This document shows, in pieces, positions 1 through 64,000 of a DNA stretch of 64,000 nucleotides. Source of the stretch: Armatimonadetes bacterium 55-13 (GTDB lineage Bacteria > Armatimonadota > Fimbriimonadia > Fimbriimonadales > Fimbriimonadaceae); assembly GCA_001898035.1 (NCBI GenBank), contig MKRX01000006.1:434436-498435 (forward strand), read 5' to 3'. The notes under the pieces were generated by a model that ran no database searches, had not been told where the DNA came from, and saw only the letters and a program-made list of their open reading frames with translations. Position 1 is the first letter of the stretch. Every line of letters starts with the position of its first letter. Position numbers and translations under genes: made by a program.

Positions 1-381
1 GGACACATTCGCAAACGGACTCGTCTCAAAATCGCTCGGCGGAGACCAAACAACGCGCTCTTTGGCCATCCACAATCCCAGCCCCTCGATAAACGCCGCG
101 TACGAAGCGCCCGAACAATAGCTCGTCCGGCGCGGAGGGTCCAAGAGTCGTCGCCCGCAAAGCGTCAAGGGATAGCCAATCGGAGATTCCGTCGGCTTCG
201 CCTTAATCCCAATAAAGTAGCCACCCCCATCGGGAGCGCTCCCCTGAACCTGATCGATCCCCGCTAACACCAACCGGTTAAACCCCGGCGCATCGCTCCC
301 AAAGACTTCCACATGCCGCCGGTGCTGCGTCGGAAGCTCTAGGGTCGTAGGCGGCAGAACATACCAACCGATCATACTCAT
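1..381 (-). CDS. Hypothetical protein, 3'-truncated by window edge
   Basis: The frame is open from an ATG at 381 to the left edge of the window, giving 127 codons without a stop. The product starts MSMIGWYVLPPTTLEL and contains a conserved-looking stretch, TSYCSGASYAAFIEGLGLW, near residues 92-110. No signal peptide or obvious membrane segment is seen. I do not recognise the family. The steady codon use and Gly/Pro-rich loops argue that it is a real gene rather than a chance frame. The C-terminus lies outside the window, so no function can be given. Confidence 0.6.
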   Translation of the reverse strand, partial: MSMIGWYVLPPTTLELPTQHRRHVEVFGSDAPGFNRLVLAGIDQVQGSAPDGGGYFIGIKAKPTESPIGYPLTLCGRRLLDPPRRTSYCSGASYAAFIEGLGLWMAKERVVWSPPSDFETSPFANVS

Positions 382-487
382 ATTATGCTTTTATGATCGC
401 ATTCACATACGATCTCAGTTTATGTAGAGATACAAAAATACGGCAATAGCACCGCGAATCAGCAAAAGTCCCTAGGTAAAATAAAAA

Positions 488-511
488 TGAGGCTGGCTTA
501 AGCCAGCCTCA
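488..511 (-). terminator. Perfect 24-nt palindrome, terminator-like, facing left
   Basis: The 24 nt are fully self-complementary, with a TTAA centre. On the minus strand the stem is followed by a T-rich run (TTTTTATTTT), as in a Rho-independent terminator. The plus strand has only AAAAC after it. No minus-strand gene lies immediately to the right, so it seems to be an orphan terminator, perhaps left when the gene it served was replaced by the Abi-like gene. Confidence 0.55.
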
Positions 512-586
512 AAACTTTGGTTCGGAATCGTTGCGTGGTTCCTTGCAGAACCCGAAGAGGATGTCCCGAACCCTTCACCAATAATA

Positions 587-1411
587 ATGGCACAAGAACA
601 GCGGAAGTTCCTGGCATTTGATGAGGCAGCAACATATTTTTATGAGAAGTTTGCCGAGTCCGCCCCGCAACGTTTCGACAAATACTTACAGGCAGCGGGG
701 GGCAACCACGTAGAAGCGATCGCCCGCTATCGCTATAACCTGGAGCTAAGCGCCTCTCTCCTGCCCGCCCTCCATGCCGCAGAACTTACCCTTCGAAACT
801 CCATCCATCAGGCCATGTGCCTTCACTACCTTTCTCCGAAACCAGGAAAGGCGAAGCCCACCCTCTACTTTCCTGACGGAACTCTTGCCGAGCCTGACTG
901 GTGGCTCTCTCATGAGGTGCATGGCAAGCCGCTTCTAGTTGAACGAGATTGGGAAAAAGTGGTTGATGCTTACAATAAGGTTCCAAAAAACGGGCAACCC
1001 ATTACACCTCGCGTTGTAGCCGAGTTGACATTTGGATTTTGGGTCGAACTGCTGAATCCAAATTACGATCAAACAATAGTCATTCCGATGCTGGGCACAA
1101 CGATGCGAAAGGTGCAAGCGCATAATAAATCGAACAGAAATCGAGGCTGGCTCCGCCTGTGGTTTGGTCGTTTTCGCGACCTTCGAAATCGTGTCAGTCA
1201 TCACGAGCCTATCTATCACCTCGACCAAGAACTGGAAGAAAGGTGGCAGATGGCGTGGCTAGTTGCAGGAGAAACGAACAACTTCTTCACAAATGTTGTG
1301 GCACGATCGTGCAATTTCATCCAGACAAAGAAAGCTGGCTGGACGAAACAACAAGCTAGCGTGCAGACTGTAATTGAAGAGTTCTACAGGGACCATAAGG
1401 CCAATCAATAA
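587..1411 (+). CDS. Abi-like HEPN-domain protein (Abi_2/AbiD-F type)
   Basis: This 274-residue protein resembles the Abi-like family linked to abortive phage infection. The N-terminal half has the family's LSASLLPALHAAELTLRN helix (about 54-71). The C-terminal helix has RDLRNRVSHHEPIY (197-210), where R200 and H205 form the R-x4-H pair of HEPN ribonucleases. There is no signal peptide or membrane segment, which fits a cytoplasmic RNA-cleaving toxin. It stands alone: no antitoxin, restriction gene or other defence partner is visible, and the neighbouring genes are metabolic. Its DNA is poorer in GC than the genes to the right, consistent with acquisition by transfer. The family assignment rests on motif recall; the defence role is inferred. 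Confidence 0.72.
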   Translation: MAQEQRKFLAFDEAATYFYEKFAESAPQRFDKYLQAAGGNHVEAIARYRYNLELSASLLPALHAAELTLRNSIHQAMCLHYLSPKPGKAKPTLYFPDGTLAEPDWWLSHEVHGKPLLVERDWEKVVDAYNKVPKNGQPITPRVVAELTFGFWVELLNPNYDQTIVIPMLGTTMRKVQAHNKSNRNRGWLRLWFGRFRDLRNRVSHHEPIYHLDQELEERWQMAWLVAGETNNFFTNVVARSCNFIQTKKAGWTKQQASVQTVIEEFYRDHKANQ

Positions 1412-1576
1412 GAAGCAACATAGTAACCGCAGGCCTTAAGAAAGAACGCTAGTTTCAAATTCCAACGCAAAACGAACCGTCCGACAAGGCAGATCGTGCT
1501 AACCATAGCAATTCACTCAATTCGAATCCCGCGGGGCTTGGCAATATTCTGGATGTAAGCAATCAAACCAGAAAGC

Positions 1577-2110
1577 CTATTCTAACTCGTGATCCCCTAG
1601 CAAGACCTCGAACGCCACCACCGCCGCCGCCACGTGGACATTAATGGAGCGCCCCTTGCCCGCCATCGGGATAAACACCGCCCCATCGCAACGCTTCATC
1701 ACGCTCCCATAGACCCCGGTCTGCTCGTTTCCCAGCACCAGACAAACCTTCTTGGGATAGGGGTACTCCATGTAATGCTGCGCCCCCTCCGCCACTTCCA
1801 CCGCCACAAGCGAATACCCTTCCGCCTTCAACGCATCCGCCGCATCGTCGTAGCGATCGAACTGCCGAAACGCCACCCGCCGATGGTTCCCCAGCGAGGT
1901 CACGCTGATTTGAGGATGGGGCGGCGCGGGCGTCCGTCCCGCCAAGATCACTTCCTTCGCCCCACAGGCATCCGCCACGCGGAACAATCCGCCCACGTTA
2001 TACGGATCGGTCCAGTCCTGAAGAAAAATCGCCAATTCGATGTCGTTCCGAAGGCTTTTCGCCTCCTTCATCATCTTTCGAACGCCTGTCTTGGACCGAA
2101 TCTGTTTCAT
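1577..2110 (-). CDS. TrmH/SpoU-family RNA 2'-O-methyltransferase
   Basis: The protein is 177 aa and carries the three SpoU-family motifs: DPYNVGGLFRVADACG (motif 1, N38), LVLGNEQTGV (motif 2, about 124-133) and IPMAGKGRSINVHVAAAV (motif 3, about 147-164). These build the trefoil-knot SAM site that methylates ribose 2'-OH in tRNA or rRNA. It is short, with no N-terminal substrate-binding domain, so it is closer to the minimal TrmH/TrmL type than to RlmB. The target nucleotide cannot be told from sequence. It lies 10 bp downstream of the GH43-like gene on the same strand, so the two may be cotranscribed. Confidence 0.85.
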   Translation of the reverse strand: MKQIRSKTGVRKMMKEAKSLRNDIELAIFLQDWTDPYNVGGLFRVADACGAKEVILAGRTPAPPHPQISVTSLGNHRRVAFRQFDRYDDAADALKAEGYSLVAVEVAEGAQHYMEYPYPKKVCLVLGNEQTGVYGSVMKRCDGAVFIPMAGKGRSINVHVAAAVVAFEVLLGDHELE

Positions 2111-2120
2111 AACCGCCCGC

Positions 2121-3473
2121 CTACTTGGCGGGCTTCCAAGTCAGCGGTGCTAAGTAAACCCCGTTCATGTCCCATCCCGAGTCGCTCGCGTACCACTTGT
2201 CCCCATCCTGAATCACTTCCGCCGCGTGGGAAGGGAAGCTATAAATCGGCTTGTGCTCCCAAAAGTAGGGGTTAGAGGATCGGTAAACCTTCGTCGCGTG
2301 GTACCCGCCATCTGGCCCGCAGAACAGATAGAAATAGTCCCCTTTGCGCACCACGAACGGAGACTCCGTCGGCCCTCCAAACGTGCCCTTCTCGGGGTGA
2401 ACGAACGCTACCCGCGCCGGAGACCAATCCAGCAAATTCTTACTCGTCCGAACGTTCACGATGTGGTGGTTATCTTCCTTGTCGTAGTTTGCGGTGTAAT
2501 ACATGTAGTAGGTGCCATCCACCAAGAGCACCATCGGGTCCCGCGCGTCATAGAAGTCCTGAAACACCGGATTCCGGCTCGACCTCGTCCACGTTTTCAG
2601 ATCCTTCGAGGTCGCCAAATTGATCTGATAGTGATAGTTGGAAACCAGACTGCCCGCGCAGTAGAACATGTAGTACGTGTCGCCCTTCTTGATCACATGC
2701 GGCGCCCACAAGTGGTTCTCCCCCAACTTCGGATCCCACGTCAGCGCGAACGGCTGCTTCTTCCAAGGCGCCTGCATCAGTTCCGGCGAGGTCCCATGCG
2801 CAAAGTTCCGCTCATCCATCGGGTTTGCCGGTTTGGCATGGGTGATCCCAAACACGTGCCACCCATCGTCACCCTTGATGAAACAGTGGTCGTTGATGTA
2901 CCACCCCTCTTTCTCACCCACCGACTGGTCGAACACGTGCGTAAATTCACCAACCTCCGGCGTCTCCGGCACAAAGCTCATCTCTGGCGAGTTCGTAGGC
3001 GCGCCCCACTTGGAAAACTCCGCCTCTCCATCCAACACCAGGTACCCGCCACTCGTCCCGAACGCCTGAACGTCGTACGCCTCCAAAACCGGAAAGCTCT
3101 TTCCGCCGATCCAAACGCGAATGCGGCGATCCGATGCCTGCACGGAAAGATCCAAACTCACCCCGTCCAGCGCTTCCCATCGGTACGTCGCCAGTCGCTG
3201 CTCCTCCGGCCACTTTCCAATCCGGGCCAGAATCAACTGCCCCAGCCGAGAGTCCAGCCGGACCGAGTACCCCTTCTCCAGCTTCTCATCCGCCCAGAAG
3301 ATCACCCCCGCCGATCGCCCCCGTTTCAGCCGAATCTTCCCTTGCCACTTGGGAGCCGCCGCCCGATCAAAGACCGGCACACGAACGTCAAGGTCTCCCT
3401 TAACGGTTTGATCAAATGGCAGAAGAGGGGTAGGTGCGCTCATCGTTAGGACTGCAAGAAAGGTACAAATCAT
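2121..3473 (-). CDS. GH43/GH32-like five-bladed beta-propeller glycosidase
   Basis: This 450-aa protein has a short hydrophobic N-terminus, then a beta-rich domain (about 20-155) resembling a LamG-like or GH32 accessory module, then a beta-propeller. Propeller blades show WYIND...GDDGWHVFGITH (192-213), HLWAPHVIKKGDTYYMFY (254-271), DARDPMVLLVDGTYYMYY (309-326) and TESPFVVRKGDYFYLF (369-384). These are typical of family 43 glycosidases, which cleave arabinose or xylose links in plant polysaccharides. The acidic residues in the DARDP and TESP blades are candidate catalytic positions, but the exact triad is not proven. The esterase upstream on the same strand suggests a small polysaccharide-degrading set. 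Confidence 0.75.
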   Translation of the reverse strand: MICTFLAVLTMSAPTPLLPFDQTVKGDLDVRVPVFDRAAAPKWQGKIRLKRGRSAGVIFWADEKLEKGYSVRLDSRLGQLILARIGKWPEEQRLATYRWEALDGVSLDLSVQASDRRIRVWIGGKSFPVLEAYDVQAFGTSGGYLVLDGEAEFSKWGAPTNSPEMSFVPETPEVGEFTHVFDQSVGEKEGWYINDHCFIKGDDGWHVFGITHAKPANPMDERNFAHGTSPELMQAPWKKQPFALTWDPKLGENHLWAPHVIKKGDTYYMFYCAGSLVSNYHYQINLATSKDLKTWTRSSRNPVFQDFYDARDPMVLLVDGTYYMYYTANYDKEDNHHIVNVRTSKNLLDWSPARVAFVHPEKGTFGGPTESPFVVRKGDYFYLFCGPDGGYHATKVYRSSNPYFWEHKPIYSFPSHAAEVIQDGDKWYASDSGWDMNGVYLAPLTWKPAK

Positions 3474-3496
3474 CTCCGCTCCCCATCTTGAGTGAA

Positions 3497-4240
3497 TTAC
3501 TTATTCAGATGTAAATGCCCCGCATGGAATTCCAGCGCTTCCTGCACGTGCAAATCCCAATAATCCCACGTGTGCCCGCCCGGATACTCCGAGTACTCGT
3601 GAGCAACGCCGAGCTCCTTCAAGTGGGCATGAAAGTCGCGATTCGCCTCCAGCAAGAAATCCTCCGTCCCGCAATCGATCCGCACCAGCGGCATCTTCGA
3701 GGGTCGTAACTTCCCCACCAGCGCGTACAAATCATTCACTCCACCCGCTGGCGTTTCCCCCACCACGCGCCGGGCCTCCGCCGCAAAGGCGTCCGTCCCC
3801 GTGAACTCGTTATGCCCAAAGTAAAGCGCCCCTGAGTGAGAAACCGCCGAATGGAATCGCTCCGGGTACCGAAGCGCCAGTTTCAACGCCCCGTAGCCAC
3901 CCATCGAGAGCCCCGTGATGCACCAAGGCCCCTTCGTCGAAAAGGTCTTCTCAACCAGCTCTGGCAACTCTTTTCCAATCGCCGTCTCGTACGCATAACC
4001 CGCAATCGCGTCCGAATACCAACCGCGCCCCCCATCCGGCATCACCACGATCAACGGCAGATCCGCCACGTACCGCTCAATCGAGGTCCGACGCATCCAA
4101 ATCGACTGATCGTCGGACAGCCCGTGCAGCAAAAACATCACATGAAACGGCCCCGTCATCTTCGGGTCCGGCAGCAAAATCTCCGCCTGGGTCTGCTTCT
4201 GCAGCGCTTCTGAAAAATAGCGATAGGTTACGTGCGGCAC
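3497..4240 (-). CDS. Esterase family alpha/beta hydrolase (Esterase D/feruloyl-esterase type)
   Basis: The 247-aa product matches the putative esterase family that includes feruloyl and acetylxylan esterases and S-formylglutathione hydrolase. The nucleophile elbow is GLSMGG with S112. D194 (CGTEDFLLEAN) and H223 (PGGHTWDYW) complete the triad, and FLLHGLSDD (37-45) is the oxyanion loop. No signal peptide is seen. The start is a GTG at 4240 inside a long perfect palindrome that could hide it from ribosomes. It lies between an M14 peptidase (37 bp upstream) and the GH43-like gene (23 bp downstream), all on one strand. Removing ester side groups from plant polysaccharide is a reasonable but unproven role. 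Confidence 0.82.
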   Translation of the reverse strand: MPHVTYRYFSEALQKQTQAEILLPDPKMTGPFHVMFLLHGLSDDQSIWMRRTSIERYVADLPLIVVMPDGGRGWYSDAIAGYAYETAIGKELPELVEKTFSTKGPWCITGLSMGGYGALKLALRYPERFHSAVSHSGALYFGHNEFTGTDAFAAEARRVVGETPAGGVNDLYALVGKLRPSKMPLVRIDCGTEDFLLEANRDFHAHLKELGVAHEYSEYPGGHTWDYWDLHVQEALEFHAGHLHLNK

Positions 4241-4250
4241 GTAACCTATC
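4222..4250. promoter_or_regulatory. 29-bp palindrome spanning the esterase start codon
   Basis: Fourteen-base arms (GATAGGTTACGTGC and its exact complement) flank a single central base. The GTG start of the esterase at 4240-4238 lies in the central part. In mRNA it could fold as a 13-bp stem with a 3-nt loop containing part of the initiation site. It could equally be a DNA-binding palindrome. Confidence 0.6.
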
Positions 4251-4276
4251 TTCGCTTCCCAAAAAGAGATTCCTGC

Positions 4277-6829
4277 TTACATCGATCCGCCCAGGATCAT
4301 CGCATTCAGCAGAATCTTGTTCAATCCCGGCCACATCGCCCGTTCCGTCGGGTTGTGCGTAAACGCAATCACATGCCCTCGTCCCACCGGCACATCCTGC
4401 AGCCAAACCGTGTCCGCCAGTTCCTTCTCCGAGGTATCCCAGGCCCATCCGCTCAACAGCTTCGTCGCCTTTTCATCACCCGAAAGCGTTACCACTCCCC
4501 CGCCTTCCTTGCGCCGCTTGTAGAAGCTTCCTCCGTCGATGGGAACCGCAATCTCAACCTTCCCATCTTGAGCCCCCGAATAGCCATAGCTCAAAAAACT
4601 CCGCCCGTCCAATTCCGCCTTAAACAGGGCGCCCGCCAAAGACTCATCCGCTTCCTTGGTCTCCAACGTTACAAAACCACTTGCCCCAATCGCCCAGCCC
4701 GGATTATCCAGCACCACCACGCAGCCCCCCTTCTGAGCAAAGTCTCGAAGCCCCCCGCTCGCACTGGCCGAGACGCCCCCCGGAACCACAATGCACGTGT
4801 ACTTGCTCAAATCTCCGCTCAGCGCCGAAGAGTTCAACGGCGTGAACGGCAGACCGAACTCCCGCTCCATCAAATACCAAAGCGGCCCCACGTCCGCCAG
4901 ATTCCCTGTCGAACCCATCACAATCCCGATCTTCGGCGCCCGAAGTTGGGTCACCGACTCGCTCCCCGGCCCCTGCCGCCCTTCATCGGGATAACTGGTC
5001 TTCACCGGCTCAAACACCAGCGAGAACTTCGCCGCCGCGGCTTGGAGCTTTTTCTCAAACCCATCGTCGTTGCGAGCCGCCAGGAACATAAAGGTGCCGG
5101 GAACGATCGTCTCCCCTCCCACCTTCATCGCCTTGTTAGGAACCGAGACCTTAACTCCCTGACCTAACAGCCACGCCACCGCCAAAACGTCTTCCTCATC
5201 GGTGTAGCGAAGCTGATAGCCCACCGGAGAGGTCTTGCCCAATCCCATTTGAACCGGCGGAACCAGAGCCGCATTGCCTAGCTTTGGCGCCGTTTCGCAC
5301 CACCAAGCCTTCAGCCCATAAGCGTAGGGAAGCGACCAAGCCGTCGTGTCGTAAAACTCCGGCTGATCCGGTCCCGGATAATCCTCGCCCTCCGGTGCCG
5401 TCTTCTTCTTTTCCTTCTGCGCCTTCACAAACTCCGGTTCGAAATCCGATCCAGGTTCCAGCAACGCCTTGGCAAACGGCCCCTGCGCCTGCGCCAAATC
5501 CACGACCAGCGCCCCCACCGCAAAGCTCTTGCCCTCCGCCTTGCCTGTCCAGTAGTCGTGCGCATCCTCCTGCCGCCAGCCCTTCGGGGCGAAGTAAGAC
5601 TCGATCCCCGCCCACTTCAAATGCTTCTGGAATCGAAGCAGCGGCCGAGGGTCCGTCGATTCCAGCACCACCCGCTGGAACTTGCCCGCCGATTCTCCTG
5701 ACACCGCCTTCTTCTTAAAATTCGCAAACGAGTCCAGCAAGGCCGCCCGGTTCTTCGAAGAAGCCTCGATCACCGCCAACGCCGAAGTAAAGTGCTTCGC
5801 CGCCCCATCCCGGAGCGTCAACAACGTGTCGTCGGACCGAAGTCGAGCCAGCACTCGCCCCCCGTCCGTCTCATGCGTCATCCCAATCGCTCCCATCAGC
5901 GTCGTGCTCGCATCCAAATAGCCCGGGTAGTAAAGATCGAACGTGTCCCGCACAAAGTAGGTCCACCCGTTCGCGTCAAACGCCCCCGCCGTTGCCCGGC
6001 CAAACACGTCCGTCCACTTATTCACCCTGTCCCGATCCACATTTACGTTCTGCGAAAGCTGATTCGGTGGGAAGAAGTAAGTCTCCACCTGCCCGTGCTG
6101 ATCAATGTAGACCTGCGGGTTCCACTTCAGAAACATCGCCACTTCCTGCCTGGTCTCATCCTGCGAGAACGAAATCCGGTCGCGATTCATGTCGAATCGA
6201 TAGTGATTGGCACGACCGTAAAACGCGCTCGGCAAGGACCCGTCGTAAGCCGCCGGATCGGCGCTTCCATTCGGGATCGAGTTATAGGCCACCACGTACC
6301 GCTCGTGCCCATCCGGGTTATAAACCGGATTCAAGATCACCACCGTATTGTCCAGAGCCGCCCGCAAGCCACCCTGCTTCGCCGCTGCCAAGTTGTAAAG
6401 GACGGCCATTCCGGACTCGAAAGAAGCCGTCTCGTCTCCGTGAATGCACTCGTTCACCCACACAATCGCGGGCGTCCGCTTCAAGATCGGCGTCAAGTCC
6501 TGCCCCGCCGCCGGGTGAGCCAACGTCTCGTTGTCCTTTCGAATCTGCTCTAGCCGCTTGATGTTCTCCGGCGAAGAAATCGCAAACACTCGCAGCGTCC
6601 TCCCCTCCGGCGTCTTCCCGTACTCCATCGGAACCACCCGCGCCTTGGCCGCGTTGGCAATCGCCAACACCACCCGTTCCTGGTCCCGAAAGTTCGTATG
6701 CCGTGTGCCCAGGTCGTATCCCAAAATCGCATCGGGCTTCGGCACCCCTCCATCGTAGGGGCCGCGGTCATAGAAACTGAACTTCGGTGGGCTCAGCAGG
6801 ATAAATCCCACCATCAAGTTGGAGAGCAT
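4277..6829 (-). CDS. M14-family zinc carboxypeptidase, large secreted or periplasmic form
   Basis: This 850-aa protein starts with a hydrophobic stretch (MLSNLMVGFILLSPP) that may be a weak signal sequence. The peptidase domain covers about 40-340. Zinc ligands are H130 and E133 in NECIHGDETAS, and H245 in QVYIDQHGQ. The substrate-binding NPDG and DMNRDR motifs lie between them, and GMTHETDGG (about 308-316) probably carries the catalytic glutamate. The remaining 500 residues look beta-rich and include a ThuA/glutaminase-like stretch (KYTCIVVPGG), as in other long M14 proteins. It should release C-terminal amino acids or split peptidoglycan peptides. It faces away from the htrA-like gene across a 145-bp divergent promoter region. 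Confidence 0.85.
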   Translation of the reverse strand: MLSNLMVGFILLSPPKFSFYDRGPYDGGVPKPDAILGYDLGTRHTNFRDQERVVLAIANAAKARVVPMEYGKTPEGRTLRVFAISSPENIKRLEQIRKDNETLAHPAAGQDLTPILKRTPAIVWVNECIHGDETASFESGMAVLYNLAAAKQGGLRAALDNTVVILNPVYNPDGHERYVVAYNSIPNGSADPAAYDGSLPSAFYGRANHYRFDMNRDRISFSQDETRQEVAMFLKWNPQVYIDQHGQVETYFFPPNQLSQNVNVDRDRVNKWTDVFGRATAGAFDANGWTYFVRDTFDLYYPGYLDASTTLMGAIGMTHETDGGRVLARLRSDDTLLTLRDGAAKHFTSALAVIEASSKNRAALLDSFANFKKKAVSGESAGKFQRVVLESTDPRPLLRFQKHLKWAGIESYFAPKGWRQEDAHDYWTGKAEGKSFAVGALVVDLAQAQGPFAKALLEPGSDFEPEFVKAQKEKKKTAPEGEDYPGPDQPEFYDTTAWSLPYAYGLKAWWCETAPKLGNAALVPPVQMGLGKTSPVGYQLRYTDEEDVLAVAWLLGQGVKVSVPNKAMKVGGETIVPGTFMFLAARNDDGFEKKLQAAAAKFSLVFEPVKTSYPDEGRQGPGSESVTQLRAPKIGIVMGSTGNLADVGPLWYLMEREFGLPFTPLNSSALSGDLSKYTCIVVPGGVSASASGGLRDFAQKGGCVVVLDNPGWAIGASGFVTLETKEADESLAGALFKAELDGRSFLSYGYSGAQDGKVEIAVPIDGGSFYKRRKEGGGVVTLSGDEKATKLLSGWAWDTSEKELADTVWLQDVPVGRGHVIAFTHNPTERAMWPGLNKILLNAMILGGSM

Positions 6830-6974
6830 GAAGCGAAGTATAGCGATGGATCACCCGAGCCGATAAGTGGCGTCCAAACAATTTGGGTGAACGTTAGGGT
6901 CCCAGGACGGTCTATGCCCTCAGGAACCCCCTAAGATCCTTCAGGCGTTTCACTTGAACACAAGAGGCTAAAGC

Positions 6975-8135
6975 ATGAAAAAGACCGCATACATCGCACT
7001 AGCCGCCGCCGCGTTCGTTGGAGTCTTCGGCGCACTTCAAGCCGACCGGTGGATGGTTAATCGCTCTTCCTTCCAATCTGCCGCTGACCCCGTCCACTAC
7101 AACGAACGCTCCGACGTCAAACCCATTGACTATTCTTCCAACACAACCGCTCCTCCCGACTTCAGGACCGCTGCCCAAAAGGTGATGCCCTCCGTCGTCT
7201 CTATCGACCGTTTCCAAAAGGTCACCGACTTCTTTGGCACGGATCGAGGCATTCAAGAGACCGGCACCGGATCCGGCGTCATTCTTTCCGCGAACGGCGT
7301 CATCGTCACCAACAACCACGTCGTCACTGATGAACGAACCGGCGAAGTCGTTGACCAAGTGAAAGTCCGCCTTAGCGACAAGCGATCCTTCACCGCCAAG
7401 GTCCTCGGAACCGATCCCCGCTCAGACCTCGCGGTGATCAAAATCGAAGCTCCCAACCTTCAACCGGTTGAAATGGGCGATAGCGGCAACCTCGCCGTCG
7501 GCGAATGGGTCCTTGCCATTGGCAACCCCCTCGGCTTTGACAATACCGTCAGCGCCGGCGTCGTCTCCTCCCTCAAGCGAGACCTCCCCGTCGGACGCAG
7601 TGGCCTTGTGAACGCCATCCAAACCGACGCTGCCATCAACCCCGGTAACTCCGGCGGCGCGCTTACCGATGCCAATGGCCGACTCGTCGGAATCAATTCC
7701 GCCATCGCCAGCAGCACCGGCCAAAGTGTCGGTATCGGCTTCGCCATCCCGGTTGACCGCGTGAAGCAGGTTGTGAACGACATCGTCAAATTCGGTTTTG
7801 CCAAGTACGGCGGACTCGGCGTCAGCTACTACCCACCCGAGGTCCTGACCTATCCCCGAAATCGAGAGATCATCGCCCGACAAACGGGAGCGAATGCCAA
7901 CGATGTCCCGTCCACCGGGGTCCTCATCAAGGAAGTTTCTGGAGCGGCGTCCAAAGCGGACATCAAGCCCATGGACATCCTGCTCTCCATCGATGGCACC
8001 GATCTCGAAGATTCGTTCACCCTTAACAAGCTGCTGACCCCCAAGAAGCCTGGGGACAAGGTCCAGGTCAAGGTCTGGTCAGCCGGTAAGGTCAGAACTA
8101 CCTCCATCACGCTGGAAGAAATCCACGGCGTATGA
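6975..8135 (+). CDS. HtrA/DegP-family trypsin-like serine protease with one PDZ domain
   Basis: The 386-aa protein has an N-terminal membrane anchor or signal (about 5-22) and a linker rich in polar residues. The protease domain shows H115 (VTNNHVV), D151 (DPRSDLAVIK) and S226 (NPGNSGGAL), a complete triad. A single PDZ domain follows (about 290-380, with GVLIKEVSGAASKADIKP). This is the DegS/DegQ-like arrangement for periplasmic protein quality control. The ATG at 6975 follows an AAGAGG-type ribosome-binding sequence. A strong hairpin lies about 63 bp past the stop. The next gene encodes an unrelated ATPase, so it is probably monocistronic. Confidence 0.93.
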   Translation: MKKTAYIALAAAAFVGVFGALQADRWMVNRSSFQSAADPVHYNERSDVKPIDYSSNTTAPPDFRTAAQKVMPSVVSIDRFQKVTDFFGTDRGIQETGTGSGVILSANGVIVTNNHVVTDERTGEVVDQVKVRLSDKRSFTAKVLGTDPRSDLAVIKIEAPNLQPVEMGDSGNLAVGEWVLAIGNPLGFDNTVSAGVVSSLKRDLPVGRSGLVNAIQTDAAINPGNSGGALTDANGRLVGINSAIASSTGQSVGIGFAIPVDRVKQVVNDIVKFGFAKYGGLGVSYYPPEVLTYPRNREIIARQTGANANDVPSTGVLIKEVSGAASKADIKPMDILLSIDGTDLEDSFTLNKLLTPKKPGDKVQVKVWSAGKVRTTSITLEEIHGV

Positions 8136-8197
8136 GGATTCCTTAACAAATCTGTCTTTCTGACGACACTTCCCCCACCAAAGTCGTCTTATGATGT

Positions 8198-8225
8198 ACT
8201 GGAGCTTGGTAACCCAAGCTCCAGT
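8198..8225 (+). terminator. 12-bp perfect hairpin between htrA-like gene and R3H ATPase
   Basis: Arms ACTGGAGCTTGG and its complement enclose a TAAC loop. It is followed by TTGAC rather than a clear U-run and ends 13 bp before the next start codon. It may terminate the protease transcript, or sit in the leader of the ATPase mRNA. Confidence 0.6.
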
Positions 8226-8238
8226 TTGACAACCAAAT

Positions 8239-9855
8239 ATGTCTCCATATTCTGACGGCCTCACCCAATTCCTCGAAGTCCTTCCGGCGGTGGTTCGAGA
8301 GCGACTGGAGCGATCTGAAGAACTCGATTCGCTCATCGAAGTCGTCCTCGACTACGGGCGCCCAGCCGAAGCCCGGTATCGTGATCGGGTCGAGCGGATG
8401 GCAGACGTTGTGGTGTCGGAACACGACATCGATTTCGTTCAAAAGTCCATCGGCGAATTCGGAAGCGATAACCGCGCAGGCATCGAGAGAACCCTTCACC
8501 GTATCTCCGCCATTCGGAACCGTCACGGACGAGTCGTCGGCCTCACGTGCCGTGTCGGACGGGCTCTGGAAGGCACCATCGACATTATCGATGACATTGT
8601 GCGTTCCGGAGAATCCATCCTTCTCCTCGGCAAGCCGGGTGTCGGTAAGACCACCAAACTCCGCGAAATCGCTCGCGTCCTCGCCGACGAAGTGAATAAG
8701 CGCGTCGTCATCGTCGATACCTCGAATGAAATCGCCGGCGACGGAGACGTCCCCCACCCCGGAATCGGATTTGCCCGACGCATGCAGGTACGCGTCGCCG
8801 CCGAGCAGCACAACGTGATGATCGAAGCGGTCGAAAACCACATGCCCGAAGTCATCGTCATCGATGAAATCGGAAACGAAGCCGAGGCCGCCGCCGCTCG
8901 CACCATCGCCGAACGAGGCGTCCAACTCGTCGGCACCGCTCACGGTCAAACGCTTGAGAACCTCATGCTCAACCCGACCCTCGCCGATCTCATCGGAGGC
9001 ATCCAAGCCGTCACCCTGTCGGACGCCGAAGCCCAACGACGAGGGACCCAAAAAACGGTCCTGGAGCGCAAAGCACCCCCCACCTTCGATGTCGTCATCG
9101 AACTCCTGGACTACGACCGCCTCGCCGTCCACCACAACGTCCAAAAGACGGTCGATATGATCCTGCGTGGCCTCCCGCCGCGCCCCGAAATCCGCGTTCG
9201 CACCGGAGCTGGAATGGAAATCGTCCAGCGAGAGCAAACAGCTGAGGTTGAGGAGCCCGGCTTCAATCAACGCTTTCCAGCGCTCGCCCGCGCCGATTCG
9301 GCCGCCAGCGGAAGGCCCCCTCGCCCGACCGTCCCCACTAGCGCCGTCGTCGCCAAGGCGTCGTCGCCCATCTCGGAAGACTTAGGCAACCTCGTCAAGA
9401 TCTACCCCTACGGCATCGCCCGTACCCGTCTGGAGCGAGCGATCCGTGAGAAGCGTGCCCCTGCCTTCGTTACCAACGACGTCTCGCAGGCCGACGCTAT
9501 CATGGCTATCCGAAGCACCTATCAGTCCAAGCCCAAAAAGCTCCGGGACCTCGCCGGGAAACCCGTCAACACGGTGGTGGTGAAGTCGAACACGTTCCAG
9601 CAAATCGCCGGAGCCCTCGACGAAATCATCCGCCAAGCCAACGAGGGCCCCGACTACGAAGCCAAGGCGATGCAAGAAGCCCAATCGGGAATCGAAACCG
9701 TCCTCCAAAGCGGCAAACCCTTCGAACTCTCCCCTGCCCCCGCCACCATCCGAAAGATGCAGCACCAAATGGCGGAAGCCCGAAGGCTCGCCAGCGAAAG
9801 CGTCGGTGACGATCCGAATCGAAGACTGCGTATCCTGCCCACGCGCCTCGCGTAA
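8239..9855 (+). CDS. Ycf45/SpoIIIAA-like AAA ATPase with R3H domain
   Basis: The 538-aa protein has an N-terminal helical region, then an AAA ATPase core with Walker A GKPGVGKTT (131-139) and Walker B VIVIDEIGNEAEA (about 208). This resembles SpoIIIAA and the cyanobacterial/plastid Ycf45 family. A variable linker (about 325-385) precedes a domain starting LVKIYPYGIARTRLERAI. The end (MQHQMAEARRLASES...NRRLRI) matches the R3H single-strand nucleic-acid-binding fold. It is predicted to be a cytoplasmic ATP-driven nucleic-acid-binding protein; the cellular role of the family is poorly known. No Shine-Dalgarno sequence is evident before the ATG. Confidence 0.85.
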   Translation: MSPYSDGLTQFLEVLPAVVRERLERSEELDSLIEVVLDYGRPAEARYRDRVERMADVVVSEHDIDFVQKSIGEFGSDNRAGIERTLHRISAIRNRHGRVVGLTCRVGRALEGTIDIIDDIVRSGESILLLGKPGVGKTTKLREIARVLADEVNKRVVIVDTSNEIAGDGDVPHPGIGFARRMQVRVAAEQHNVMIEAVENHMPEVIVIDEIGNEAEAAAARTIAERGVQLVGTAHGQTLENLMLNPTLADLIGGIQAVTLSDAEAQRRGTQKTVLERKAPPTFDVVIELLDYDRLAVHHNVQKTVDMILRGLPPRPEIRVRTGAGMEIVQREQTAEVEEPGFNQRFPALARADSAASGRPPRPTVPTSAVVAKASSPISEDLGNLVKIYPYGIARTRLERAIREKRAPAFVTNDVSQADAIMAIRSTYQSKPKKLRDLAGKPVNTVVVKSNTFQQIAGALDEIIRQANEGPDYEAKAMQEAQSGIETVLQSGKPFELSPAPATIRKMQHQMAEARRLASESVGDDPNRRLRILPTRLA

Positions 9856-9859
9856 CGAC

Positions 9860-9884
9860 ACCGGGGGAATCACCTTCCCCCGGT
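9860..9884 (+). terminator. Rho-independent terminator after the R3H ATPase
   Basis: Stem arms ACCGGGGGAA and TTCCCCCGGT enclose a 5-nt loop (TCACC), followed by the pyrimidine-rich CTTCTCTCC. It begins 5 bp after the stop codon of the ATPase gene. Confidence 0.8.
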
Positions 9885-9951
9885 CTTCTCTCCTAGCAGG
9901 AAACTTTCACACCCATCCAGCGCCGCCTTACCGTCCTTACCGAAAGGGAAC

Positions 9952-10338
9952 ATGCAACGGCGTACAAGAATCTGGGCAGTCTGGTATCTCATCGGCCAAT
10001 CGCTAAGCGCGTTTGCTTGGTGGATCGCCATGCTCTCGAAACCCGATTGGCGAGGTTGGTTCTTTGCATCTCCGAGCGCTGAAATGCACTGGATGTCCTT
10101 CCTCCTCCCGGATCTCGTGTTCTTCATCGGAGCCGGCTGGCTCGCTGCCGTCGGCCTCCGCCACGAACACCGCTGGGCCTGGCCCATGCTCTTACTCCAC
10201 GTCGGCGCCGTCGGCTACGCCGCCCTCTACAGCCTCACCGCCGCCCTCATCTCCAGCGCCGCCTGGCCCGGCGCCTGGCTCATGCTCGCCAGTTTCCTCA
10301 TCACCGCCATCCTAGCCCACCGCCTCCGCCCGTACTAA
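9952..10338 (+). CDS. Small four-helix membrane protein, unknown function
   Basis: This 128-aa protein is almost wholly hydrophobic, with about four membrane segments near residues 6-26, 48-66, 76-97 and 102-122. It has few charged residues and no catalytic motif that I can see. It lies upstream of, and on the same strand as, an isoprenylcysteine-methyltransferase-like membrane protein, but a repeat element separates the two. I do not recognise its family. Confidence 0.65.
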   Translation: MQRRTRIWAVWYLIGQSLSAFAWWIAMLSKPDWRGWFFASPSAEMHWMSFLLPDLVFFIGAGWLAAVGLRHEHRWAWPMLLLHVGAVGYAALYSLTAALISSAAWPGAWLMLASFLITAILAHRLRPY

Positions 10339-10352
10339 CAACCGAGGAAGTG

Positions 10353-10373
10353 GCATGGGCGGCCCGCCCATGC
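10353..10373. repeat. Solitary copy of the dispersed CATGGGCGG palindrome
   Basis: Arms GCATGGGCGG and CCGCCCATGC flank one central C. The 19-base core (CATGGGCGGCCCGCCCATG) is identical to the palindrome in the tandem array at 61101-61349, 51 kb away. It lies in the gap between two plus-strand genes. Confidence 0.8.
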
Positions 10374-10454
10374 GCCGAGGTCGCAGACAAGAATCAATCC
10401 GATGGATCAGAATCCCACTAGGAAGAACCTGCGATCAAGTTACGAGGCGCCGAT

Positions 10455-11057
10455 ATGCGACTCCCAATTACCCCTCAGGAAGCTAAGTCTGCCCCTATCT
10501 GGATTAATGTCGCCAAGACGCTCATCCAGATCGTTTTGATGTGGGGCTTCTTCCTCGCCCTCGTCCCATTCCTCATCTCAAGGCTCGAAACCATATTCGG
10601 AATCCCCAGATTCCACATCCCTCCGTGGATTGGGATCGGGTTCTTCGCTCTGAACGGAGGAATCGGCATCTACAGTGGCATGCTCTTTGCCGTCAAAGGC
10701 TCTGGCACCCCGCTTCCTCTCGACACCACAACCAGACTGGTTATCCTAGGCCCCTATCGCTGGGTGAGAAACCCGATGGCCATCACTGGCATCCTACAGG
10801 GCGTCGCCGTCGGGCTCACCATCGGCTCGTGGTCGACCATCGTCTACTCCATATCCGGAGCATTCGCCTGGCATCTGATCGCGAGGCCATGGGAGGAGGC
10901 TGACTTGGTGAATCGGTTTGGAGAGAGCTATCTGGACTACCAACAATCTATCCCCCTCTGGCTCCCCACCAGAACCCCCTACCGCCCCGTCGTCCCCGAA
11001 AAAGCGAAGAGCGAAGAAGCCAACATCCAGAGCCCAAATCCAACGCCTAACGCCTAA
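10455..11057 (+). CDS. Isoprenylcysteine carboxyl methyltransferase (ICMT)-like membrane protein
   Basis: The 200-aa protein has several membrane segments (about 18-42, 55-80 and 112-140). It carries the family signature LGPYRWVRNPMAITGIL (about 98-114) and the C-terminal ARPWEEADLVNRFGESYLDYQ motif (about 143-163), where E147, E148 and R153 are typical of the SAM-binding region. In bacteria such proteins methylate unknown lipids or small molecules; the true substrate is not known. The last codons (NPTPNA) come from a short heptanucleotide repeat that runs into the stop codon, so the extreme C-terminus may have been remodelled by repeat expansion. Confidence 0.82.
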   Translation: MRLPITPQEAKSAPIWINVAKTLIQIVLMWGFFLALVPFLISRLETIFGIPRFHIPPWIGIGFFALNGGIGIYSGMLFAVKGSGTPLPLDTTTRLVILGPYRWVRNPMAITGILQGVAVGLTIGSWSTIVYSISGAFAWHLIARPWEEADLVNRFGESYLDYQQSIPLWLPTRTPYRPVVPEKAKSEEANIQSPNPTPNA

Positions 11058-11058
11058 G

Positions 11059-11073
11059 AACCCCAAAGGGGTT
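11059..11073. terminator. Short hairpin between convergent genes
   Basis: Arms AACCCC and GGGGTT enclose AAA, just after the stop of the ICMT-like gene and before the end of the minus-strand gene. There is no strong U-run, so termination is only likely. Confidence 0.4.
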
Positions 11074-11095
11074 GCGTAACGCCCCAAGTGTGCGT

Positions 11096-11416
11096 TTATT
11101 GAAGCGCGTCTTTTACCCGAGCCAAGTACGCCCGAGCCGCGTTGCAATGCCAGGCGATATGATCGATCTCCGCCTGAACCTTCTCCAACTGCTCAAGAAC
11201 CGCCGCTTTCGATTCCGCTCCCAAAACGCCCGGCGCCAGTTCCTCGCGAATCCGGTCCGCCGCTTGAAGCAAATCGTGAATGTCCACGGCAATCCCGTCA
11301 ACATCGTGGTGATCATAACCTTCGGCAATGATCTTGTCTTGAACCGCCTCGCCGAGCACCCAGTACTCGGCCACCATCGGATCGGTGCTGCCCTCGTTCG
11401 GGTCGCGATCGCTCAT
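11096..11416 (-). CDS. Small hypothetical protein downstream of prfA
   Basis: The 106-aa product is acidic and helical, with a His/Asp-rich stretch (AEGYDHHDVDGIAVDIHDLL, about 31-50) and a likely coiled coil or helical hairpin at 60-105. There is no signal peptide or membrane segment. It starts 3 bp after the prfA stop codon and is surely cotranscribed with it. I do not recognise the family. The tight linkage suggests translation of both from one mRNA but says little about function. Confidence 0.65.
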   Translation of the reverse strand: MSDRDPNEGSTDPMVAEYWVLGEAVQDKIIAEGYDHHDVDGIAVDIHDLLQAADRIREELAPGVLGAESKAAVLEQLEKVQAEIDHIAWHCNAARAYLARVKDALQ

Positions 11417-11419
11417 GCG

Positions 11420-12487
11420 TTAGGCCGCCTCTTCCGCTTCGGCCAGCTTCTTCGCTTGCTCATCCTGAACAAGCGCGTCGATCATTTCCTGAATATCTCC
11501 ATCCATAAAAGTCATCAGGTTATGGGCTTGGAATCCGATGCGGTGATCGGTAATGCGACTCTGTGGGAAGTTGTAAGTTCGAATCTTTTCGCTTCGATCG
11601 CCGCTGCCAATCTGCCCCTTGCGGAGCCCGGCGCGTTCCGACGCCAGTCGCTCCTGCTCCATCTGATAAACCTTGGCCCGCAGAACCGTCATCGCCTTCA
11701 GCTTGTTCTGCGCCTGACTGCGCTCGTCCTGACAGGTCACCACGATCCCGCTCGGCTTGTGAATAATGCGGATCGCCGTCTCGTTCTTCTGCATGTGCTG
11801 ACCACCCGCCGAAGATGAGCAGAAGGTCGAGATTTCCAAATCGTCGTTCTTGATCTCCACATCCACGTCCTCCGCTTCCGGAAGCACCGCCACCGTAACC
11901 GTCGAGGTGTGGATACGTCCCTGGCTCTCCGTCGCCGGAACACGCTGCACGCGATGAACGCCGCTCTCGTGCTTAAGCTGGGAATACGCGCCCTGCGCGT
12001 TCACATTGAAGACCACCCGCGAGACGCCGCCGATGCCGCTCTCTTCCATTTCCACGACTTCGGTCTTCCACTTGCGTCGCTCACAGTAGCGCAGATACAT
12101 GCGCATCAGTTCGCCCGCAAAGAGCGCCGCCTCATCGCCACCCGCCGCCGGTCGGATTTCGACGATAACCGGCTTGTCGTCCAGCGGATCCTTGGGAACG
12201 AGCATCCCCTTGAGGGTCGCTTCGAGTTGAACAATCTGCTCCCGGAGAGGGTCGATCTCCGCAAGAGCCAACTCCTTCATTTCGGGGTCATTGAGCAGTT
12301 CTTGAGCATCCGCCAAGTCGCCCAAGGCCTTTCGATACGCTCGAATGGTCGTGACGATCGGCTCCAATTCCGCCCGCAGCTTGCCCAGCCGCTGCATCTC
12401 TTTCGGATTCGTCACGATCCCAGGATCGTTAAAATCGGCTTCCACCGACTCGAATCGCTTTTCAATTTCTTGGAGCTTCTCCAGCAT
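11420..12487 (-). CDS. prfA: Peptide chain release factor 1
   Basis: RF1 recognises UAA and UAG stop codons and triggers release of the finished peptide. The 355-aa protein has the GGQ motif at 228-230 (SSAGGQHMQKNETA), which enters the peptidyl transferase centre. The PAT tripeptide at 184-186 (VQRVPATESQGRIHTS) is the RF1-type stop-codon reader, whereas RF2 has SPF. The length is normal for the family. The ATG at 12487 is 37 bp from the tRNA-His 3' end on the same strand. No hemK/prmC gene, the usual downstream partner, is present. Confidence 0.97.
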   Translation of the reverse strand: MLEKLQEIEKRFESVEADFNDPGIVTNPKEMQRLGKLRAELEPIVTTIRAYRKALGDLADAQELLNDPEMKELALAEIDPLREQIVQLEATLKGMLVPKDPLDDKPVIVEIRPAAGGDEAALFAGELMRMYLRYCERRKWKTEVVEMEESGIGGVSRVVFNVNAQGAYSQLKHESGVHRVQRVPATESQGRIHTSTVTVAVLPEAEDVDVEIKNDDLEISTFCSSSAGGQHMQKNETAIRIIHKPSGIVVTCQDERSQAQNKLKAMTVLRAKVYQMEQERLASERAGLRKGQIGSGDRSEKIRTYNFPQSRITDHRIGFQAHNLMTFMDGDIQEMIDALVQDEQAKKLAEAEEAA

Positions 12488-12524
12488 CTACCTTAGATTT
12501 TACCGGAGTGAGGGGAAGGGGAAT

Positions 12525-12601
12525 TGGGGCGGATAATGGGTCTCGAACCCACGACCTCCTCAGCCACAGTGAGGCGCTCTAACCCCTGAGCTATATCCGC
12601 C
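12525..12601 (-). tRNA. tRNA-His (GTG anticodon)
   Basis: The minus strand folds into a full cloverleaf. The acceptor stem is GCGGATA/TATCCGC, the D-arm contains GCTCAGGGGTTAGAGC, and the anticodon stem CCTCA/TGAGG encloses a loop with GTG. The T-arm is GTGGGTTCGAACCCAT. An extra 5' G pairs with the discriminator C, the hallmark of tRNA-His, and the CCA end is encoded. Confidence 0.96.
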
Positions 12602-12675
12602 GCGCAGGACGGATAGTTTACCGCCGGATTTCCCACCCGCGCAACCGGCCCTACCGCGTCCCAAAACACGTCATC

Positions 12676-13200
12676 ATGGAGTCAAAGATGGTCCCCGTGG
12701 TAATTGCGCTTGGTTCGAATGTCGGCGACGCCGTCCAAAACCTGCAATCCGCCGTCGACCAACTCCGCGAATTCGTCCACGAACTCACCCCGAGCCGGAT
12801 CTATCAAACTGCGCCGATGTACGTCACGGATCAGCCCCCGTTCCTCAATGCCGCCGTGTCGGGCCAAACCGACCTCGGCCCCCTCGCCCTTCTCGCTCAG
12901 ATCAAAGCGATCGAGCAACGAATCGGCAGGCAAACCCGCGAACGCTACGGTCCCCGAGAGATCGATCTGGACATCATCGCCTACGGCGCGCTTCACTACC
13001 GTCAAGACGACCGTCTAGAGATCCCTCACCCCCGAGCGGGCGAAAGAAGATTTGTCCTTCTCCCGGTCTCCGAGATAGCTCCTGGGCTAAAGTTGACAAA
13101 AATTAACACCGTTGAGGACCTACTTTTCGCAACGGAATCTCAGGCTGGGGACGTCCTTCTCAAAAACAATGCCCTTCTTTCAGTTCACCGCCACCAATAG
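12676..13200 (+). CDS. folK: 2-amino-4-hydroxy-6-hydroxymethyldihydropteridine pyrophosphokinase
   Basis: HPPK transfers pyrophosphate from ATP to the pterin alcohol, just before dihydropteroate synthase in folate synthesis. The 174-aa product has VIALGSNVGD at the N-terminus, PMYVTDQPPFLNAAV (substrate loop), RYGPREIDLDIIAYG (the metal-binding RxxRxIDLDI signature, about 93-107) and IPHPRAGERRFVLLPVSE. An internal ATG at 12688 would remove only four residues. The 3' end overlaps the start of the following GspF-like gene by 32 bp, so they are translationally linked even though their jobs differ. No other folate gene is adjacent. Confidence 0.94.
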   Translation: MESKMVPVVIALGSNVGDAVQNLQSAVDQLREFVHELTPSRIYQTAPMYVTDQPPFLNAAVSGQTDLGPLALLAQIKAIEQRIGRQTRERYGPREIDLDIIAYGALHYRQDDRLEIPHPRAGERRFVLLPVSEIAPGLKLTKINTVEDLLFATESQAGDVLLKNNALLSVHRHQ

Positions 13201-14500
13201 CCAAGGCCAGCCCATGCAGGGCCAAGTCCAAGCCGGAAGCCTGGAAGAAGCCAACCGCGCCCTCACCCAACAAGGCTATCGAGTCTCCGACCTGCGAGAA
13301 TCCAACCGCCTCGCCCCCAACGCCCCTTCTCCATCCCCCAACGCCCAGCGCCCAGTAGCCAATGCTCCTTCCATAGCGCCCAACGCCCAACGCCCAACGC
13401 CCAACGCCCAACACATCAACACCCCCGCCCCCAAACCCAAGCGCCACAGGGTCAAAACCCGCTACGGGACAGAAAAGGACACCTTCTTCCTGTTCTCGCA
13501 ACTCGCCGCCCTCTTCAAGTCCGGCGTGAATGCCTCCCAAGCTTTCCACGACCTCGGCATGCGCAACCGCCGCTCCGACTATCGCGAAGCCATGATGGAG
13601 GTCTCAAGAAACGTCATTGAAGGCGGCAGCATCGCCGACACTCTCGAACGCTATCCCTACCTCTTCGCCCCCCACGTCGTCGGAACCGTCCGCGCCGGCG
13701 AGGTCGGTGGCTATCTCCCGGAAGCCTTCGAGACCATTTCCAGCCAAGCCGACTCGTCCCGAAAGTTCCGCCGGTGGTTCGTCTGGCTCGGGTGGGCTGT
13801 CGTCAGCGTCCTGATCTGCGTGCCCATCGGTAAGGCGTTCACGGACGGTGCCGTTAATAGCTGGGATGTCCAAGAGAAGTCAGGTGGAATGGCCCCCGGT
13901 GGCGCAACCCTACTCGCCCAAATCTGGCAATTGATCAAGTGGCCCATTGGCCCCCTTACCATCCTCGTTACGCTCATCTTCATCGCGGTGTCCTACATCT
14001 GGCAGTCGATGCGTTTCCGCGAGTTGCGGCACCGACTGGTCCTCCTCGCGCCCGCCGCCACCAAGCGAGCCAAATCAGAATCCTTCGCCGCCTTTTCCTG
14101 GAACCTGTCCAATCTCGCTCGCTCGGGCATCGCCCCCCATCGGGCATGGGAACTCGCCAGCGCCACCGTCCCGAACCAAGCCATCCGCGCTTCTCTAGAT
14201 GCCCAGGGCGCGCAAATGACGGAGCAGACCAAACTCTCCGAAGCGCTCTTTAACACACGCATGATCCCGCACGAGTACTCCGCGCTCGTCCAAACCGGCG
14301 AGATCACCGGAGACGTCCCCGGACAGCTCATGCAAGCCGCCCGAATGTCGCAAGATGAATTCGGAATTCACGACAAAATGGCCAAGGGACGAGTCGGCTG
14401 TTGGATCCTTATCGTCTCTTTTGGCATCGGGACCCTCGTCATCTACGCTCTTTACGGAGGCTTCTGGACGAAGTTAATCCCAAAGATCATAGGAGAATGA
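13169..14500 (+). CDS. Type II secretion/type IV pilus inner-membrane platform protein (GspF/PilC family), copy 1
   Basis: The start used is the ATG at 13169 (MPFFQFTATNSQGQPMQG), which fits the family's N-terminus better than an upstream ATG at 13112. Residues 1-45 form the usual small N-domain. A low-complexity Pro/Asn/Gln linker (about 50-95) is encoded by heptanucleotide repeats. Then follow GspF domains 1 and 2, with membrane segments near 205-225, 270-290 and 410-430 and the FETISSQADSSRKFRRW helix. Such proteins anchor the pilus or pseudopilus assembly ATPase. A second GspF-like gene starts 38 bp downstream. No GspE, pilin or PilM-Q gene is in the window. Confidence 0.88.
   Translation: MPFFQFTATNSQGQPMQGQVQAGSLEEANRALTQQGYRVSDLRESNRLAPNAPSPSPNAQRPVANAPSIAPNAQRPTPNAQHINTPAPKPKRHRVKTRYGTEKDTFFLFSQLAALFKSGVNASQAFHDLGMRNRRSDYREAMMEVSRNVIEGGSIADTLERYPYLFAPHVVGTVRAGEVGGYLPEAFETISSQADSSRKFRRWFVWLGWAVVSVLICVPIGKAFTDGAVNSWDVQEKSGGMAPGGATLLAQIWQLIKWPIGPLTILVTLIFIAVSYIWQSMRFRELRHRLVLLAPAATKRAKSESFAAFSWNLSNLARSGIAPHRAWELASATVPNQAIRASLDAQGAQMTEQTKLSEALFNTRMIPHEYSALVQTGEITGDVPGQLMQAARMSQDEFGIHDKMAKGRVGCWILIVSFGIGTLVIYALYGGFWTKLIPKIIGE
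13335..13411 (+). repeat. Translated heptanucleotide tandem repeat (CGCCCAA)
   Basis: Positions 13377-13411 are five exact CGCCCAA units. Degenerate 7-bp units extend left to about 13335. Three units make 21 bp, so the protein shows a 7-residue period beginning with NA (NAPSPSP, NAQRPVA, NAPSIAP, NAQRPTP). Units of this kind resemble the short tandemly repeated heptamers of cyanobacterial genomes. Confidence 0.8.
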
Positions 14501-14538
14501 CCCGACAATTCTCGTAGGAAAATCCAAGTAGGAATACC

Positions 14539-15861
14539 ATGCCGTCATTCGAGTACCAAGCCATCAACGCCACCGGCCAGCCCGAAACCGGCACTGTCCT
14601 CGGTCTGAACATCACCGACGCCATCCAACAACTGACCAATAAGGGCCTGCGCGTCGAGAAAATCAACGTCGCTCAGTTCCTAAATGATCCCCTCGCCAGC
14701 GTCGCCGTGGCCGAGTCTCAGATCATCGAAACACCCCGCCCCGTCGTTCCCCCACCTCCCCAAACGACGTACTCGCGCCCCGAGTCCGAACTCCCCAAAG
14801 CGCCTCCCGTGGAGGCTCGCCCCTACATTGCGACCAATGTCGTCGGACCCCTGGTTGGAAAAGTCGGCCTCAGCCAGTTGATGTTCTTCTTCCGGCAATT
14901 CGGCACCATGCTCGACGCCGGTGTCCCCATGGTCCAAATCTTGGACACCCTCTCCGGACAATCTCGTGATCCTCGATTCACCCACGTCATTAAGGAAATC
15001 AAGGGCCACGTCCTCGCTGGTCGCCCCGTCAGCGCGGGCATGCAGCGCTACCCTGAAATCTTCACCCCACTCCACATGAGCCTGATCCGTGCGGGTGAGG
15101 AAGGGGGATTCCTTGCCGGTTCCGCCAAGCAGGTTGCCGCGTATATCGAGCAAGAAATCAGCATTCGGAACGCCTACAAGCGCGCCACCTTCATGCCAAA
15201 GCTGACCGTTATCAGCTCCATCATCATCATCGGCGGCGCCAACCTCGTCATCACCCACTACGCCAAGAGCGATTCCACCATCTGGTCGCCGCTGACCCAA
15301 ATCGCGACCTGGTTCATCCTCGCTCCCATCATCGTCGGGCTGTTTCTCTTCTTCCGAGTCGGCCTCTCCAACCCTCGTATCCGTTACAACTGGGATGCCT
15401 TCATCATCCGCATCCCCTACTTGGGCAACACCCTCAAACAGTTTGCCATGGCCAAATTTGGCCGAGCGTTTGGGGCGCTGTATGCAGGTGGTGTCGCCGT
15501 TAATAAATCGCTGATGCTCGCTGCCGACGCGTGTGGCAACGAATACCTCCGCGCCAAGATCCACCCCGCCGTCCGAACGCTCGAAACCGGCGCGGGCATT
15601 ACCGAGACCCTCGCCTCCACCCACGCTTTCAGCCCCATCGTCATGGACATGGTCCACACCGGCGAGGCCACCGGCAACCTGGACCAGATGCTCACCAAAG
15701 TGTCCGAGTTCTATGAAGACGAGGCCGAAGTCCGATCCCAGCAGCTAGGAAAAGTCGTGGGCGTCGTCGCCATCATTGCCGTCGGCATCTACGTCCTCAT
15801 CGTCCTGATCAAGTTCTACACTGGCTACTTCTCCGGACTCTTGAACGCTGCCAATGAATAA
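14539..15861 (+). CDS. Type II secretion/type IV pilus platform protein (GspF/PilC family), copy 2
   Basis: The 440-aa protein opens with MPSFEYQAINATGQPETGTV, the typical GspF/PilC N-terminus, followed by a proline-rich linker (about 65-95). The first cytoplasmic domain includes LSQLMFFFRQFGTMLDAGVP (about 114-133) and the second has AFGALYAGGVAVNKSL. Membrane segments lie near 225-245, 255-280 and 412-432. It is shorter in the linker than copy 1 and lacks the heptamer repeats. The two copies may form a heteromeric platform or serve two related machines. The downstream J-domain gene starts 9 bp after the stop, pointing to one operon. Confidence 0.9.
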   Translation: MPSFEYQAINATGQPETGTVLGLNITDAIQQLTNKGLRVEKINVAQFLNDPLASVAVAESQIIETPRPVVPPPPQTTYSRPESELPKAPPVEARPYIATNVVGPLVGKVGLSQLMFFFRQFGTMLDAGVPMVQILDTLSGQSRDPRFTHVIKEIKGHVLAGRPVSAGMQRYPEIFTPLHMSLIRAGEEGGFLAGSAKQVAAYIEQEISIRNAYKRATFMPKLTVISSIIIIGGANLVITHYAKSDSTIWSPLTQIATWFILAPIIVGLFLFFRVGLSNPRIRYNWDAFIIRIPYLGNTLKQFAMAKFGRAFGALYAGGVAVNKSLMLAADACGNEYLRAKIHPAVRTLETGAGITETLASTHAFSPIVMDMVHTGEATGNLDQMLTKVSEFYEDEAEVRSQQLGKVVGVVAIIAVGIYVLIVLIKFYTGYFSGLLNAANE

Positions 15862-15870
15862 TAAAGAAGC

Positions 15871-16977
15871 TTGGCCAACCACTACGAGACCCTAGGTGTA
15901 AAGCGATCCGGCACGCAGGACGAAATCCGTTCTGCGTACCGAAAGCTCGTGCTCAAGCACCACCCAGACCGCTCCTCCGACCCCAAATCCCGCGAGATAT
16001 TCCTTCGGGTCACCCAAGCCTACGAAACCCTCAGCGATAAAACCGCCCGGATGGAGTACGACCGGCTCCTGAACCTAGAGGAACAACAACGCGCCCAAGT
16101 CCGCGCAAAGGTGAACTCCGCCAACCAGGCCACCACCCGCCCGCAACCTCAACCGCGCCCCAAGCAAGTCGAACCCGTCGCCGTCGAACTCACCAAGCTG
16201 GTCCAACTCTTCAGCCGGGGGCGCATGATCGAAGCCGAGTCCATGGCCCGCGATCTCATCAAAAAGGCCCCCAAAGAAGCCATCCCCTATGGCGTCCTCG
16301 CCGATATCCTCCGCTCCCGAGGCAACCTTCGCGAAGCCTCCAAAATGTACGCATTCGCCGCCCAGTTCGATCCCAAAAACACGCTCTACCAACGCCGCCA
16401 CGAAGAACTCATCGGCGCCGCTCAAGTCACCACGAGCACCGTCAACATCGCCCGAGATCGCGAAGCAAAAACCGCCCCCCTCATCGTCGCCACCATCGTC
16501 TCGTTCCTGGGCGGCATCTATCTCGTCCTTAGCCGAGAGACCCCACTTTTCCCCGGCATCCCCCTGGTGTCCACCCTCACCCTCGGGGTCGTCGTCGTCT
16601 GCGTCGTTTGCGGAATCACCATAGGCACCTCGCTCTCCATCGGTGGCTGGATCGATCAGTTCTACGCCACCGCCACCAACGCCCTCGGTCGGCGCTCCCC
16701 CACCGCCAGTCTCGGATTCGTCGCCGCCATCAATTTCTGGCTCGCCGGACTTATCTACGTCTTCATCGGCCTGAGCCAACAGTCGTTCAACTACTCCACC
16801 TCGCGCATCGTCGGCGCCATCGCCGCCCTCACCCTCCTCCTCACCATCTGCGCCGCTCCGTCTTACAACGTCAACGCCTGGCAAGTCCTCATCTGGGGCG
16901 GAAACATCGCCTACCTCGCCTCCCTCCTCGGCTGGATGGTCGCCGATGCCTTCCGAAGGGTCAACCTAAACGTCTAA
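15871..16977 (+). CDS. Membrane-anchored J-domain protein
   Basis: Translation starts at a TTG at 15871, preceded by AAAGAAG. The alternative would cut into the J-domain. Residues 1-65 form a J-domain with YETLGV, the HPD motif at 31-33 and AYETLSDKTARMEYDRLL. A linker rich in Gln/Pro/Lys follows, then a TPR-like helical region (about 108-180), then four to five membrane segments (about 205-365). J-domains stimulate DnaK ATPase, so it may recruit DnaK to the membrane. It directly follows the two GspF-like genes with 9 bp between, which suggests a role with that machinery. This is inference: I know of no named family with this exact architecture. Confidence 0.82.
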   Translation: MANHYETLGVKRSGTQDEIRSAYRKLVLKHHPDRSSDPKSREIFLRVTQAYETLSDKTARMEYDRLLNLEEQQRAQVRAKVNSANQATTRPQPQPRPKQVEPVAVELTKLVQLFSRGRMIEAESMARDLIKKAPKEAIPYGVLADILRSRGNLREASKMYAFAAQFDPKNTLYQRRHEELIGAAQVTTSTVNIARDREAKTAPLIVATIVSFLGGIYLVLSRETPLFPGIPLVSTLTLGVVVVCVVCGITIGTSLSIGGWIDQFYATATNALGRRSPTASLGFVAAINFWLAGLIYVFIGLSQQSFNYSTSRIVGAIAALTLLLTICAAPSYNVNAWQVLIWGGNIAYLASLLGWMVADAFRRVNLNV

Positions 16978-17004
16978 ACCCCGTTCCGCTCATAATGGAG
17001 CGAT

Positions 17005-17937
17005 ATGATCGCCATCGTTTTCCCCGGCCAGGGTTCCCAAAAGCCGGGCATGGGTAAAGAGCTTTACGACCTTCGACCGGAGTCCCGCCAAGTATTCGAG
17101 ACCGTCACCAAGGCCACCGGCATCGACGCCGCTAAGCTCTGCTTCGAGACCGACGAGGAAACGCTCCGCCAGACGCAGAACGCCCAACTCGCGCTCTACA
17201 CCTGCAGCGTCGCCGCCTGGTCCTGCCTCTCCGCCCACCTGCAAGGCGAAGTCCGAATCGATGGCGTCGCCGGTCACAGCGTCGGCGAATACGCCGCCCT
17301 CGCCGCCGCCGGAGTCCTCAGCGTCGAAGAAGGCGCGCGCCTCGTCCAAACCCGAGGCCAAATCATGGCAAAGGCCGGAGAGAAGCACCCCGGAACCATG
17401 GCCGCCATCCTGGGCCTCGACCGAGACGCCCTTGAGAAAGTCTGCAAATCCACGTCTGGCATCGTCGTCATCGCCAATGACAATTGCCCCGGTCAGCTCG
17501 TCATCAGCGGCGAAGTCGAAGCCGTCGCCAAGGCCGGAGAAGCCGCCATCGCCGCCGGCGCCAAACGCGCCCTCCCCCTCAACGTCAGCGGCGCCTTCCA
17601 CAGCCCTCTCATGGACGAATCCGCCGTCGAGATGCGAAAGGCCCTCGACCAAGCCACCTTCGCCGAAGGCTGGGGCCGCGTGTTCAGCAACGTCACCGCC
17701 CAACCCGTCGTCCAACAAGGCGTCTGGCCAGACCTCCTCGAACGCCAACTCAAAAGCCCCGTCCGCTGGACCGAAACCATCCAAAACATGGTCAACGAAG
17801 GCGTCAAAACGTACATCGAGTGCGGTGTAGGCGACGTCCTCTCCGGACTCCTCAAACGAATCGACCGAGACTCCAAGGGCCTCCGAGTCAATAGCCTCGA
17901 AACCCTAGAAGAAACCGTAGGAGCCATTAGAGCATAG
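17005..17937 (+). CDS. fabD: Malonyl-CoA:ACP transacylase
   Basis: FabD loads malonyl groups onto acyl carrier protein for fatty acid synthesis. The 310-aa product has IVFPGQGSQKPGMG at the N-terminus, the nucleophile motif GHSVGEYAALAAAG with S92, and SGAFHSPLMD (about 195-204) with the catalytic histidine. The conserved QxxxTP-like stretch appears as NAQLALYTCS. The length is standard. It follows the J-domain gene by 27 bp, with a possible ribosome-binding sequence (ATGGAGCG). The rest of the fab cluster (fabG, acpP, fabF) lies 5.4 kb further on, separated by regulatory and thioredoxin-like genes. Confidence 0.96.
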   Translation: MIAIVFPGQGSQKPGMGKELYDLRPESRQVFETVTKATGIDAAKLCFETDEETLRQTQNAQLALYTCSVAAWSCLSAHLQGEVRIDGVAGHSVGEYAALAAAGVLSVEEGARLVQTRGQIMAKAGEKHPGTMAAILGLDRDALEKVCKSTSGIVVIANDNCPGQLVISGEVEAVAKAGEAAIAAGAKRALPLNVSGAFHSPLMDESAVEMRKALDQATFAEGWGRVFSNVTAQPVVQQGVWPDLLERQLKSPVRWTETIQNMVNEGVKTYIECGVGDVLSGLLKRIDRDSKGLRVNSLETLEETVGAIRA

Positions 17938-18106
17938 AAGAACTCTTCGCTGTACTCAGTATCGGCATCCTGTTCGCAAAGGAAGCCCCCTCGCCGTCAT
18001 CATCCGGCGAGGGCCCTCCCGACGCACCCAGCTAGTTCTCTGGCACACCGACACGGATCGCTTTGAGTTCGGTCAGTGGTTCAAGGGAATCGTCAACGTA
18101 GCATCG

Positions 18107-18565
18107 ATGAGTCGAGACGGCAACTACTTAGCAATGGACTTGCGGAGTGATCGAGATGGCCAAGAACATACGATTGTTTCTCGATCTCCTTATTTCACCG
18201 CCCTCGCCATATCCTTCTCTCCACTGGTAATGGCCCACGTTTGCTTTGATGCCAAAGGGGACTTGCATTGGATGTCTTACCGTTCGATCGAGATGAGAGC
18301 CCCTGATCCATGTCCCTTCGAGATCGAAAAAGATGTATTCCCGACCTATGCCGAAGAATTCCTTGATCGCCACCAAAAACAAGAGATCTGGACCTCCCCC
18401 TCGGGTCGCCAATTCCGCACTCTCGACGGCCGCATCTACGAAATTCTGTCCACTGAGGAACGTGAACTCCTCGATCTTCGCCCCTACTCCTTCACCGAAG
18501 TCCCGCCCCCTGAATGGGCCAAAACCTGGAACGAGCCTCGCCCCGCTATAACCGAAGGCCCATAA
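18107..18565 (+). CDS. Conserved hypothetical protein, N-terminus apparently broken
   Basis: From the ATG at 18107 the product is 152 aa. However, the same frame upstream, from about 17980, encodes a sequence that looks like the missing front of the family (PLAVIIRRGPSRRTQ, then LVLWHTDTDRFEFGQWFKG). It joins smoothly to SRDGNYLAMDL and SRSPYFTALAI. That upstream frame has no ATG, GTG or TTG before the in-frame stop near 17915. Either a rare start codon is used, or the gene has lost its start and is decaying. Proteins with RRGPS...GQWFKG occur as uncharacterised soluble proteins in several phyla; this is from memory. The 3' end overlaps the GNAT gene on the other strand. Confidence 0.55.
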   Translation: MSRDGNYLAMDLRSDRDGQEHTIVSRSPYFTALAISFSPLVMAHVCFDAKGDLHWMSYRSIEMRAPDPCPFEIEKDVFPTYAEEFLDRHQKQEIWTSPSGRQFRTLDGRIYEILSTEERELLDLRPYSFTEVPPPEWAKTWNEPRPAITEGP

Positions 18566-19010
18566 ACAGATTCCCCTCGATCGAGGATTCGAAGTAAGGC
18601 TCGATCTCCACGAACCCCACCTCCCGATACAGCCCAATCGCCGCTTCGAGCGTAACCAAGGTGTCCAGCCGCATCTCCCGATACCCGCGAGCCCGTGCCT
18701 CGTCCAAAATCGCGGCTACCAGCCTCCGCCCCAACCCTTGCCCGCGCCCTGGGGGCGCCACGTACAGCCGCTTCATTTCGCAGATGCCATCAGAAAGAGG
18801 ACGCAAAGCCACGCACCCCACCGCCTCGCCCGAGGCGTCCATCGCCAAAAGAATCTCCCCCAACGGAGGCGCATACTTGCCCGGAAGCCCCGCAACTTCT
18901 CCCTCAAACCCCTGATAACTCAAGTCCAGTTCTAGAGAAGCGGCATATTCTCGGAACAATCGGCCCGTTGCCCTCAACTCGGGAGAATTCCTGGCCCTAG
19001 CTATCCTCAT
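18546..19010 (-). CDS. GNAT-family N-acetyltransferase
   Basis: The 154-aa protein has the GNAT acetyl-CoA-binding core: EMKRLYVAPPGRGQGLGRRL (motif A, with the R/Q-x-x-G-x-G/A loop, about 85-104) and RLDTLVTLEAAIGLYREVGFVEIEPY (motif B and beta-7, about 118-143). The ending EIEPYFESSIEGNLFMGLRL resembles small amino-acid or polyamine acetyltransferases of the YncA/PhnO type. The acceptor substrate is unknown. It is convergent with the damaged hypothetical gene, with a 20-bp overlap, and divergent from the large AfsR-like regulator. Confidence 0.88.
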   Translation of the reverse strand: MRIARARNSPELRATGRLFREYAASLELDLSYQGFEGEVAGLPGKYAPPLGEILLAMDASGEAVGCVALRPLSDGICEMKRLYVAPPGRGQGLGRRLVAAILDEARARGYREMRLDTLVTLEAAIGLYREVGFVEIEPYFESSIEGNLFMGLRL

Positions 19011-19082
19011 GGTTCAATTCCACCCAATACGCTTATCAAATCCAAGGCACAGTCGCCAAGTTGTAATCGCGTAACATAGGCT

Positions 19083-22025
19083 ATGCCGCCCACCTGGAGA
19101 ATCGCAATGCTCGGCGGGCTCCAGGCAAAGAAAGGGGACGAAATCATCGAGCGATTCGTCACTCAACAAGCCGCTCGGCTATTGGCGTATTTAGCGCTCT
19201 TCCCAAAGACTCGCCACTCGCGAGAGTTTCTGACCGATATGATTTGGCCGGAGGTCGATCCCGCCGTCTCGCGACTCCGTCTCAATCAAGTTCTCGCCAC
19301 GCTAAGAAGGCAGTTGGGTCAGTTGGGATCGGGCCCCGGCAATCTTCTTGTTTCTGATCGCCTCTCGGTACGGCTCGATCCCTCGCACTACGTGACCGAT
19401 GTTCAAGAGTTCGAGACGTACATCGCTCAAAGTAGGCTTGAGGATGCCTTGGCGTGTTATCGGGGCGACCTTCTGCCCTTTATCTATGATGACTGGGCCG
19501 TTTCTGAGAGGGTCCGACTTTCGGGCCGACTCGCCACCGTGTTACAGGCCCTGATCCGGCAAAGTCGAGATCCAGAAGAGTCGATTGAATTCGCCCGGCG
19601 ACTCATTGAACTCGATCCGCTGCAAGAGCAAAGCCATGTCGAACTCATTGGGCTCTATGGTCGAGTCGGCCGCATCTCGCCAGCTCTCGATCAATATCAA
19701 CGTCTTCAGAAAGCGCTCCGGGAAATCGGACAAGAACCTTCTGGAGCCACCCGCCGTCTCATGCGCCAGATCCAATCGGGCCAGGTAGCCAAGTCTAGTC
19801 CTCCTCCAACACCTCACCTGATTGAACCACCCGCTCCCCATAACGACGTCTCCCGCTTGCCCAGCCGCGTCGCCGCGTTCTTTGGCCGAGAATCGGACAT
19901 TCAGGAAGGCATGAACCTTCTTAAGGAACACCGTCTCCTCACCTTGCTTGGAACGGGTGGAATTGGAAAGACACAGTTGGCTCTGGAAATCGGACGCCGA
20001 CTAGAGTCGGATTACCAAGAGGCCATTGCATTTGTTCCCCTCGCCAACATTAACCAATTGAGCCAAGTCGAAGAGACAATCCTCCAAGCTCTTGATATTC
20101 CGCTCGGATCGCAGTCCTCGCGGGAAAAGCTCCTCTCCGCTTTGTCTCGGTGGCCAAAATCGCTTCTCATTCTCGATAATTTCGAGCACCTGGTCGAAGC
20201 CGCTCCGATTGTCCAAGACCTTCTATCGAACGTTTCCGGCCTAGCCGTTTTGGTCACATCTCAAACTCCCTTGGGAGTCGCGGGAGAACAGCTCAAGCCC
20301 ATCCAATCTCTGCCGACAGCCCCTGAAAAGACTCCGCTTGAGGAGATGACCCAGTTCTCCGGAGTTCAGCTCTTCCTAGAAAGGGCCCGCTCCGTCAAGC
20401 CCGACTTCGCTCTGACTCCAAGGAACTTCGAATCCATCCAGGCTCTTTGCAGTCGTCTTGAGGGCATTCCTCTCGCGCTTGAACTCGCCGCGGGCTGGGC
20501 TCCCACCATGCCGCCGCAACAAATGCTCGCCCAACTCGATCAACGATTGGACTTTCTCCGCACCCGACGACGCGATGTCCCCGAACGCCATCGGTCGCTT
20601 CGCGCGGCGATCGAATATGGTTTTGCAAGACTCGACAAGTCCGCTCAGGACACTCTCCTCGCGTCGTCGGTGTTCGAAAACGGGTTCACCCATGACTCGA
20701 TCAGCGCGGTAGAGCCCTCGCTCCCGATCACCGATGCTTTGGCGAGCCTCGCCGAGAGAGCGTTGGTAAAGACCGACGAGAGCCAAGCCACTGGCTCTTT
20801 CCGATTCGAGGTCCTAGAATCCATCCGCGAATTTGCGCAGGATCTGGTTCAGCCCGCGCTACAGTCAAAGTTGAAGTCAAATCACGCGGTCTATTTCGCA
20901 GCGCTGACTGAAAACGCCTCCCAAGATCGATTCGGCCCTCGACAACGCGAATGGCTTTCCCTCCTCGCCGAAGATCACGAAAACCTCCTTGCCGCCATCG
21001 CTTGGCTCGAAACCGACGACCCTGCGGCAGCGCTCAAAATGACTGCTTCCCTTGATTGGTATTGGGAGGCGAAGGGACGGTTGAAACTTGGCGTCGAAAG
21101 GCTTCAGCAACTCTTGCGAATCGTCGAGAAAACCCATCCCATCTACCCTCATGCGCTCAACAGCCTAAGCTGGATGCTGTGGAACCAAGGTGAACTTGAG
21201 AAGGCTGCCCTCCAAGCAAGGGAAGCCCTGAGTCTCGCAAAGGACTCCCAAGACCTACATGCCATGCAGGACGCCAACTACAACCTAGGTGTCGTAGCAT
21301 TCAAAACCCAAGACCTTACGACCGCTCCACGCTTCCTGGCCGAGGCAAAACGACTTGCCGAGCAGGAAAATGACCTGCCAGGAATCTCTCGATCCATCCT
21401 CCTCTTTGGCAACGTTGATCGAATCCAGGAGCGGCTCGCCGACGCCAAGCAAAAATATGAAGAGGCCCTCCGCTTAGAACAAGAGTTGGGAAACGCCATT
21501 CGAATATGCCACACCCTCAGCAACCTTGGCGGCATCGCCGTGGACGAGGGGAGCTATGACTTGGCGGTCGGCTACTACGAACAATGTGTCGCTCTTTCGA
21601 CAACCATTGGTCACCGAGGTCATGAAGGAGTCTTCCGCTACAACTTAGCGACTGCTCTCGCGCTTCTCGGCAGAATTCAGGAATCCCTTGCCGCTTTCAG
21701 AGACGCCATCAATTGCCTCTTGAATGCGGGGCGCGAAGACGTTATCTTCTACGTCCTCCGAGATATTGGGCGCTACGCAATGTCAACCTCAAACTCAGAG
21801 AGGAGGGGATGGGTTTGGGGCGTGGCGGATGGACTAGGCAAGCGAACCGGCGTTCATCCCGCCGACTTCGCCCTCTTTCAAGAATGCGAAACGGATGCGG
21901 TGGGAGAGGAAGAAAGGACGTCGCCCAACTACGTTGCCGGTCGCGCCCTCGGCGCCTCGTTAAATAAAGCCGATGCGTTCAGAAGCGTTTTGGACTGGCT
22001 AACCAGCGAAGGCGGATTGCCGTAG
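19083..22025 (+). CDS. AfsR/SARP-like regulator: winged helix, BTAD, NB-ARC ATPase, TPR
   Basis: The 980-aa protein is a STAND-type regulator. An OmpR-like winged helix covers about 1-95 (FVTQQAARLLAYLALFPKT, DMIWPEVDPAVSRLRLNQVL). The BTAD helical domain covers about 105-235 (YRGDLLPFIYDDWAVSER, EQSHVELIGLYGRVGR). An NB-ARC ATPase follows, with Walker A GTGGIGKTQ at 290-298 and Walker B LLILDNFEHLVEA near 363. After a winged-helix region come TPR-like repeats (about 640-900). Such proteins bind DNA as direct-repeat dimers and respond to unknown ligands through the TPRs. Targets are not evident; the next gene downstream encodes a TlpA-like protein. No membrane segment is seen. Confidence 0.9.
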   Translation: MPPTWRIAMLGGLQAKKGDEIIERFVTQQAARLLAYLALFPKTRHSREFLTDMIWPEVDPAVSRLRLNQVLATLRRQLGQLGSGPGNLLVSDRLSVRLDPSHYVTDVQEFETYIAQSRLEDALACYRGDLLPFIYDDWAVSERVRLSGRLATVLQALIRQSRDPEESIEFARRLIELDPLQEQSHVELIGLYGRVGRISPALDQYQRLQKALREIGQEPSGATRRLMRQIQSGQVAKSSPPPTPHLIEPPAPHNDVSRLPSRVAAFFGRESDIQEGMNLLKEHRLLTLLGTGGIGKTQLALEIGRRLESDYQEAIAFVPLANINQLSQVEETILQALDIPLGSQSSREKLLSALSRWPKSLLILDNFEHLVEAAPIVQDLLSNVSGLAVLVTSQTPLGVAGEQLKPIQSLPTAPEKTPLEEMTQFSGVQLFLERARSVKPDFALTPRNFESIQALCSRLEGIPLALELAAGWAPTMPPQQMLAQLDQRLDFLRTRRRDVPERHRSLRAAIEYGFARLDKSAQDTLLASSVFENGFTHDSISAVEPSLPITDALASLAERALVKTDESQATGSFRFEVLESIREFAQDLVQPALQSKLKSNHAVYFAALTENASQDRFGPRQREWLSLLAEDHENLLAAIAWLETDDPAAALKMTASLDWYWEAKGRLKLGVERLQQLLRIVEKTHPIYPHALNSLSWMLWNQGELEKAALQAREALSLAKDSQDLHAMQDANYNLGVVAFKTQDLTTAPRFLAEAKRLAEQENDLPGISRSILLFGNVDRIQERLADAKQKYEEALRLEQELGNAIRICHTLSNLGGIAVDEGSYDLAVGYYEQCVALSTTIGHRGHEGVFRYNLATALALLGRIQESLAAFRDAINCLLNAGREDVIFYVLRDIGRYAMSTSNSERRGWVWGVADGLGKRTGVHPADFALFQECETDAVGEEERTSPNYVAGRALGASLNKADAFRSVLDWLTSEGGLP

Positions 22026-22117
22026 GCCCAAGGTCCGGGTCATCTTATAGACTTCTTATAGAGCCCTTTCAAAGTGTCTCCAATCGCCGCCCACCAGGGC
22101 TGCTGCTTGAGGTCAAA

Positions 22118-23188
22118 ATGAAGATCAGTCTCTCTCTCCCCATCCTCTTCGCCGCCGGAATCATTTTCACCGGCAGCTCTGCTCACGGACAGGCCAACTC
22201 TCTCACCATTGGTGATCCCGCCCCTGCTCTCGCACCCCATAAATGGGTCAAAGGAACGCCTATCGATAAACTCCAGAAAGGGCAGTTGTATGTTGTGGAG
22301 TTTTGGGCCACCTGGTGCGGCCCATGCAAAGCCGCCATTCCGCACCTGACCGAAATCGCAAAGGAGTTCAAAGGGCAAGTCGAAGTCATCGGTATCGACG
22401 TGTGGGAAACGAATTCCGCGAAGGAACCCTATCTCCCCAAAGTTGAAGCCTTTGTGAAAAGCCAAGGCGCGCAAATGGACTATCACGTTGCCGCCGATGC
22501 TCCAGATGGACGACTCGCAAAAAGCTGGTTGACGGCGTTCGGAGAAGCGGGAATTCCCACTTCGTTCGTGGTCGATAAAGAAGGCAAGATTGCTTGGATC
22601 GGACATGACCCGAAAGAGCTCCAGACAGTGTTGCAGAGCGTTGTCGGTGGAAAGTTCGATGTCGCCGCGGCCCGGGCTAAGCGCGAGTCCGATAAAAAGC
22701 CATGGGTTGAACTTCAAGCGGCCTTCGGCAAGCGAGACTTCCCTGCCGCACTCGCCATTCTCAAATCGGCCATTGAAAAGTATCCCCAAGACAAAGGCGA
22801 GTTCATGTTTTACTACTTCGTCGCTCTAAGTCATACGGACCCCACAAAGTTCAAATCCGAGGCGACCGCCTATATCGATGAGCGAGAGAAATCCGCCGAC
22901 GTTTACAACATGATGACGGCCATTATCGCCAACGAAAAAGGCCTTCCAAAAGAAATCTATCAGTGGGGTTTAACCCTGGTTGACGCGGGCGCCAAACTCA
23001 AGATTCGAGAGGCTCTCTTCCTGAACATCGGAAAGGATATCTGCCTCAATCTGAACGATCTCCCCGGGGCTCTCAGATACGCCGAAGCGGCCGTGACCTC
23101 TTCTCAAGGAGACACGAACTGTACCGATAACTTCCGAAACCGAATGAAAGACGAGAGAGACGAACTCAAAAAGAAGATCGGCGGTTGA
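22118..23188 (+). CDS. Secreted TlpA/ResA-like thioredoxin-fold protein with C-terminal helical domain
   Basis: The 356-aa product has a signal peptide (MKISLSLPILFAAGIIFTG, cleavage probably after AHGQA). A thioredoxin-like domain follows (about 28-185), with the active site WCGPC (C67, C70) and the cis-proline loop GIPTSFVVD. The last 150 residues are helical and resemble TPR-type repeats. Such proteins reduce or isomerise disulfides in the periplasm, often during cytochrome c maturation, but no cytochrome gene is near. A hairpin terminator follows 7 bp after the stop. Transcription from the upstream regulator region is possible (92-bp gap). Confidence 0.88.
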   Translation: MKISLSLPILFAAGIIFTGSSAHGQANSLTIGDPAPALAPHKWVKGTPIDKLQKGQLYVVEFWATWCGPCKAAIPHLTEIAKEFKGQVEVIGIDVWETNSAKEPYLPKVEAFVKSQGAQMDYHVAADAPDGRLAKSWLTAFGEAGIPTSFVVDKEGKIAWIGHDPKELQTVLQSVVGGKFDVAAARAKRESDKKPWVELQAAFGKRDFPAALAILKSAIEKYPQDKGEFMFYYFVALSHTDPTKFKSEATAYIDEREKSADVYNMMTAIIANEKGLPKEIYQWGLTLVDAGAKLKIREALFLNIGKDICLNLNDLPGALRYAEAAVTSSQGDTNCTDNFRNRMKDERDELKKKIGG

Positions 23189-23195
23189 CGCTTCT

Positions 23196-23221
23196 TGGCC
23201 CCCATCCCCAAATGGGGGCCA
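23196..23221 (+). terminator. Hairpin terminator after the thioredoxin-like gene
   Basis: Arms TGGCCCCCAT and ATGGGGGCCA enclose a 6-nt loop. It is followed by TTCGCTTCC, a weak U-tract. It sits 7 bp after the stop codon. Confidence 0.65.
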
Positions 23222-23303
23222 TTCGCTTCCAAAACCCGACGCTCCGACCAAGCCTTTGTCTTTCGACTAGCGAATCGGGAACTCCGCAATCCACAATCAT
23301 TTC

Positions 23304-24035
23304 ATGCGTTTTGCGGATAAAGTCGTCGTCGTCACCGGAGCCAGCCGAGGAATTGGGAAGGAAATCGCCCGCGCCTTCGCTGCCGAAGGGGCCAAAGTCG
23401 CCTGTGTGGCTACTACGGAGAACGGGGCGAATGCCACGGCCTCGGAAATCGGAAACGGCGCCAAGGGTTACGCCTGCGACGTAAGCGATTCTGCCGCCGT
23501 CGATTCGATGATTGAAAGCGTTGTCGCCGATCTGGGTACTCCCGCCGTCTTGGTAAACAACGCCGGAATCACAAAGGACACCCTGATCCTGCGAATGAAG
23601 GATGAAGACTTCGACCGCGTCATAAACGTGAATCTGAAGGGTGCGTTCAACTGCATTCGCGCCGTTGCCAAGCCCATGATGAAGGCCCGCTACGGTCGAA
23701 TCGTAAATCTCAGTAGCGTCATCGGTCTGCACGGCGGCGCCGGACAGGCAAACTACGCGGCCTCGAAGGCTGGTGTGGTCGGCCTCACTCTTTCCGTGGC
23801 CAAGGAACTCGGCTCACGCAACATCACCTGCAACGCCATTGCCCCCGGGTTTATCGAAACCGACATGACTGAAGACCTTCCCGCAGAATTCCGAGAACAT
23901 GTCGAAAAAACGGCTCCTGCGGGTCGGTTGGGGACCGCCGCAGACATTGCCCCCGCTGTCCTTTTTTTCTCAAGCGAAGAGTCAGCCTACGTCACCGGAC
24001 AGACTCTCACCGTTGACGGCGGATTGTTCCTATGA
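23304..24035 (+). CDS. fabG: 3-oxoacyl-[acyl-carrier-protein] reductase
   Basis: FabG reduces beta-ketoacyl-ACP with NADPH in each elongation cycle. The 243-aa short-chain dehydrogenase has the cofactor motif TGASRGIGKE (11-20), NNAG (about 85-88), and the catalytic set S138, Y151 and K155 (QANYAASKAG). The C-terminus ends YVTGQTLTVDGGLFL, typical of FabG. The start is the ATG at 23304. acpP and fabF follow at 135 bp and then a 4-bp overlap, but a hairpin between fabG and acpP suggests partial termination. Confidence 0.94.
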   Translation: MRFADKVVVVTGASRGIGKEIARAFAAEGAKVACVATTENGANATASEIGNGAKGYACDVSDSAAVDSMIESVVADLGTPAVLVNNAGITKDTLILRMKDEDFDRVINVNLKGAFNCIRAVAKPMMKARYGRIVNLSSVIGLHGGAGQANYAASKAGVVGLTLSVAKELGSRNITCNAIAPGFIETDMTEDLPAEFREHVEKTAPAGRLGTAADIAPAVLFFSSEESAYVTGQTLTVDGGLFL

Positions 24036-24041
24036 TCGGCT

Positions 24042-24076
24042 GGGAACCCGCGCCCATGGCACTGCATCGGGTTCCC
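24042..24076 (+). terminator. Hairpin between fabG and acpP
   Basis: Arms GGGAACCCG and CGGGTTCCC enclose a 17-nt loop, followed by GTTTGAA. It could reduce readthrough from fabG, so that acpP and fabF use their own promoter in the remaining 94 bp. Confidence 0.5.
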
Positions 24077-24170
24077 GTTTGAACCTGGCAATTTGACCAT
24101 TCTTCTTCGGTAGGAAATAGCCCCAAAACGGACCACCCGATCCAGATGAAATCGTGGTATCTTCCGTGTC

Positions 24171-24413
24171 ATGTCAGCGGACACACTTGAGAAAGTCAGA
24201 AAGGTCACCGTCGAAGAGTTAGGCGTGAAAGAAGAAGAGGTCGTTGAATCCGCCTCCTTCACCGAAGACCTCGGCGCAGACTCTCTCGACGTCGTCGAAC
24301 TCGTTATGGCTTTTGAGGACGAATTCGGCATCGATATTCCCGACGATGAGGTTGGAGAAATCAAGACCGTAGGAGACGCAGTTACCTACATCGACAAGAA
24401 GAAGTCTGCATGA
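24171..24413 (+). CDS. acpP: Acyl carrier protein
   Basis: This is the small acidic carrier of growing acyl chains. At 80 aa it has the normal length, with the phosphopantetheine attachment site GADSLD at S38. Helix II follows ([20 protein letters not shown]). The last bases overlap the fabF start (ATGA), so the two are translationally coupled, the common bacterial arrangement. The ATG at 24171 directly continues a conserved N-terminal helix ([15 protein letters not shown]). Confidence 0.97.
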
Positions 24414-25663
24414 GCGATCGGCCCGTTCCTTCCGGACGGGTCGTGATCACCGGCGTCGGAGCGGTCACGCCCCTCGGAACGGGCGTGGCAAAGTTTTGGC
24501 CTCGGTTGCTCGCCGGTGAAAGCGCCGTCGAGCGGATCACGTTGCTTGACCCTTCCGAATATACGACCCAAATTGCCGCTGAAGTTAAAGACTTTGTCGC
24601 GGAAGATTGGCTCGACAAAAAAGAAGCCCGAAGAATCGATCGCTTCATCGCTTTCGCCGTCGCGGCGGCAGCGATGGCGATGCAGGACTCTGAAATCAAG
24701 GTCGATGACGACCTTCGCAACGAATTCGGAGTCATGATCGGCAGTGGCATCGGAGGTCTCACCTATCTCGGCGAACAGCATCGACGTCAGATTGAGGGCG
24801 GCCCCAGCAAAGTTTCTCCCTTCCTCGTTCCGTACATGATCCCTGATATGGCCAGTGGCTATGTTTCGATCCTGAATGGTCTGAAGGGACCAAACACATG
24901 TGTCGTCACCGCTTGTTCCACTGGCGCCAACGCCATTGGAGATGCTTATCACATCATCAAACGGGGAGACGCCATTTGCATGCTTGCGGGCGGAACCGAA
25001 GCTCCGATTAACGAACTCGGACTCGGCGGATTCTGTGCCGCCCGAGCCATGACCACCCGGAACGATGATCCGGCCCACGCATCTCGTCCGTTCGACAAGG
25101 ACCGCGACGGATTTGTCATCGGAGAAGGATCCGCCGTGTTCGTGTTGGAAGACTACGACCACGCGATCGCTCGCGGTGCGAAGATCTACGGCGAGGTCAT
25201 CGGCTACGGCATGACCGGCGACGCCTATCACATCACACAGCCTGATCCCAACGCGGATGGCGCATACCGGGCGGTCAAAATGGCCCTCCGTACCGCTGGC
25301 AAGAGCCCCGAAGATATCGGCTACGTCAACGCCCACGGCACCTCGACCTATTACAACGATAAAGGCGAGACCATGGCAATCAAACGAGCGTTCGGAGATC
25401 ACGCCTATAACGTGCCCGTCAGCTCAACTAAGTCGATGATCGGTCATACCCTCGGCGCGGCTGGCGCCATTGAAGCGCTGATCTGCCTCCTTGCCATGCG
25501 AGATAGCAAGCTGCCACCCACCATCAACTACGAAACGCCCGACCCTGAGTGCGATCTGGACTATATCCCCAACGTCGCTCGAGACAAGGAAGTAAATATT
25601 TCGATGTCGAACTCATATGGGTTCGGAGGTCACAACGTCTCGCTGATTCTCAAAAAGGTCTAA
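24410..25663 (+). CDS. fabF: Beta-ketoacyl-ACP synthase II
   Basis: KAS II condenses malonyl-ACP with acyl-ACP. The 417-aa protein has the complete Cys-His-His triad: C169 in [11 protein letters not shown]309 in [12 protein letters not shown] and H346 in [14 protein letters not shown]. The C-terminus [16 protein letters not shown] is the family's glycine-rich end. It overlaps acpP by 4 bp. A strong bidirectional hairpin terminator lies 18 bp after the stop, ending the operon. Confidence 0.97.
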
Positions 25664-25681
25664 GAGACGCCCCTTCGTGTG

Positions 25682-25711
25682 AAAAAGGCCGAGCTTAAGC
25701 TCGGCCTTTTT
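25682..25711 (+). terminator. Strong Rho-independent terminator of acpP-fabF
   Basis: A perfect palindrome with arms AAAAAGGCCGAGC and its complement around TTAA, then TTTTTCTTTC. The A-run on the other side lets it act in both directions. Confidence 0.92.
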
Positions 25712-25761
25712 CTTTCTTGCGGAACTTGATTCGAAATTGGGACAGTACCTATAATGACCCT

Positions 25762-26355
25762 ATGAAACTTGCCGCACTTCTGCTCCCGCTCCTTTTCTGC
25801 GTCCAATCCAACGAAGAACTACGCAAAGAATTGCTGGCGATGGGTGAGATCGACCAAAAAATCCAGTTGGATCAGAATCTCAATCCCCTCAGCGGTCCCG
25901 ATCACGACGCAAAGCAGGTCTACGTCTTTGTCCAAAACACGAAACGCCTTCGAGAGATCATCCGAACCCAGGGCTTCCCAACCGCGGCTCAAGTCGGCAA
26001 AGACGGTATGAAAATGGTCTTTCTTATCATCCAACATTCTGACTTTGCTCCCGAATTTCAGGAGAAGTGCCTGCCCACCTTCCGCAAGATGGCCATGAAC
26101 GGGGAAATTCCAAAGCAGGACTATGCCTATCTCTTCGACCGCATCCGCGTCAATACGGGACGTAAGCAACTCTACGGATCCCAACTCGCCTATGACAAAG
26201 ATGCCAACCCCTATCCAAAACCCGTCGAAGACCCTAAGAACCTCGATAAACGCCGCGCCGAGATGGGCATGTCGACCGAACAGGAATATCTCGACGTCGT
26301 CAAGGGGTTCCAACGCGACATGAAGAAGAAACTAGAGAAAAATGGGGGTTCCTAG
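25762..26355 (+). CDS. DUF6624-like hypothetical protein
   Basis: The start chosen is the ATG at 25762, which gives a hydrophobic N-terminus (MKLAALLLPLLFCVQS) like a signal peptide, possibly a lipoprotein, and a 197-aa product. The C-terminal half has YAYLFDRIRVNTGRKQLYGSQ (about 123-143), the motif I associate with DUF6624. These proteins commonly show DRxLxxxGxxQxYGTQ near the end. The function is unknown. It is a lone gene between the acpP-fabF terminator and the Xer recombinase. Confidence 0.7.
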   Translation: MKLAALLLPLLFCVQSNEELRKELLAMGEIDQKIQLDQNLNPLSGPDHDAKQVYVFVQNTKRLREIIRTQGFPTAAQVGKDGMKMVFLIIQHSDFAPEFQEKCLPTFRKMAMNGEIPKQDYAYLFDRIRVNTGRKQLYGSQLAYDKDANPYPKPVEDPKNLDKRRAEMGMSTEQEYLDVVKGFQRDMKKKLEKNGGS

Positions 26356-26434
26356 GCGCCCATTTAATAATTGAGAGTTCACCCACCGAAAATGGCAGAG
26401 CCTCCGTCTTGCCAAATTTCGTCTTAAAGAAAGA

Positions 26435-27355
26435 GTGGCCCCCTCCAACAAACCCGAAGTCGAGGATTCGAAAAGTCAAGGAGCCTCTACGTCACTGGAC
26501 GAAAGCATCCAGTCCTTCTTAGACAACTTAGCCGTCAAACGGTCAGAACACACGGTGCGTTCCTACGGCTCGGATTTGGCCCAGCTTTCAAACTTCCTCG
26601 AGGGTGAATTCCGTCTCGATACCAATGCATTGAGAGGCTATCTCAGACAGTACGCCCCCACCCCCATTACTCGAGCGCGCAAACTCAGTACCCTCCGCAC
26701 TTTTGTGAAATTCCTGAAGCGAACGGGGTTCCTGGATCACGATCCCACCGAATCTCTGGAAGCCCCCATCCGTCGTCGAAGGCTCCCCAAAGCGCTCAAT
26801 CAAGATCAAACGCAAGAACTGCTCGACCAGCCGGACGAAGGAAGAAGTCCTTTGCGGGACCGTGCGTTGCTGGAATTAATGTATGCGGCAGGCGTCCGAG
26901 CCTCCGAGGTGGTCGGCGTAAACGTTCGAGACCTCGATCTGTCAGATCAAAGCCTTCGTGTCCACGGAAAAGGCAATAAAGAACGCATCGTCCTCTTCGG
27001 CTCCACCTGCGCCTCCGCGATCCGAGACTACTTGGCGGGGGAAAGAACCGCGCCCAAACAAGGAGATGCGCTCTTCACGAACGATCAGGGTGCCCGCCTG
27101 ACCACTCGTACGGTCCAAAATGTCGTCAAACGATGGGCCAAGCGGGTCGGACTGCCTCCAACCACGTCTCCACACACCCTCAGACATTCTTTCGCCACCC
27201 ACATGCTGGACGGCGGAGCCGACCTCAAATCGGTGCAACAGCTCTTAGGACACGAAAGCCTCGCGACCACCCAAATCTACACCCATGTGAGTGTAGAAAG
27301 GCTGCGCGAGGCAGTAGTTTTAGCCCACCCGAAGTCCCCCAAAGCAAAGGTTTAG
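26435..27355 (+). CDS. Tyrosine recombinase of the XerC/XerD family
   Basis: Tyrosine recombinases of this type resolve chromosome dimers at dif sites. Translation starts at a GTG at 26435. The 306-aa product has a SAM-like N-domain (about 22-110) and a catalytic domain with R155 (AAGVRASEVVGV), K179 (HGKGNKER), H247-x-x-R250 (SPHTLRHSFATHM), H273 (LLGHESLATT) and the nucleophile Y282 (QIYTHVS). The size and motifs fit a housekeeping Xer protein better than a phage integrase, which usually has an extra arm-binding domain. Its end overlaps the convergent sigma-factor gene by 4 bp. No partner Xer is in the window. Confidence 0.92.
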   Translation: MAPSNKPEVEDSKSQGASTSLDESIQSFLDNLAVKRSEHTVRSYGSDLAQLSNFLEGEFRLDTNALRGYLRQYAPTPITRARKLSTLRTFVKFLKRTGFLDHDPTESLEAPIRRRRLPKALNQDQTQELLDQPDEGRSPLRDRALLELMYAAGVRASEVVGVNVRDLDLSDQSLRVHGKGNKERIVLFGSTCASAIRDYLAGERTAPKQGDALFTNDQGARLTTRTVQNVVKRWAKRVGLPPTTSPHTLRHSFATHMLDGGADLKSVQQLLGHESLATTQIYTHVSVERLREAVVLAHPKSPKAKV

Positions 27356-27945
27356 GGGATGCGAATGCCTGACCTTTGGCAGATGTCTCGAAGCATCTTT
27401 CTTCCGCGATGGATCCGTGAGCGAACGGTTCCTACCGTTGTGTTTTGAGCATCGGCAATCTCCCCGTAACTCATGCTCTCCAAATCGCACATCACAATCG
27501 CCGTCCGATAGACCTCCGGCAATTGATCGAGAGCGGCATGGAGCTGGGTAGTCCATTCGCGATAGAAAACTTCTTCATCTGGTCCCGCGCCACTGTCCGG
27601 AATCGGAAGTTCCTGTACGTCGCCATCGCTGGGCGAGATCATCGAGTTCAAGGACTCGGCTTTTCGAATCGGATTGTCTCGACGCCGGGTGTCGAGATAG
27701 GCTCGCTGCATGATGCGCAGAAGCCAGTTGAGGAAAGGACGACCGGGCATGTAGCTGTCAAAGCCACGCCATGCTTTCACGAACGTGTCCTGCATCAGGT
27801 CCTCCGCGTCGGAGGTGTTGCGTGTAAGTTGAAGCGCCATGCTGTAGGCCCGTCTCTTATGAGATGAGATCATGTCTTCGAATCGCTCGAAATCAAGATC
27901 GCTTCTCCCTGCCTGAAATTCAACCGGAGCTTCGATGGTTTGCAT
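27352..27945 (-). CDS. RNA polymerase ECF-type sigma-70 factor
   Basis: The 197-aa protein has sigma regions 2 and 4. Region 2 is at about 25-95 (RAYSMALQLTRNTSDAEDLMQDTFVKAWRGFDSY, split in two here for length: RAYSMALQL and DAEDLMQDTFVKAW). Region 4 is at about 130-185 (LDQLPEVYRTAIVMCDLESM, SYGEIADAQNTTVGTVRSRI). It fits group IV (ECF) factors that direct stress or envelope genes. No anti-sigma gene lies beside it: downstream is the convergent Xer gene and upstream a divergent small gene. An ECF-like promoter at 27986-28012 suggests that it activates its own transcription. Confidence 0.9.
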   Translation of the reverse strand: MQTIEAPVEFQAGRSDLDFERFEDMISSHKRRAYSMALQLTRNTSDAEDLMQDTFVKAWRGFDSYMPGRPFLNWLLRIMQRAYLDTRRRDNPIRKAESLNSMISPSDGDVQELPIPDSGAGPDEEVFYREWTTQLHAALDQLPEVYRTAIVMCDLESMSYGEIADAQNTTVGTVRSRIHRGRKMLRDICQRSGIRIP

Positions 27946-27985
27946 TATTTCCCTCAGTTTCAGTAGCTTGCTACCGTAAAAGCAT

Positions 27986-28012
27986 TAACGCACACTGATA
28001 TGTTTTTGTTCC
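27986..28012 (-). promoter_or_regulatory. Possible ECF-type autoregulatory promoter
   Basis: On the minus strand GGAAC (28012-28008) and CGTTA (27990-27986) are separated by 17 bp, the usual layout of ECF promoters. It lies 41 bp upstream of the sigma-factor start. Confidence 0.4.
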
Positions 28013-28134
28013 AACAGGTTTTCTTACGGGCGACGCCGCCAGTTTTATTGCTTGGTAATGCGCATAGAATGGAAATTGCTCCCGAATTTGTGTAACGTTG
28101 TGTAATCTTTCCAAGGGGAAGGTTGGGGAGTCGG

Positions 28135-28500
28135 ATGAAATTTTTGGTGATCACGAAAGATCCGGAGGTTGAAACTGCCGCGAAAGAAGGCTTTCACCCC
28201 ACGGATGAAACAATCGTTTTTGAGGATTGGCATCAAGCGCTCGAGGCGTGTGAAGGCGTAGACATGCTCTTTGTCGATCTCCTCGCAACCCTAATCGAAC
28301 CGCACAAAATCGCGGGCTACGAAGCATTTGCCTACGCGAAAATGGAGCACCCCACGGCCAAGGGCGTCCCCCTAGTTCTGATTTCGCCGCCGGATGATTA
28401 CGAACTCGATTTTATGGCCGGCTGGCCAGATTTCGTCTTCGGTCATGTGCGTCGACCCGTGGACTACCGAATTTTCCGTCGTGCTTCAACCTGGATATAG
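28135..28500 (+). CDS. Small receiver-like protein, degenerate
   Basis: The 121-aa protein looks like a CheY-type alpha/beta fold: MKFLVITKDPEVETAA, then MLFVDLLATL (about 47-56), where D51 is in the phospho-acceptor strand position, and PLVLISPPDDYEL near 85. The conserved lysine of real receivers is not clear (VRRPVDYRIF), so it is probably a pseudo-receiver. The ATG at 28135 follows a GGGGAG sequence. The next gene overlaps or begins just after, and the two are probably one operon divergent from the ECF sigma factor. Confidence 0.6.
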   Translation: MKFLVITKDPEVETAAKEGFHPTDETIVFEDWHQALEACEGVDMLFVDLLATLIEPHKIAGYEAFAYAKMEHPTAKGVPLVLISPPDDYELDFMAGWPDFVFGHVRRPVDYRIFRRASTWI

Positions 28501-28894
28501 GGAGGTATCCATTCCTTATTGGGAAAGGCTCGGAATTCGGTTAAACCCAAGCGGGCCAAAGAGGACAGACGTCGCCGCGGTTTACGATCCCGAAACGAAA
28601 CAGATAATTCTCAGAAGTGAGGGATTCAGTCTGACGGCTTTTGTGGCCGCAATGGGTAACCATCTCTTCTACTATCTGTCGGAGGCCCCCGAGGCGGCGC
28701 CCACGATGCGACGACTCTATCCCATCTCAGATCCTGCCGAAACTGACGCCGTCAGGGAGCGATTCGTGCGCGACTATGTGACCTTTCAAGAGCATCGAGA
28801 CCCGTCTGCGTACCCAGAAAGCACATCTGTTCCCCTAGTCCCAGAGCTGACGGACTTTTTTGAGAAGTTTACAATCGACCCCGATCAACGATGA
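28481..28894 (+). CDS. Hypothetical protein, uncertain non-ATG start
   Basis: The frame continues from the overlap with the receiver-like gene to a stop at 28894. I give the GTG at 28481 as start (137 aa). An ATT at 28511 has a perfect GGAGG ribosome-binding sequence 5 bp upstream and would avoid the overlap. The product has no signal peptide. A hydrophobic helix (SLTAFVAAMGNHLFYYLSE, about 49-67) is its most striking feature, and the C-terminus is acidic. I do not recognise the family. A hairpin follows the stop by 2 bp. Confidence 0.55.
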   Translation: MLQPGYREVSIPYWERLGIRLNPSGPKRTDVAAVYDPETKQIILRSEGFSLTAFVAAMGNHLFYYLSEAPEAAPTMRRLYPISDPAETDAVRERFVRDYVTFQEHRDPSAYPESTSVPLVPELTDFFEKFTIDPDQR

Positions 28895-28896
28895 GA

Positions 28897-28925
28897 GTTG
28901 GATGACCCTAGCCGGGTCATCCAAC
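28897..28925. terminator. Hairpin between convergent genes
   Basis: Arms GTTGGATGACCC and GGGTCATCCAAC enclose TAGCC. There is no U-run on either side. It sits in the 39 bp between the plus-strand gene end and the minus-strand TlpA-like gene end, so it may serve both. Confidence 0.5.
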
Positions 28926-28933
28926 CACTCGAC

Positions 28934-30232
28934 CTAGTTAGCCGATACTCCCAGTTTGGAGAGCGCTTCCTCGACTCGTTTATCCCCTTCCGAGTAGCCC
29001 ACGATCGAAGCCGCAACCTTTCCATCTTTGTCAATGATGTAGGTTGTCGGAATGCCAGACACCTTATACAAGTTTCCGGCAATGCTCTTCGCATTGTCCC
29101 GCCCCGCTGGATCGAATCCAAACTGGAACGTGTACTTGCTCTGGTTCGCTGGAACCCACTTCTCGTAAGCGCCGCGCTCGTCGAACACGCAAAGACCAAT
29201 GACCACCACGTCCTTGTCCTTCACCAACTTGTAAACGCTCTCAATGTGGGGCATGGAGGCTTGGCACGGTCCGCACCAAGTCGCCCAGAAGTCCAGAATC
29301 ACGACCTTGCCTTTGTAATCCGACAGCTTCAGCGATCCGCCGCCCCACTTGTCGGCCGTAAAGTCGGGTGCAGGGGAGCCTGCCGCCAAAAGCGCCGGAC
29401 GCTCTGCCTGCTTCGGAGTCAAGTCGAGCGCTTGCTTTGTAGTAGGAGCCAGATCGAGTTTGGCGCCGTCAGCGGAGATTTTTGCTTCCAAAGTCTCTTC
29501 ACCCAGCTTAAAGGGCGCGCGCACGTCGATCGGCCCAGATGAGTATTTGCCGTCGTCTTTCAAATCGATCAGCAGCCAAACGGGTCGGGACTTCCTCGCC
29601 TCCTCCACGCTGGCAACCGACTTGTTATAGAGTCCGTCCGCATCGTTTTCGACGAGGAGAGCCTTGTGCTCTTTCCCATCCACCTTCACCATGCCAGACC
29701 GTGCGCTCTGACGGAACATAAATGCGTTATTCAACCCTTCGCGAACGAATCGATAAAGCCCGACGGTGTACTCGCCAGAGGAAGTCTCCTTACTGGGCGT
29801 CCCGTAAGAGGCATGAACGGTTACATCCATCACGCCATACATCGTGCCGCTCTTTGTCGACTTCTCATTCCAAGCGCCATCGCCGTCGTCCGTCAAATCG
29901 CCGTTCTGGTTCTTGTCAATGTAGATCTTGTAGTCCGCGTCCGCTGGCTCATCGACTGCCACCACCGTCTCGCTCTTCGGCCCGTTGCCAATCTTGATCA
30001 CGCCATACTTCGGCTTCGTTCGATAGGTCGGTTCCTTCTTAACCTGAGCCGGCTTTGCATCGACGAAGGGCAAGGGAACGGGATAGTAACCCAACCGAGC
30101 CTCCGAAGCCCCCTTGGGCGAAAGCGTCATCGTTCCAACCTTCTGGAAACCAGCGCCTACCGCCACCACCGCAACCGTCGCTCCAAAGGCGATCTTCATT
30201 CCCAAACTGTCCATTTTCATCAACGTCCTCAT
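28934..30232 (-). CDS. Secreted redoxin (TlpA-like) with N-terminal beta-rich domain
   Basis: The 432-aa protein has an N-terminal membrane anchor or signal (MKIAFGATVAVVAVGAGFQ; an ATG 33 bp inside the given start may be the real one). A beta-rich middle contains DKNQNGDLTDDGDGAW (about 115), a calcium-loop-like stretch. The C-terminal redoxin domain (about 288-430) has the active site WATWCGPCQAS and IPTTYIIDKDG. It should act in the periplasm as a disulfide reductase or isomerase. Unlike the protein at 22118, the extra domain precedes the redoxin. The gene ends near a hairpin, and tRNA-Pro lies upstream on the other strand. Confidence 0.85.
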   Translation of the reverse strand: MRTLMKMDSLGMKIAFGATVAVVAVGAGFQKVGTMTLSPKGASEARLGYYPVPLPFVDAKPAQVKKEPTYRTKPKYGVIKIGNGPKSETVVAVDEPADADYKIYIDKNQNGDLTDDGDGAWNEKSTKSGTMYGVMDVTVHASYGTPSKETSSGEYTVGLYRFVREGLNNAFMFRQSARSGMVKVDGKEHKALLVENDADGLYNKSVASVEEARKSRPVWLLIDLKDDGKYSSGPIDVRAPFKLGEETLEAKISADGAKLDLAPTTKQALDLTPKQAERPALLAAGSPAPDFTADKWGGGSLKLSDYKGKVVILDFWATWCGPCQASMPHIESVYKLVKDKDVVVIGLCVFDERGAYEKWVPANQSKYTFQFGFDPAGRDNAKSIAGNLYKVSGIPTTYIIDKDGKVAASIVGYSEGDKRVEEALSKLGVSAN

Positions 30233-30338
30233 ATCCGCATTTTAACGCGAAGGAATAAAGTAGGACGTGATTCCAGGAAGAAACCACCCGTGGTACAATC
30301 CCAAGTTACCGAGTTGGCCTCCCGCCGACTCCAGAAAT

Positions 30339-30415
30339 CGGGATGTGGCTCAGCTTGGTAGAGCGCTGCGTTCGGGACGCAGAGGTCGTGGGTTCGAATC
30401 CCGCCATCCCGACCA
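30339..30415 (+). tRNA. tRNA-Pro (CGG anticodon)
   Basis: The acceptor stem CGGGATG/CATCCCG, D-arm GCTCAGCTTGGTAGAGC, anticodon stem CTGCG/CGCAG with loop TTCGGGA (anticodon CGG), and T-arm GTGGGTTCGAATCCCGC form a full cloverleaf with encoded CCA. It reads CCG codons. Confidence 0.96.
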
Positions 30416-30430
30416 ATATCTCCAGATCTT

Positions 30431-31408
30431 CTAACCCGACGTAAGCTGATCGATCGTCGCCAACTCCTCAGCAGAAAACTCCAAGTTTCCAAGGCTGGCC
30501 ACGTTCTCTCGCACCTGATCCGCCGAACTGGCGCCGATCAACACGGTCGTGACCTCTGGCAATCGAAGCAAAAAGGCTAAAGCCATCTGCGCAAGCGTCT
30601 GGCCGCGCTCGCCCGCCATCTTATTCAAAGCGCGCAAAACGTCTAACCGCTCGGGACTCAGGTTTCGGTCGAGCCATTCTTGCCCCCACTTCTCAGCCGC
30701 CCGGCTTCTGGCCGGAGCGCTTCCGTCCAGATATTTGTCCGTTAGAATCCCACTTGCCAACGGACAGAACGCCACCAATCCCATTCCCAACTCGCGTGCT
30801 GCCACAAGTAAATCGCCCTCGATTCCGCGCGAAAGCATGTGGTAATAGCACTGATTTGCCAAGATGCGGGTCTTCGCCACCGCCGCGGCATCCCGCGTGC
30901 TCTGCCCGCCATAGTTGCTGATCGCCGCATAGAGAGCCTTGCCTTGCCGAACCAGCGTATCCAACGCGTCCATCGTCTCATCCAGGGGCGTCTCGGGATC
31001 AAAGCGGTGAGAATAGAAGATATCGAAATACTCGAGGCCCATGCGCTTCAAGGATTGATCACAACTCGCCACAATGTACTTCTTGGAACCCCATTCGCCA
31101 TAAGGTCCATCCCACATTCGGAAGCCCGCCTTAGAGGAGATAATCAGTTCGTCCCGTGGCATTTCCTGAATGATCTTTCCGCAGACGATCTCCGCATTGC
31201 CGGGCGGCGTTCCGTAATTGTTCGCCAGATCGAAGTGAGTGATTCCTAGATCGAAGGCCGTGGTCAGGCACTCACGGGCCACATCTTCGCCCCGATACCC
31301 TCCAAAAGTTTCCCATGCCCCCAACGAAACGGCGGGCAAAAGCAGACCGCTCCGACCGCATCGGCGGTAAAGCATCGAATCGTAGCGGGAAGGGTTAAAC
31401 GAGGGCAT
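30431..31408 (-). CDS. Aldo/keto reductase (YghZ-like)
   Basis: The 325-aa protein resembles E. coli YghZ, an L-glyceraldehyde-3-phosphate reductase. It has LYRRCGRSGLLLPAVSLG at the start, THFDLANNYGTPPGNAE (about 56-72, with the catalytic Asp and Tyr), ISSKAG (the lysine near 91) and YSHRFDPETP (the histidine near 132). The NADPH-binding region shows PEVTTVLIGASSADQV. It should reduce small aldehydes using NADPH. It ends 16 bp from tRNA-Pro and starts 125 bp from the divergent large secreted protein, so it is probably monocistronic. Confidence 0.9.
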   Translation of the reverse strand: MPSFNPSRYDSMLYRRCGRSGLLLPAVSLGAWETFGGYRGEDVARECLTTAFDLGITHFDLANNYGTPPGNAEIVCGKIIQEMPRDELIISSKAGFRMWDGPYGEWGSKKYIVASCDQSLKRMGLEYFDIFYSHRFDPETPLDETMDALDTLVRQGKALYAAISNYGGQSTRDAAAVAKTRILANQCYYHMLSRGIEGDLLVAARELGMGLVAFCPLASGILTDKYLDGSAPARSRAAEKWGQEWLDRNLSPERLDVLRALNKMAGERGQTLAQMALAFLLRLPEVTTVLIGASSADQVRENVASLGNLEFSAEELATIDQLTSG

Positions 31409-31532
31409 CTCTCATTCTTACCGAATCGAACTTCGAATTATCACCAAAGTTAGGTTTCTTCAACAAACGACCGAGTGCCAGAATCTGCTTCGTCTCAACT
31501 CCAATTAAATTGATTTGTGAAGGTATCTGACG

Positions 31533-33653
31533 ATGAATCTCTCCCTTATGCTTTTGGCCGCAATGGCGGTTAGCCCCCACGCGCCGGCCACGACTCCCAT
31601 CTCACCCAAGATCCAACCCGCTCTATTCCAACAAAGTGAAGATCGGCTCGGCGCCGTCGCTCTCGAACTCAGAAATGAGAAGTCCGATGCGAAAGCCCTT
31701 TTCACGGAAGCCGCCCGTCTTTGCGGATTCGCCATCTGGAAAGAAGACCGAACCAAAGTTGCCGACCCAGTCTCAACTCCCGGTTTGGGGCTTGCGCTGA
31801 CCGATTCCGAAATCGCAGCCTACGCAAAGATGTACCGCAGAGGCGATCATGTCGCCCTTACCGATCTCCTTTCCGCTCTGGAACCCACCTACAAGGATCT
31901 CGGAGGGACCCGGGGGCTCGCCATCCATGTCCAGTCCTTTCTCACTGAGGGCCCGTTCAACGCCCGAAAGCCCGTAAGCAACCTCGCGACCTTTCTCAAT
32001 CAACTCGCCGCCAATCACGACGACGACGCCGACAACCCCATTACTGCTAAATCCAATCTGGACGCTTTGCAAGCGCTTATGCTGATGCGAGTTCTTACTG
32101 AGGAACTCGCCCTTCCGCTTCGCAAGAGCATCGCGAAGCAAAAATCCCAACTTCTGCTCGCGAACGTAATTCCGCAGCCCCAACAGACCGAAGCCCCCGG
32201 TTGGGCCGAAGACGCCTTCGCCGGAGGCATCACCGGTCTGATCGGAGAGCTCGGAAATGCCGTCGGTGGCGGTGCCAAGTCCATCACCGACGGTATCGGG
32301 AAGGCCAATGCTCTCGCCTCCATCTCCAAGTTCATCATGACCTATAGCTTCCTAAAGGGAGAGGCCAAGGTCGAAACCCCCGGAGACCCACTTATTCGCA
32401 CGAAAGACACGTCCGCCGGAGACACCCGAACCGTCGTGGCGAAGTTCTACATAGACGGAACCCAGGCCACCGATTGGATCAAAGATAATCGGAAGCTCTT
32501 TAACGCCATCGGCCTCGATCCAGACGTTCCAAAGTCCGGTCCACTAAAGGGAGTCGAAACCGCCTGGGAAGTCGGGCAAAGCCGGATCAATTCCAAACAA
32601 CTCATTCAATACAAGGGGCAAATCGACATTTCAAAGATCAAGACCAATGATCAAGGCGAAGCAAGAGTCACGTTCGAAGGCAAGCCTCAACCCAAAAAGT
32701 TGGACCCTCGCAGCGTCGTCGCCGTCACAAAAACGGTCTGGATCACCGTCACACCTCAAGTCAAGTCGACCGAAATGCAGCAAGACTTTGTGGACGCCGT
32801 CACCGGCGCCATCGGCCTTAAGGAAGGCGCGGCGGGCTTACTCACCCCCGCCATGGAAATGCTCTATCGCATGAAGTGGAACACCCCGGTGATCCTTCCC
32901 TTCCACGTTCGAGATTGGGTAGAAGGCAAAAACGTCGGCCAGCTCACCCTCGAAATCCGAGGCAACGGAAGAGAAATCTCAAACGAGCACAGCGAGATCT
33001 TTTCGGTAAGCCACACGGTCAACTGTACGGACATCGTCATGGAAGCCAGTGGTGGAACCGCTATTCCTGATCTCGATCCCAACATCCTGAATGCGCTTCC
33101 TCCCGAACAGAGAAAGCAAATGGAAGAGGGCTTAAAGAAGGCTAGAGAATTCTCCAACCTCAGAATGTTCACTTCGAAGTCGGGAGACTGCCAAGTCACC
33201 TTTAACGATCAACAGACCGTCAAGAACGTTTTCAGGGCCTGCACTGAAGAGAAAACCTCCTCCTTCAAGACCTGGAAGGGACAGCGACAAGGCGATGCCA
33301 ACCTCGACAACGGCCTGGGCTTTATGGTTAGCGTAGACATGGCCAAGAAGCAGGCGCTCGTCACGATCGCCGGGGTCACAGAAGGCGTATTCCACTTCGA
33401 ATCGGACCCCAAAAACAGCAGCAATGGTGATCAAAAAGGCGGGCTGCGTTATACCGATAACCTCAAGATCGACGATCCGGCGTTCACGAACAACGGATTT
33501 ACCGTCCCTCTTAAGCAAACCCAAATCCGCGAATCGAACGATTCCAACTTCTACGGCACACTCAGCATCCCCGTTAAGTTCGGCTCGAAGCTGCAATTCA
33601 CGGGGAACTTGTTGTTGTCGTTCAGCATCACCCGAAAGGGCGCCGCGAACTAG
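31533..33653 (+). CDS. Large secreted protein of unknown function
   Basis: The 706-aa product has a likely signal peptide (MNLSLMLLAAMAVSPHAPA). Residues 30-210 are helical, followed by a Gly-rich stretch (GITGLIGELGNAVGGGAKSI, about 233-252). The rest is mixed, with several beta-rich segments (VVAVTKTVWITVTP, about 396). Near the end, FYGTLSIPVKFGSKLQFTG looks like a beta strand region. I see no catalytic motif and no repeats, and do not recognise the family. It stands alone, with a terminator after the stop. Confidence 0.75.
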   Translation: MNLSLMLLAAMAVSPHAPATTPISPKIQPALFQQSEDRLGAVALELRNEKSDAKALFTEAARLCGFAIWKEDRTKVADPVSTPGLGLALTDSEIAAYAKMYRRGDHVALTDLLSALEPTYKDLGGTRGLAIHVQSFLTEGPFNARKPVSNLATFLNQLAANHDDDADNPITAKSNLDALQALMLMRVLTEELALPLRKSIAKQKSQLLLANVIPQPQQTEAPGWAEDAFAGGITGLIGELGNAVGGGAKSITDGIGKANALASISKFIMTYSFLKGEAKVETPGDPLIRTKDTSAGDTRTVVAKFYIDGTQATDWIKDNRKLFNAIGLDPDVPKSGPLKGVETAWEVGQSRINSKQLIQYKGQIDISKIKTNDQGEARVTFEGKPQPKKLDPRSVVAVTKTVWITVTPQVKSTEMQQDFVDAVTGAIGLKEGAAGLLTPAMEMLYRMKWNTPVILPFHVRDWVEGKNVGQLTLEIRGNGREISNEHSEIFSVSHTVNCTDIVMEASGGTAIPDLDPNILNALPPEQRKQMEEGLKKAREFSNLRMFTSKSGDCQVTFNDQQTVKNVFRACTEEKTSSFKTWKGQRQGDANLDNGLGFMVSVDMAKKQALVTIAGVTEGVFHFESDPKNSSNGDQKGGLRYTDNLKIDDPAFTNNGFTVPLKQTQIRESNDSNFYGTLSIPVKFGSKLQFTGNLLLSFSITRKGAAN

Positions 33654-33661
33654 CCCTAAGC

Positions 33662-33691
33662 TTGTGGGAGGGAACTTTTACCCTCCCACAA
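33662..33691 (+). terminator. Hairpin terminator of the large secreted protein gene
   Basis: Arms TTGTGGGAGGG and CCCTCCCACAA enclose an 8-nt loop, 9 bp after the stop. The following bases (TTCATGGG) are a weak U-tract. Confidence 0.7.
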
Positions 33692-33700
33692 TTCATGGGC

Positions 33701-33730
33701 GATTTGATTGATCTATCGGTCAATCAAATC
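33701..33730. promoter_or_regulatory. 11-bp perfect inverted repeat upstream of the Gfo/Idh gene
   Basis: Arms GATTTGATTGA and TCAATCAAATC flank an 8-bp spacer and end 31 bp before the dehydrogenase ATG. The position and symmetry suit an operator for a dimeric regulator. Being AT-rich and separate from the terminator just upstream, it is less likely to be another terminator. Confidence 0.45.
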
Positions 33731-33761
33731 GCCGTCAGATTCGGTACGCTAACGCAAAATC

Positions 33762-34862
33762 ATGGATCCCCTACGCATCGGCATTATCGGCTGCGGCAAC
33801 ATCAGCGGCATCTACCTCGAAAACCTTCAGCGCTTCCCCAAAACGACCGTCCTTGCCGTCGCGGACATCGATCCCGCAAAGGCACAGGCCGCGGCCGAGA
33901 AGTACGGCGTCCCCGCCCTTACTCCCGATGAACTGCTGGCTCATGAGGAGGTCGAACTCGTTCTCAACCTCACCATCCCCGCCGTTCACGCCAACATCAA
34001 TGATCAAGCCATCGCGGCTGGTAAGCATGTCTATGTCGAAAAACCTCTTGCCACCACGCGGGACGCTGGCGCTCAAACCTTGGCAAAGGCTTCTGCCGCT
34101 GGCGTAAGGGTAGGCTCCGCGCCTGACACTTTCCTCGGCGCTGCCCTTCAAACATGCCGAGAAGTCATCGACCAGGGCCTCATCGGCGAACCCATCGGCT
34201 GCAATGGGTTCATGCTGGGACACGGCCCCGAGGCCTGGCATCCATCCCCTGAGTTTTTCTACAAGCCCGGCGCCGGTCCAATGTTTGACATGGGCCCCTA
34301 CTACCTCACCGCGCTCGTATCGCTGCTCGGCCCCATCAAGTCCGTTCGCGGTGCGACCAAGATCAGCTTCGCTGAAAGGCTCATCACCAGCGAACCGCTC
34401 AACGGAACGAAAGTCAAAGTGGAAACGCCCACCCACCTGATCGGCCTCTTGGAATTCGAGGCCGGAGCCATCGGCCAACTCACCACCAGCTTCGATACCT
34501 GGGCCAGCAACCTGCGAAACATTGAAGTCTACGGAACGGAAGGTTCCATGGTCGTTCCCGACCCCAATAACTTCAACGGCGCCGTCCAGATCCGAACCGC
34601 CAAAGATTCGGAGTGGCAAGATGTTCCGGTTACTCGGCCGTTCGCTCAGAACAGTCGCGGCCTCGGCATATTGGACATGGTATACGCCATCCGCACCAAC
34701 CGCCCTCACCGCGCCTCGGGCGATCTTGCCCTGCACGTTCTGGACGTCATGCAGAGCATCATCGAATCGGGCGAGTCCAAGCAGTTAGCCGAGATCGCAT
34801 CCAACACGGAACGACCCCAAGCTCTCGCCGCCGAACTCCCCGCAGACGATCTAAACGAATAG
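33762..34862 (+). CDS. Gfo/Idh/MocA-family sugar oxidoreductase
   Basis: The 366-aa protein has the N-terminal Rossmann motif IGIIGCGNISGIYLENL (5-21) and the signature KHVYVEKPLATT (about 88-99), where EKP carries the catalytic lysine. The C-terminal alpha/beta domain has the conserved GPMFDMGPYYLTALVSLLG with the substrate-binding Asp and Tyr. Such enzymes oxidise or reduce sugars or inositols with NAD(P). The GH125 mannosidase and SGNH hydrolase follow on the same strand, 53 bp and then -4 bp apart. The set therefore probably processes a mannose-containing glycan. Expression may depend on the inverted repeat before it. Confidence 0.92.
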   Translation: MDPLRIGIIGCGNISGIYLENLQRFPKTTVLAVADIDPAKAQAAAEKYGVPALTPDELLAHEEVELVLNLTIPAVHANINDQAIAAGKHVYVEKPLATTRDAGAQTLAKASAAGVRVGSAPDTFLGAALQTCREVIDQGLIGEPIGCNGFMLGHGPEAWHPSPEFFYKPGAGPMFDMGPYYLTALVSLLGPIKSVRGATKISFAERLITSEPLNGTKVKVETPTHLIGLLEFEAGAIGQLTTSFDTWASNLRNIEVYGTEGSMVVPDPNNFNGAVQIRTAKDSEWQDVPVTRPFAQNSRGLGILDMVYAIRTNRPHRASGDLALHVLDVMQSIIESGESKQLAEIASNTERPQALAAELPADDLNE

Positions 34863-34875
34863 TCCAAGTAGAATG

Positions 34876-34906
34876 GGTTCGAGGCCTTGAAGGGAGGTCT
34901 CGAACC
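34876..34906 (+). promoter_or_regulatory. Hairpin in the leader of the GH125 gene
   Basis: Arms GGTTCGAGGCC and GGTCTCGAACC (one G-T pair) enclose a 9-nt loop in the 53 bp between the Gfo/Idh gene and the mannosidase. No strong U-run follows. It could slow ribosomes or RNase, or act as a weak attenuator. Confidence 0.35.
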
Positions 34907-34915
34907 TCTTTCAAA

Positions 34916-36334
34916 ATGACACGGCGCGATTTCATTAGAGGCGGCCTCGCCGCTGGCATTGGGCTGAAAACTCAACCCATTATCGATTTCTTAAACCCAC
35001 AATCGACATTTCCGGTTGTCCGCCGCAAGGTCGGCGAAAGACATTTCACCTCCCCTGTGATCGAAGAGACGATCACGACCGTACAGGGCCAAATCGCGAA
35101 TCCAGAACTCGCCTGGCTTTTTGGCAATTGCTTCCCGAACACGCTCGATACAACCGTGACCTACAAAGAGGAAAACGGCAAGCCGCTCACCTTCGTGATC
35201 ACCGGCGATATCGACGCCATGTGGCTCCGAGATTCCTCGGCCCAAGTCTGGCCCTACCTCCCGCTGGCCAAAAAGGATCCTAAGCTCCAAAAGCTCATCG
35301 CAGGCGTTATTCGCCGCCAATCTCGCGGCGTCATCCTGGACCCCTACGCCAACGCTTTCTATGACGATCCATCTCGTCAAAGCGAATGGCACACCGACTT
35401 CACCCTCATGAAACCCGGCGTCCATGAACGCAAGTGGGAAGTGGACTCTCTTTGCTACACCATCCGCCTCGCTCATGGATACTGGAAGGCCACCGGTGAC
35501 ACCTCACCCTTTGACGATGAGTGGGAAAAAGCCTCCGATCTCATTGTTCAAACGTTCCGAGAACAACAAAGAAAGGAAGGAAAAGGGCCCTACCACTTCC
35601 TCCGAGATGTGCCCAATCCCTCACTGGAGAACCCATTGGCGTTCGGATCGCCGATCAAACCAAATGGACTGATCTGCTCCCGCTTCCGCCCCTCGGATGA
35701 CCCCACCCAGTACCAGTTCCTCATTCCCTCGAACTACTTCGCCGCAACCAGCCTGCGCGAGTTGGCAACGATGTTGGACAAGATACGCCATCAACCCAAG
35801 AAGGCCGCCGCTGCCAAAGCGCTGGCCGACGAAGTGGACCATGCCCTCAAGGCTCACGCCCGGTACCAACACGAAACGCTCGGCGAGATCATCCCCTTCG
35901 AGATCGATGGCCTCGGCAACCAACTCCTTATGGACGACGCCAACGTCCCGAGCCTCCTGGCAATGCCCTACCTCGGCCTCCTCAAGAAGTCCGATCCCCT
36001 TTACAAGTCCACTCGAAAGTTCGTCATGAGCCCAGAAAACGAACAGTTCTATGTGGGCAAGTACAGCGGAATCGGGGGCCACGCCGGACCGGACATGGTC
36101 TGGCCGATGTACTTCATCATGCGAGGCTTGACTTCCGACTCCCAGGGCGAAGTTACCGAGTGCCTCCGCATCCTCACCGAGACTCACGCCGGAACCGGCT
36201 TCATGCACGAAGCCTTCCATAAGGACGACCCCAAGCGGTTCTCCCGATCATGGTTCGCCTGGGCTAATACCCTCTTCGGCGAGTTCGTCCTCGACACCTT
36301 AAAACGATTTCCCGAGGTCCTGAAAAAGCCATGA
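34916..36334 (+). CDS. Glycoside hydrolase family 125 (exo-alpha-1,6-mannosidase)
   Basis: The start is the ATG at 34916: it opens a Tat-type signal (MTRRDFIRGGLAAGIGL), whereas the longer frame to 34613 runs into the upstream gene. The 472-aa product has GDIDAMWLRDSSAQVWPYL (about 96-114), TDFTLMKPGVHERKWEVDS and the late GGHAGPDMVWPMYF stretch, all typical of GH125. These metal-independent enzymes remove alpha-1,6-linked mannose, as from N-glycan-like or fungal glycans. The Tat signal suggests a cofactor-free folded export, or that the protein acts in the periplasm. The stop overlaps the next ATG (ATGA). Confidence 0.9.
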   Translation: MTRRDFIRGGLAAGIGLKTQPIIDFLNPQSTFPVVRRKVGERHFTSPVIEETITTVQGQIANPELAWLFGNCFPNTLDTTVTYKEENGKPLTFVITGDIDAMWLRDSSAQVWPYLPLAKKDPKLQKLIAGVIRRQSRGVILDPYANAFYDDPSRQSEWHTDFTLMKPGVHERKWEVDSLCYTIRLAHGYWKATGDTSPFDDEWEKASDLIVQTFREQQRKEGKGPYHFLRDVPNPSLENPLAFGSPIKPNGLICSRFRPSDDPTQYQFLIPSNYFAATSLRELATMLDKIRHQPKKAAAAKALADEVDHALKAHARYQHETLGEIIPFEIDGLGNQLLMDDANVPSLLAMPYLGLLKKSDPLYKSTRKFVMSPENEQFYVGKYSGIGGHAGPDMVWPMYFIMRGLTSDSQGEVTECLRILTETHAGTGFMHEAFHKDDPKRFSRSWFAWANTLFGEFVLDTLKRFPEVLKKP

Positions 36335-37098
36335 AGAAACTCGCTATCGCTCTGTCGCTTCTCGCCACCGCCGTCGCAAGCCACGCCCAAGATCCCGCAA
36401 AGCCCACTAAGATATTAGAAGGCGTCCACCGTGTAGTCATGCTCGGAGACAGCATCACTCAGGGCGGTGAGGGACCGGGAGGATATGTCTGGCTGGTGCG
36501 CCACTATCTGAACGCGCTCTATCCGTCTCAAAACATCGAGATTCTCAACGCCGGAATTTCCGGTCACAAGTCGACCGACATGATCGCCCGCTTTCAACGA
36601 GACGTACTCGACAAAAAGCCCGACCTGCTCACCATCAGCGTTGGCGTCAACGATGTCTGGCACGGCTTTTATGACAACCATCCCAACGGAGATGGCCCCC
36701 GAGGCGTGAAGTTGGAAGACTACAGAAAGAACGTCGAATCGATGGTCTCGCAGGCGGAGAAACAAGGCATCAAGGTCGTCATGCTCTCCACCACCGTGAT
36801 TTATGAAGATCTGAAGAACCGGGAGAACGCCAAGGTCGCCGGATACAACGCCGCCCTTCGAGACATCGCCAAGCGGCACAACCTCACCTTCGTCGACTTC
36901 CAGAAACCATTCCAGAACCTCATCAAGACCTATCGAAACACCACTGGCGCCCGAGATAACCTTCTCACCGTCGATGGTGTTCATATGAACACCACAGGAA
37001 ACAAAGTCATGGCCTATAGCATCCTCGCGGGATTGGGAATCTCCCCCGAGGACCGCGCTAAAGTCCAAGACAAAGTGGCCAAGGAAGCAACTAAGTAA
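36331..37098 (+). CDS. SGNH/GDSL-family hydrolase, secreted
   Basis: The 255-aa protein has a signal peptide (MKKLAIALSLLATAVASHA). The SGNH blocks are GDSITQGG (S41, block I), AGISGHKS (block II), SVGVNDVW (block III) and DGVHMN (block V, with the catalytic Asp and His). These enzymes remove acetyl or other ester groups from carbohydrates. Translational coupling with the GH125 gene (4-bp overlap) supports a joint role in de-esterifying the glycan that the mannosidase attacks. It ends 3 bp from the end of the convergent MarR gene. Confidence 0.9.
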   Translation: MKKLAIALSLLATAVASHAQDPAKPTKILEGVHRVVMLGDSITQGGEGPGGYVWLVRHYLNALYPSQNIEILNAGISGHKSTDMIARFQRDVLDKKPDLLTISVGVNDVWHGFYDNHPNGDGPRGVKLEDYRKNVESMVSQAEKQGIKVVMLSTTVIYEDLKNRENAKVAGYNAALRDIAKRHNLTFVDFQKPFQNLIKTYRNTTGARDNLLTVDGVHMNTTGNKVMAYSILAGLGISPEDRAKVQDKVAKEATK

Positions 37099-37101
37099 CG
37101 T

Positions 37102-37503
37102 CTAGCCCACCACATCTTCCAGTGCCTTCGTGAGCTCCCGCATATGCCGCAGTTCATGAAGGCTCTTGGAAGTGATCCTCTCCAATACCGCTCGCCCCTC
37201 GTCCGTAAGGCGTACCTCCACCACCCGCCGATCCTCATCGTGATGTCGGCGGTTCAGAAGCCCCTGTTCCTGACAACGGTCGACCAATCCCACCACCGCA
37301 TGGTGCTTGATCTGTAGGTACTCAACCAACTCCATAATCGAAGCCCAATCCTTACCCGGTTGTCCGTGGATGGCGAGTAAAGCTTGATGCTGCTGAGGCG
37401 TTACTTTCTCTTCCCGAGCTGCCTCCTCAACATATCGTAAGAACTTACGAAGCGATTTCCGAAACGCCGCCAAGCCCTCATAGTCCGCCTTCGTAACCGC
37501 CAT
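37102..37503 (-). CDS. MarR-family transcriptional regulator (ClC-linked)
   Basis: The 133-aa protein has the MarR winged helix: VTPQQHQALLAIHGQP, SIMELVEYLQIKHHAVVGLV (the recognition helix, about 57-76) and NRRHHDEDRRVVEVRLTDEG (the wing). It starts 66 bp from the divergent ClC gene, and a 6-bp perfect inverted repeat lies between them. MarR proteins usually repress themselves and the divergent gene until a small ligand binds. That is the likely regulation here. Confidence 0.88.
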   Translation of the reverse strand: MAVTKADYEGLAAFRKSLRKFLRYVEEAAREEKVTPQQHQALLAIHGQPGKDWASIMELVEYLQIKHHAVVGLVDRCQEQGLLNRRHHDEDRRVVEVRLTDEGRAVLERITSKSLHELRHMRELTKALEDVVG

Positions 37504-37531
37504 GGTCCTTTCTACTTACCTGAATTTAAAA

Positions 37532-37550
37532 TATATCGCATTGAGATATA
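37532..37550. promoter_or_regulatory. Possible MarR operator in the marR-clc divergent region
   Basis: TATATC and GATATA form a 6-bp perfect inverted repeat around 7 bp, 28 bp upstream of the regulator start and 19 bp upstream of the ClC start. Its position suits repression of both genes. Confidence 0.45.
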
Positions 37551-37569
37551 ATTTAGGAATCAAGGAGGC

Positions 37570-39432
37570 ATGGCCCAGAAAGTGCCAAGTCAATCGAACG
37601 CTTACTCAGATCCGCTACCCATCTCTCCCAGCCTAGAAGAAACGGTTTCAAACCTCAAAGACGGCTCCGCCCTTTTGGACTCTCGCATTGTCCTTGTCAC
37701 GTTAGTAGCCATCGTCGTCGCGGTCGGCTCCACTCTTTGCGCGAAGGTCCTTCTTCTTCTCATCAACGCCGTCACCAACCTATGCTTTTATGGAGCCCTA
37801 TCTTTTAGTCCCGCCAATCCGAGCCAAAACCATCTCGGATGGTGGGTCATCCTCATCCCGGCAGTCGGCGGAATCGTCGTCGGATGGATGGCCCGGTATG
37901 GTTCGAAGGCAATCCGGGGACACGGCATCCCCGAGGCCATGGAACAGGTTCTCACAAACAAAAGCCGCATCCCTCCGCGTCTAACGTTCCTGAAACCCAC
38001 TTCATCTGCCATCGCCATTGGCAGCGGAGGGCCGTTCGGTGCGGAAGGCCCCATCATCGCCACCGGAGGCGCCTTAGGCTCCCTGATTGGCCAGATGCTC
38101 CATACCACCGCCATCGAGCGAAAGACGCTTCTCGCCGCTGGCGCGGCCAGCGGGATGACTGCCATTTTCGGCTCTCCCATCGCCGCCGTCGTGCTCGCCA
38201 TCGAACTCCTCTTGTTTGAACTTCGTCCTCGGACAATCATTCCCGTCGCGTCGGCTTGCGCCATCGCCGCTGGAATCCGTCATCTCTTTCTCGATCCAGG
38301 CCCCGCCTTTCCTATGCCGTCGGTGGCCGCCCCCGGCGCCCGCGCCCTCTTCGCCTACATTGCCCTTGGGCTGGTGATCGGTCTCATCGCCATCGGCGTC
38401 ACGAAGATCGTCTATTGGATCGAAGATCAATTTGAGCGACTTCCTATCCACTGGATGTGGTGGCCCGCCTTAGGTGGCCTTGCCGTCGGCCTCATCGGCT
38501 GCTTCTGGCCAAAAACGCTGGGAGTTGGCTATGGGAATATCACAGATGCCCTCACCGGAGCCGGGACCGGAGTTGCCTTGATAACCCTTGCTCTCGCCAA
38601 GCTGGCATCTTGGTCCATCTCGCTCGGCAGCGGCACCTCGGGAGGTACCCTCGCCCCCCTCTTAACGATTGGTGGAAGTTTAGGCGCCGCCATCGGCGGC
38701 TTGATCGCCGTGACATTTCCCTTCCTGGGCGTAGACCCTCGTCTCGCCGCACTCGTGGGCATGGCCGCCATGTTTACCGGCGCTTCTCGCGCGCTGCTGA
38801 CTTCCATTGTCTTCGCCTTCGAGACAACCCAGCAGCCCACCTCGCTCATGCCCCTTCTCGGTGGTTGTGTCGCCGCCTACCTGCTTTCGTGTCTCCTGAT
38901 GAAGAACACCATCATGACGGAGAAAATCGCCCGGCGAGGCATCCGAGTGCCCAGCGAATTTGCCCCCGATCATCTTGGGCAGATCTCAGTCGGAAGCGTC
39001 GCCAAAAAGTCCGTCGTCACGGTGTCCGCCGAAAGTTCGCTGCTCGAAGTTCGGAATTGGCTGAAATCTCACGGACGTGATTCGGAGCACCAAGGATTCC
39101 CCGTGCTTGATTCCCAGGATCACCTGTTGGGTGTCGTCACTCGCCGAAATCTCCTCGACCCCGCAATCCCGGAGGATCGGCGCATCCAAGACCTCCTCGC
39201 ACGCCGCGTAGTCACGATTGCGGAAAACAAAAGCCTACGGGATGCCGCCGATCAAATGGTACGCGAGCGAGTGGGGCGCCTGCCCGTCCTCGATGCCGGC
39301 GGTCAGCTTGTCGGAATCGTCACCCGCAGCGATCTCCTTGCCGCGCACCATCCAAGGCTGGAAGAGGCCGAACAATTCGAACGCTCGATCAACCTTTCCG
39401 ACACCCTTAAGATCCTTGTCAAGAAAAGCTAG
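37570..39432 (+). CDS. ClC-family chloride channel or exchanger with C-terminal CBS pair
   Basis: The 620-aa protein has about ten to twelve membrane segments. Ion-path motifs are GHGIPEAME (about 117-125), GSGGPFGAEGPIIATGG (about 151-167, with the gating glutamate in GAEGP) and GSGTSGGTLAPLLTIGG. Two CBS domains follow (about 478-610: HQGFPVLDSQDHLLGVVTRR and VGRLPVLDAGGQLVGIVTRS). The gating glutamate suggests a H+/Cl- exchanger, although a proton glutamate elsewhere would need alignment. The neighbouring MarR gene is divergent. The ATG at 37570 follows AAGGAGG. Confidence 0.92.
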   Translation: MAQKVPSQSNAYSDPLPISPSLEETVSNLKDGSALLDSRIVLVTLVAIVVAVGSTLCAKVLLLLINAVTNLCFYGALSFSPANPSQNHLGWWVILIPAVGGIVVGWMARYGSKAIRGHGIPEAMEQVLTNKSRIPPRLTFLKPTSSAIAIGSGGPFGAEGPIIATGGALGSLIGQMLHTTAIERKTLLAAGAASGMTAIFGSPIAAVVLAIELLLFELRPRTIIPVASACAIAAGIRHLFLDPGPAFPMPSVAAPGARALFAYIALGLVIGLIAIGVTKIVYWIEDQFERLPIHWMWWPALGGLAVGLIGCFWPKTLGVGYGNITDALTGAGTGVALITLALAKLASWSISLGSGTSGGTLAPLLTIGGSLGAAIGGLIAVTFPFLGVDPRLAALVGMAAMFTGASRALLTSIVFAFETTQQPTSLMPLLGGCVAAYLLSCLLMKNTIMTEKIARRGIRVPSEFAPDHLGQISVGSVAKKSVVTVSAESSLLEVRNWLKSHGRDSEHQGFPVLDSQDHLLGVVTRRNLLDPAIPEDRRIQDLLARRVVTIAENKSLRDAADQMVRERVGRLPVLDAGGQLVGIVTRSDLLAAHHPRLEEAEQFERSINLSDTLKILVKKS

Positions 39433-39911
39433 CGGGGAAGCTCTTGCTCAAGCTCGGCGTCCACGATCATTGGCTCTTGAAGTGTCCCCGCTCGCCCAAG
39501 AAGGAGCCGAAGCGAGCACATTACCTGATCTCGCTCTGCCGAGGTCAGCCTCTCAAACAAATGAACGGTTCGCTCGTTCCGCAGGGCTCGGCGCTGCCTC
39601 ATCAAAGAGATCCCCTGCTCCGTAAGCTCGGCATAACGTACCCGGCGGTCCTTCTCGTCGTCGTAGCGTCGCACTAATCCCGCGTCTTCCAGTCGGGCGA
39701 GAAGATGCGCCAGTCGACTCGCCGACATTCTCAGTTCTTTTGCCACGGCGGAAACGAGCTTGGGATCCGGATAGAGCCCCTTCACTACCCGTAGCTGCAT
39801 CAAAGGCAAGTCGGAAAGCGGCTCGTTTTCGTTGACGTGAAAAAGCTGCCGCAAGAGCGAAGACAACACCGTCTCGAACTGATCCGCAACTTCCCTCAAA
39901 TCCTCAGACAT
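39429..39911 (-). CDS. MarR-family transcriptional regulator (efflux-linked)
   Basis: The 160-aa protein has a MarR winged helix: LPLMQLRVVKGLYPDP, LRMSASRLAHLLARLEDAGL (about 60-79) and VRRYDDEKDRRVRYAELTEQG (a wing with the DxRxxR motif; it is cited here in two parts, VRRYDDEKDR and RVRYAELTEQG). It overlaps the RND gene by 8 bp as the last gene of a HlyD-RND-MarR operon, and overlaps the convergent ClC gene end by 4 bp. It probably represses the efflux operon from a site upstream of the HlyD gene. Confidence 0.9.
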   Translation of the reverse strand: MSEDLREVADQFETVLSSLLRQLFHVNENEPLSDLPLMQLRVVKGLYPDPKLVSAVAKELRMSASRLAHLLARLEDAGLVRRYDDEKDRRVRYAELTEQGISLMRQRRALRNERTVHLFERLTSAERDQVMCSLRLLLGRAGTLQEPMIVDAELEQELPR

Positions 39912-42900
39912 CCGCCCCCGCGCCTCCTACCGCCGCCACTTCGGGCTCGAGAAACTCCGATGGAGCCAAATCCCGCTCGTCCTTTCTGAGCCTCCTCGCC
40001 AAGTCGTCGAACAGGGTGTATACCGCCGGAACGATGAACAATGTCAAGAACGTAGAGGTCGCCAGGCCACCCACCACCGCCGTCGCCAAGGGCGCCTGCA
40101 ATTCTGAGGAATTGCCGAGCTTCAAAGCCAAGGGCAACATGCCCAAAATAGCGCAGAGTGAAGTCATTAAGATCGGTCGCAATCGCGTTGGCCCCGCCTG
40201 CAACAGCGCCGCATCGCGAGACATACCCCTCCCCCGCAATTGATTCGTATAGTCGACTAACAAAATGCCGTTCTTAACGACGATTCCGATCAACATGAGA
40301 ATGCCCACATACGCCGTCAAACCAAACGCTCGGTCGCTGATGAACAGGGCAAGGACGACTCCAACGGCGCACAGAGGTACCGAGCATAACACGATCAACG
40401 GATAGATGAAAGACTCAAACTGGGTCGCCAACAGCATGTAGATCAGAGCGATCGCCAAGAGAACCGTGACGCCCAACCCGCCAAACTCACGCTCGCGCCG
40501 AAGCTGCTGATCGCCAAACGACCAGTACATGCCCTGCGGAAATTGAACCTTACCAAGCTCCTTGGCAATGTCGGCTTGAACTGCGCTATCGCTTCGGTCC
40601 ACCACCCGCCCCGTCACCGCCACATACCGCTGCCGATCCGTTCGCGTGATCTGATTGGGACCGGTGCCGATCACGGGCTGAGCCACCTGTCCCAGCGTCA
40701 CCTGACGTGGTGAATCGCCGGGGCGCGCCGCCGCAATAGTCTTGACCGGCAGATCTCGCAGGCTCTCGATCGACCTTCGCTGATTCTGAGGGACCTGAAC
40801 ATAGATCGGATACTGAAAGCCCTTTTCCTGGAAGTAGGTGGTGAGCGCGCCGCTGGTGCTGGTGCCGATTGCTGACGCGATGTCTTGGAAGCTGACTCCC
40901 AACTGCGCCGCCTTCTGCCGATCTACTTTCCATTGCAACTCGGGCGTCGCGTCTTGAACGGAGAGGTCCACGGATTCCAAGCCGGAAACGTTCTGTAAAA
41001 CGCCCTGAATCTCCTTCGCCTTCGTCATGATCTCATCCAAGTCCTGGCCGATGACATCGACTTCGATGCCCTGGTTGGACCCACCCAAAATATTCGCCAC
41101 CAAGTCGGTCGGCTGGGCCAAGGGTCGAATGCCAGCAATTCGATTGAGCTTGCCATTGAGACGCTTAATGACGTCTTCCGTCCGGCTCTTGTGGTTCGCT
41201 TTCAGCCGTACGGAAGCCGAACCCTCGTTAGAATTGCCGTTGCTGGACGTCCCCCGCAGATTCAGGTTCGCGCCAATTGCCAGCAGAACGGTCTCCACTT
41301 CCGGATCGTCCATCAGGATCTTCTCTACCTGGGACATCTTTTCATAGGTCGTATCGAGACTCGTTCCAATCGGGAGTCGAACTCGCACGGAAAAGTCGCC
41401 GGTATCGGTTTTGGGCAAGGTTTCCGTGCCAATCATCGGCGCCAGAGGAAGCACTAAGAGAGTCAGCACGATCGCGCCCCCAATAACCATCCAACGGTGC
41501 TTGAGCGTCCATTGAAGACCTTGGTGATATGACTGATCCACTCGGTCTAAGAACTGCCCAAATCGGTCGAATAGGCGAGTCAGGGGTCCAACCTTCTTCC
41601 CGCGCTGGACGCGCAGCTCAGGATGAGCTTCTTCTTCGACCTCCTCTTCCTTAACCACGCGGGAAGCCAGCATCGGCACCACGGTCGTCGCGTCCAGGAG
41701 CGAAACCGCCAAGGAGAAAATCACGACCAACGCAAACTGAGTAAACGTCTGCCCAGACTGTCCCTTAATCATGAAAAGGGGCAAGAAGACGACCATGACC
41801 GTAATCGTCGAGGCCACAACCGCGGAAAGAATCTCTTGGGTACCGCTAACGGCCGCATCGGTCGCGCGTCGCTTGTCGCGCTCGATATGCCGGTAGATGT
41901 TCTCCAAGACAACGATGGCGTCGTCCACGATCAAGCCCGTCGCCAGCGCCAAGCCGCTGAGCGAGATGGTATTCAGGGTGAAGCCCATGAAGTACATCAA
42001 CGCAAAGGTCGAGATAACCGAAATCGGAATCGAAAGCGCAACGACCATGGTTGATCGCACGCTCCGAAGGAAGAACATGATGACCAGGATCGCGAGCACG
42101 CCGCCGATCATCGCCGTCTCTTTCAGTTCGTCGATCGACTTCTCGATAAAGCCGGACTGATCGTAAGCCTTTCCAAACTTCAACTGGGGATAGCGAGCCT
42201 CGATCTCCTTGACCTTGGCTTCTACCGCCTGCGCCGCGTCAACCGTGTTCGCCCCCGTCTGCTTGGTGATCGAGACCGCAACGGCGGGATCGCCATTCAT
42301 TCGGGTGAAGATTCGTTCCTCCTGACTGTCGTCCCGAACGTTGGCAACCTCGCCCAACGTAACGTTTCGACCACTGTAGGAACCCAACGGCATCAGCTTC
42401 GCATCGGCGATGGAAGTGAAGTAACCGACGCTACGGATCGTGTATTCCCGTGCCCCGTCTTTTGCGATGCCCGCGGGGACACTGATGTTCTCCGCCTGAA
42501 TGCGTTTCATCACATCGGCCAGACCGATTCCGTACGCCTCCAGCTTAGCCGTGTCGACATCCACAATCACCGCCCGCTCTTGGCCACCGGTCACGTTAAC
42601 TTGAGCGACGCCACCTGCAGACTCCAGAATCGGCGAGATTTCGTTGTCGAGCAACGTTCGAAGCTTGATCGGATCCTTAATGCCCGAAACCCCATAAACC
42701 ACGATGGGAAGGCTCGAGGGATCGAACTTAAAGACGGATGGATTCTGAATGTTGGGATCGTCAGGGAACGTGCGCGCCGCCCTCTGGACGAACTGCAAGA
42801 CGTCCACTGCCGCCTGATTCACGTCCACGCCGTAATCCAGTTGCACGCGAACGGAAGATTGCCCCAACGAGGACGTCGAGGTGACCTTATACATCCCGGG

Positions 42901-43122
42901 AACCGTCGAAACCGCCTGTTCGATCGGACGCGTAATCTGAGTTTCAATCTCCTGCGGAGAGGTATTCGGCCAAGATGTGTTCACCACGATCGTGGGAATG
43001 TCCACCTTCGGAAGAAGATCGATGGGAAGGCGGAATAGGCAAACCAAACCCAATACGGCCAAAGCCGCAATGCGCATCGTAACGGCTACGGGCCGTGAAA
43101 CCGAAAAGCGGGCGATATTCAC
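39904..43122 (-). CDS. RND efflux permease (AcrB/MdtB-like)
   Basis: The 1072-aa inner-membrane protein has the RND plan: TM1 at 10-30 (VAVTMRIAALAVLGLVCLF), a large periplasmic loop with NTSWPNTSPQEIETQITRPI, and a TM2-6 bundle with LALATGLIVDDAIVVLENIY (the two aspartates of the proton relay in TM4). A second periplasmic loop and TM7-12 follow (VGILMLIGIVVKNGILLVDY). This is a hydrophobic or heavy-metal-free drug-efflux type rather than a CusA type. It overlaps the HlyD gene by 4 bp and the MarR gene by 8 bp. No outer-membrane TolC gene is in the operon. Confidence 0.95.
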   Translation of the reverse strand: MNIARFSVSRPVAVTMRIAALAVLGLVCLFRLPIDLLPKVDIPTIVVNTSWPNTSPQEIETQITRPIEQAVSTVPGMYKVTSTSSLGQSSVRVQLDYGVDVNQAAVDVLQFVQRAARTFPDDPNIQNPSVFKFDPSSLPIVVYGVSGIKDPIKLRTLLDNEISPILESAGGVAQVNVTGGQERAVIVDVDTAKLEAYGIGLADVMKRIQAENISVPAGIAKDGAREYTIRSVGYFTSIADAKLMPLGSYSGRNVTLGEVANVRDDSQEERIFTRMNGDPAVAVSITKQTGANTVDAAQAVEAKVKEIEARYPQLKFGKAYDQSGFIEKSIDELKETAMIGGVLAILVIMFFLRSVRSTMVVALSIPISVISTFALMYFMGFTLNTISLSGLALATGLIVDDAIVVLENIYRHIERDKRRATDAAVSGTQEILSAVVASTITVMVVFLPLFMIKGQSGQTFTQFALVVIFSLAVSLLDATTVVPMLASRVVKEEEVEEEAHPELRVQRGKKVGPLTRLFDRFGQFLDRVDQSYHQGLQWTLKHRWMVIGGAIVLTLLVLPLAPMIGTETLPKTDTGDFSVRVRLPIGTSLDTTYEKMSQVEKILMDDPEVETVLLAIGANLNLRGTSSNGNSNEGSASVRLKANHKSRTEDVIKRLNGKLNRIAGIRPLAQPTDLVANILGGSNQGIEVDVIGQDLDEIMTKAKEIQGVLQNVSGLESVDLSVQDATPELQWKVDRQKAAQLGVSFQDIASAIGTSTSGALTTYFQEKGFQYPIYVQVPQNQRRSIESLRDLPVKTIAAARPGDSPRQVTLGQVAQPVIGTGPNQITRTDRQRYVAVTGRVVDRSDSAVQADIAKELGKVQFPQGMYWSFGDQQLRREREFGGLGVTVLLAIALIYMLLATQFESFIYPLIVLCSVPLCAVGVVLALFISDRAFGLTAYVGILMLIGIVVKNGILLVDYTNQLRGRGMSRDAALLQAGPTRLRPILMTSLCAILGMLPLALKLGNSSELQAPLATAVVGGLATSTFLTLFIVPAVYTLFDDLARRLRKDERDLAPSEFLEPEVAAVGGAGADV

Positions 43123-44711
43123 TTGGTCTTACCTTCGCCCTGTTTGGGAAGTCGAATCTTCGAGCCGTCCTTGAGGGGCGAATAAGAAAGAGTCACCACC
43201 TTCTCCCCCACCTTAAGTCCGGATCGTATCTCTGTGAGAGTGGCGTCCGATTGCCCAATCTCCACGGCTCGCGTCGAGACGACTCCCTCCGAGTCAACGA
43301 CCTTCACCTGGGGTTTGCCGCTCGAATCGTCTACCGCCCCCTTGGGTACCGCCACCGCCGCCTGAACCCGACTGATAATGATGTTTGCTTTGGCATACAT
43401 GCCCGGACGAATCGCGCCGTCCGGGTTATCCAATCGAACTTGAAAACTGAACTGCCGACTCTGTGGATCGGCCGCCGGGTTCACCTGCGAGATTTTCCCG
43501 ATCCATGTCCGACCGGGAAACGCATCGAAACTCAGCTTCACCTCTTGTCCAATATGAACGGCGTCCGCATTCTCGATCGGAAGCGAAGCCGTCACAAACA
43601 GCCACTTCAAATACTGTATGGTCACCACCGCCGAACCAGGGCTAGCCATGCTTCCCGGGTCCGCGTTACGAGCCGTCACCGTTCCCTCGATCGAGGATTT
43701 CAAAACCGTGTCTGCCTGCTTGGCCTGTGCCTGAGCAAGCTGAGCCTCTGCCGACTTCACCGAAGCCTCCAGCGCCGCCAAGTTCTCGCTATAAGCCGCC
43801 GAACCAGACCGATTGGCCTTGGCAATGTCCAACGCCGCTTGAGCCTGGTTCACCCTCGCCGCCGCCGTCTGGACATCCACATCCGCCTTTTTCTTGGCTA
43901 TTTCGAGTTGCTGTTTCGCGGAGTCTAGCTGCGCGTTGGCCGAATCCAGGGCCGATCTGCTGGCATCGAGTTGGGCCTCCGCAACATCAACGCCTTTCTC
44001 CGCGACCTGATAATCGGCGCGAGCATCGTCCACATTCTGAGCCGCTACATACCCTGATTTGAGGAGTCGCTCCAAACGCTCGTATTTGAGCTTTGCGTTG
44101 TCGGCGTCCGCTTGGGCAGAAGCAACTTTCGCCTGGTTATTCCGAATATCACTCTGGGCGGCCTTAACCTTGGCTGTAGCATCCACTACATTAGACTGCG
44201 CGGATTGAACCTGGGCCTCGTAAGTTTGCTTGGCCTGAAGCAGTTCCGCCTTCGCCGTCTCCAAATTCGCCTGTTGCTGACGAACGTTTCCCTGAATGGC
44301 TACATCGTTAGAGGACTTGCTGATCTGAGCTTCTGCCAACTTAGCCCTGGCTTCTGCCACCGCCGCTTGCTGTTGAAGCGCCGCCCCTTCCAAATCGCTG
44401 GGATTGATCCGAACAACCACCTGTCCAACCTGAACGTGATCCCCCTCGCGGACTTCCAGAAAATCGATCCGACCCGCCGTACGAGGAGAGAGATCGACTT
44501 TGTAGGGGCTTTGAACCGTTCCCACCGCTTCAAGCGTCGTGGAGAGGGTCGCCGGGGCTGCCTCAGCCATATCCGCCGAAACCACCGCATTCTTTCGAGA
44601 GCCCTGCTGACTCGCCGCTTCCTGCGCCGCCGCCTTCTCCGCCGACAACCTCCAAAAGACAAGACCCAGGATCAGAACGATAGGAATTCCAAAGACTAAC
44701 AGTCGCTTCAT
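43119..44711 (-). CDS. HlyD/AcrA-type periplasmic adaptor with long coiled coil
   Basis: The 530-aa protein has one N-terminal membrane anchor (about 5-20, ending at AAAQEAA). A beta-barrel and lipoyl half (VDLSPRTAGRIDFLEVREGD) is followed by a very long alanine/glutamine-rich coiled-coil hairpin (about 100-335), the second lipoyl half (KSSIEGTVTARNADPGSM) and the membrane-proximal domain. The hairpin is longer than in AcrA, suggesting a wider gap to the outer-membrane partner. It is the first gene of the efflux operon. The 97-bp region before it, shared with the divergent M16 gene, should hold the promoter and MarR operator. Confidence 0.9.
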   Translation of the reverse strand: MKRLLVFGIPIVLILGLVFWRLSAEKAAAQEAASQQGSRKNAVVSADMAEAAPATLSTTLEAVGTVQSPYKVDLSPRTAGRIDFLEVREGDHVQVGQVVVRINPSDLEGAALQQQAAVAEARAKLAEAQISKSSNDVAIQGNVRQQQANLETAKAELLQAKQTYEAQVQSAQSNVVDATAKVKAAQSDIRNNQAKVASAQADADNAKLKYERLERLLKSGYVAAQNVDDARADYQVAEKGVDVAEAQLDASRSALDSANAQLDSAKQQLEIAKKKADVDVQTAAARVNQAQAALDIAKANRSGSAAYSENLAALEASVKSAEAQLAQAQAKQADTVLKSSIEGTVTARNADPGSMASPGSAVVTIQYLKWLFVTASLPIENADAVHIGQEVKLSFDAFPGRTWIGKISQVNPAADPQSRQFSFQVRLDNPDGAIRPGMYAKANIIISRVQAAVAVPKGAVDDSSGKPQVKVVDSEGVVSTRAVEIGQSDATLTEIRSGLKVGEKVVTLSYSPLKDGSKIRLPKQGEGKTK

Positions 44712-44808
44712 CGATGCCTCATAGAAAGTTTACGCGCGTCAAGTAAATTTGTTCACCACAATTGACCCAAAAACCTAATCTCCTGAATCAGGTCAAAATA
44801 AAGCCGAC

Positions 44809-47484
44809 ATGCTCAAAAGGCTCCTCCCCGCCCTTGCGCTCCTTCCCATCCTTGGTCAAGCTCAAGACCTCAAAGTCGAGAAATACACGCTGCCCAACGG
44901 CATGACCGTCATCCTCCACGAAGACCACAGTCTGCCGATGGCTGCCGTCAACGTGTGGTATAAGGTCGGTTCCAAGGATGAGCCCGAACGTCGAAGCGGC
45001 TTCGCCCACCTCTTTGAGCACTTGATGTTCATGGGAACCGAACGTGTCCCCAATGGTGAATTCGACACCTTGATGGAGAAGTACGGTGGCAGCAACAACG
45101 CCACAACGGCGGAAGACCGCACGAACTACTTCGAAGCTGGTCCATCGTCTCTCTTACCTACCCTTCTCTGGCTAGAGGCAGACCGCCTGGAAGACCTCGG
45201 TCGAATGATGGATCAAAAGAAGCTCGATCTCCAGCGGGAAGTAGTCAAAAACGAACGGCGCCAAACCACGGAGAACGTTCCCTATGGGAAGGCCTACGAA
45301 GCCATCCCTCACCTAATGTTCCCCAAGGGACACCCTTACAGCACCAGCGTCATAGGATCGATGGAAGATCTGGACAACGCGTCGGTAAAAGACGTCAAGG
45401 ACTTCTTTGCCACCTTTTATGTCCCAAATAACGCCTCGATGGTCATTGCGGGAGACTTCGATTCCAAGACAATCAAACCCCTCATCGCCAAACTGTTCGG
45501 ATCGCTTCCCAAAGGCAACGATATCGTCCGCAAATCGGTAGTCCCGTTCTCCTTCTCGACAAAGCGCACCACGATGGTGGATGACGTCCAGGTCCCAAAA
45601 ACCATCATGGTCTGGCACAGCCCCGCCGCCTATAAGCCCGGCGACATCGAAATGCGCCTTGCTGGTTCTATTCTCTCGGATGGCTATAGCAGCCGACTCT
45701 ATCAGAGCCTCGTGGTTGACAAAGGGCTCGCCAGCGACGTAAGCGCCTACCAAAGCTCACTCTTGCTCGGGTCGCTGTTCTACGTAGAAGCCACCGCGCG
45801 AGAAGGCGTGCCGATCGCAAAATTGGAAGCCGCCATCGATAACACGCTTGCTGAGTTCCGAAAGAAAGGTCCTACGAAATCGGAAGTCGATCGCCAAATC
45901 GCCGGAACCCTCTTCCAATCGGTAAATCGCCTCCAAAGCATTGATGCCCTCGCCGATCAATTGAACGAATTTAACTTCTACTTCGGCGATCCCAACTCGT
46001 TCACGAGAGAAGTCAATCTCTACAAATCGATGACGCCCGCAAAGATTCAAACCGCCGTCGCCAAGACTTTGGATCCTCAAAAACGGCTCGTCCTCCGCGT
46101 CGTTCCACAAATCGCCAAGCCCGAAGTAAATCCCCGCAACACAAAACCGGAGATGGCGGCGGATAAGCCCTTCAACTTCCCTAAGCCGACCCAATTGAAA
46201 CTATCGAATGGCATTCCCATCTACTATTGGCGCCGAGCCGAAACCCCCATGGTGACAGCCACCATTCGGTTTGATGCGGGCGCCGCGGTGGACAGCCCTG
46301 CCAAATCTGGCCTCGCCTACCTAACCGCCGATATGCTGGACGAAGGCGCCGGCACGCGAAACGCCGAACAACTCACCACGGCGCTCGAATCGCTCGGCGC
46401 ACAACTCTCCACCGATGCCGACCAAATCTCATCGAGCGTATCACTTACCGCAACTACGGACAATTTCGCCAAGGCTCTGCCTCTCATGGCCGATGTCGTT
46501 CGTCAACCGCAACTGAACAAAGATGAATGGGATCGGGTGAAGTCAATCCAGATCGACGACCTTAAACAATCCGCGGACAATCCTAATTCGGTCGCCGGCC
46601 GCGTTGGAAATCGAGAGTTCTTCGGATCGAGCCACCCCTACGGCCGTCCCACTGGCGGCGAAATCTCCACCGTCAGTAATTTGAAACTGGATGACGTCAA
46701 GGCCGAGTACAAGCGAATTTTCCGGCCCGAGCAAGCCGCCATCTTCGCCGCCGGCAACTTGTCGCCGGAAGCGTTCAAAGCGCTGATGGAAAAACAGTTC
46801 GGAGGATGGAAGTCGGCAGACAAAGCCATGATTGCCAAACCCATGTACGCCGCCGTGAATCCTGAAAAGACTCGCGTCGTTGTTGTGGATAAGCCTGGCG
46901 CCGTCCAAACCGTGATTCGCATATACATGCCCACCGAGCCGTTTACCTCGCCAAACCGGCCCGCACTAGCTGAAACGGGCATTGTCTTCGGCGGAACCTT
47001 CACCTCCCGTATCAATCGCAACTTAAGGGAAGATAAGGGATATACCTATGGCGCCAACTTGCGATTCAACTTCTCCCGAAACGTGAGCTATGTCATCGCA
47101 GGTTCCTCAGTCCGTACCGACGTGACCGGCGCATCGCTAAAGGAGTTCCTCAAAGAGTTTGAGAAGATACGCACCGGCGACATCACGGACGACGAAGCCT
47201 CGAAAGCTCGCTCCACCTATCGTTTCGACGCCGTCAGCGGCATCGGGTCCATCCAGAGCCTCGTCGGCACAGGCATCGGTTATTACGAAGATGGAATCCC
47301 CTTCAACGCTGTGGATGCCGAACTCGCAAAATTCGCCGCCCTCAAAGCCAGCGACCTCAATGCCGTCGTCAAAAATGGACTGCCCGTAGAACGAGCCCTC
47401 ATCGTTCTCGTGGGTGACAAGGGCGAAATCCTGCGCCAAATTACCGACCTCGGACTTCCTGAACCGGAAATCGTCAAACCATAA
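44809..47484 (+). CDS. M16-family zinc metallopeptidase, two-domain
   Basis: The 891-aa protein has a signal peptide (MLKRLLPALALLPILGQAQ). The first M16 domain has the inverted zinc motif HLFEHLMFMGT (H67, E70, H71) and NERRQTTENVPYGKAYE with the third ligand glutamate (about 147). The second half is a degenerate M16 domain (no HxxEH). This full-length fused form resembles bacterial pitrilysin-like peptidases that degrade small peptides in the periplasm. It is divergent from the efflux operon and 4 bp from the next membrane-protein gene, with which it may be cotranscribed. Confidence 0.93.
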   Translation: MLKRLLPALALLPILGQAQDLKVEKYTLPNGMTVILHEDHSLPMAAVNVWYKVGSKDEPERRSGFAHLFEHLMFMGTERVPNGEFDTLMEKYGGSNNATTAEDRTNYFEAGPSSLLPTLLWLEADRLEDLGRMMDQKKLDLQREVVKNERRQTTENVPYGKAYEAIPHLMFPKGHPYSTSVIGSMEDLDNASVKDVKDFFATFYVPNNASMVIAGDFDSKTIKPLIAKLFGSLPKGNDIVRKSVVPFSFSTKRTTMVDDVQVPKTIMVWHSPAAYKPGDIEMRLAGSILSDGYSSRLYQSLVVDKGLASDVSAYQSSLLLGSLFYVEATAREGVPIAKLEAAIDNTLAEFRKKGPTKSEVDRQIAGTLFQSVNRLQSIDALADQLNEFNFYFGDPNSFTREVNLYKSMTPAKIQTAVAKTLDPQKRLVLRVVPQIAKPEVNPRNTKPEMAADKPFNFPKPTQLKLSNGIPIYYWRRAETPMVTATIRFDAGAAVDSPAKSGLAYLTADMLDEGAGTRNAEQLTTALESLGAQLSTDADQISSSVSLTATTDNFAKALPLMADVVRQPQLNKDEWDRVKSIQIDDLKQSADNPNSVAGRVGNREFFGSSHPYGRPTGGEISTVSNLKLDDVKAEYKRIFRPEQAAIFAAGNLSPEAFKALMEKQFGGWKSADKAMIAKPMYAAVNPEKTRVVVVDKPGAVQTVIRIYMPTEPFTSPNRPALAETGIVFGGTFTSRINRNLREDKGYTYGANLRFNFSRNVSYVIAGSSVRTDVTGASLKEFLKEFEKIRTGDITDDEASKARSTYRFDAVSGIGSIQSLVGTGIGYYEDGIPFNAVDAELAKFAALKASDLNAVVKNGLPVERALIVLVGDKGEILRQITDLGLPEPEIVKP

Positions 47485-47488
47485 CCTC

Positions 47489-48175
47489 ATGTACGTCCCA
47501 AACTATGTCCCAGACCCCATAGAGATCCCCGGTAACGTCACCGAGGAGCCCTATATGGCGCGTCTGGGATTTGTAAAGCGGGTCTCCGGCCTTCACTTTT
47601 TCAGCCTCATCTTGGTCGGACTTATTGCGTATGGATCGTATGCGCCGGATCGAGATGCCTCCATCTGGCTGCTTATCGTCACCCTCGTGGTCCTGGCCGT
47701 TCTTCGCGTTGCGCTGAGAAAGGGCCGTCAAGAGGCCCGCGTCTCCGCCCTTTGCCTACCATTCGTCTTGGTGGCCGTTGGATTTGTCCTGAACCACGTC
47801 CAGCGAGCGGGTTGGCCGGTCTGGACAATCATCATCGGCCCAGGTTGCGCCCTCATATATTCGCTGCTCTGTGGACGAGACTTCAGCTTCGTGGGTCAGT
47901 ACCTCCTTTCGCTTATCGCCAGCAGCACCATGATCGCCGCCATCGTCGTCATGGCGCCCGAAGGTCTCCCCAATGCCCGCTTTGCGCTCATCGCCAATGG
48001 GATCTATCTGAGCTATTTCGTATACGATCTCGCCTCACTCCTCGCCCGCCGCCGACTTCGCGAGGAATTCGCCGCCGTGATAGATCTCTACCGAGACGTC
48101 CTCAACATATTTGGCTATGTCGTTCGGTGCATCGGTCACTGGCGTAAGCATCGAATTTGGGTACTCCCACGCTAG
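47489..48175 (+). CDS. Multi-pass membrane protein, possibly Bax-inhibitor-like
   Basis: The start is the ATG at 47489, which follows the M16 stop by 4 bp; an upstream in-frame start would overlap that gene. The 228-aa product has six to seven hydrophobic segments (about 34-50, 58-76, 85-102, 108-126, 130-152 and 156-175). The N-terminal MARLGFVKRVSGLHFFSLIL resembles the opening of Bax inhibitor-1 family proteins, but the conserved C-terminal signature is not clear. Its function is unknown. Coupling to the M16 peptidase suggests a shared transcript. Confidence 0.65.
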   Translation: MYVPNYVPDPIEIPGNVTEEPYMARLGFVKRVSGLHFFSLILVGLIAYGSYAPDRDASIWLLIVTLVVLAVLRVALRKGRQEARVSALCLPFVLVAVGFVLNHVQRAGWPVWTIIIGPGCALIYSLLCGRDFSFVGQYLLSLIASSTMIAAIVVMAPEGLPNARFALIANGIYLSYFVYDLASLLARRRLREEFAAVIDLYRDVLNIFGYVVRCIGHWRKHRIWVLPR

Positions 48176-48207
48176 CCCTCCGGTTTGATACAATAACGGT
48201 CACATGG

Positions 48208-48213
48208 AAGGAG
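48208..48213 (+). promoter_or_regulatory. Ribosome-binding site deciding a CTG start
   Basis: AAGGAG lies 7 bp before the CTG at 48221. No ATG, GTG or TTG occurs in frame between it and the conserved FFVAAEYAIV coding region, so it marks the start of the CNNM-type gene. Confidence 0.65.
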
Positions 48214-48220
48214 ACGCCCG

Positions 48221-49507
48221 CTGCTAATCCTCGTTAGCATTCTGCTTGTACTTGGAAGCGTTTTCTTCGTCGCCGCAGAGTACGCCATCGTCAGCGCCCG
48301 AAAGACGAGGGTGGATTCCCTCGCCAAGAAGGGAAGCAAGATGGCCAAGGCTCTCTCCAAGGAGTTGGAAGACGTTTCACCCTATGTGGCGGGCAGCCAG
48401 ATCGGTGTCACCATGATCGGCATCGGCGTCGGCTCGGTCACGGAGCCATTCGTCACGGAAAGTCTGGTCGAATTGTTTGGGCATTCTGTGCCCCGCGCCA
48501 TCAGTTTCACCATCTCATTTCTTGTCGTCACATTCATCCTCGTCGTGGTCGGCGAGCTCCTGCCCAAGTACCTCGTCCTGAATTCCCCCGAGCGGGTCGC
48601 TCTCGTCACCTTCCGCCCGCTTAAGTTCATCATCACCATCCTCCGTCCCCTCATTTGGCTCGTTCAAGGAGCGGCTCGGCTCCTATTGCGCCTATGCGGC
48701 GTCAAGAAAGGCCCTGACTCAGGCTCCGTGGCCAAGGAAGAGCTGATGATGCTCGTGCAAACCGGCGGCGCCGAGGGCACGCTGGACAAAATGCACGCCG
48801 AGATGGTCACTCGAGCCCTGAAACTCGACGTTTTGGATGCTCGAGACATCATGGTTCACCGTCTGGACGTCAAATGGCTAGATCTCTCTTTGACCAAAGA
48901 TGAGTTGCTTGAAAAGATAGCCGCCATCCCCTTTACTCGTCTCCCCGTGTGCCGAGGAGATATCGACGACATGGTCGGCGTAGCCTATCTCCATGACATC
49001 GTCAAGAACTTACACCGATCCGATTTCAAACTCGAATCGCTGATGCGTCCCTTGGTCGCCATCCCAGAGAACCTGACCATGGAGAAGATCGTCGCCACCA
49101 TGCGCGATCAAAAAACCCAAATCCTCGTGGTCATGGACGAGTACGGTGGCACGAGCGGACTGATCACCTTGGAAGACGTCGTCGAGGAGATATTTGGCGA
49201 ACTCGAAGACCGCCTAGAGAGCGAAAGACCTCACATCGAGGTTTTCGCCAATGGTCGTGTTTCCGCTCGCTCAGACGTGCGTCTGGACGAAATCATTGAC
49301 TTCTTACACCTTCCAATCGAGTCGGGTGAAAATACAGACACCCTCGCCCAAATTATCGTAGACACCCTAGAGCGAGTACCGCGCCCTGGCGACTCAGTTG
49401 AGACTGACCTCGGCAAGATGCGAGTCGAAAACATGGCCCGACGCCGAGTCACCCGCGTTTCCATCCAGTTGAAGCCGGAACTTACAGATCCGGCCAACAA
49501 GGAGTAA
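48221..49507 (+). CDS. CNNM/CorC-type hemolysin-family protein (DUF21, CBS pair, transporter-associated domain)
   Basis: Translation most likely starts at the CTG at 48221, giving 428 aa. A GTG at 48311 would delete the first membrane helix and the family's FFVAAEYAIVSARKTRV motif. The DUF21 domain (about 1-185) has three to four membrane segments, including PYVAGSQIGVTMIGIGVGSV. Two CBS domains follow (about 210-330: FTRLPVCRGDIDDMVGVAYL, MDEYGGTSGLITLEDVVEEI), then a CorC_HlyC domain (about 345-425). Such proteins are linked to Mg2+ or Co2+ export. They are named hemolysins for historical reasons only. Confidence 0.88.
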   Translation: MLILVSILLVLGSVFFVAAEYAIVSARKTRVDSLAKKGSKMAKALSKELEDVSPYVAGSQIGVTMIGIGVGSVTEPFVTESLVELFGHSVPRAISFTISFLVVTFILVVVGELLPKYLVLNSPERVALVTFRPLKFIITILRPLIWLVQGAARLLLRLCGVKKGPDSGSVAKEELMMLVQTGGAEGTLDKMHAEMVTRALKLDVLDARDIMVHRLDVKWLDLSLTKDELLEKIAAIPFTRLPVCRGDIDDMVGVAYLHDIVKNLHRSDFKLESLMRPLVAIPENLTMEKIVATMRDQKTQILVVMDEYGGTSGLITLEDVVEEIFGELEDRLESERPHIEVFANGRVSARSDVRLDEIIDFLHLPIESGENTDTLAQIIVDTLERVPRPGDSVETDLGKMRVENMARRRVTRVSIQLKPELTDPANKE

Positions 49508-49511
49508 CTCG

Positions 49512-50180
49512 CTAGGTACCGACGGCGACAACTGGTTCGTAAAGCATCTTCATGCGCTTGGCTATCTCCACCGCATGATCCGCCACATGCTCCAACGCAT
49601 GAAACGCCTCGATCGTCCGAACCAAGTGAGCCGTATTCTCCGGATAGGCCTGAATGATCTCGATTACTCGGTCGCGAGCATGCGAATACTGCGTATCCAC
49701 GCTCTCATCCGACTCGATGATCTCCGTCGCCAGTTCCGGCGAGTACTCCGCGTAGAGCCGCAGAGAGGCCGCAAACATCTTTCGCGCCTCTTCACCCAAC
49801 TCCAACAACGCCACTTTCATCTCAGAAGGGAACTGGCCACTCAACTTGCGCGCCCGACGCGAGAGCTTCACTGCATCGTCCGCCGCCTTCTCAATTTCGC
49901 CGACCACGCCAAGGGTGGAAATCAAGAATCGTAGATCCGTCGCCACCGGCGCTTCCTGCATCACGGTCAAGACCGTGCGCTGATGCAGGTTCTGCTCCAT
50001 GTGGTCCACCTCGTCGTCGCCGCGGATCACCGAATGCGCCTCTTCAACGTTTCCGTTGATGATCGCATCCACCGCCTGCTTGACCAGGTCGTTCGCACAA
50101 GTGCCCATTCGGATCACTTCCGTGCGAATCTCTTCTAAAATCTGATGAAAATGTTGTCTCAAAGCGCTGGGTATTTCCAC
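49512..50180 (-). CDS. phoU: Phosphate signalling protein PhoU
   Basis: The 222-aa protein has two repeated three-helix PhoU bundles. The metal-binding motifs are D-E-V-D-H in RGDDEVDHME (about 73-82) and DESVDTQYSHARDR (about 158-171). It normally links the Pst phosphate transporter to the PhoR kinase and represses the Pho regulon. No pst or phoBR gene is in the window, so it stands apart from its usual operon. It is convergent with the CNNM-type gene (4 bp between ends). Confidence 0.92.
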   Translation of the reverse strand: MEIPSALRQHFHQILEEIRTEVIRMGTCANDLVKQAVDAIINGNVEEAHSVIRGDDEVDHMEQNLHQRTVLTVMQEAPVATDLRFLISTLGVVGEIEKAADDAVKLSRRARKLSGQFPSEMKVALLELGEEARKMFAASLRLYAEYSPELATEIIESDESVDTQYSHARDRVIEIIQAYPENTAHLVRTIEAFHALEHVADHAVEIAKRMKMLYEPVVAVGT

Positions 50181-50261
50181 TATTTGTATAGGTTTCTCGA
50201 TATTGGACGAATCTGTAACCTTCTCCGCGTCAATTTAACGTACACTTCGCATTCGTAACGC

Positions 50262-52052
50262 ATGCCGCAAGTAGACGAACCTCACGAACGTGGGGCCGAC
50301 GAGCGAAAGGCGCCATCTGCGCTTCGTCGGCTGTTTTCGGAGCTCAGACCGTTTCTGGGGCTACTGCTCACCTGCTCCAGCCTCACGATTGCGCAATCGG
50401 CGTTTGGATTCGTACCTCCCCTTATTCTTGGCGATATTGTCAATCGCCTTCAGCACGGGGATCCGATTAATGCGTATGCCTACTTAGGTTACATTGTAGG
50501 GTTTGCAGTTGTACAAGGCATTCTAGGATATGCCTTGGGTGTTTACACGTCTCTGATGGGCCAAAAGTTCCTTTTGCTTATTCGAGAACGCCTCTACCGC
50601 CACATGCAGAGCCTCCCGCTCGCCTATTTTGAGAAGAACCAAACCGGCAAGCTCGTCAGCTACGTTATTAACGACGCGTCTACCGTAAACAACCTCATTA
50701 CCGGAAACCTCAACACCCTCGTTTCGGGCGCGGTTCAACTCGTCATCGTCGTCATCGTCCTCTTCGCCATCAACTGGAAGCTCGCCCTTCTCGCCCTCAC
50801 CCCCGTCCCGTTCTACATTGTCAATTTCCGCCGGTTCCTCAAGCCCCTCCAAACCACCTCTGACGACATTCGAACCCGCCGAGACACCATGTTCGGCGTC
50901 ATGCAAGAGCGCCTTGCCGGCGTCCAAGTCGTTAAGAGCTTTGGCCAAGAGCGTCGAGAATCCCGAGGATTCATGGCCATCACCCGCGGCCTGATGGGTC
51001 TCAACGTCCGCCAAGGCGCCCTCGGCGGCGGTCTCTGGACCTCCGCCGACGCTCTCTGCGGCATCGGCCAGGGCCTCGTCCTCTGGTATGGCGGCATTCT
51101 CTGCCTCCAGGGCACCATCGGCGCTGGCACCCTCGTCATGTTCCTGATGTATTCCGTCACCTACGTGTACGGCCCTATCATCCAGTTCCTCGTCGCCATC
51201 GACCCCATCGCCCGCGCACAAAACGCCCTCTGGCGTATCTTCCGAACGCTGGACATCAAGAACGTTGTGGACGACAAACCCGAGGCTCCCCCCATGCCCC
51301 CCATCAAGGGCGATGTCCTCTTCGACAACATCTGGTTCGAGTACGAGCCCAATCAACCCGTCATCAAGGGCCTCACCCTCGAAGCCAAAGCGGGTCAAAT
51401 GGTCGCCTTGATCGGATTCAGTGGCAGCGGCAAGACCACCCTCACCAGCCTCCTGCTCCGCCACTACGACCCCACCTCCGGCCGTCTGACGATCGATGGT
51501 CATGACCTTCGGGACATCCAACTCCTCTCCTACCGAGAGCAAGTCGGCGTCGTCGCCCAAGAGAGCATCCTTTTCAACACCTCCGTGTTCGAGAACATCC
51601 GCTACGGTCGCATGGACGCCACTGAAGAAGAAGTCCACCGCGCCGCCCGAGCCGCCAATATCCACCAAGCCATCCTCGATCTCCCCGACGGCTACGAAAC
51701 CAAGATCGGAGAAGACGGCGTCAAGCTTTCCGTTGGCGAAAAGCAGCGCATCGCCATCGCCCGCGCCCTCCTCGCCGATCCCAAGATCCTCATCCTCGAC
51801 GAGGCGACCTCCTCCCTGGATTCCCAAACCGAGGCCCAACTCCAACAGGCTCTCGATAACCTCCTCCAAGGCCGCACCAGCTTTGTCGTCGCCCACCGCC
51901 TCTCCACCATCGTCAAGGCGGACGTCATCGTCGTTCTCGAAAAGGGCGTCATCACAGAGCAAGGAACTCACACCGAGCTTCTCAGCAAAGGCGGCCTCTA
52001 CGCCAGCCTCTACCAGAAGCAATTCAGCGTGGCCCTAGAGAATGCGTCGTAA
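50262..52052 (+). CDS. ABC exporter, fused permease and ATPase
   Basis: The 596-aa half-transporter has six membrane helices (about 25-325) and an ATPase with Walker A GFSGSGKTT (about 386-394). The ABC signature is LSVGEKQRIA and Walker B is ILILDEATSSLD. The H-loop histidine is in FVVAHRLSTIVK. It resembles lipid- or drug-exporting MsbA/LmrA-type homodimers. The substrate is unknown. It is divergent from phoU across 81 bp and has no partner half-transporter. The ATG at 50262 lacks an obvious Shine-Dalgarno sequence. Confidence 0.94.
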   Translation: MPQVDEPHERGADERKAPSALRRLFSELRPFLGLLLTCSSLTIAQSAFGFVPPLILGDIVNRLQHGDPINAYAYLGYIVGFAVVQGILGYALGVYTSLMGQKFLLLIRERLYRHMQSLPLAYFEKNQTGKLVSYVINDASTVNNLITGNLNTLVSGAVQLVIVVIVLFAINWKLALLALTPVPFYIVNFRRFLKPLQTTSDDIRTRRDTMFGVMQERLAGVQVVKSFGQERRESRGFMAITRGLMGLNVRQGALGGGLWTSADALCGIGQGLVLWYGGILCLQGTIGAGTLVMFLMYSVTYVYGPIIQFLVAIDPIARAQNALWRIFRTLDIKNVVDDKPEAPPMPPIKGDVLFDNIWFEYEPNQPVIKGLTLEAKAGQMVALIGFSGSGKTTLTSLLLRHYDPTSGRLTIDGHDLRDIQLLSYREQVGVVAQESILFNTSVFENIRYGRMDATEEEVHRAARAANIHQAILDLPDGYETKIGEDGVKLSVGEKQRIAIARALLADPKILILDEATSSLDSQTEAQLQQALDNLLQGRTSFVVAHRLSTIVKADVIVVLEKGVITEQGTHTELLSKGGLYASLYQKQFSVALENAS

Positions 52053-52130
52053 CCCACCTGAGCATCGAACGTCGCTCCTCTTGGGCCTAGTCGCCAACGG
52101 TCCCATTCCATAAACAGGTAAGTTTCACCC

Positions 52131-52742
52131 GTGCGTTCGATAACCTCCCTTGCGTTGATCCTCGTTTGCGGTGTGGCAAGTGCTGATCGCTTGATCACCA
52201 TTCCCACCGGCTCAAAAATCCGATTGAACACCGTTCGCGTCGAGTCCCTCTGGGAGCAATCAAGATCGCGAACGCAAAAGAATTACGTTGGGTTCGGCGT
52301 CACCGATGGCATCGACATGGAGGTCTTCACCGAGAAATACGAAGGGAAGAACATCCGCACCTCCTTCGATGTGTCGTACAACTACATCCCACCCATCGTT
52401 GGTATCGGTCCTGGCATCAGCTTCGGAATCAAAGACTTCCTCAACGTGAGCCGCGACGGTCGCCGAATGTTCCTCGCCATCACCACCAAGGAAGGCTATG
52501 CGGACTCCGTCACCGCCCAGATTCCTGCCGAGATCACCATCGGCGGATACTTCGGCTCCGTTAATGCTCCGTTCATCGGCGCCATGCTCCCGTTCACAGA
52601 CCGCGTTCGCTTCCTCGCTGAGTTTAACGGCAAACACTTGGAAGCCGGTCTAGACATTCGCCCCCTCCGCAACCTCGGTCTCCGGGCGATCTTCGACAAC
52701 AAAGACGTCTTGGTCGGCGCGCAGTTTACGTTTCGCTACTGA
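52131..52742 (+). CDS. Small secreted beta-rich protein, possible outer-membrane barrel
   Basis: Translation begins at a GTG at 52131. The 203-aa product has a signal peptide (MRSITSLALILVCGVASA) and alternating polar and apolar beta strands (KNYVGFGVTDGIDMEVF, TSFDVSYNYIPPIVGIGPGI). It ends with an aromatic residue (GAQFTFRY), as outer-membrane barrels do. The weak overall pattern resembles YjbH-type barrels. The last 17 bp overlap the convergent acyltransferase gene. No function can be assigned. Confidence 0.65.
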   Translation: MRSITSLALILVCGVASADRLITIPTGSKIRLNTVRVESLWEQSRSRTQKNYVGFGVTDGIDMEVFTEKYEGKNIRTSFDVSYNYIPPIVGIGPGISFGIKDFLNVSRDGRRMFLAITTKEGYADSVTAQIPAEITIGGYFGSVNAPFIGAMLPFTDRVRFLAEFNGKHLEAGLDIRPLRNLGLRAIFDNKDVLVGAQFTFRY

Positions 52743-53424
52743 CCGGAACCGCTTCCGGTACTGACTCAAGAGCCGGAAGCACCTCAAACCCGTTCTCATT
52801 GCAGAGTTGCCGAATGCGCTCTGCCAATGTCTTGGAGAACGCCTCCCGAGCCAGCTTCTCATTCCCCGTCGTGGCGACCACATCCGCATAGGTAAACGGC
52901 TTGCCGAACACCACCTTAATCCGGTGCCGCTTGCCCTTCGCCCCGCGTGGCATCACGATGTTGGAGCCAATAATCCCCACCGGCACCACCGGCGCGCCGG
53001 ATCGCTTCGCCAGCATCGCCGTTCCCTTATTGATCGGGTTCATGTGAATGCCATCCCCCCGGGTCCCTTCTGGGTGGACCAAAAGCGCTTCCCCTTCCTC
53101 CAACATCGCCAGAGATTTCCGAATCGCCTCCGTGTCGCCTTCGCCGCGATGAACCGGAAAGGCCCCCAAAGAGAAGATGATCTTCCCAAAGATTCCCTTA
53201 AACAGCTCTTCCTTGGCCATAAACCGCAATCGCCGTTGCGGCATCGCGCAACCCGTCGCCGGAGGGTCCAGATGGCTCACGTGAATCGGTGCAATAATGA
53301 CGGCACCTGTCTTCGGGATGTTCTCCCGACCCACCGATTCCAATCCCCCCGTCACTGCGCCGAAATAAACCGTTCGGACCAGCCAGTTGACGAAGCGATA
53401 CCACCCATCATAGTGCTTCGCCAT
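52726..53424 (-). CDS. PlsC-family 1-acylglycerol-3-phosphate acyltransferase
   Basis: The 232-aa protein has the acyltransferase motifs: HVSHLD (H-x4-D, H48 and D53) and VHPEGTRGDG (the substrate-binding EGTR motif, near 118). A PVVPVGIIGSNIVMPRG stretch corresponds to motif IV. It should add the second acyl chain to lysophosphatidate in phospholipid synthesis. The start at 53424 lies 49 bp from the divergent MFS gene. Confidence 0.92.
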   Translation of the reverse strand: MAKHYDGWYRFVNWLVRTVYFGAVTGGLESVGRENIPKTGAVIIAPIHVSHLDPPATGCAMPQRRLRFMAKEELFKGIFGKIIFSLGAFPVHRGEGDTEAIRKSLAMLEEGEALLVHPEGTRGDGIHMNPINKGTAMLAKRSGAPVVPVGIIGSNIVMPRGAKGKRHRIKVVFGKPFTYADVVATTGNEKLAREAFSKTLAERIRQLCNENGFEVLPALESVPEAVPVSSET

Positions 53425-53473
53425 CGACCCTAGAGGTTACTCGGAAAGCCCCCTTTCCTGTATAACTACCCCA

Positions 53474-54748
53474 ATGGCTACCCTTGCCGATGACGCCTCC
53501 CCTCCCTGGTACCGGGGTCTCACCCGATTCCAATGGACCATCCTCCTCGCCGCTTGGCTCGGGTGGGTCTTTGACGTCTTCGATGCCGCCATCTTCAACT
53601 TCACTAAGACTTCGATTCTCAAGGAAATGATGGGAGCGGAAGGCTACGCTGCCAGTGGCCCTACGGTGGAAGGTTGGATTCAGGGAATCTTCCTCTTCGG
53701 TTGGGCGCTCGGAGGCCTGCTCTTCGGCATCCTCGCCGATCGCTGGGGCAGAACTCGCACCCTGGTCCTCACCATCCTCGTCTACAGCCTCTTCACCGGC
53801 CTCACCATCTTCTGTCGAGAGGTCTGGCAAATCGCCGCCGCCCGATTTATCGTCGCGCTGGGGATCGGCGGAGAATGGGCCGCCGGCGCCGCCTTGGTCG
53901 CTGAGGTCATGCCCAACCGATCCCGGGCCGCTGCCGCCGCTATCCTCCAATCCGCTGCCGCCTTCGGCCCGGCCCTCGCGGGCGTGGCTCAGCTCTTCCT
54001 CAGGGGAATGCCCTGGCAGTACATGTATGTAGTCGGCGTCGTTCCCGCCCTCATCTGCGTCCTCATTCGCCTTGCCATCAAAGAGCCTGAACCGACCGCC
54101 GGCAATTCCCCCACTCATTCGGTCAATCCACTCCGCGACCTCTGGGCAAGTCCAACTTGGCGAAAAAGAGTTCTCGTCGCTATGGTCATCGGCGCCGTCG
54201 TCGTCACCGGTGCCGGGACCGCCTCCTTCTGGGCGCCCAACCTTCTGGAGTCCGCCAGCAAGGGACTCTCCAAAGCAGACGTGGATGCTCGAAAAAGCAT
54301 CGGAATTATGGTCTCCCACATCGGCACCCTCATCGGGGTTCTCTTGGTGCCCTACCTGTGCGAGAAGTTCGGCCGCAAGCGCACGATCGGCGCATTTTTT
54401 GCCGCCACCCCCATCGCGGTGGTCGCCATCGCCTCTTCCGGATTGGATTACGGAAGCCTCCTCCTCATCCTGCCGTTCATCAATTTCTTTGCCATCGGCA
54501 TCTCCGGCGCACTGGCCCTTTATTTCCCGGAGCTCTTTCCCACCGCGCTCCGGGCCACCGGAGCAGGCATGGCTTATAACGTCGGACGTGTCTTCTCCAT
54601 CCTCATGCCCATCGTAACCGGATTCATCATTAGCCAATCCCATTCCATTGGAACCGGATTCCTCGTCTCGGGAAGCATCTACCTCGTCGGCCTTCTTGCC
54701 CTCCCCTTCGCCCCCGAGACCAAAGGCAAACCTCTGCCGACCGCATAA
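53474..54748 (+). CDS. MFS transporter (sugar/organic acid:H+ symporter type)
   Basis: The 424-aa protein has about twelve membrane segments. The conserved loop 2-3 motif is GGLLFGILADRWGRTRTL (about 79-96, G-x-L-x-D-R-x-G-R). The loop 4-5 GIGGEWAAGAALVAEVMPNR (about 134-153) is typical of the metabolite:H+ symporter/sialate-type family, and PYLCEKFGRKRT mirrors the first motif in the second half. The substrate may be an organic acid or sugar; none can be fixed from sequence. A bidirectional terminator follows by 5 bp, which also ends the convergent jag gene. Confidence 0.9.
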   Translation: MATLADDASPPWYRGLTRFQWTILLAAWLGWVFDVFDAAIFNFTKTSILKEMMGAEGYAASGPTVEGWIQGIFLFGWALGGLLFGILADRWGRTRTLVLTILVYSLFTGLTIFCREVWQIAAARFIVALGIGGEWAAGAALVAEVMPNRSRAAAAAILQSAAAFGPALAGVAQLFLRGMPWQYMYVVGVVPALICVLIRLAIKEPEPTAGNSPTHSVNPLRDLWASPTWRKRVLVAMVIGAVVVTGAGTASFWAPNLLESASKGLSKADVDARKSIGIMVSHIGTLIGVLLVPYLCEKFGRKRTIGAFFAATPIAVVAIASSGLDYGSLLLILPFINFFAIGISGALALYFPELFPTALRATGAGMAYNVGRVFSILMPIVTGFIISQSHSIGTGFLVSGSIYLVGLLALPFAPETKGKPLPTA

Positions 54749-54752
54749 AGAA

Positions 54753-54785
54753 AAATCCCTCGGAAGATCGACTTCCGAGGGATTT
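54753..54785. terminator. Bidirectional terminator between MFS and jag genes
   Basis: Fourteen-base arms AAATCCCTCGGAAG and its complement enclose a 5-nt loop. A-runs on the left and T-runs on the right suit termination in both directions for the two convergent genes. Confidence 0.85.
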
Positions 54786-54807
54786 CAAAGAGGATTACCG
54801 ACTAAGA

Positions 54808-55590
54808 TCAGTCGGCGGGTGCGATGACCACACGGCGGTTCGGCTCTTCGCCCTCGCTGTAGGTAGTGATTCCCGCGTACTCGCCCAACGCCTTGTGAAC
54901 GATGCGTCGCTCGAACGCCGGGAGGGCATCTAAAACCGCTTCCTCGCCGCGCTTGATCACTTCGTCGGCTACTCGCTTCGCGTGAGCCGTCAACTGCTGC
55001 TCGCGTCGAGTGCGGTACTGATTGCCGTCGATCGTGCTGCGAACGCCATTCGCGAAGGATCGTCCCGCGATGATGTTGACCAGATACTGGAGCGCGTTCA
55101 AAACTTCGCCGTGCTTGCCTACCAAGTAAGCCGCGTCCTTTCCATCGAGCTCGATGTTGACGTACTTGCCGCTCACGCCCGAAAGTTTCGCCGTCACCTG
55201 CAGATCGGCCTTCTTGATCAGGTCCTCGACGAGAGCCAAGAACTTCTCTCCGTCCTCCTGAGTAGCCACCACTTCTTCGGCGGCCTCCTCTGCCGGAGCC
55301 TCGGGAGCAGCCACTTCCTCAACAGGAGCGGGCTCCTCCTTCTTAGGCGCCTTGGTCGCGCGCCCCTTCTTCACCGGCTTCTCTTCGGACTTCGCGGGCT
55401 TTTCCGTAGCTGCCGGCGCTGCCTCTGCCGCCTTCACTTCTGCCCGAATTCGAACCGTGCTTTTACCGAAAAGACCCTTTGTCTCTTCTAATACTGTAAT
55501 CGTAAGCTGGTCTTCTGATACTCCCAGCTTCGAGACCGCCGTTTGGGTGGCCTCCTGTACTGTCTTCCCCGTGGTTTCGATGGCTTGCAT
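54808..55590 (-). CDS. khpB: RNA-binding protein KhpB (Jag/SpoIIIJ-associated)
   Basis: The 260-aa protein has a Jag_N domain (about 1-50, with ETKGLFGKS), a long Lys/Ala/Glu/Pro-rich linker (about 55-115), a KH domain (YVNIELDGKDAAYLVGKHGE, where GKHG resembles GxxG) and an R3H domain (AFERRIVHKALGEYAG...NRRVVIAP). With KhpA it binds RNA and affects cell division and envelope gene expression in other bacteria. It follows yidC by 81 bp on the same strand, the classical oriC-cluster order. The linker is longer than in most relatives. Confidence 0.93.
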   Translation of the reverse strand: MQAIETTGKTVQEATQTAVSKLGVSEDQLTITVLEETKGLFGKSTVRIRAEVKAAEAAPAATEKPAKSEEKPVKKGRATKAPKKEEPAPVEEVAAPEAPAEEAAEEVVATQEDGEKFLALVEDLIKKADLQVTAKLSGVSGKYVNIELDGKDAAYLVGKHGEVLNALQYLVNIIAGRSFANGVRSTIDGNQYRTRREQQLTAHAKRVADEVIKRGEEAVLDALPAFERRIVHKALGEYAGITTYSEGEEPNRRVVIAPAD

Positions 55591-55670
55591 AATCCTCTCT
55601 TGCGAACTTTACTTGAATCGGTTAAAGAATGGTTGGGGGACGCCCCTCTGCGTCTCCCATTTTCATCTAC

Positions 55671-57056
55671 CTACTTCCTTTTCTTCGGCTTGTGCTTGGC
55701 TGGTGCACCCGTCTTCCCGTTGAGCGAGTTCACGTTCGCACCATTTGCTCCCTGACTGTTCTGAGCCTCTTGGAACTTGGCAAAGAAGCCGCCGCCCGGA
55801 TACGCCCCGCCGTCCTTCGTATTTACTTTAACCAAAGGCGGCAACGGCAACCGGTAAGCCCTCAGCGACTGCGCCGTCGCCAAAATGTTCGTGAACGTCC
55901 AATAAAGTACGAACGCCGCCGGTACCGGGAAAAACCCAAGCAACATGAATACCGGCATCAAAACCGCAAAGCTCAAACCCATGATACGCTGTTGCTTCAC
56001 CTGAGTCGGATCGGTGACCGGCTGCAACATCGTGGAAGTACAGAGCGAGATTCCGTAAAGAATAATCAGAATCGTGTCGACCTGCCCAAGGTTCGGGGCA
56101 ATGAATCCCTTTGTTGCCTGGCTCGTGGAAGCGTTGATCCAAAGGAACGTGCCTTTCTGGAATTCGAACTGGTAGTGCAGCATGCACTGGTACACGAACA
56201 AGAACAACGGCATCTGAACTAAGGCCGGACCGCAGCCCGCCATCGGATTGATCCCGTACTCCCGGTACAGCTCCATCGTCTTGGTCTGCTGTGTCTGCGG
56301 ACTGTCCTTGTAACGCTCCTTAATCTCCTTAAGCATCGGAGTGAGCTGAGACATCTGCCGTGACCACATCAACTGGCGCTGAGTAAGCGGGTAGACCACA
56401 CCTCGAACGACTAACGCCAACAAGAGCGCCGCAAACCAGTAGCTAAATGCCGGAATGGAACCCGTGGCGTGAACGAGGAGATCTACAAACTGATAGCCGC
56501 CCGGCATGAATCCCCATACCAAGTCGGTCTTGTTGCGCGTCGTGAGCTCACTGACGACCTTCTGATAAAGCTCGTGGCCCGTCCACTGGCTCCACGTAAA
56601 GCGCTCCGGCTGCCGAACCGTCTTCGGAATCTCGACGGTCGTCTTATTCCACTCGTCCAGCCCCGCCTTCTTGCGGTTCATCGTATCGAGCGAATAGTAA
56701 GCCTGTCGAATGCGCTGAGTCTCGTTGCGCTGCATACCCGCCTTCAGCTGGGTATCCGCCACCAAGATCGATCCCTCAATTCGAAGGGCCTCTGCTTGTT
56801 GTTCGGTCAGTTTCTTGGCGTTGGTCTCTTCGTGGATCTTGGAGTTAAGCGCAGAGTTCTCGCGAACGATAGAAACATCCAAAAGCTTGGAGTTCATCTC
56901 CCGCATCGACTTCAACACGTCGGCGGTCGTGCGATTGCTGTCTGCAGTATTCTGCTGTGGCTTGTTGCAGAAGAGCTGCATGCCCAAGAAGACCGTCGTG
57001 ACGATCAGCAGGGTCTGTAAGAAGTTCTGTTTAGGGGTCGGGGCGGGGCGACTCAT
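55671..57056 (-). CDS. yidC: Membrane protein insertase YidC
   Basis: YidC inserts membrane proteins with or without SecYEG. The 461-aa protein has an N-terminal anchor (LLIVTTVFLGMQLF, about 15-28), a helical region to about 190, then the insertase core: VVYPLTQRQLMWSRQMSQLT (about 222-241), a coiled-coil loop (KERYKDSPQTQQTKTMELYR) and GINPMAGCGPALVQMPLFLF. Four or five membrane segments follow. The large periplasmic domain of proteobacterial YidC is replaced by a helical segment. The C-terminus is rich in Lys, as in ribosome-binding forms. yidD and rnpA lie upstream. Confidence 0.94.
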   Translation of the reverse strand: MSRPAPTPKQNFLQTLLIVTTVFLGMQLFCNKPQQNTADSNRTTADVLKSMREMNSKLLDVSIVRENSALNSKIHEETNAKKLTEQQAEALRIEGSILVADTQLKAGMQRNETQRIRQAYYSLDTMNRKKAGLDEWNKTTVEIPKTVRQPERFTWSQWTGHELYQKVVSELTTRNKTDLVWGFMPGGYQFVDLLVHATGSIPAFSYWFAALLLALVVRGVVYPLTQRQLMWSRQMSQLTPMLKEIKERYKDSPQTQQTKTMELYREYGINPMAGCGPALVQMPLFLFVYQCMLHYQFEFQKGTFLWINASTSQATKGFIAPNLGQVDTILIILYGISLCTSTMLQPVTDPTQVKQQRIMGLSFAVLMPVFMLLGFFPVPAAFVLYWTFTNILATAQSLRAYRLPLPPLVKVNTKDGGAYPGGGFFAKFQEAQNSQGANGANVNSLNGKTGAPAKHKPKKRK

Positions 57057-57165
57057 GGTTACTGGGGGATCTCGCGGGTTGCTTTCAGACGAGCGCGCAC
57101 GATCAAGTTACTGTCCAAATCGATCGGGGTTGCGGAGCGCGGGCCATTCTGCCCAAGCCCCCTCA

Positions 57166-57375
57166 CTACGGAACCGGATCGTGACCTCCGGGGTTCCAGG
57201 GACCGCATCGACAAATGCGTTTGAGGCCGAGCCACGAGCCCTTGAAGAGCCCGTATTTCTCCACCGCCTGTAGCGTGTAGTTGGAGCAACTCGGGGTGAA
57301 TCGGCACGTAGGCGGCATCCATTTCGTCGTTCTCTGGTAAAGGCGGATCAAGAAGATTCCGATTCGGCGGCCCAT
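57166..57375 (-). CDS. yidD: Membrane protein insertion efficiency factor YidD
   Basis: The 69-aa protein is a typical YidD: an amphipathic start ([17 protein letters not shown]), then [19 protein letters not shown] (about 24-42) and the C-terminal [15 protein letters not shown]. It helps insertion by YidC at the inner face of the membrane. It overlaps the 3' end of rnpA by 28 bp, which is common in this cluster. yidC begins 109 bp downstream. Confidence 0.96.
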
Positions 57376-57686
57376 CTCTCATTCATCCTGCTTAAAGCGT
57401 CGTCGATCTCGCTTCCCATCTCGCCCCACTCGGCGTTGACGGAAGTCGCAGAGGCAACGAAGATGTAGTCGAGATCGGTTCTTAACACGTCATCGAGCCT
57501 AAGAAGGATTGCGCGAATGCGTCTTTTGACCCAATTCCGGCGCGCATGGCACCCGATCTTCTTAGATGTCGCGATTCCGACCCGGCCTTCCCCAAAGGTG
57601 GCGCTGAGACGAAAGTGACGAGTCGAGACCCGCTTGCCGCCTTGGAAGACGGCTTCGAATCGTGGCTTGCTTAGGCCTTTCCTCAG
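57348..57686 (-). CDS. rnpA: Ribonuclease P protein component, non-canonical start
   Basis: This gene is easy to miss, because no ATG, GTG or TTG precedes its conserved part in frame. The frame encodes [47 protein letters not shown] and RRIRAILL. These carry the RnpA signature (RNxxKRxxR) that holds the RNA of RNase P for pre-tRNA 5' cleavage. The best start is the CTG at 57686, overlapping the rpmH stop codon (CTGA), for about 112 aa. The position between rpmH and yidD is the standard one. The start codon is inferred. Confidence 0.85.
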
Positions 57687-57817
57687 GAGGAAATCCGGTG
57701 GCGACCCTTGGAGCGGCGTCGCTTCAGGGTGTTCTGGCCATCCGTCGTTCGCATGCGGACGCGAAAGCCGTGCGTCTTCTTGCGGTGGCGGTTATTCGGT
57801 TGGTAGGTCCTTTTCAT
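57683..57817 (-). CDS. rpmH: 50S ribosomal protein bL34
   Basis: The 44-codon gene encodes [18 protein letters not shown], then [20 protein letters not shown] and a basic end. This is the near-universal bL34 sequence. It is the first gene of the rpmH-rnpA-yidD-yidC-jag block. In many bacteria dnaA and the replication origin lie directly upstream. Here the next gene is leuC, on the same strand, across 115 bp. Confidence 0.98.
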
Positions 57818-57932
57818 GGTTCTAAATCGTCTCTAGTTGATTAGACCTGGCATTCTACCTCAATCAATCGCTCCGTGTCCTCGGGCGATTGCCGTTTCTG
57901 ATGCCTAATACCAGGTCTTTCGGGCCAGTTTA

Positions 57933-59321
57933 TTAGTCGAGGAATTCACGCGGGTCCGCGAACTTACCCTTCAATGCCGTCGCCGCCGCCGTTAAAGGAC
58001 TGACCAAGTGGGTCCGAGATCCCGGCCCCTGTCGCCCCTCGTACGGTCGGTTGGAAGTCGAAGCGCTGCGCTCTTGCGGTCGCAAGATGTCGCCGTTCAT
58101 GCCCAAGCACATCGAACAACCCGCTCGGTGCCACTCGAAGCCCGCTTCCTTGAAGATCGAATCCAAGCCTTCCTGCTCAGCCAACGCCTTCACCGCCTCG
58201 CTGCCCGGAACGACCATCGCCCGAACGCCCGACGCAACCTGATGCCCACGCACCACTCGCGCCGCATCCCGAAGGTCTTCGATGCGAGAGTTCGTACAAG
58301 ACCCGATGAACACCGTGTTCACCGTCGTCTCCGCCATAGTGTCGCCCGGCTTAAGGCCCATATACTTCTGCGCCCGCTCCTCGCCCGCATCCTGCGGCTC
58401 CGGAATGGCCTGATCGATATCAACCGTCATCGCCGGAGTCGTTCCCCACGTGATCTGCGGCTTCAACCCGTTAATGTCCAACGTCTCGTGACGCGTAAAC
58501 AGCGAAGAGTCGTCCGTCTTCAGTGTCCGCGCGTCTTCCACCATTCGGTCGAAATCCGCTCCCTTCGGCGCAAACGGTCGATCCTCCGCCGCGATGTAGT
58601 CGAACGTGATATCGTCAGGCTGGATCATCCCCGCCCGAGCGCCCATCTCGATCGACATGTTGCAGATCGTCATCCGCCCGCTCATCGGCAAATTCCGAAT
58701 TGCCTCTCCGAAATACTCGACCACGTAGCCGGTTCCCCCGCCCGCGCCGATCTTCCGAATGATCGCCAAGATAATGTCCTTGGACGTCACCCCTTCCGAG
58801 ACCTCGCCGTTAATTTCAATGCCTAACGACTTCGGTCGCCCGCTGGAACGCAACGTCTGCGTCGCCAGAACGTGCTCGACTTCCGTCGTGCCAATCCCAA
58901 ACGCCAGCGCGCCAAATGCGCCGTGAGTCGAGGTGTGGCTGTCGCCACAAACAATCGTCAGCCCTGGCAACGTAATGCCAAGCTGCGGACCAATCACGTG
59001 AACGATCCCCTGCTTCTCATGGCCATAGCCAAAAAGCGGAACTCCAAATTCCTGACAATTCCGCGCAAGCGCCGCTAGCTGTTTCCCACTTAGAGTCGTC
59101 TCGTCGATCGGACGTCCGTCGGTAGGCACGTTGTGGTCAACCGTCGCAAACGTAAGCTCCGGTCGCCGCACCTTCCGACCCAACTCCCGCAGACCATCGA
59201 ACGCCTGCGGTGAAGTGACTTCATGGACAAGGTGTCGGTCGATATAAAGAAGCGCCCCGCCGCCCGGCAATTCGGACACGACATGACGATCCCAGACCTT
59301 GTCAAACAGAGTGGAGGGCAT
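57933..59321 (-). CDS. leuC: 3-isopropylmalate dehydratase large subunit
   Basis: LeuC with LeuD isomerises 2- to 3-isopropylmalate in leucine synthesis. The start is the ATG at 59321 ([15 protein letters not shown]), which gives the usual length of about 462 aa. An upstream start adds nine atypical residues. The 4Fe-4S cysteines lie in [14 protein letters not shown] and [14 protein letters not shown], and the early VDHNVPT motif is typical. The leuD subunit gene, normally adjacent, is absent: the next gene on this strand is rpmH. The small subunit must be encoded elsewhere. Confidence 0.96.
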
Positions 59322-59377
59322 ACACTCTATTTTACGCCCGCCGCTCACCCTATAGTTGACACAGACCCATAACAGAA

Positions 59378-59404
59378 GAGGGGAATGCCAACGGCATTCC
59401 CCTC
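59378..59404 (-). terminator. Hairpin terminator of the PEP-CTERM gene
   Basis: Arms GAGGGGAATGCC and GGCATTCCCCTC enclose a 3-nt loop, 23 bp past the stop of the minus-strand PEP-CTERM gene. The following minus-strand bases (TTCTGTTATG) are moderately T-rich. Confidence 0.75.
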
Positions 59405-59427
59405 GATTCGTTAGCGAATGGACTCGC

Positions 59428-60186
59428 TTACTTCTTATTGCGTCGGCGTCGAATCAAACCCAACGCACCCAGTCCAAGCGCCGCCATGGAAGCAGGCTCC
59501 GGAACCGGGTTGGCTCGCGACGTGAAGGTCACGTCATCGATAGCCAATGCGTGGTCATTTCCAGAATCGTTGAGGTCCGTCCACTTGATCCACAGGCTAG
59601 AGCCAGCCGTCCAGACAGAAGACAAGTTAACCATGTCGTTCAGAGTGGTTCGATTCGCCGCGGCATTGCCATTCAATGCGCCCGCCGTAGTGGTGTGAAT
59701 CGGGCCTGTAAAGTCCAAGCTGGTAACCGAAGTCCAGGTACCCGTCGTGAGAGATGTTGCGTCCAGCGAGTAAGCAAAGCTCAACTTCTGAGCGGTTGCG
59801 TTACCGCCGTTGCGCCACTGTTCGCCGGTGTACTGCAAAACGAAGAAGTCTGCGTCTCCGCCCATCAAATTGACGAAATTAGCACCGTAGATCATATCTC
59901 CTGCGCTGTTGGATCCGACCGAACCCAATGCTCGCTCGTTATCAGTAGAGGCAGAACCGTAGCTATGAACGCCACCCGTCGTGCTCGTTCCAGAGTCGGC
60001 AATATAGGTCGTCTTGTTCGCGTACCAGCCGAGCAACGTGCTGTTGTCTGTCCAAGTATTCGAAGTGCCGGTCATCGCCAGAGTGTTGAAGTCTTGGCTG
60101 TAAGTACCACCCGAATAACTAACCTGAGCCATCGCGGCGCTGATCAGGCTCAGAGAGCCAACGCCGATAAGTGCAATTCGCTTCAT
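59428..60186 (-). CDS. PEP-CTERM sorting-domain protein
   Basis: The start at 60186 gives [20 protein letters not shown], a clear signal peptide; an ATG 6 bp upstream is also possible. The 252-aa protein is Ser/Thr/Gly-rich and beta-rich ([20 protein letters not shown]). It ends with the PEP-CTERM tripartite signal: VPEPAS, a hydrophobic segment ([12 protein letters not shown]) and a basic tail (RRRRNKK). The tail is cut by an exosortase and the protein is released or anchored at the surface. No exosortase gene is in the window. Confidence 0.93.
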
Positions 60187-60405
60187 ACGCATTCTCCAAT
60201 TCAAGACACGGCAACCCCAGCGTCCACCGATTCCTGACAATAATAGCAGTCAAGAACCAAAGTAAAAACTGATAATTTTGCCTATATCGTATTTTCCCGA
60301 TCGAACGGACCTGCAAATACACGCCCGTCCGTCCCAGAAGATAAAGACAATCTACAGGCCCAAAGTTAAGATGGTGTTAGCGACCAAGGCAACCCGTATT
60401 TCTAC

Positions 60406-61083
60406 CTATACAAGTACAGGATCGTCCATGCCAAGTTCCGCAAAAGCGTTCTTCCTCAGAATGCAAGAATCGCATCTTCCACAGGCTCGACCATTTGGCA
60501 ACGGATCGTAGCAAGAGTGCGTCATCCCGTAGTCCACACCCAACGAGAGCCCCCGCTCGATGATCTGTACTTTGGTCAGCGCGATCAAAGGAGCGTGAAT
60601 GCGCATCCGCTTCCCTTCCACCCCCGCCTTCGTGGCAAGCTGCGCCAAGTGCTCAAAAGCGGCAATGTACTCCGGTCGGCAGTCTGGGTACCCGCTGTAA
60701 TCCACCGCGTTCACCCCCACAAAAATGTCCGTCGCCCCCACCACTTCCGCATAGCCCAACGCCAGCGAAAGCATCACCGTGTTACGAGCAGGCACATAAG
60801 TGATCGGAATATCTTGCATCGCGGATTCATCGCGATCCTTCGGAACGTCCAGCCCCGAGTCGGTCAAAGCCGAGCCTCCCAAGGTGTCGAGGTTCACCGA
60901 AACAAACCGATGCTCCGTCGCCCCCAAAGCCGCCGCCACCCGCACCGCCGCATCCACCTCCACCTGGTGCCGCTGTCCATAAAGAACGGACAAAGCATAA
61001 ACATCAAACCCCAGGTCTCGAGCAACCGCCAAAACCGTAGCCGAGTCCAACCCACCACTCAAAAGGAGCACGCACTTAGGCAT
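60406..61083 (-). CDS. queC: 7-cyano-7-deazaguanine synthase
   Basis: QueC makes preQ0 from 7-carboxy-7-deazaguanine for queuosine (or deazapurine DNA) synthesis. The 225-aa product has the PP-loop [13 protein letters not shown] (S9-G-G-x-D-S) and the C-terminal zinc site [19 protein letters not shown] (four cysteines). The length is standard. No queD, queE or queF gene is adjacent, and I see no preQ1 riboswitch upstream, where the 70-bp repeats begin 18 bp from the start codon. Confidence 0.95.
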
Positions 61084-61100
61084 AAACCCATTATCCCCAA

Positions 61101-61349
61101 GCCAAGGAGCGTATCATGGGCGGCCCGCCCATGAACTCCGCCGCTCACCACCAACCCAAAATCCCAACAAGAAAAGGAGCGTATCACGGGCGGCTCGCCC
61201 ATGAAGTCCGCCGCCCACCACCAACCCAAAATCCCAACAAGCCAAGGAGCGTATCATGGGCGGCCCGCCCATGAACTCCGCCGCTCACCACCAACCCAAA
61301 ATCCCAACAAGCCAAGGACCGTATCCTGGGCGGCCCTCCCAGGAACTCC
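61101..61349. repeat. 70-bp tandem repeat array with internal palindrome
   Basis: Three 70-bp units (61101-61170, 61171-61240, 61241-61310) and a 39-bp partial fourth unit. Each has GCGTATCATGGGCGGCCCGCCCATGA, shown here as a palindrome with arms TCATGGGCGG and CCGCCCATGA, then a C/A-rich spacer. Unit 4 has TCCTGGG/CCCAGGA, where both arms changed together. The region 61350-61428 beyond it holds no gene, only a weak hairpin remnant. The 345-bp gap 61084-61428 therefore contains only this array. Confidence 0.9.
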
Positions 61350-61428
61350 AGCTACCTGAAACTCGTGGGCTTCTTCGAAAGCCCATGACCAACAAAACGT
61401 AGCGGAATCCTCGACGACCGCGAAGCGA

Positions 61429-62292
61429 CTACGCGCTCACCGCTTCTGGCTCGCGCTCGTAATCCCCCGCCATGATCCGCTCGAACGCCCCGCTCAGCAC
61501 CCAGCGCTCAAGCTGCTGCGTGCGGTGGACCGGCATCGGGTGAGAATAGGTCCCCGTCTTAGAAAGGAAGATCAAAACCTTGCCCAGTTCGTCCATGATC
61601 GACGTGTCCTGATAAGCCCGCGCCTGTTCCATGAACGCTTCGCGGCTCTGTTCGCCACGCAACCGCGTCGGCCCCGCCGTCAGCGCAATGTTCGCGTCCA
61701 CGCTGATGTCCAGCGATTGCGAAACCAAAAGCCCCGCCCGGTCCGCCGTAATTTCTGCTTGGCGAGACCACTCCTCATAGGCCAAGATCAGCCCGATCGT
61801 CGCCACATCTCCCAACCCAAACGTTCGCCGACCAATCATCTCCAACAATGGGAACAGCACCGCGCCCACCGACTTGTAAAGCACATGCTTCGCCTTGATG
61901 TGCCCCAACTCGTGCCCAATTAAGTGGAAAAGCTCCTCGTCCGTCAACGTATCCACAATCGAGGACCGAAGCGTGATATACGGCCGCTCCACCCCGCTCG
62001 TCCAAGCATTCGGGAAGGGGTTGCTCGTCAAGTACAACTCCGGCTCCGGCATGTCCAAAACCGCTGCCGACTCGCGCATGATGTCGTAAAGCGTCTTGTA
62101 CTGCGTCGGCCCACATCGAACCGACATGCTCATGTTGTAGCAATAGAACCAGCGGTCCAGGCCAAGCTCATAGAACTTCTGAATCACCTGAGGAAGTAAG
62201 GGAATTCGCTTCAGCTTATCAAGCGCCCATCGGTCGGTATCCGCAATGAACGCCTCGGCGGCGATGCCTTCGAAATGCTTGCGCGTGGCCAT
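61429..62292 (-). CDS. M48-family metallopeptidase
   Basis: The 287-aa protein has the zinc motif HLIGHELGHIKAKHV (HExxH, about 122-136), with a second site in EITADRAGLLV (about 182) whose glutamate is the third ligand. The N-terminus (LKRIPLLPQVIQKFYELGLD) is typical of the small soluble M48 family (HtpX/Oma1-like core, here with few membrane segments). It probably degrades misfolded membrane or envelope proteins. The start at 62292 lies 43 bp downstream of the LacI gene end on the same strand, so they may be cotranscribed. Confidence 0.9.
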   Translation of the reverse strand: MATRKHFEGIAAEAFIADTDRWALDKLKRIPLLPQVIQKFYELGLDRWFYCYNMSMSVRCGPTQYKTLYDIMRESAAVLDMPEPELYLTSNPFPNAWTSGVERPYITLRSSIVDTLTDEELFHLIGHELGHIKAKHVLYKSVGAVLFPLLEMIGRRTFGLGDVATIGLILAYEEWSRQAEITADRAGLLVSQSLDISVDANIALTAGPTRLRGEQSREAFMEQARAYQDTSIMDELGKVLIFLSKTGTYSHPMPVHRTQQLERWVLSGAFERIMAGDYEREPEAVSA

Positions 62293-62335
62293 GATCGATC
62301 TACTATACGACCGATCCTCAAAAGGGATGCACCAA

Positions 62336-63364
62336 CTAGGCCGTTGCGCCCTCTAACAGATCCACCGGCAGCGTCGTCCCCATCGGAACCTCTTCGCCCG
62401 CCACCCGTCGCATCAAAACCTTGATCGCCGTCTCCGCCACCAAAGCCCAATGCGCGTCGATCGTCGTCAACCACCTTCGCCGACCAAACTCCACTGAGAT
62501 CCCGTTGTAGCCCATCACCGCCACATCTCCTGGCACAGAGAAACCCATCTCTTCCAAGTCTGCCACCGTCTGGTCCGCATTCATATCTTCCCAGCACGCA
62601 ATCGCCGTCGGTCGATCCGGCCCCAGCATGATTCGCTTCTCAGGATCGGTCAGGCCACTCCAGCCCCCCGCCACCGTCATCGTCCCGTCCACCACTTCCA
62701 ACCCCAAAGCCGCCGCCTCTTCCCGAAACGCGGTTTCTCGACGAATGGTAGAGGCGTACTCGCAAAACGCCGGTCGGTACATCACCCGCCGATGCCCCTT
62801 CTCATGCAGATACCGAGCCTGAATCCGCCCTCCTTCCGCGTCGTCCACCACCACCGAAGGCAAGAAATCGACCTGATCTACAATTGCCACGGCAGGCACC
62901 CGAGATTCCGCGATGATGTGAGGCAACTGGTGGTGCGTCGAAGCATGGACAATCACCCCATCTGCCCGACCATCGAGCAACGACTGGGCAATCGAGTGAT
63001 CATCAGCCTCCGGTGGCCCCGTGTGAATCAGTAAGTCCACTCCACACTGCGCACACCCCACCTGGAGCCCCCCCATAATCTCCGCGAAGAAGTAGTTCTT
63101 GGCGCTCAACTCCTCGTACCCAGAGTAAATCGCCACCACCCCCGACCGCTGCCTAACCAACGACCGCGCCACATTGTTAGGCCGATACCCAAACCGCCGA
63201 GCCGCCTCCAAAATCGCTTCCCGAGTCTTATCAGAAACCCGAGTCCCGGACTTGGCTCCGTTCAGCACATAGGAAGCCGTGGTGATCGTAACCCCCACTT
63301 CCTGCGCAATATCCTTAAGAGTAGGCCGCCCACCCACCGAACGCCCTTTAGAGATTTTTTCCAC
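62336..63364 (-). CDS. LacI-family transcriptional regulator
   Basis: The 342-aa protein has the LacI helix-turn-helix (PTLKDIAQEVGVTITTASYV, about 14-33; hinge helix NNVARSLVRQRSG) and a periplasmic-binding-protein-like core with effector pocket. The given start is a GTG at 63364. A GTG at 63337 with AAAGGG 6 bp before it gives MGGRPTLKDIAQ, closer to the usual LacI beginning. A LacI-style operator overlaps the promoter region, so it probably represses itself. The sugar sensed and the target genes are unknown; the M48 gene follows on the same strand. Confidence 0.92.
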   Translation of the reverse strand: MEKISKGRSVGGRPTLKDIAQEVGVTITTASYVLNGAKSGTRVSDKTREAILEAARRFGYRPNNVARSLVRQRSGVVAIYSGYEELSAKNYFFAEIMGGLQVGCAQCGVDLLIHTGPPEADDHSIAQSLLDGRADGVIVHASTHHQLPHIIAESRVPAVAIVDQVDFLPSVVVDDAEGGRIQARYLHEKGHRRVMYRPAFCEYASTIRRETAFREEAAALGLEVVDGTMTVAGGWSGLTDPEKRIMLGPDRPTAIACWEDMNADQTVADLEEMGFSVPGDVAVMGYNGISVEFGRRRWLTTIDAHWALVAETAIKVLMRRVAGEEVPMGTTLPVDLLEGATA

Positions 63365-63367
63365 TTG

Positions 63368-63381
63368 AATGAACGGTCATT
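63368..63381. promoter_or_regulatory. Possible LacI-type operator before the LacI gene
   Basis: AATGAACGGTCATT has 5-bp arms around ACGG with a central CG, the pattern of LacI-family operators. It begins 3 bp upstream of the GTG at 63364. Confidence 0.45.
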
Positions 63382-63436
63382 GTAACCACGAACCCAACGA
63401 AGGCCAAATTCGAAGACCACAAATGGCCCCAGATGC

Positions 63437-64000
63437 TCAAGTTGAGGTGCCGTACCCTGGCTCAGATCCGGCAAACACCTTCACCCCATCTAAGATCACC
63501 TTCACCACATTTGCTTCGAAGCGAGGCTCCAGCAATTTACATTCGTCCCTAAGCTTGAGATAGGCAGACTCATTGTTCCAAGCCAGTTTGAGTCGAAAGC
63601 TCCGTTTGTAGATCTTTCGCATCAGTGTGACAATCCAATCGTTGAGCGGATCCATCCCCAACGCCTGCTCGCCCCGGAGTTCAGCAAGATCCCACCGCTT
63701 GGCCTGCGCATAGGCGTTGGCCGCAAAATAGAAACTCTGGCTATCTGTGGGCCGCAACTCGCAAGCCCGATCAAAGCTTGCCGCGCTCTGCGCAAAGTCC
63801 CTTCGCTCAAACATCACTCGCCCCCGAATGAAGTGCGAGTAATAGAAGTGCGGCTGTTGATCGACAATTTCACGCGATTCGAGATCCGCGTCCTCCCCTG
63901 TCAAATCGCCAAGCCTTGAGAGGGCATTCAGCCTCTGCAAAGGAGAGGGCCCCGACCCAACAACATCAAGAGCAGCATCACTCGCCCGAGCAAAAAGCTC
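63437..64000 (-). CDS. TPR-repeat protein, 5'-truncated by window edge
   Basis: The frame is open to the right edge, so the N-terminus lies outside the window. The 187 visible residues contain TPR-like units (YSHFIRGRVMFERRDFAQSA, ASFDRACELRPTDSQSFYFA, ANAYAQAKRWDLAELRGEQA). TPRs bind other proteins; the partner is unknown. It is upstream of the LacI gene on the same strand, separated by 72 bp. Confidence 0.75.
   Translation of the reverse strand, partial: ELFARASDAALDVVGSGPSPLQRLNALSRLGDLTGEDADLESREIVDQQPHFYYSHFIRGRVMFERRDFAQSAASFDRACELRPTDSQSFYFAANAYAQAKRWDLAELRGEQALGMDPLNDWIVTLMRKIYKRSFRLKLAWNNESAYLKLRDECKLLEPRFEANVVKVILDGVKVFAGSEPGYGTST

Follow-up and report, generated by a model that had tools for sequence, protein, structure and literature searches.

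In the 64,000-nucleotide stretch of DNA from Armatimonadetes bacterium 55-13 that we analysed (hereafter the window), queC (60406..61083, minus strand) lies downstream of a gene for an M48-type peptidase (61429..62292, also on the minus strand and codirectional with queC; the family name comes from a reading of the sequence). Most of the 345-bp gap between them is occupied by a tandem array that lies about 15 bp from the start of queC and, sitting between the two genes, is extragenic. Elsewhere in the window, a perfect 7-bp tandem repeat (CGCCCAA, 5.1 copies) is found at 13377-13412, and a predicted protein with a PEP-CTERM-like C-terminus is encoded on the minus strand at 59428-60240. Tandem Repeats Finder places the array at 61098-61349, with a period of 70, 3.6 copies and 91% matches, so that the 70-bp tandem repeat described in an earlier note on this DNA is real and ends where it was said to end, but begins three bases before the proposed 61101.

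The array consists of four direct units on the plus strand: unit 1, a REP hairpin plus spacer of 70 bp (61098..61167), unit 2 (61168..61237), unit 3 (61238..61307), which is 100% identical to unit 1, and a partial unit 4 (61308..61349). The 23-nt REP of unit 1 (61111..61133) has GTAT as its foot, followed by a stem of 8 bp that closes a 3-nt loop, and the remaining units carry their REPs at 61181-61203, 61251-61273 and 61321-61343. The core TCATGGGCGG-C-CCGCCCATGA is exact in units 1 (61114-61134) and 3 (61254-61274), with its counterparts in units 2 and 4 at 61184-61204 and 61324-61344; nine matches to it within three mismatches occur in the window, against none across 100 dinucleotide shuffles. 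The earlier note had credited every unit with the palindrome, which holds exactly for units 1 and 3 but not for unit 2, where a T to C change in the left arm (61187) is uncompensated. It had also seen matched changes in the two arms of the fourth unit. One pair there has indeed changed in a compensated manner, from A-T to C-G (61326/61342), but pairing is not kept throughout, a G to T change at 61337 disrupting an inner stem pair. With one covarying pair set against two pair-breaking changes, the array by itself makes a weak case that the hairpin is under selection.

Beyond the array, the full 70-bp unit, spacer included, was not found elsewhere in the 4.5-Mb genome, but the palindrome itself recurs. 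The pattern GGGCGNNNCGCCC has 35 sites in the genome compared to nine for the reversed control, and exact 23-nt hairpins with a GTRG foot, under a search pattern that leaves three stem pairs free, number 20 dispersed copies compared to one for the reversed control. A single dispersed copy, GTGGCATGGGCGGCCCGCCCATG, lies in the window itself (10350..10372, plus strand). The aligned sites share a common plan, namely a GTGG or GTAG foot ahead of a stem of 8 bp with a loop of 3 nt, often within a longer outer stem. Two copies folded as DNA (z about -7) have an inner stem of 8 bp and an outer one of 10 or 11 bp, and the 4-nt bulge that separates the two stems is exactly the foot. REPs rank with the commonest bacterial repeats, and 20 is a low copy number for a REP family. 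Judged on open frames, most copies lie outside long ones, the exceptions being those that flank the embedded transposase genes described below. Inverted doublets also occur (e.g. C15:391703 with 391724). Separately, we note a second tandem REP array at C11:185860-186251, with four units of about 125 bp and GTAG/GTGG feet (L061:2200-2800), and a further one at C26:252392/252566.

The arms of these hairpins covary. Counting distinct sequences in this genome, the window's own included, cells changed on both sides of the stem number nine, as opposed to 2.9 in shuffled data, and order-wide, across 44 distinct sequences, they number 31 as opposed to 10.2; in neither case did any of 500 shuffles reach the observed value. 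Because the family is dispersed in the genome and its arms covary, the REP hairpin fold is maintained or regenerated. The earlier suggestion of selection on the hairpin is supported genome-wide, where the covariation is strong, and a core restricted to this locus, or unpaired changes in its other copies, is not what the genome holds. In consequence, the REP reading of the array stands, and within the REP class the array is nothing unusual. It is not a BIME, to which the earlier note had also likened it, for its four units are direct repeats in identical orientation and not REPs in alternating orientation.

How did the array come to lie upstream of queC? QueC orthologs are present in 76 of the 81 family genomes. 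In three relatives (L150, L162, L163) the M48 gene and queC are adjacent, with matches some 20-30 bp apart and no REP between them, and a search of up to 500 bp upstream of queC for a GGGCG- or GGTCG-type hairpin recovered none in the 29 relatives examined. Given these empty sites, the array is most simply read as a lineage-specific insertion between the M48 gene and queC that was later amplified.

One feature sets the array apart from the rest of its family: all four units have a GTAT foot, whereas the REPs of this genome have GTAG or GTGG. The GTAT foot need not be decay, because GTAT-footed hairpins form a regular class of 35 copies in a relative (G014). Each of nine such copies that we read there follows one base behind a GTGG hairpin (two of these being slightly altered), yielding a composite of about 47 bp made up of a GTGG-REP, 1 nt and a GTAT-REP (L291-L300); one more is found in G064. 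The window units are without the GTGG half of this composite. In characterised systems the foot helps to choose the dinucleotide at which the REP is cleaved, with GTAG directing cleavage to CT and, in one system, GTGG to CC (PMC8266576). As changes at the third and fourth foot positions abolish cleavage of the Stenotrophomonas maltophilia REPs (PMC8266576), the array units may be inert. By analogy with those systems, the GTAT units would be either retargeted or inert.

A RAYT gene, which the earlier note had suggested looking for, is present. The genome has seven matches to Pfam PF01797, and two of these (C27:22663 and C6:736461) have REPs of this family in inverted orientation on either side (C27:22315/22958 and C6:736352/737016) with feet pointing outward, that is, they form REPtrons, RAYTs flanked by REPs. 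Both are contained in long open frames, of 800 and 1085 codons, respectively. The first cassette (G000:C27:22308-22977; L060:1509-2178) lies in frame inside carB, where Pfam domains run from carbamoyl-phosphate synthase domains 1 and 2 through the transposase (Y1_Tnp) to domain 3; the second (G000:C6:736345-737035; L062) lies in frame inside a gene for a GH38 glycosidase, which the transposase domain (Y1_Tnp) splits. Against the NCBIfam model NF047646 (REP_Tyr_transpos, cut-off 80) the carB insert scores 83.6 bits and the GH38 insert 78.9, just under the cut-off. The NHVH and Tyr motifs are conserved in these RAYTs, and the nearest solved structure is 4ER8, TnpA-REP.

Comparison with relatives makes the insertion in carB plain. 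In most other genomes of the family carB is uninterrupted at this site, with, for example, RGLEVKQKDLRHAKF followed directly by AEVSDEDLKQAIKKPTDERLW, and in G023 matches to residues 1-408 and 638-785 of the carB frame are only 3 bp apart; in this genome (G000) about 229 codons separate RGLEVKQKDLRHAKF from AEVSDEDLKQAIKKPTDERLW. We did not find an uninterrupted copy of this CarB half in G000, the sole copy found being the one that carries the insert. The site coincides with the border at which domain 2 gives way to the oligomerisation domain. Insertions at a shared site are seen in three genera for carB and in two species for GH38, the second GH38 case being a same-genus MAG, ES-bin-173 (L133, L263). 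In the carB of G062 (L144) we observe a diverged in-frame RAYT remnant that keeps NHIH and an open frame, has lost the Tyr motif and, as far as its sequence goes, shows decay. In G017 the carB linker that takes RAYTs in other genomes has an insertion of some 70 residues that is unrelated to them (L182).

REPs and RAYT also go together across genomes: at least three of these REPs are present in seven of 12 genomes that have a close relative of this RAYT compared to nine of 101 others (p = 0.00016). Three REP-rich genomes (G056, G096, G111) gave no strong match to this RAYT.

Residence in long frames is concentrated in this RAYT and its closest relatives. Across 113 genomes of the order, frames of 450 codons or more contain nine of the 14 matches closest to this RAYT, compared to one of 134 more distant matches (p = 3e-10); as a control, five of 76 QueC matches lie in frames at least twice the length of the gene. 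Hosts in the order comprise carB (two sites), GH38, alcohol dehydrogenase and metH, along with C-terminal fusions to prmC and a TetR gene. Scanning one genome per species with a RAYT alignment returned 80 loci from Planctomycetota, Verrucomicrobia, Acidobacteria, Chloroflexales, Gammaproteobacteria and others (L211-L290). In 49 of the 80 the RAYT is embedded, with at least 100 codons before and at least 60 after it in one frame, a fraction that is not a population frequency because embedded or fused copies make up 10 of the 13 rows in the query alignment and the set is biased towards these. Beyond the order the hosts include valS (two sites), leuS (two), alaS, ispG (two), metH, Sua5 and a FabA-like gene, as well as hsdR, Eco57I-type and other DNA methylases, a helicase and a TPR protein. 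The embedded set includes sequence of 43-50% GC. GTRG-footed REPs lie within 250 bp of 26 of the 49 embedded copies, compared to one of 49 control stretches. Errors in metagenome assembly might produce such fusions spuriously, but this cause is ruled out by cultured isolates among the carriers, Roseibacillus persicicus KCTC 12988 and Rubritalea marina DSM 17716, whose embedded copies lie in metH. That RAYTs are embedded in frame in essential genes is, on the sequence evidence, well supported as an anatomical fact. From sequence alignment we would expect the inserts to sit in loops or linkers of the host enzymes; an AlphaFold2 model of an IspG-RAYT chimera, built from five sequences, reached a pLDDT of 41 and was discarded.

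Whether embedded RAYTs descend with their hosts or enter the same genes repeatedly is a separate matter, on which the evidence is mixed. A tree of 34 RAYTs separates two groups (98/99), with little resolution inside them. For a pair of valS hosts (L216/L221) RAYT and host show matching levels of synonymous difference, which fits vertical descent. For an ispG pair (L242/L249) the RAYT has a pS of 0.76 as opposed to 0.54-0.62 for the host, so that the RAYT looks older than the gene in which it resides, which does not fit vertical descent. Four Eco57I-type or similar restriction-modification hosts (L254, L272, L276, L290) are 28-51% identical, and the RAYTs near one homologous place in them are 57-66% identical; vertical descent does not easily give a RAYT identity above that of the host. 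On balance we favour repeated insertion at sites that tolerate it, some lineages retaining the RAYT by vertical descent.

We read the array as a set of REPs mobilised by a RAYT partner, with the in-frame copies in carB and the GH38 gene as the candidate RAYTs, and assign this reading a probability of roughly 0.78. One REP would have entered the M48-queC gap in this lineage and would then have been duplicated in tandem together with its spacer; the empty sites and the identity of units 1 and 3 are observed, and the order of events is reconstructed from them. As partner we consider a RAYT likely. This HUH tyrosine transposase would recognise the folded single-stranded REP and, if the biochemistry of other RAYTs is a guide, cut at a dinucleotide chosen by the foot (PMC8266576). 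For the two candidates, each with inverted REPs of this family on either side, we expect translation as an additional domain, placed in a loop or linker of the host enzyme, which would protect the embedded transposase from loss. The two embedded RAYTs probably move these REPs.

This arrangement invites comparison with other in-frame elements. Rickettsia palindromic elements are likewise in-frame palindromic insertions tolerated by essential proteins; they are not known to carry a transposase, whereas the in-frame inserts here include one. Inteins with homing endonucleases resemble the RAYTs here in placing a selfish enzyme in frame in conserved essential genes and in recurring at the same sites, but here there is no splicing domain, and we expect the protein to retain the insert in a loop or linker. 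Close in design is the REPtron of S. maltophilia (REPSm plus TnpA-REP), which follows the same plan of a tetranucleotide, an 8-bp perfect palindrome and a 3-nt loop in 23 nt, and in which the RAYT lies between REPs, as here (PMC8266576); the differences are the foot (here GTGG/GTAG, and GTAT in the array), a RAYT of another subfamily, and its position in frame in host genes. The GT[AG]G foot of this genome's dispersed REPs is shared with the GTAG-tagged REP superfamily (PMC3733652), and the NHVH, WQ and YxxxNP motifs of the RAYTs here resemble TnpA-Y1 subclass 2.7 (PMC6006769). REPs in frame inside genes have already been described (PMC3733652), as have REPs inside tnpA-REP genes without loss of frame in subclass 2.4 (PMC6006769). 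In these systems only short REPs, encoding up to 82 aa, are intragenic, as opposed to a whole REP-RAYT-REP cassette of about 650 bp here; unexpectedly long proteins were set aside as fusions or annotation errors (PMC6006769). In the literature searched, which leaves most subscription papers and preprints outside, we came across neither whole REP-RAYT-REP cassettes in frame in host genes nor transposases in frame inside synthetase genes. The in-frame embedded RAYTs are well supported as anatomy and would be new to the REP-RAYT system, intragenic REPs alone being already known.

Imagine instead that the in-frame RAYTs had been domesticated as host domains and were no longer mobile, the REPs being relics. 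Low dN/dS in the RAYTs (0.08-0.11 in four pairs, by Nei-Gojobori counts) is what one would see in such a case, and the same-site insertions in carB and GH38 and the diverged G062 copy, its frame kept after loss of the Tyr motif, point the same way. Against this, the NHxH (HUH) motif is intact in 49 of 49 embedded copies and the Tyr motif in 47 of 49, the host genes are many and unrelated, and the restriction-modification hosts are less alike than the RAYTs they carry. We regard domestication as unlikely, if far from negligible. Rather improbable, too, is that the array is kept for a hairpin role in the M48-queC transcript, through attenuation, stabilisation or processing, the RAYT having only seeded it. 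The array does lie between two codirectional genes, and one full 70-bp unit, folded as single-stranded DNA, is more stable than shuffles on both strands (z -3.1 and -2.8). But units 2 and 4, with their broken pairs, are barely more stable than shuffles (z -1.3 and -1.1), no terminator-like site and no Rfam match were found in the array, and the array is absent upstream of queC in the 29 relatives; of the part in mRNA processing that the earlier note allowed for, no test that we ran gives support. A plain minisatellite with a chance palindrome would account for the uncompensated changes in units 2 and 4 and for a single compensated pair, which template switching inside the hairpin, not selection, could have produced, but as a full account it is contradicted by the dispersed copies of the palindrome, by their covariation and conserved foot, and by the RAYT genes that accompany them, and we consider it very improbable; template switching may still be the way in which paired changes arise. 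Removal of the embedded segment after transcription or translation, as an intron or intein, deserves hardly any credence: essential genes are among the hosts, as with many inteins, but searches of Pfam and NCBIfam returned no intein domain for the fusions scanned, the two of G000 among them, no intron family was found in the loci scanned, and an element spliced from RNA would have no need of the frame.

Returning to the reading of the array as REPs mobilised by an embedded RAYT, we tentatively propose, at a little short of even odds, that in-frame REPtrons pursue a mobile-element lifestyle of their own. They would insert into loops or linkers of essential enzymes while preserving the frame, be expressed from the host promoter as a domain of a chimera, be shielded from loss since frameshifts would kill the host gene, and re-invade the same spots, their REPs, such as those of the array, spreading in trans: an intein-like parasite without splicing. 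That the RAYTs are mobile, that they act in trans on the array and that the host frame protects them is what we infer from these patterns. To the open question of how RAYTs, as single-copy genes, manage to persist, the in-frame subfamily offers a testable answer, namely that the reading frame of the host gene, be it an aminoacyl-tRNA synthetase, CarB, MetH or IspG, both protects and expresses the transposase. If this is true, essential enzymes in several phyla would carry a transposase domain, and the resulting chimeras would sit unrecognised in annotation pipelines and protein families.
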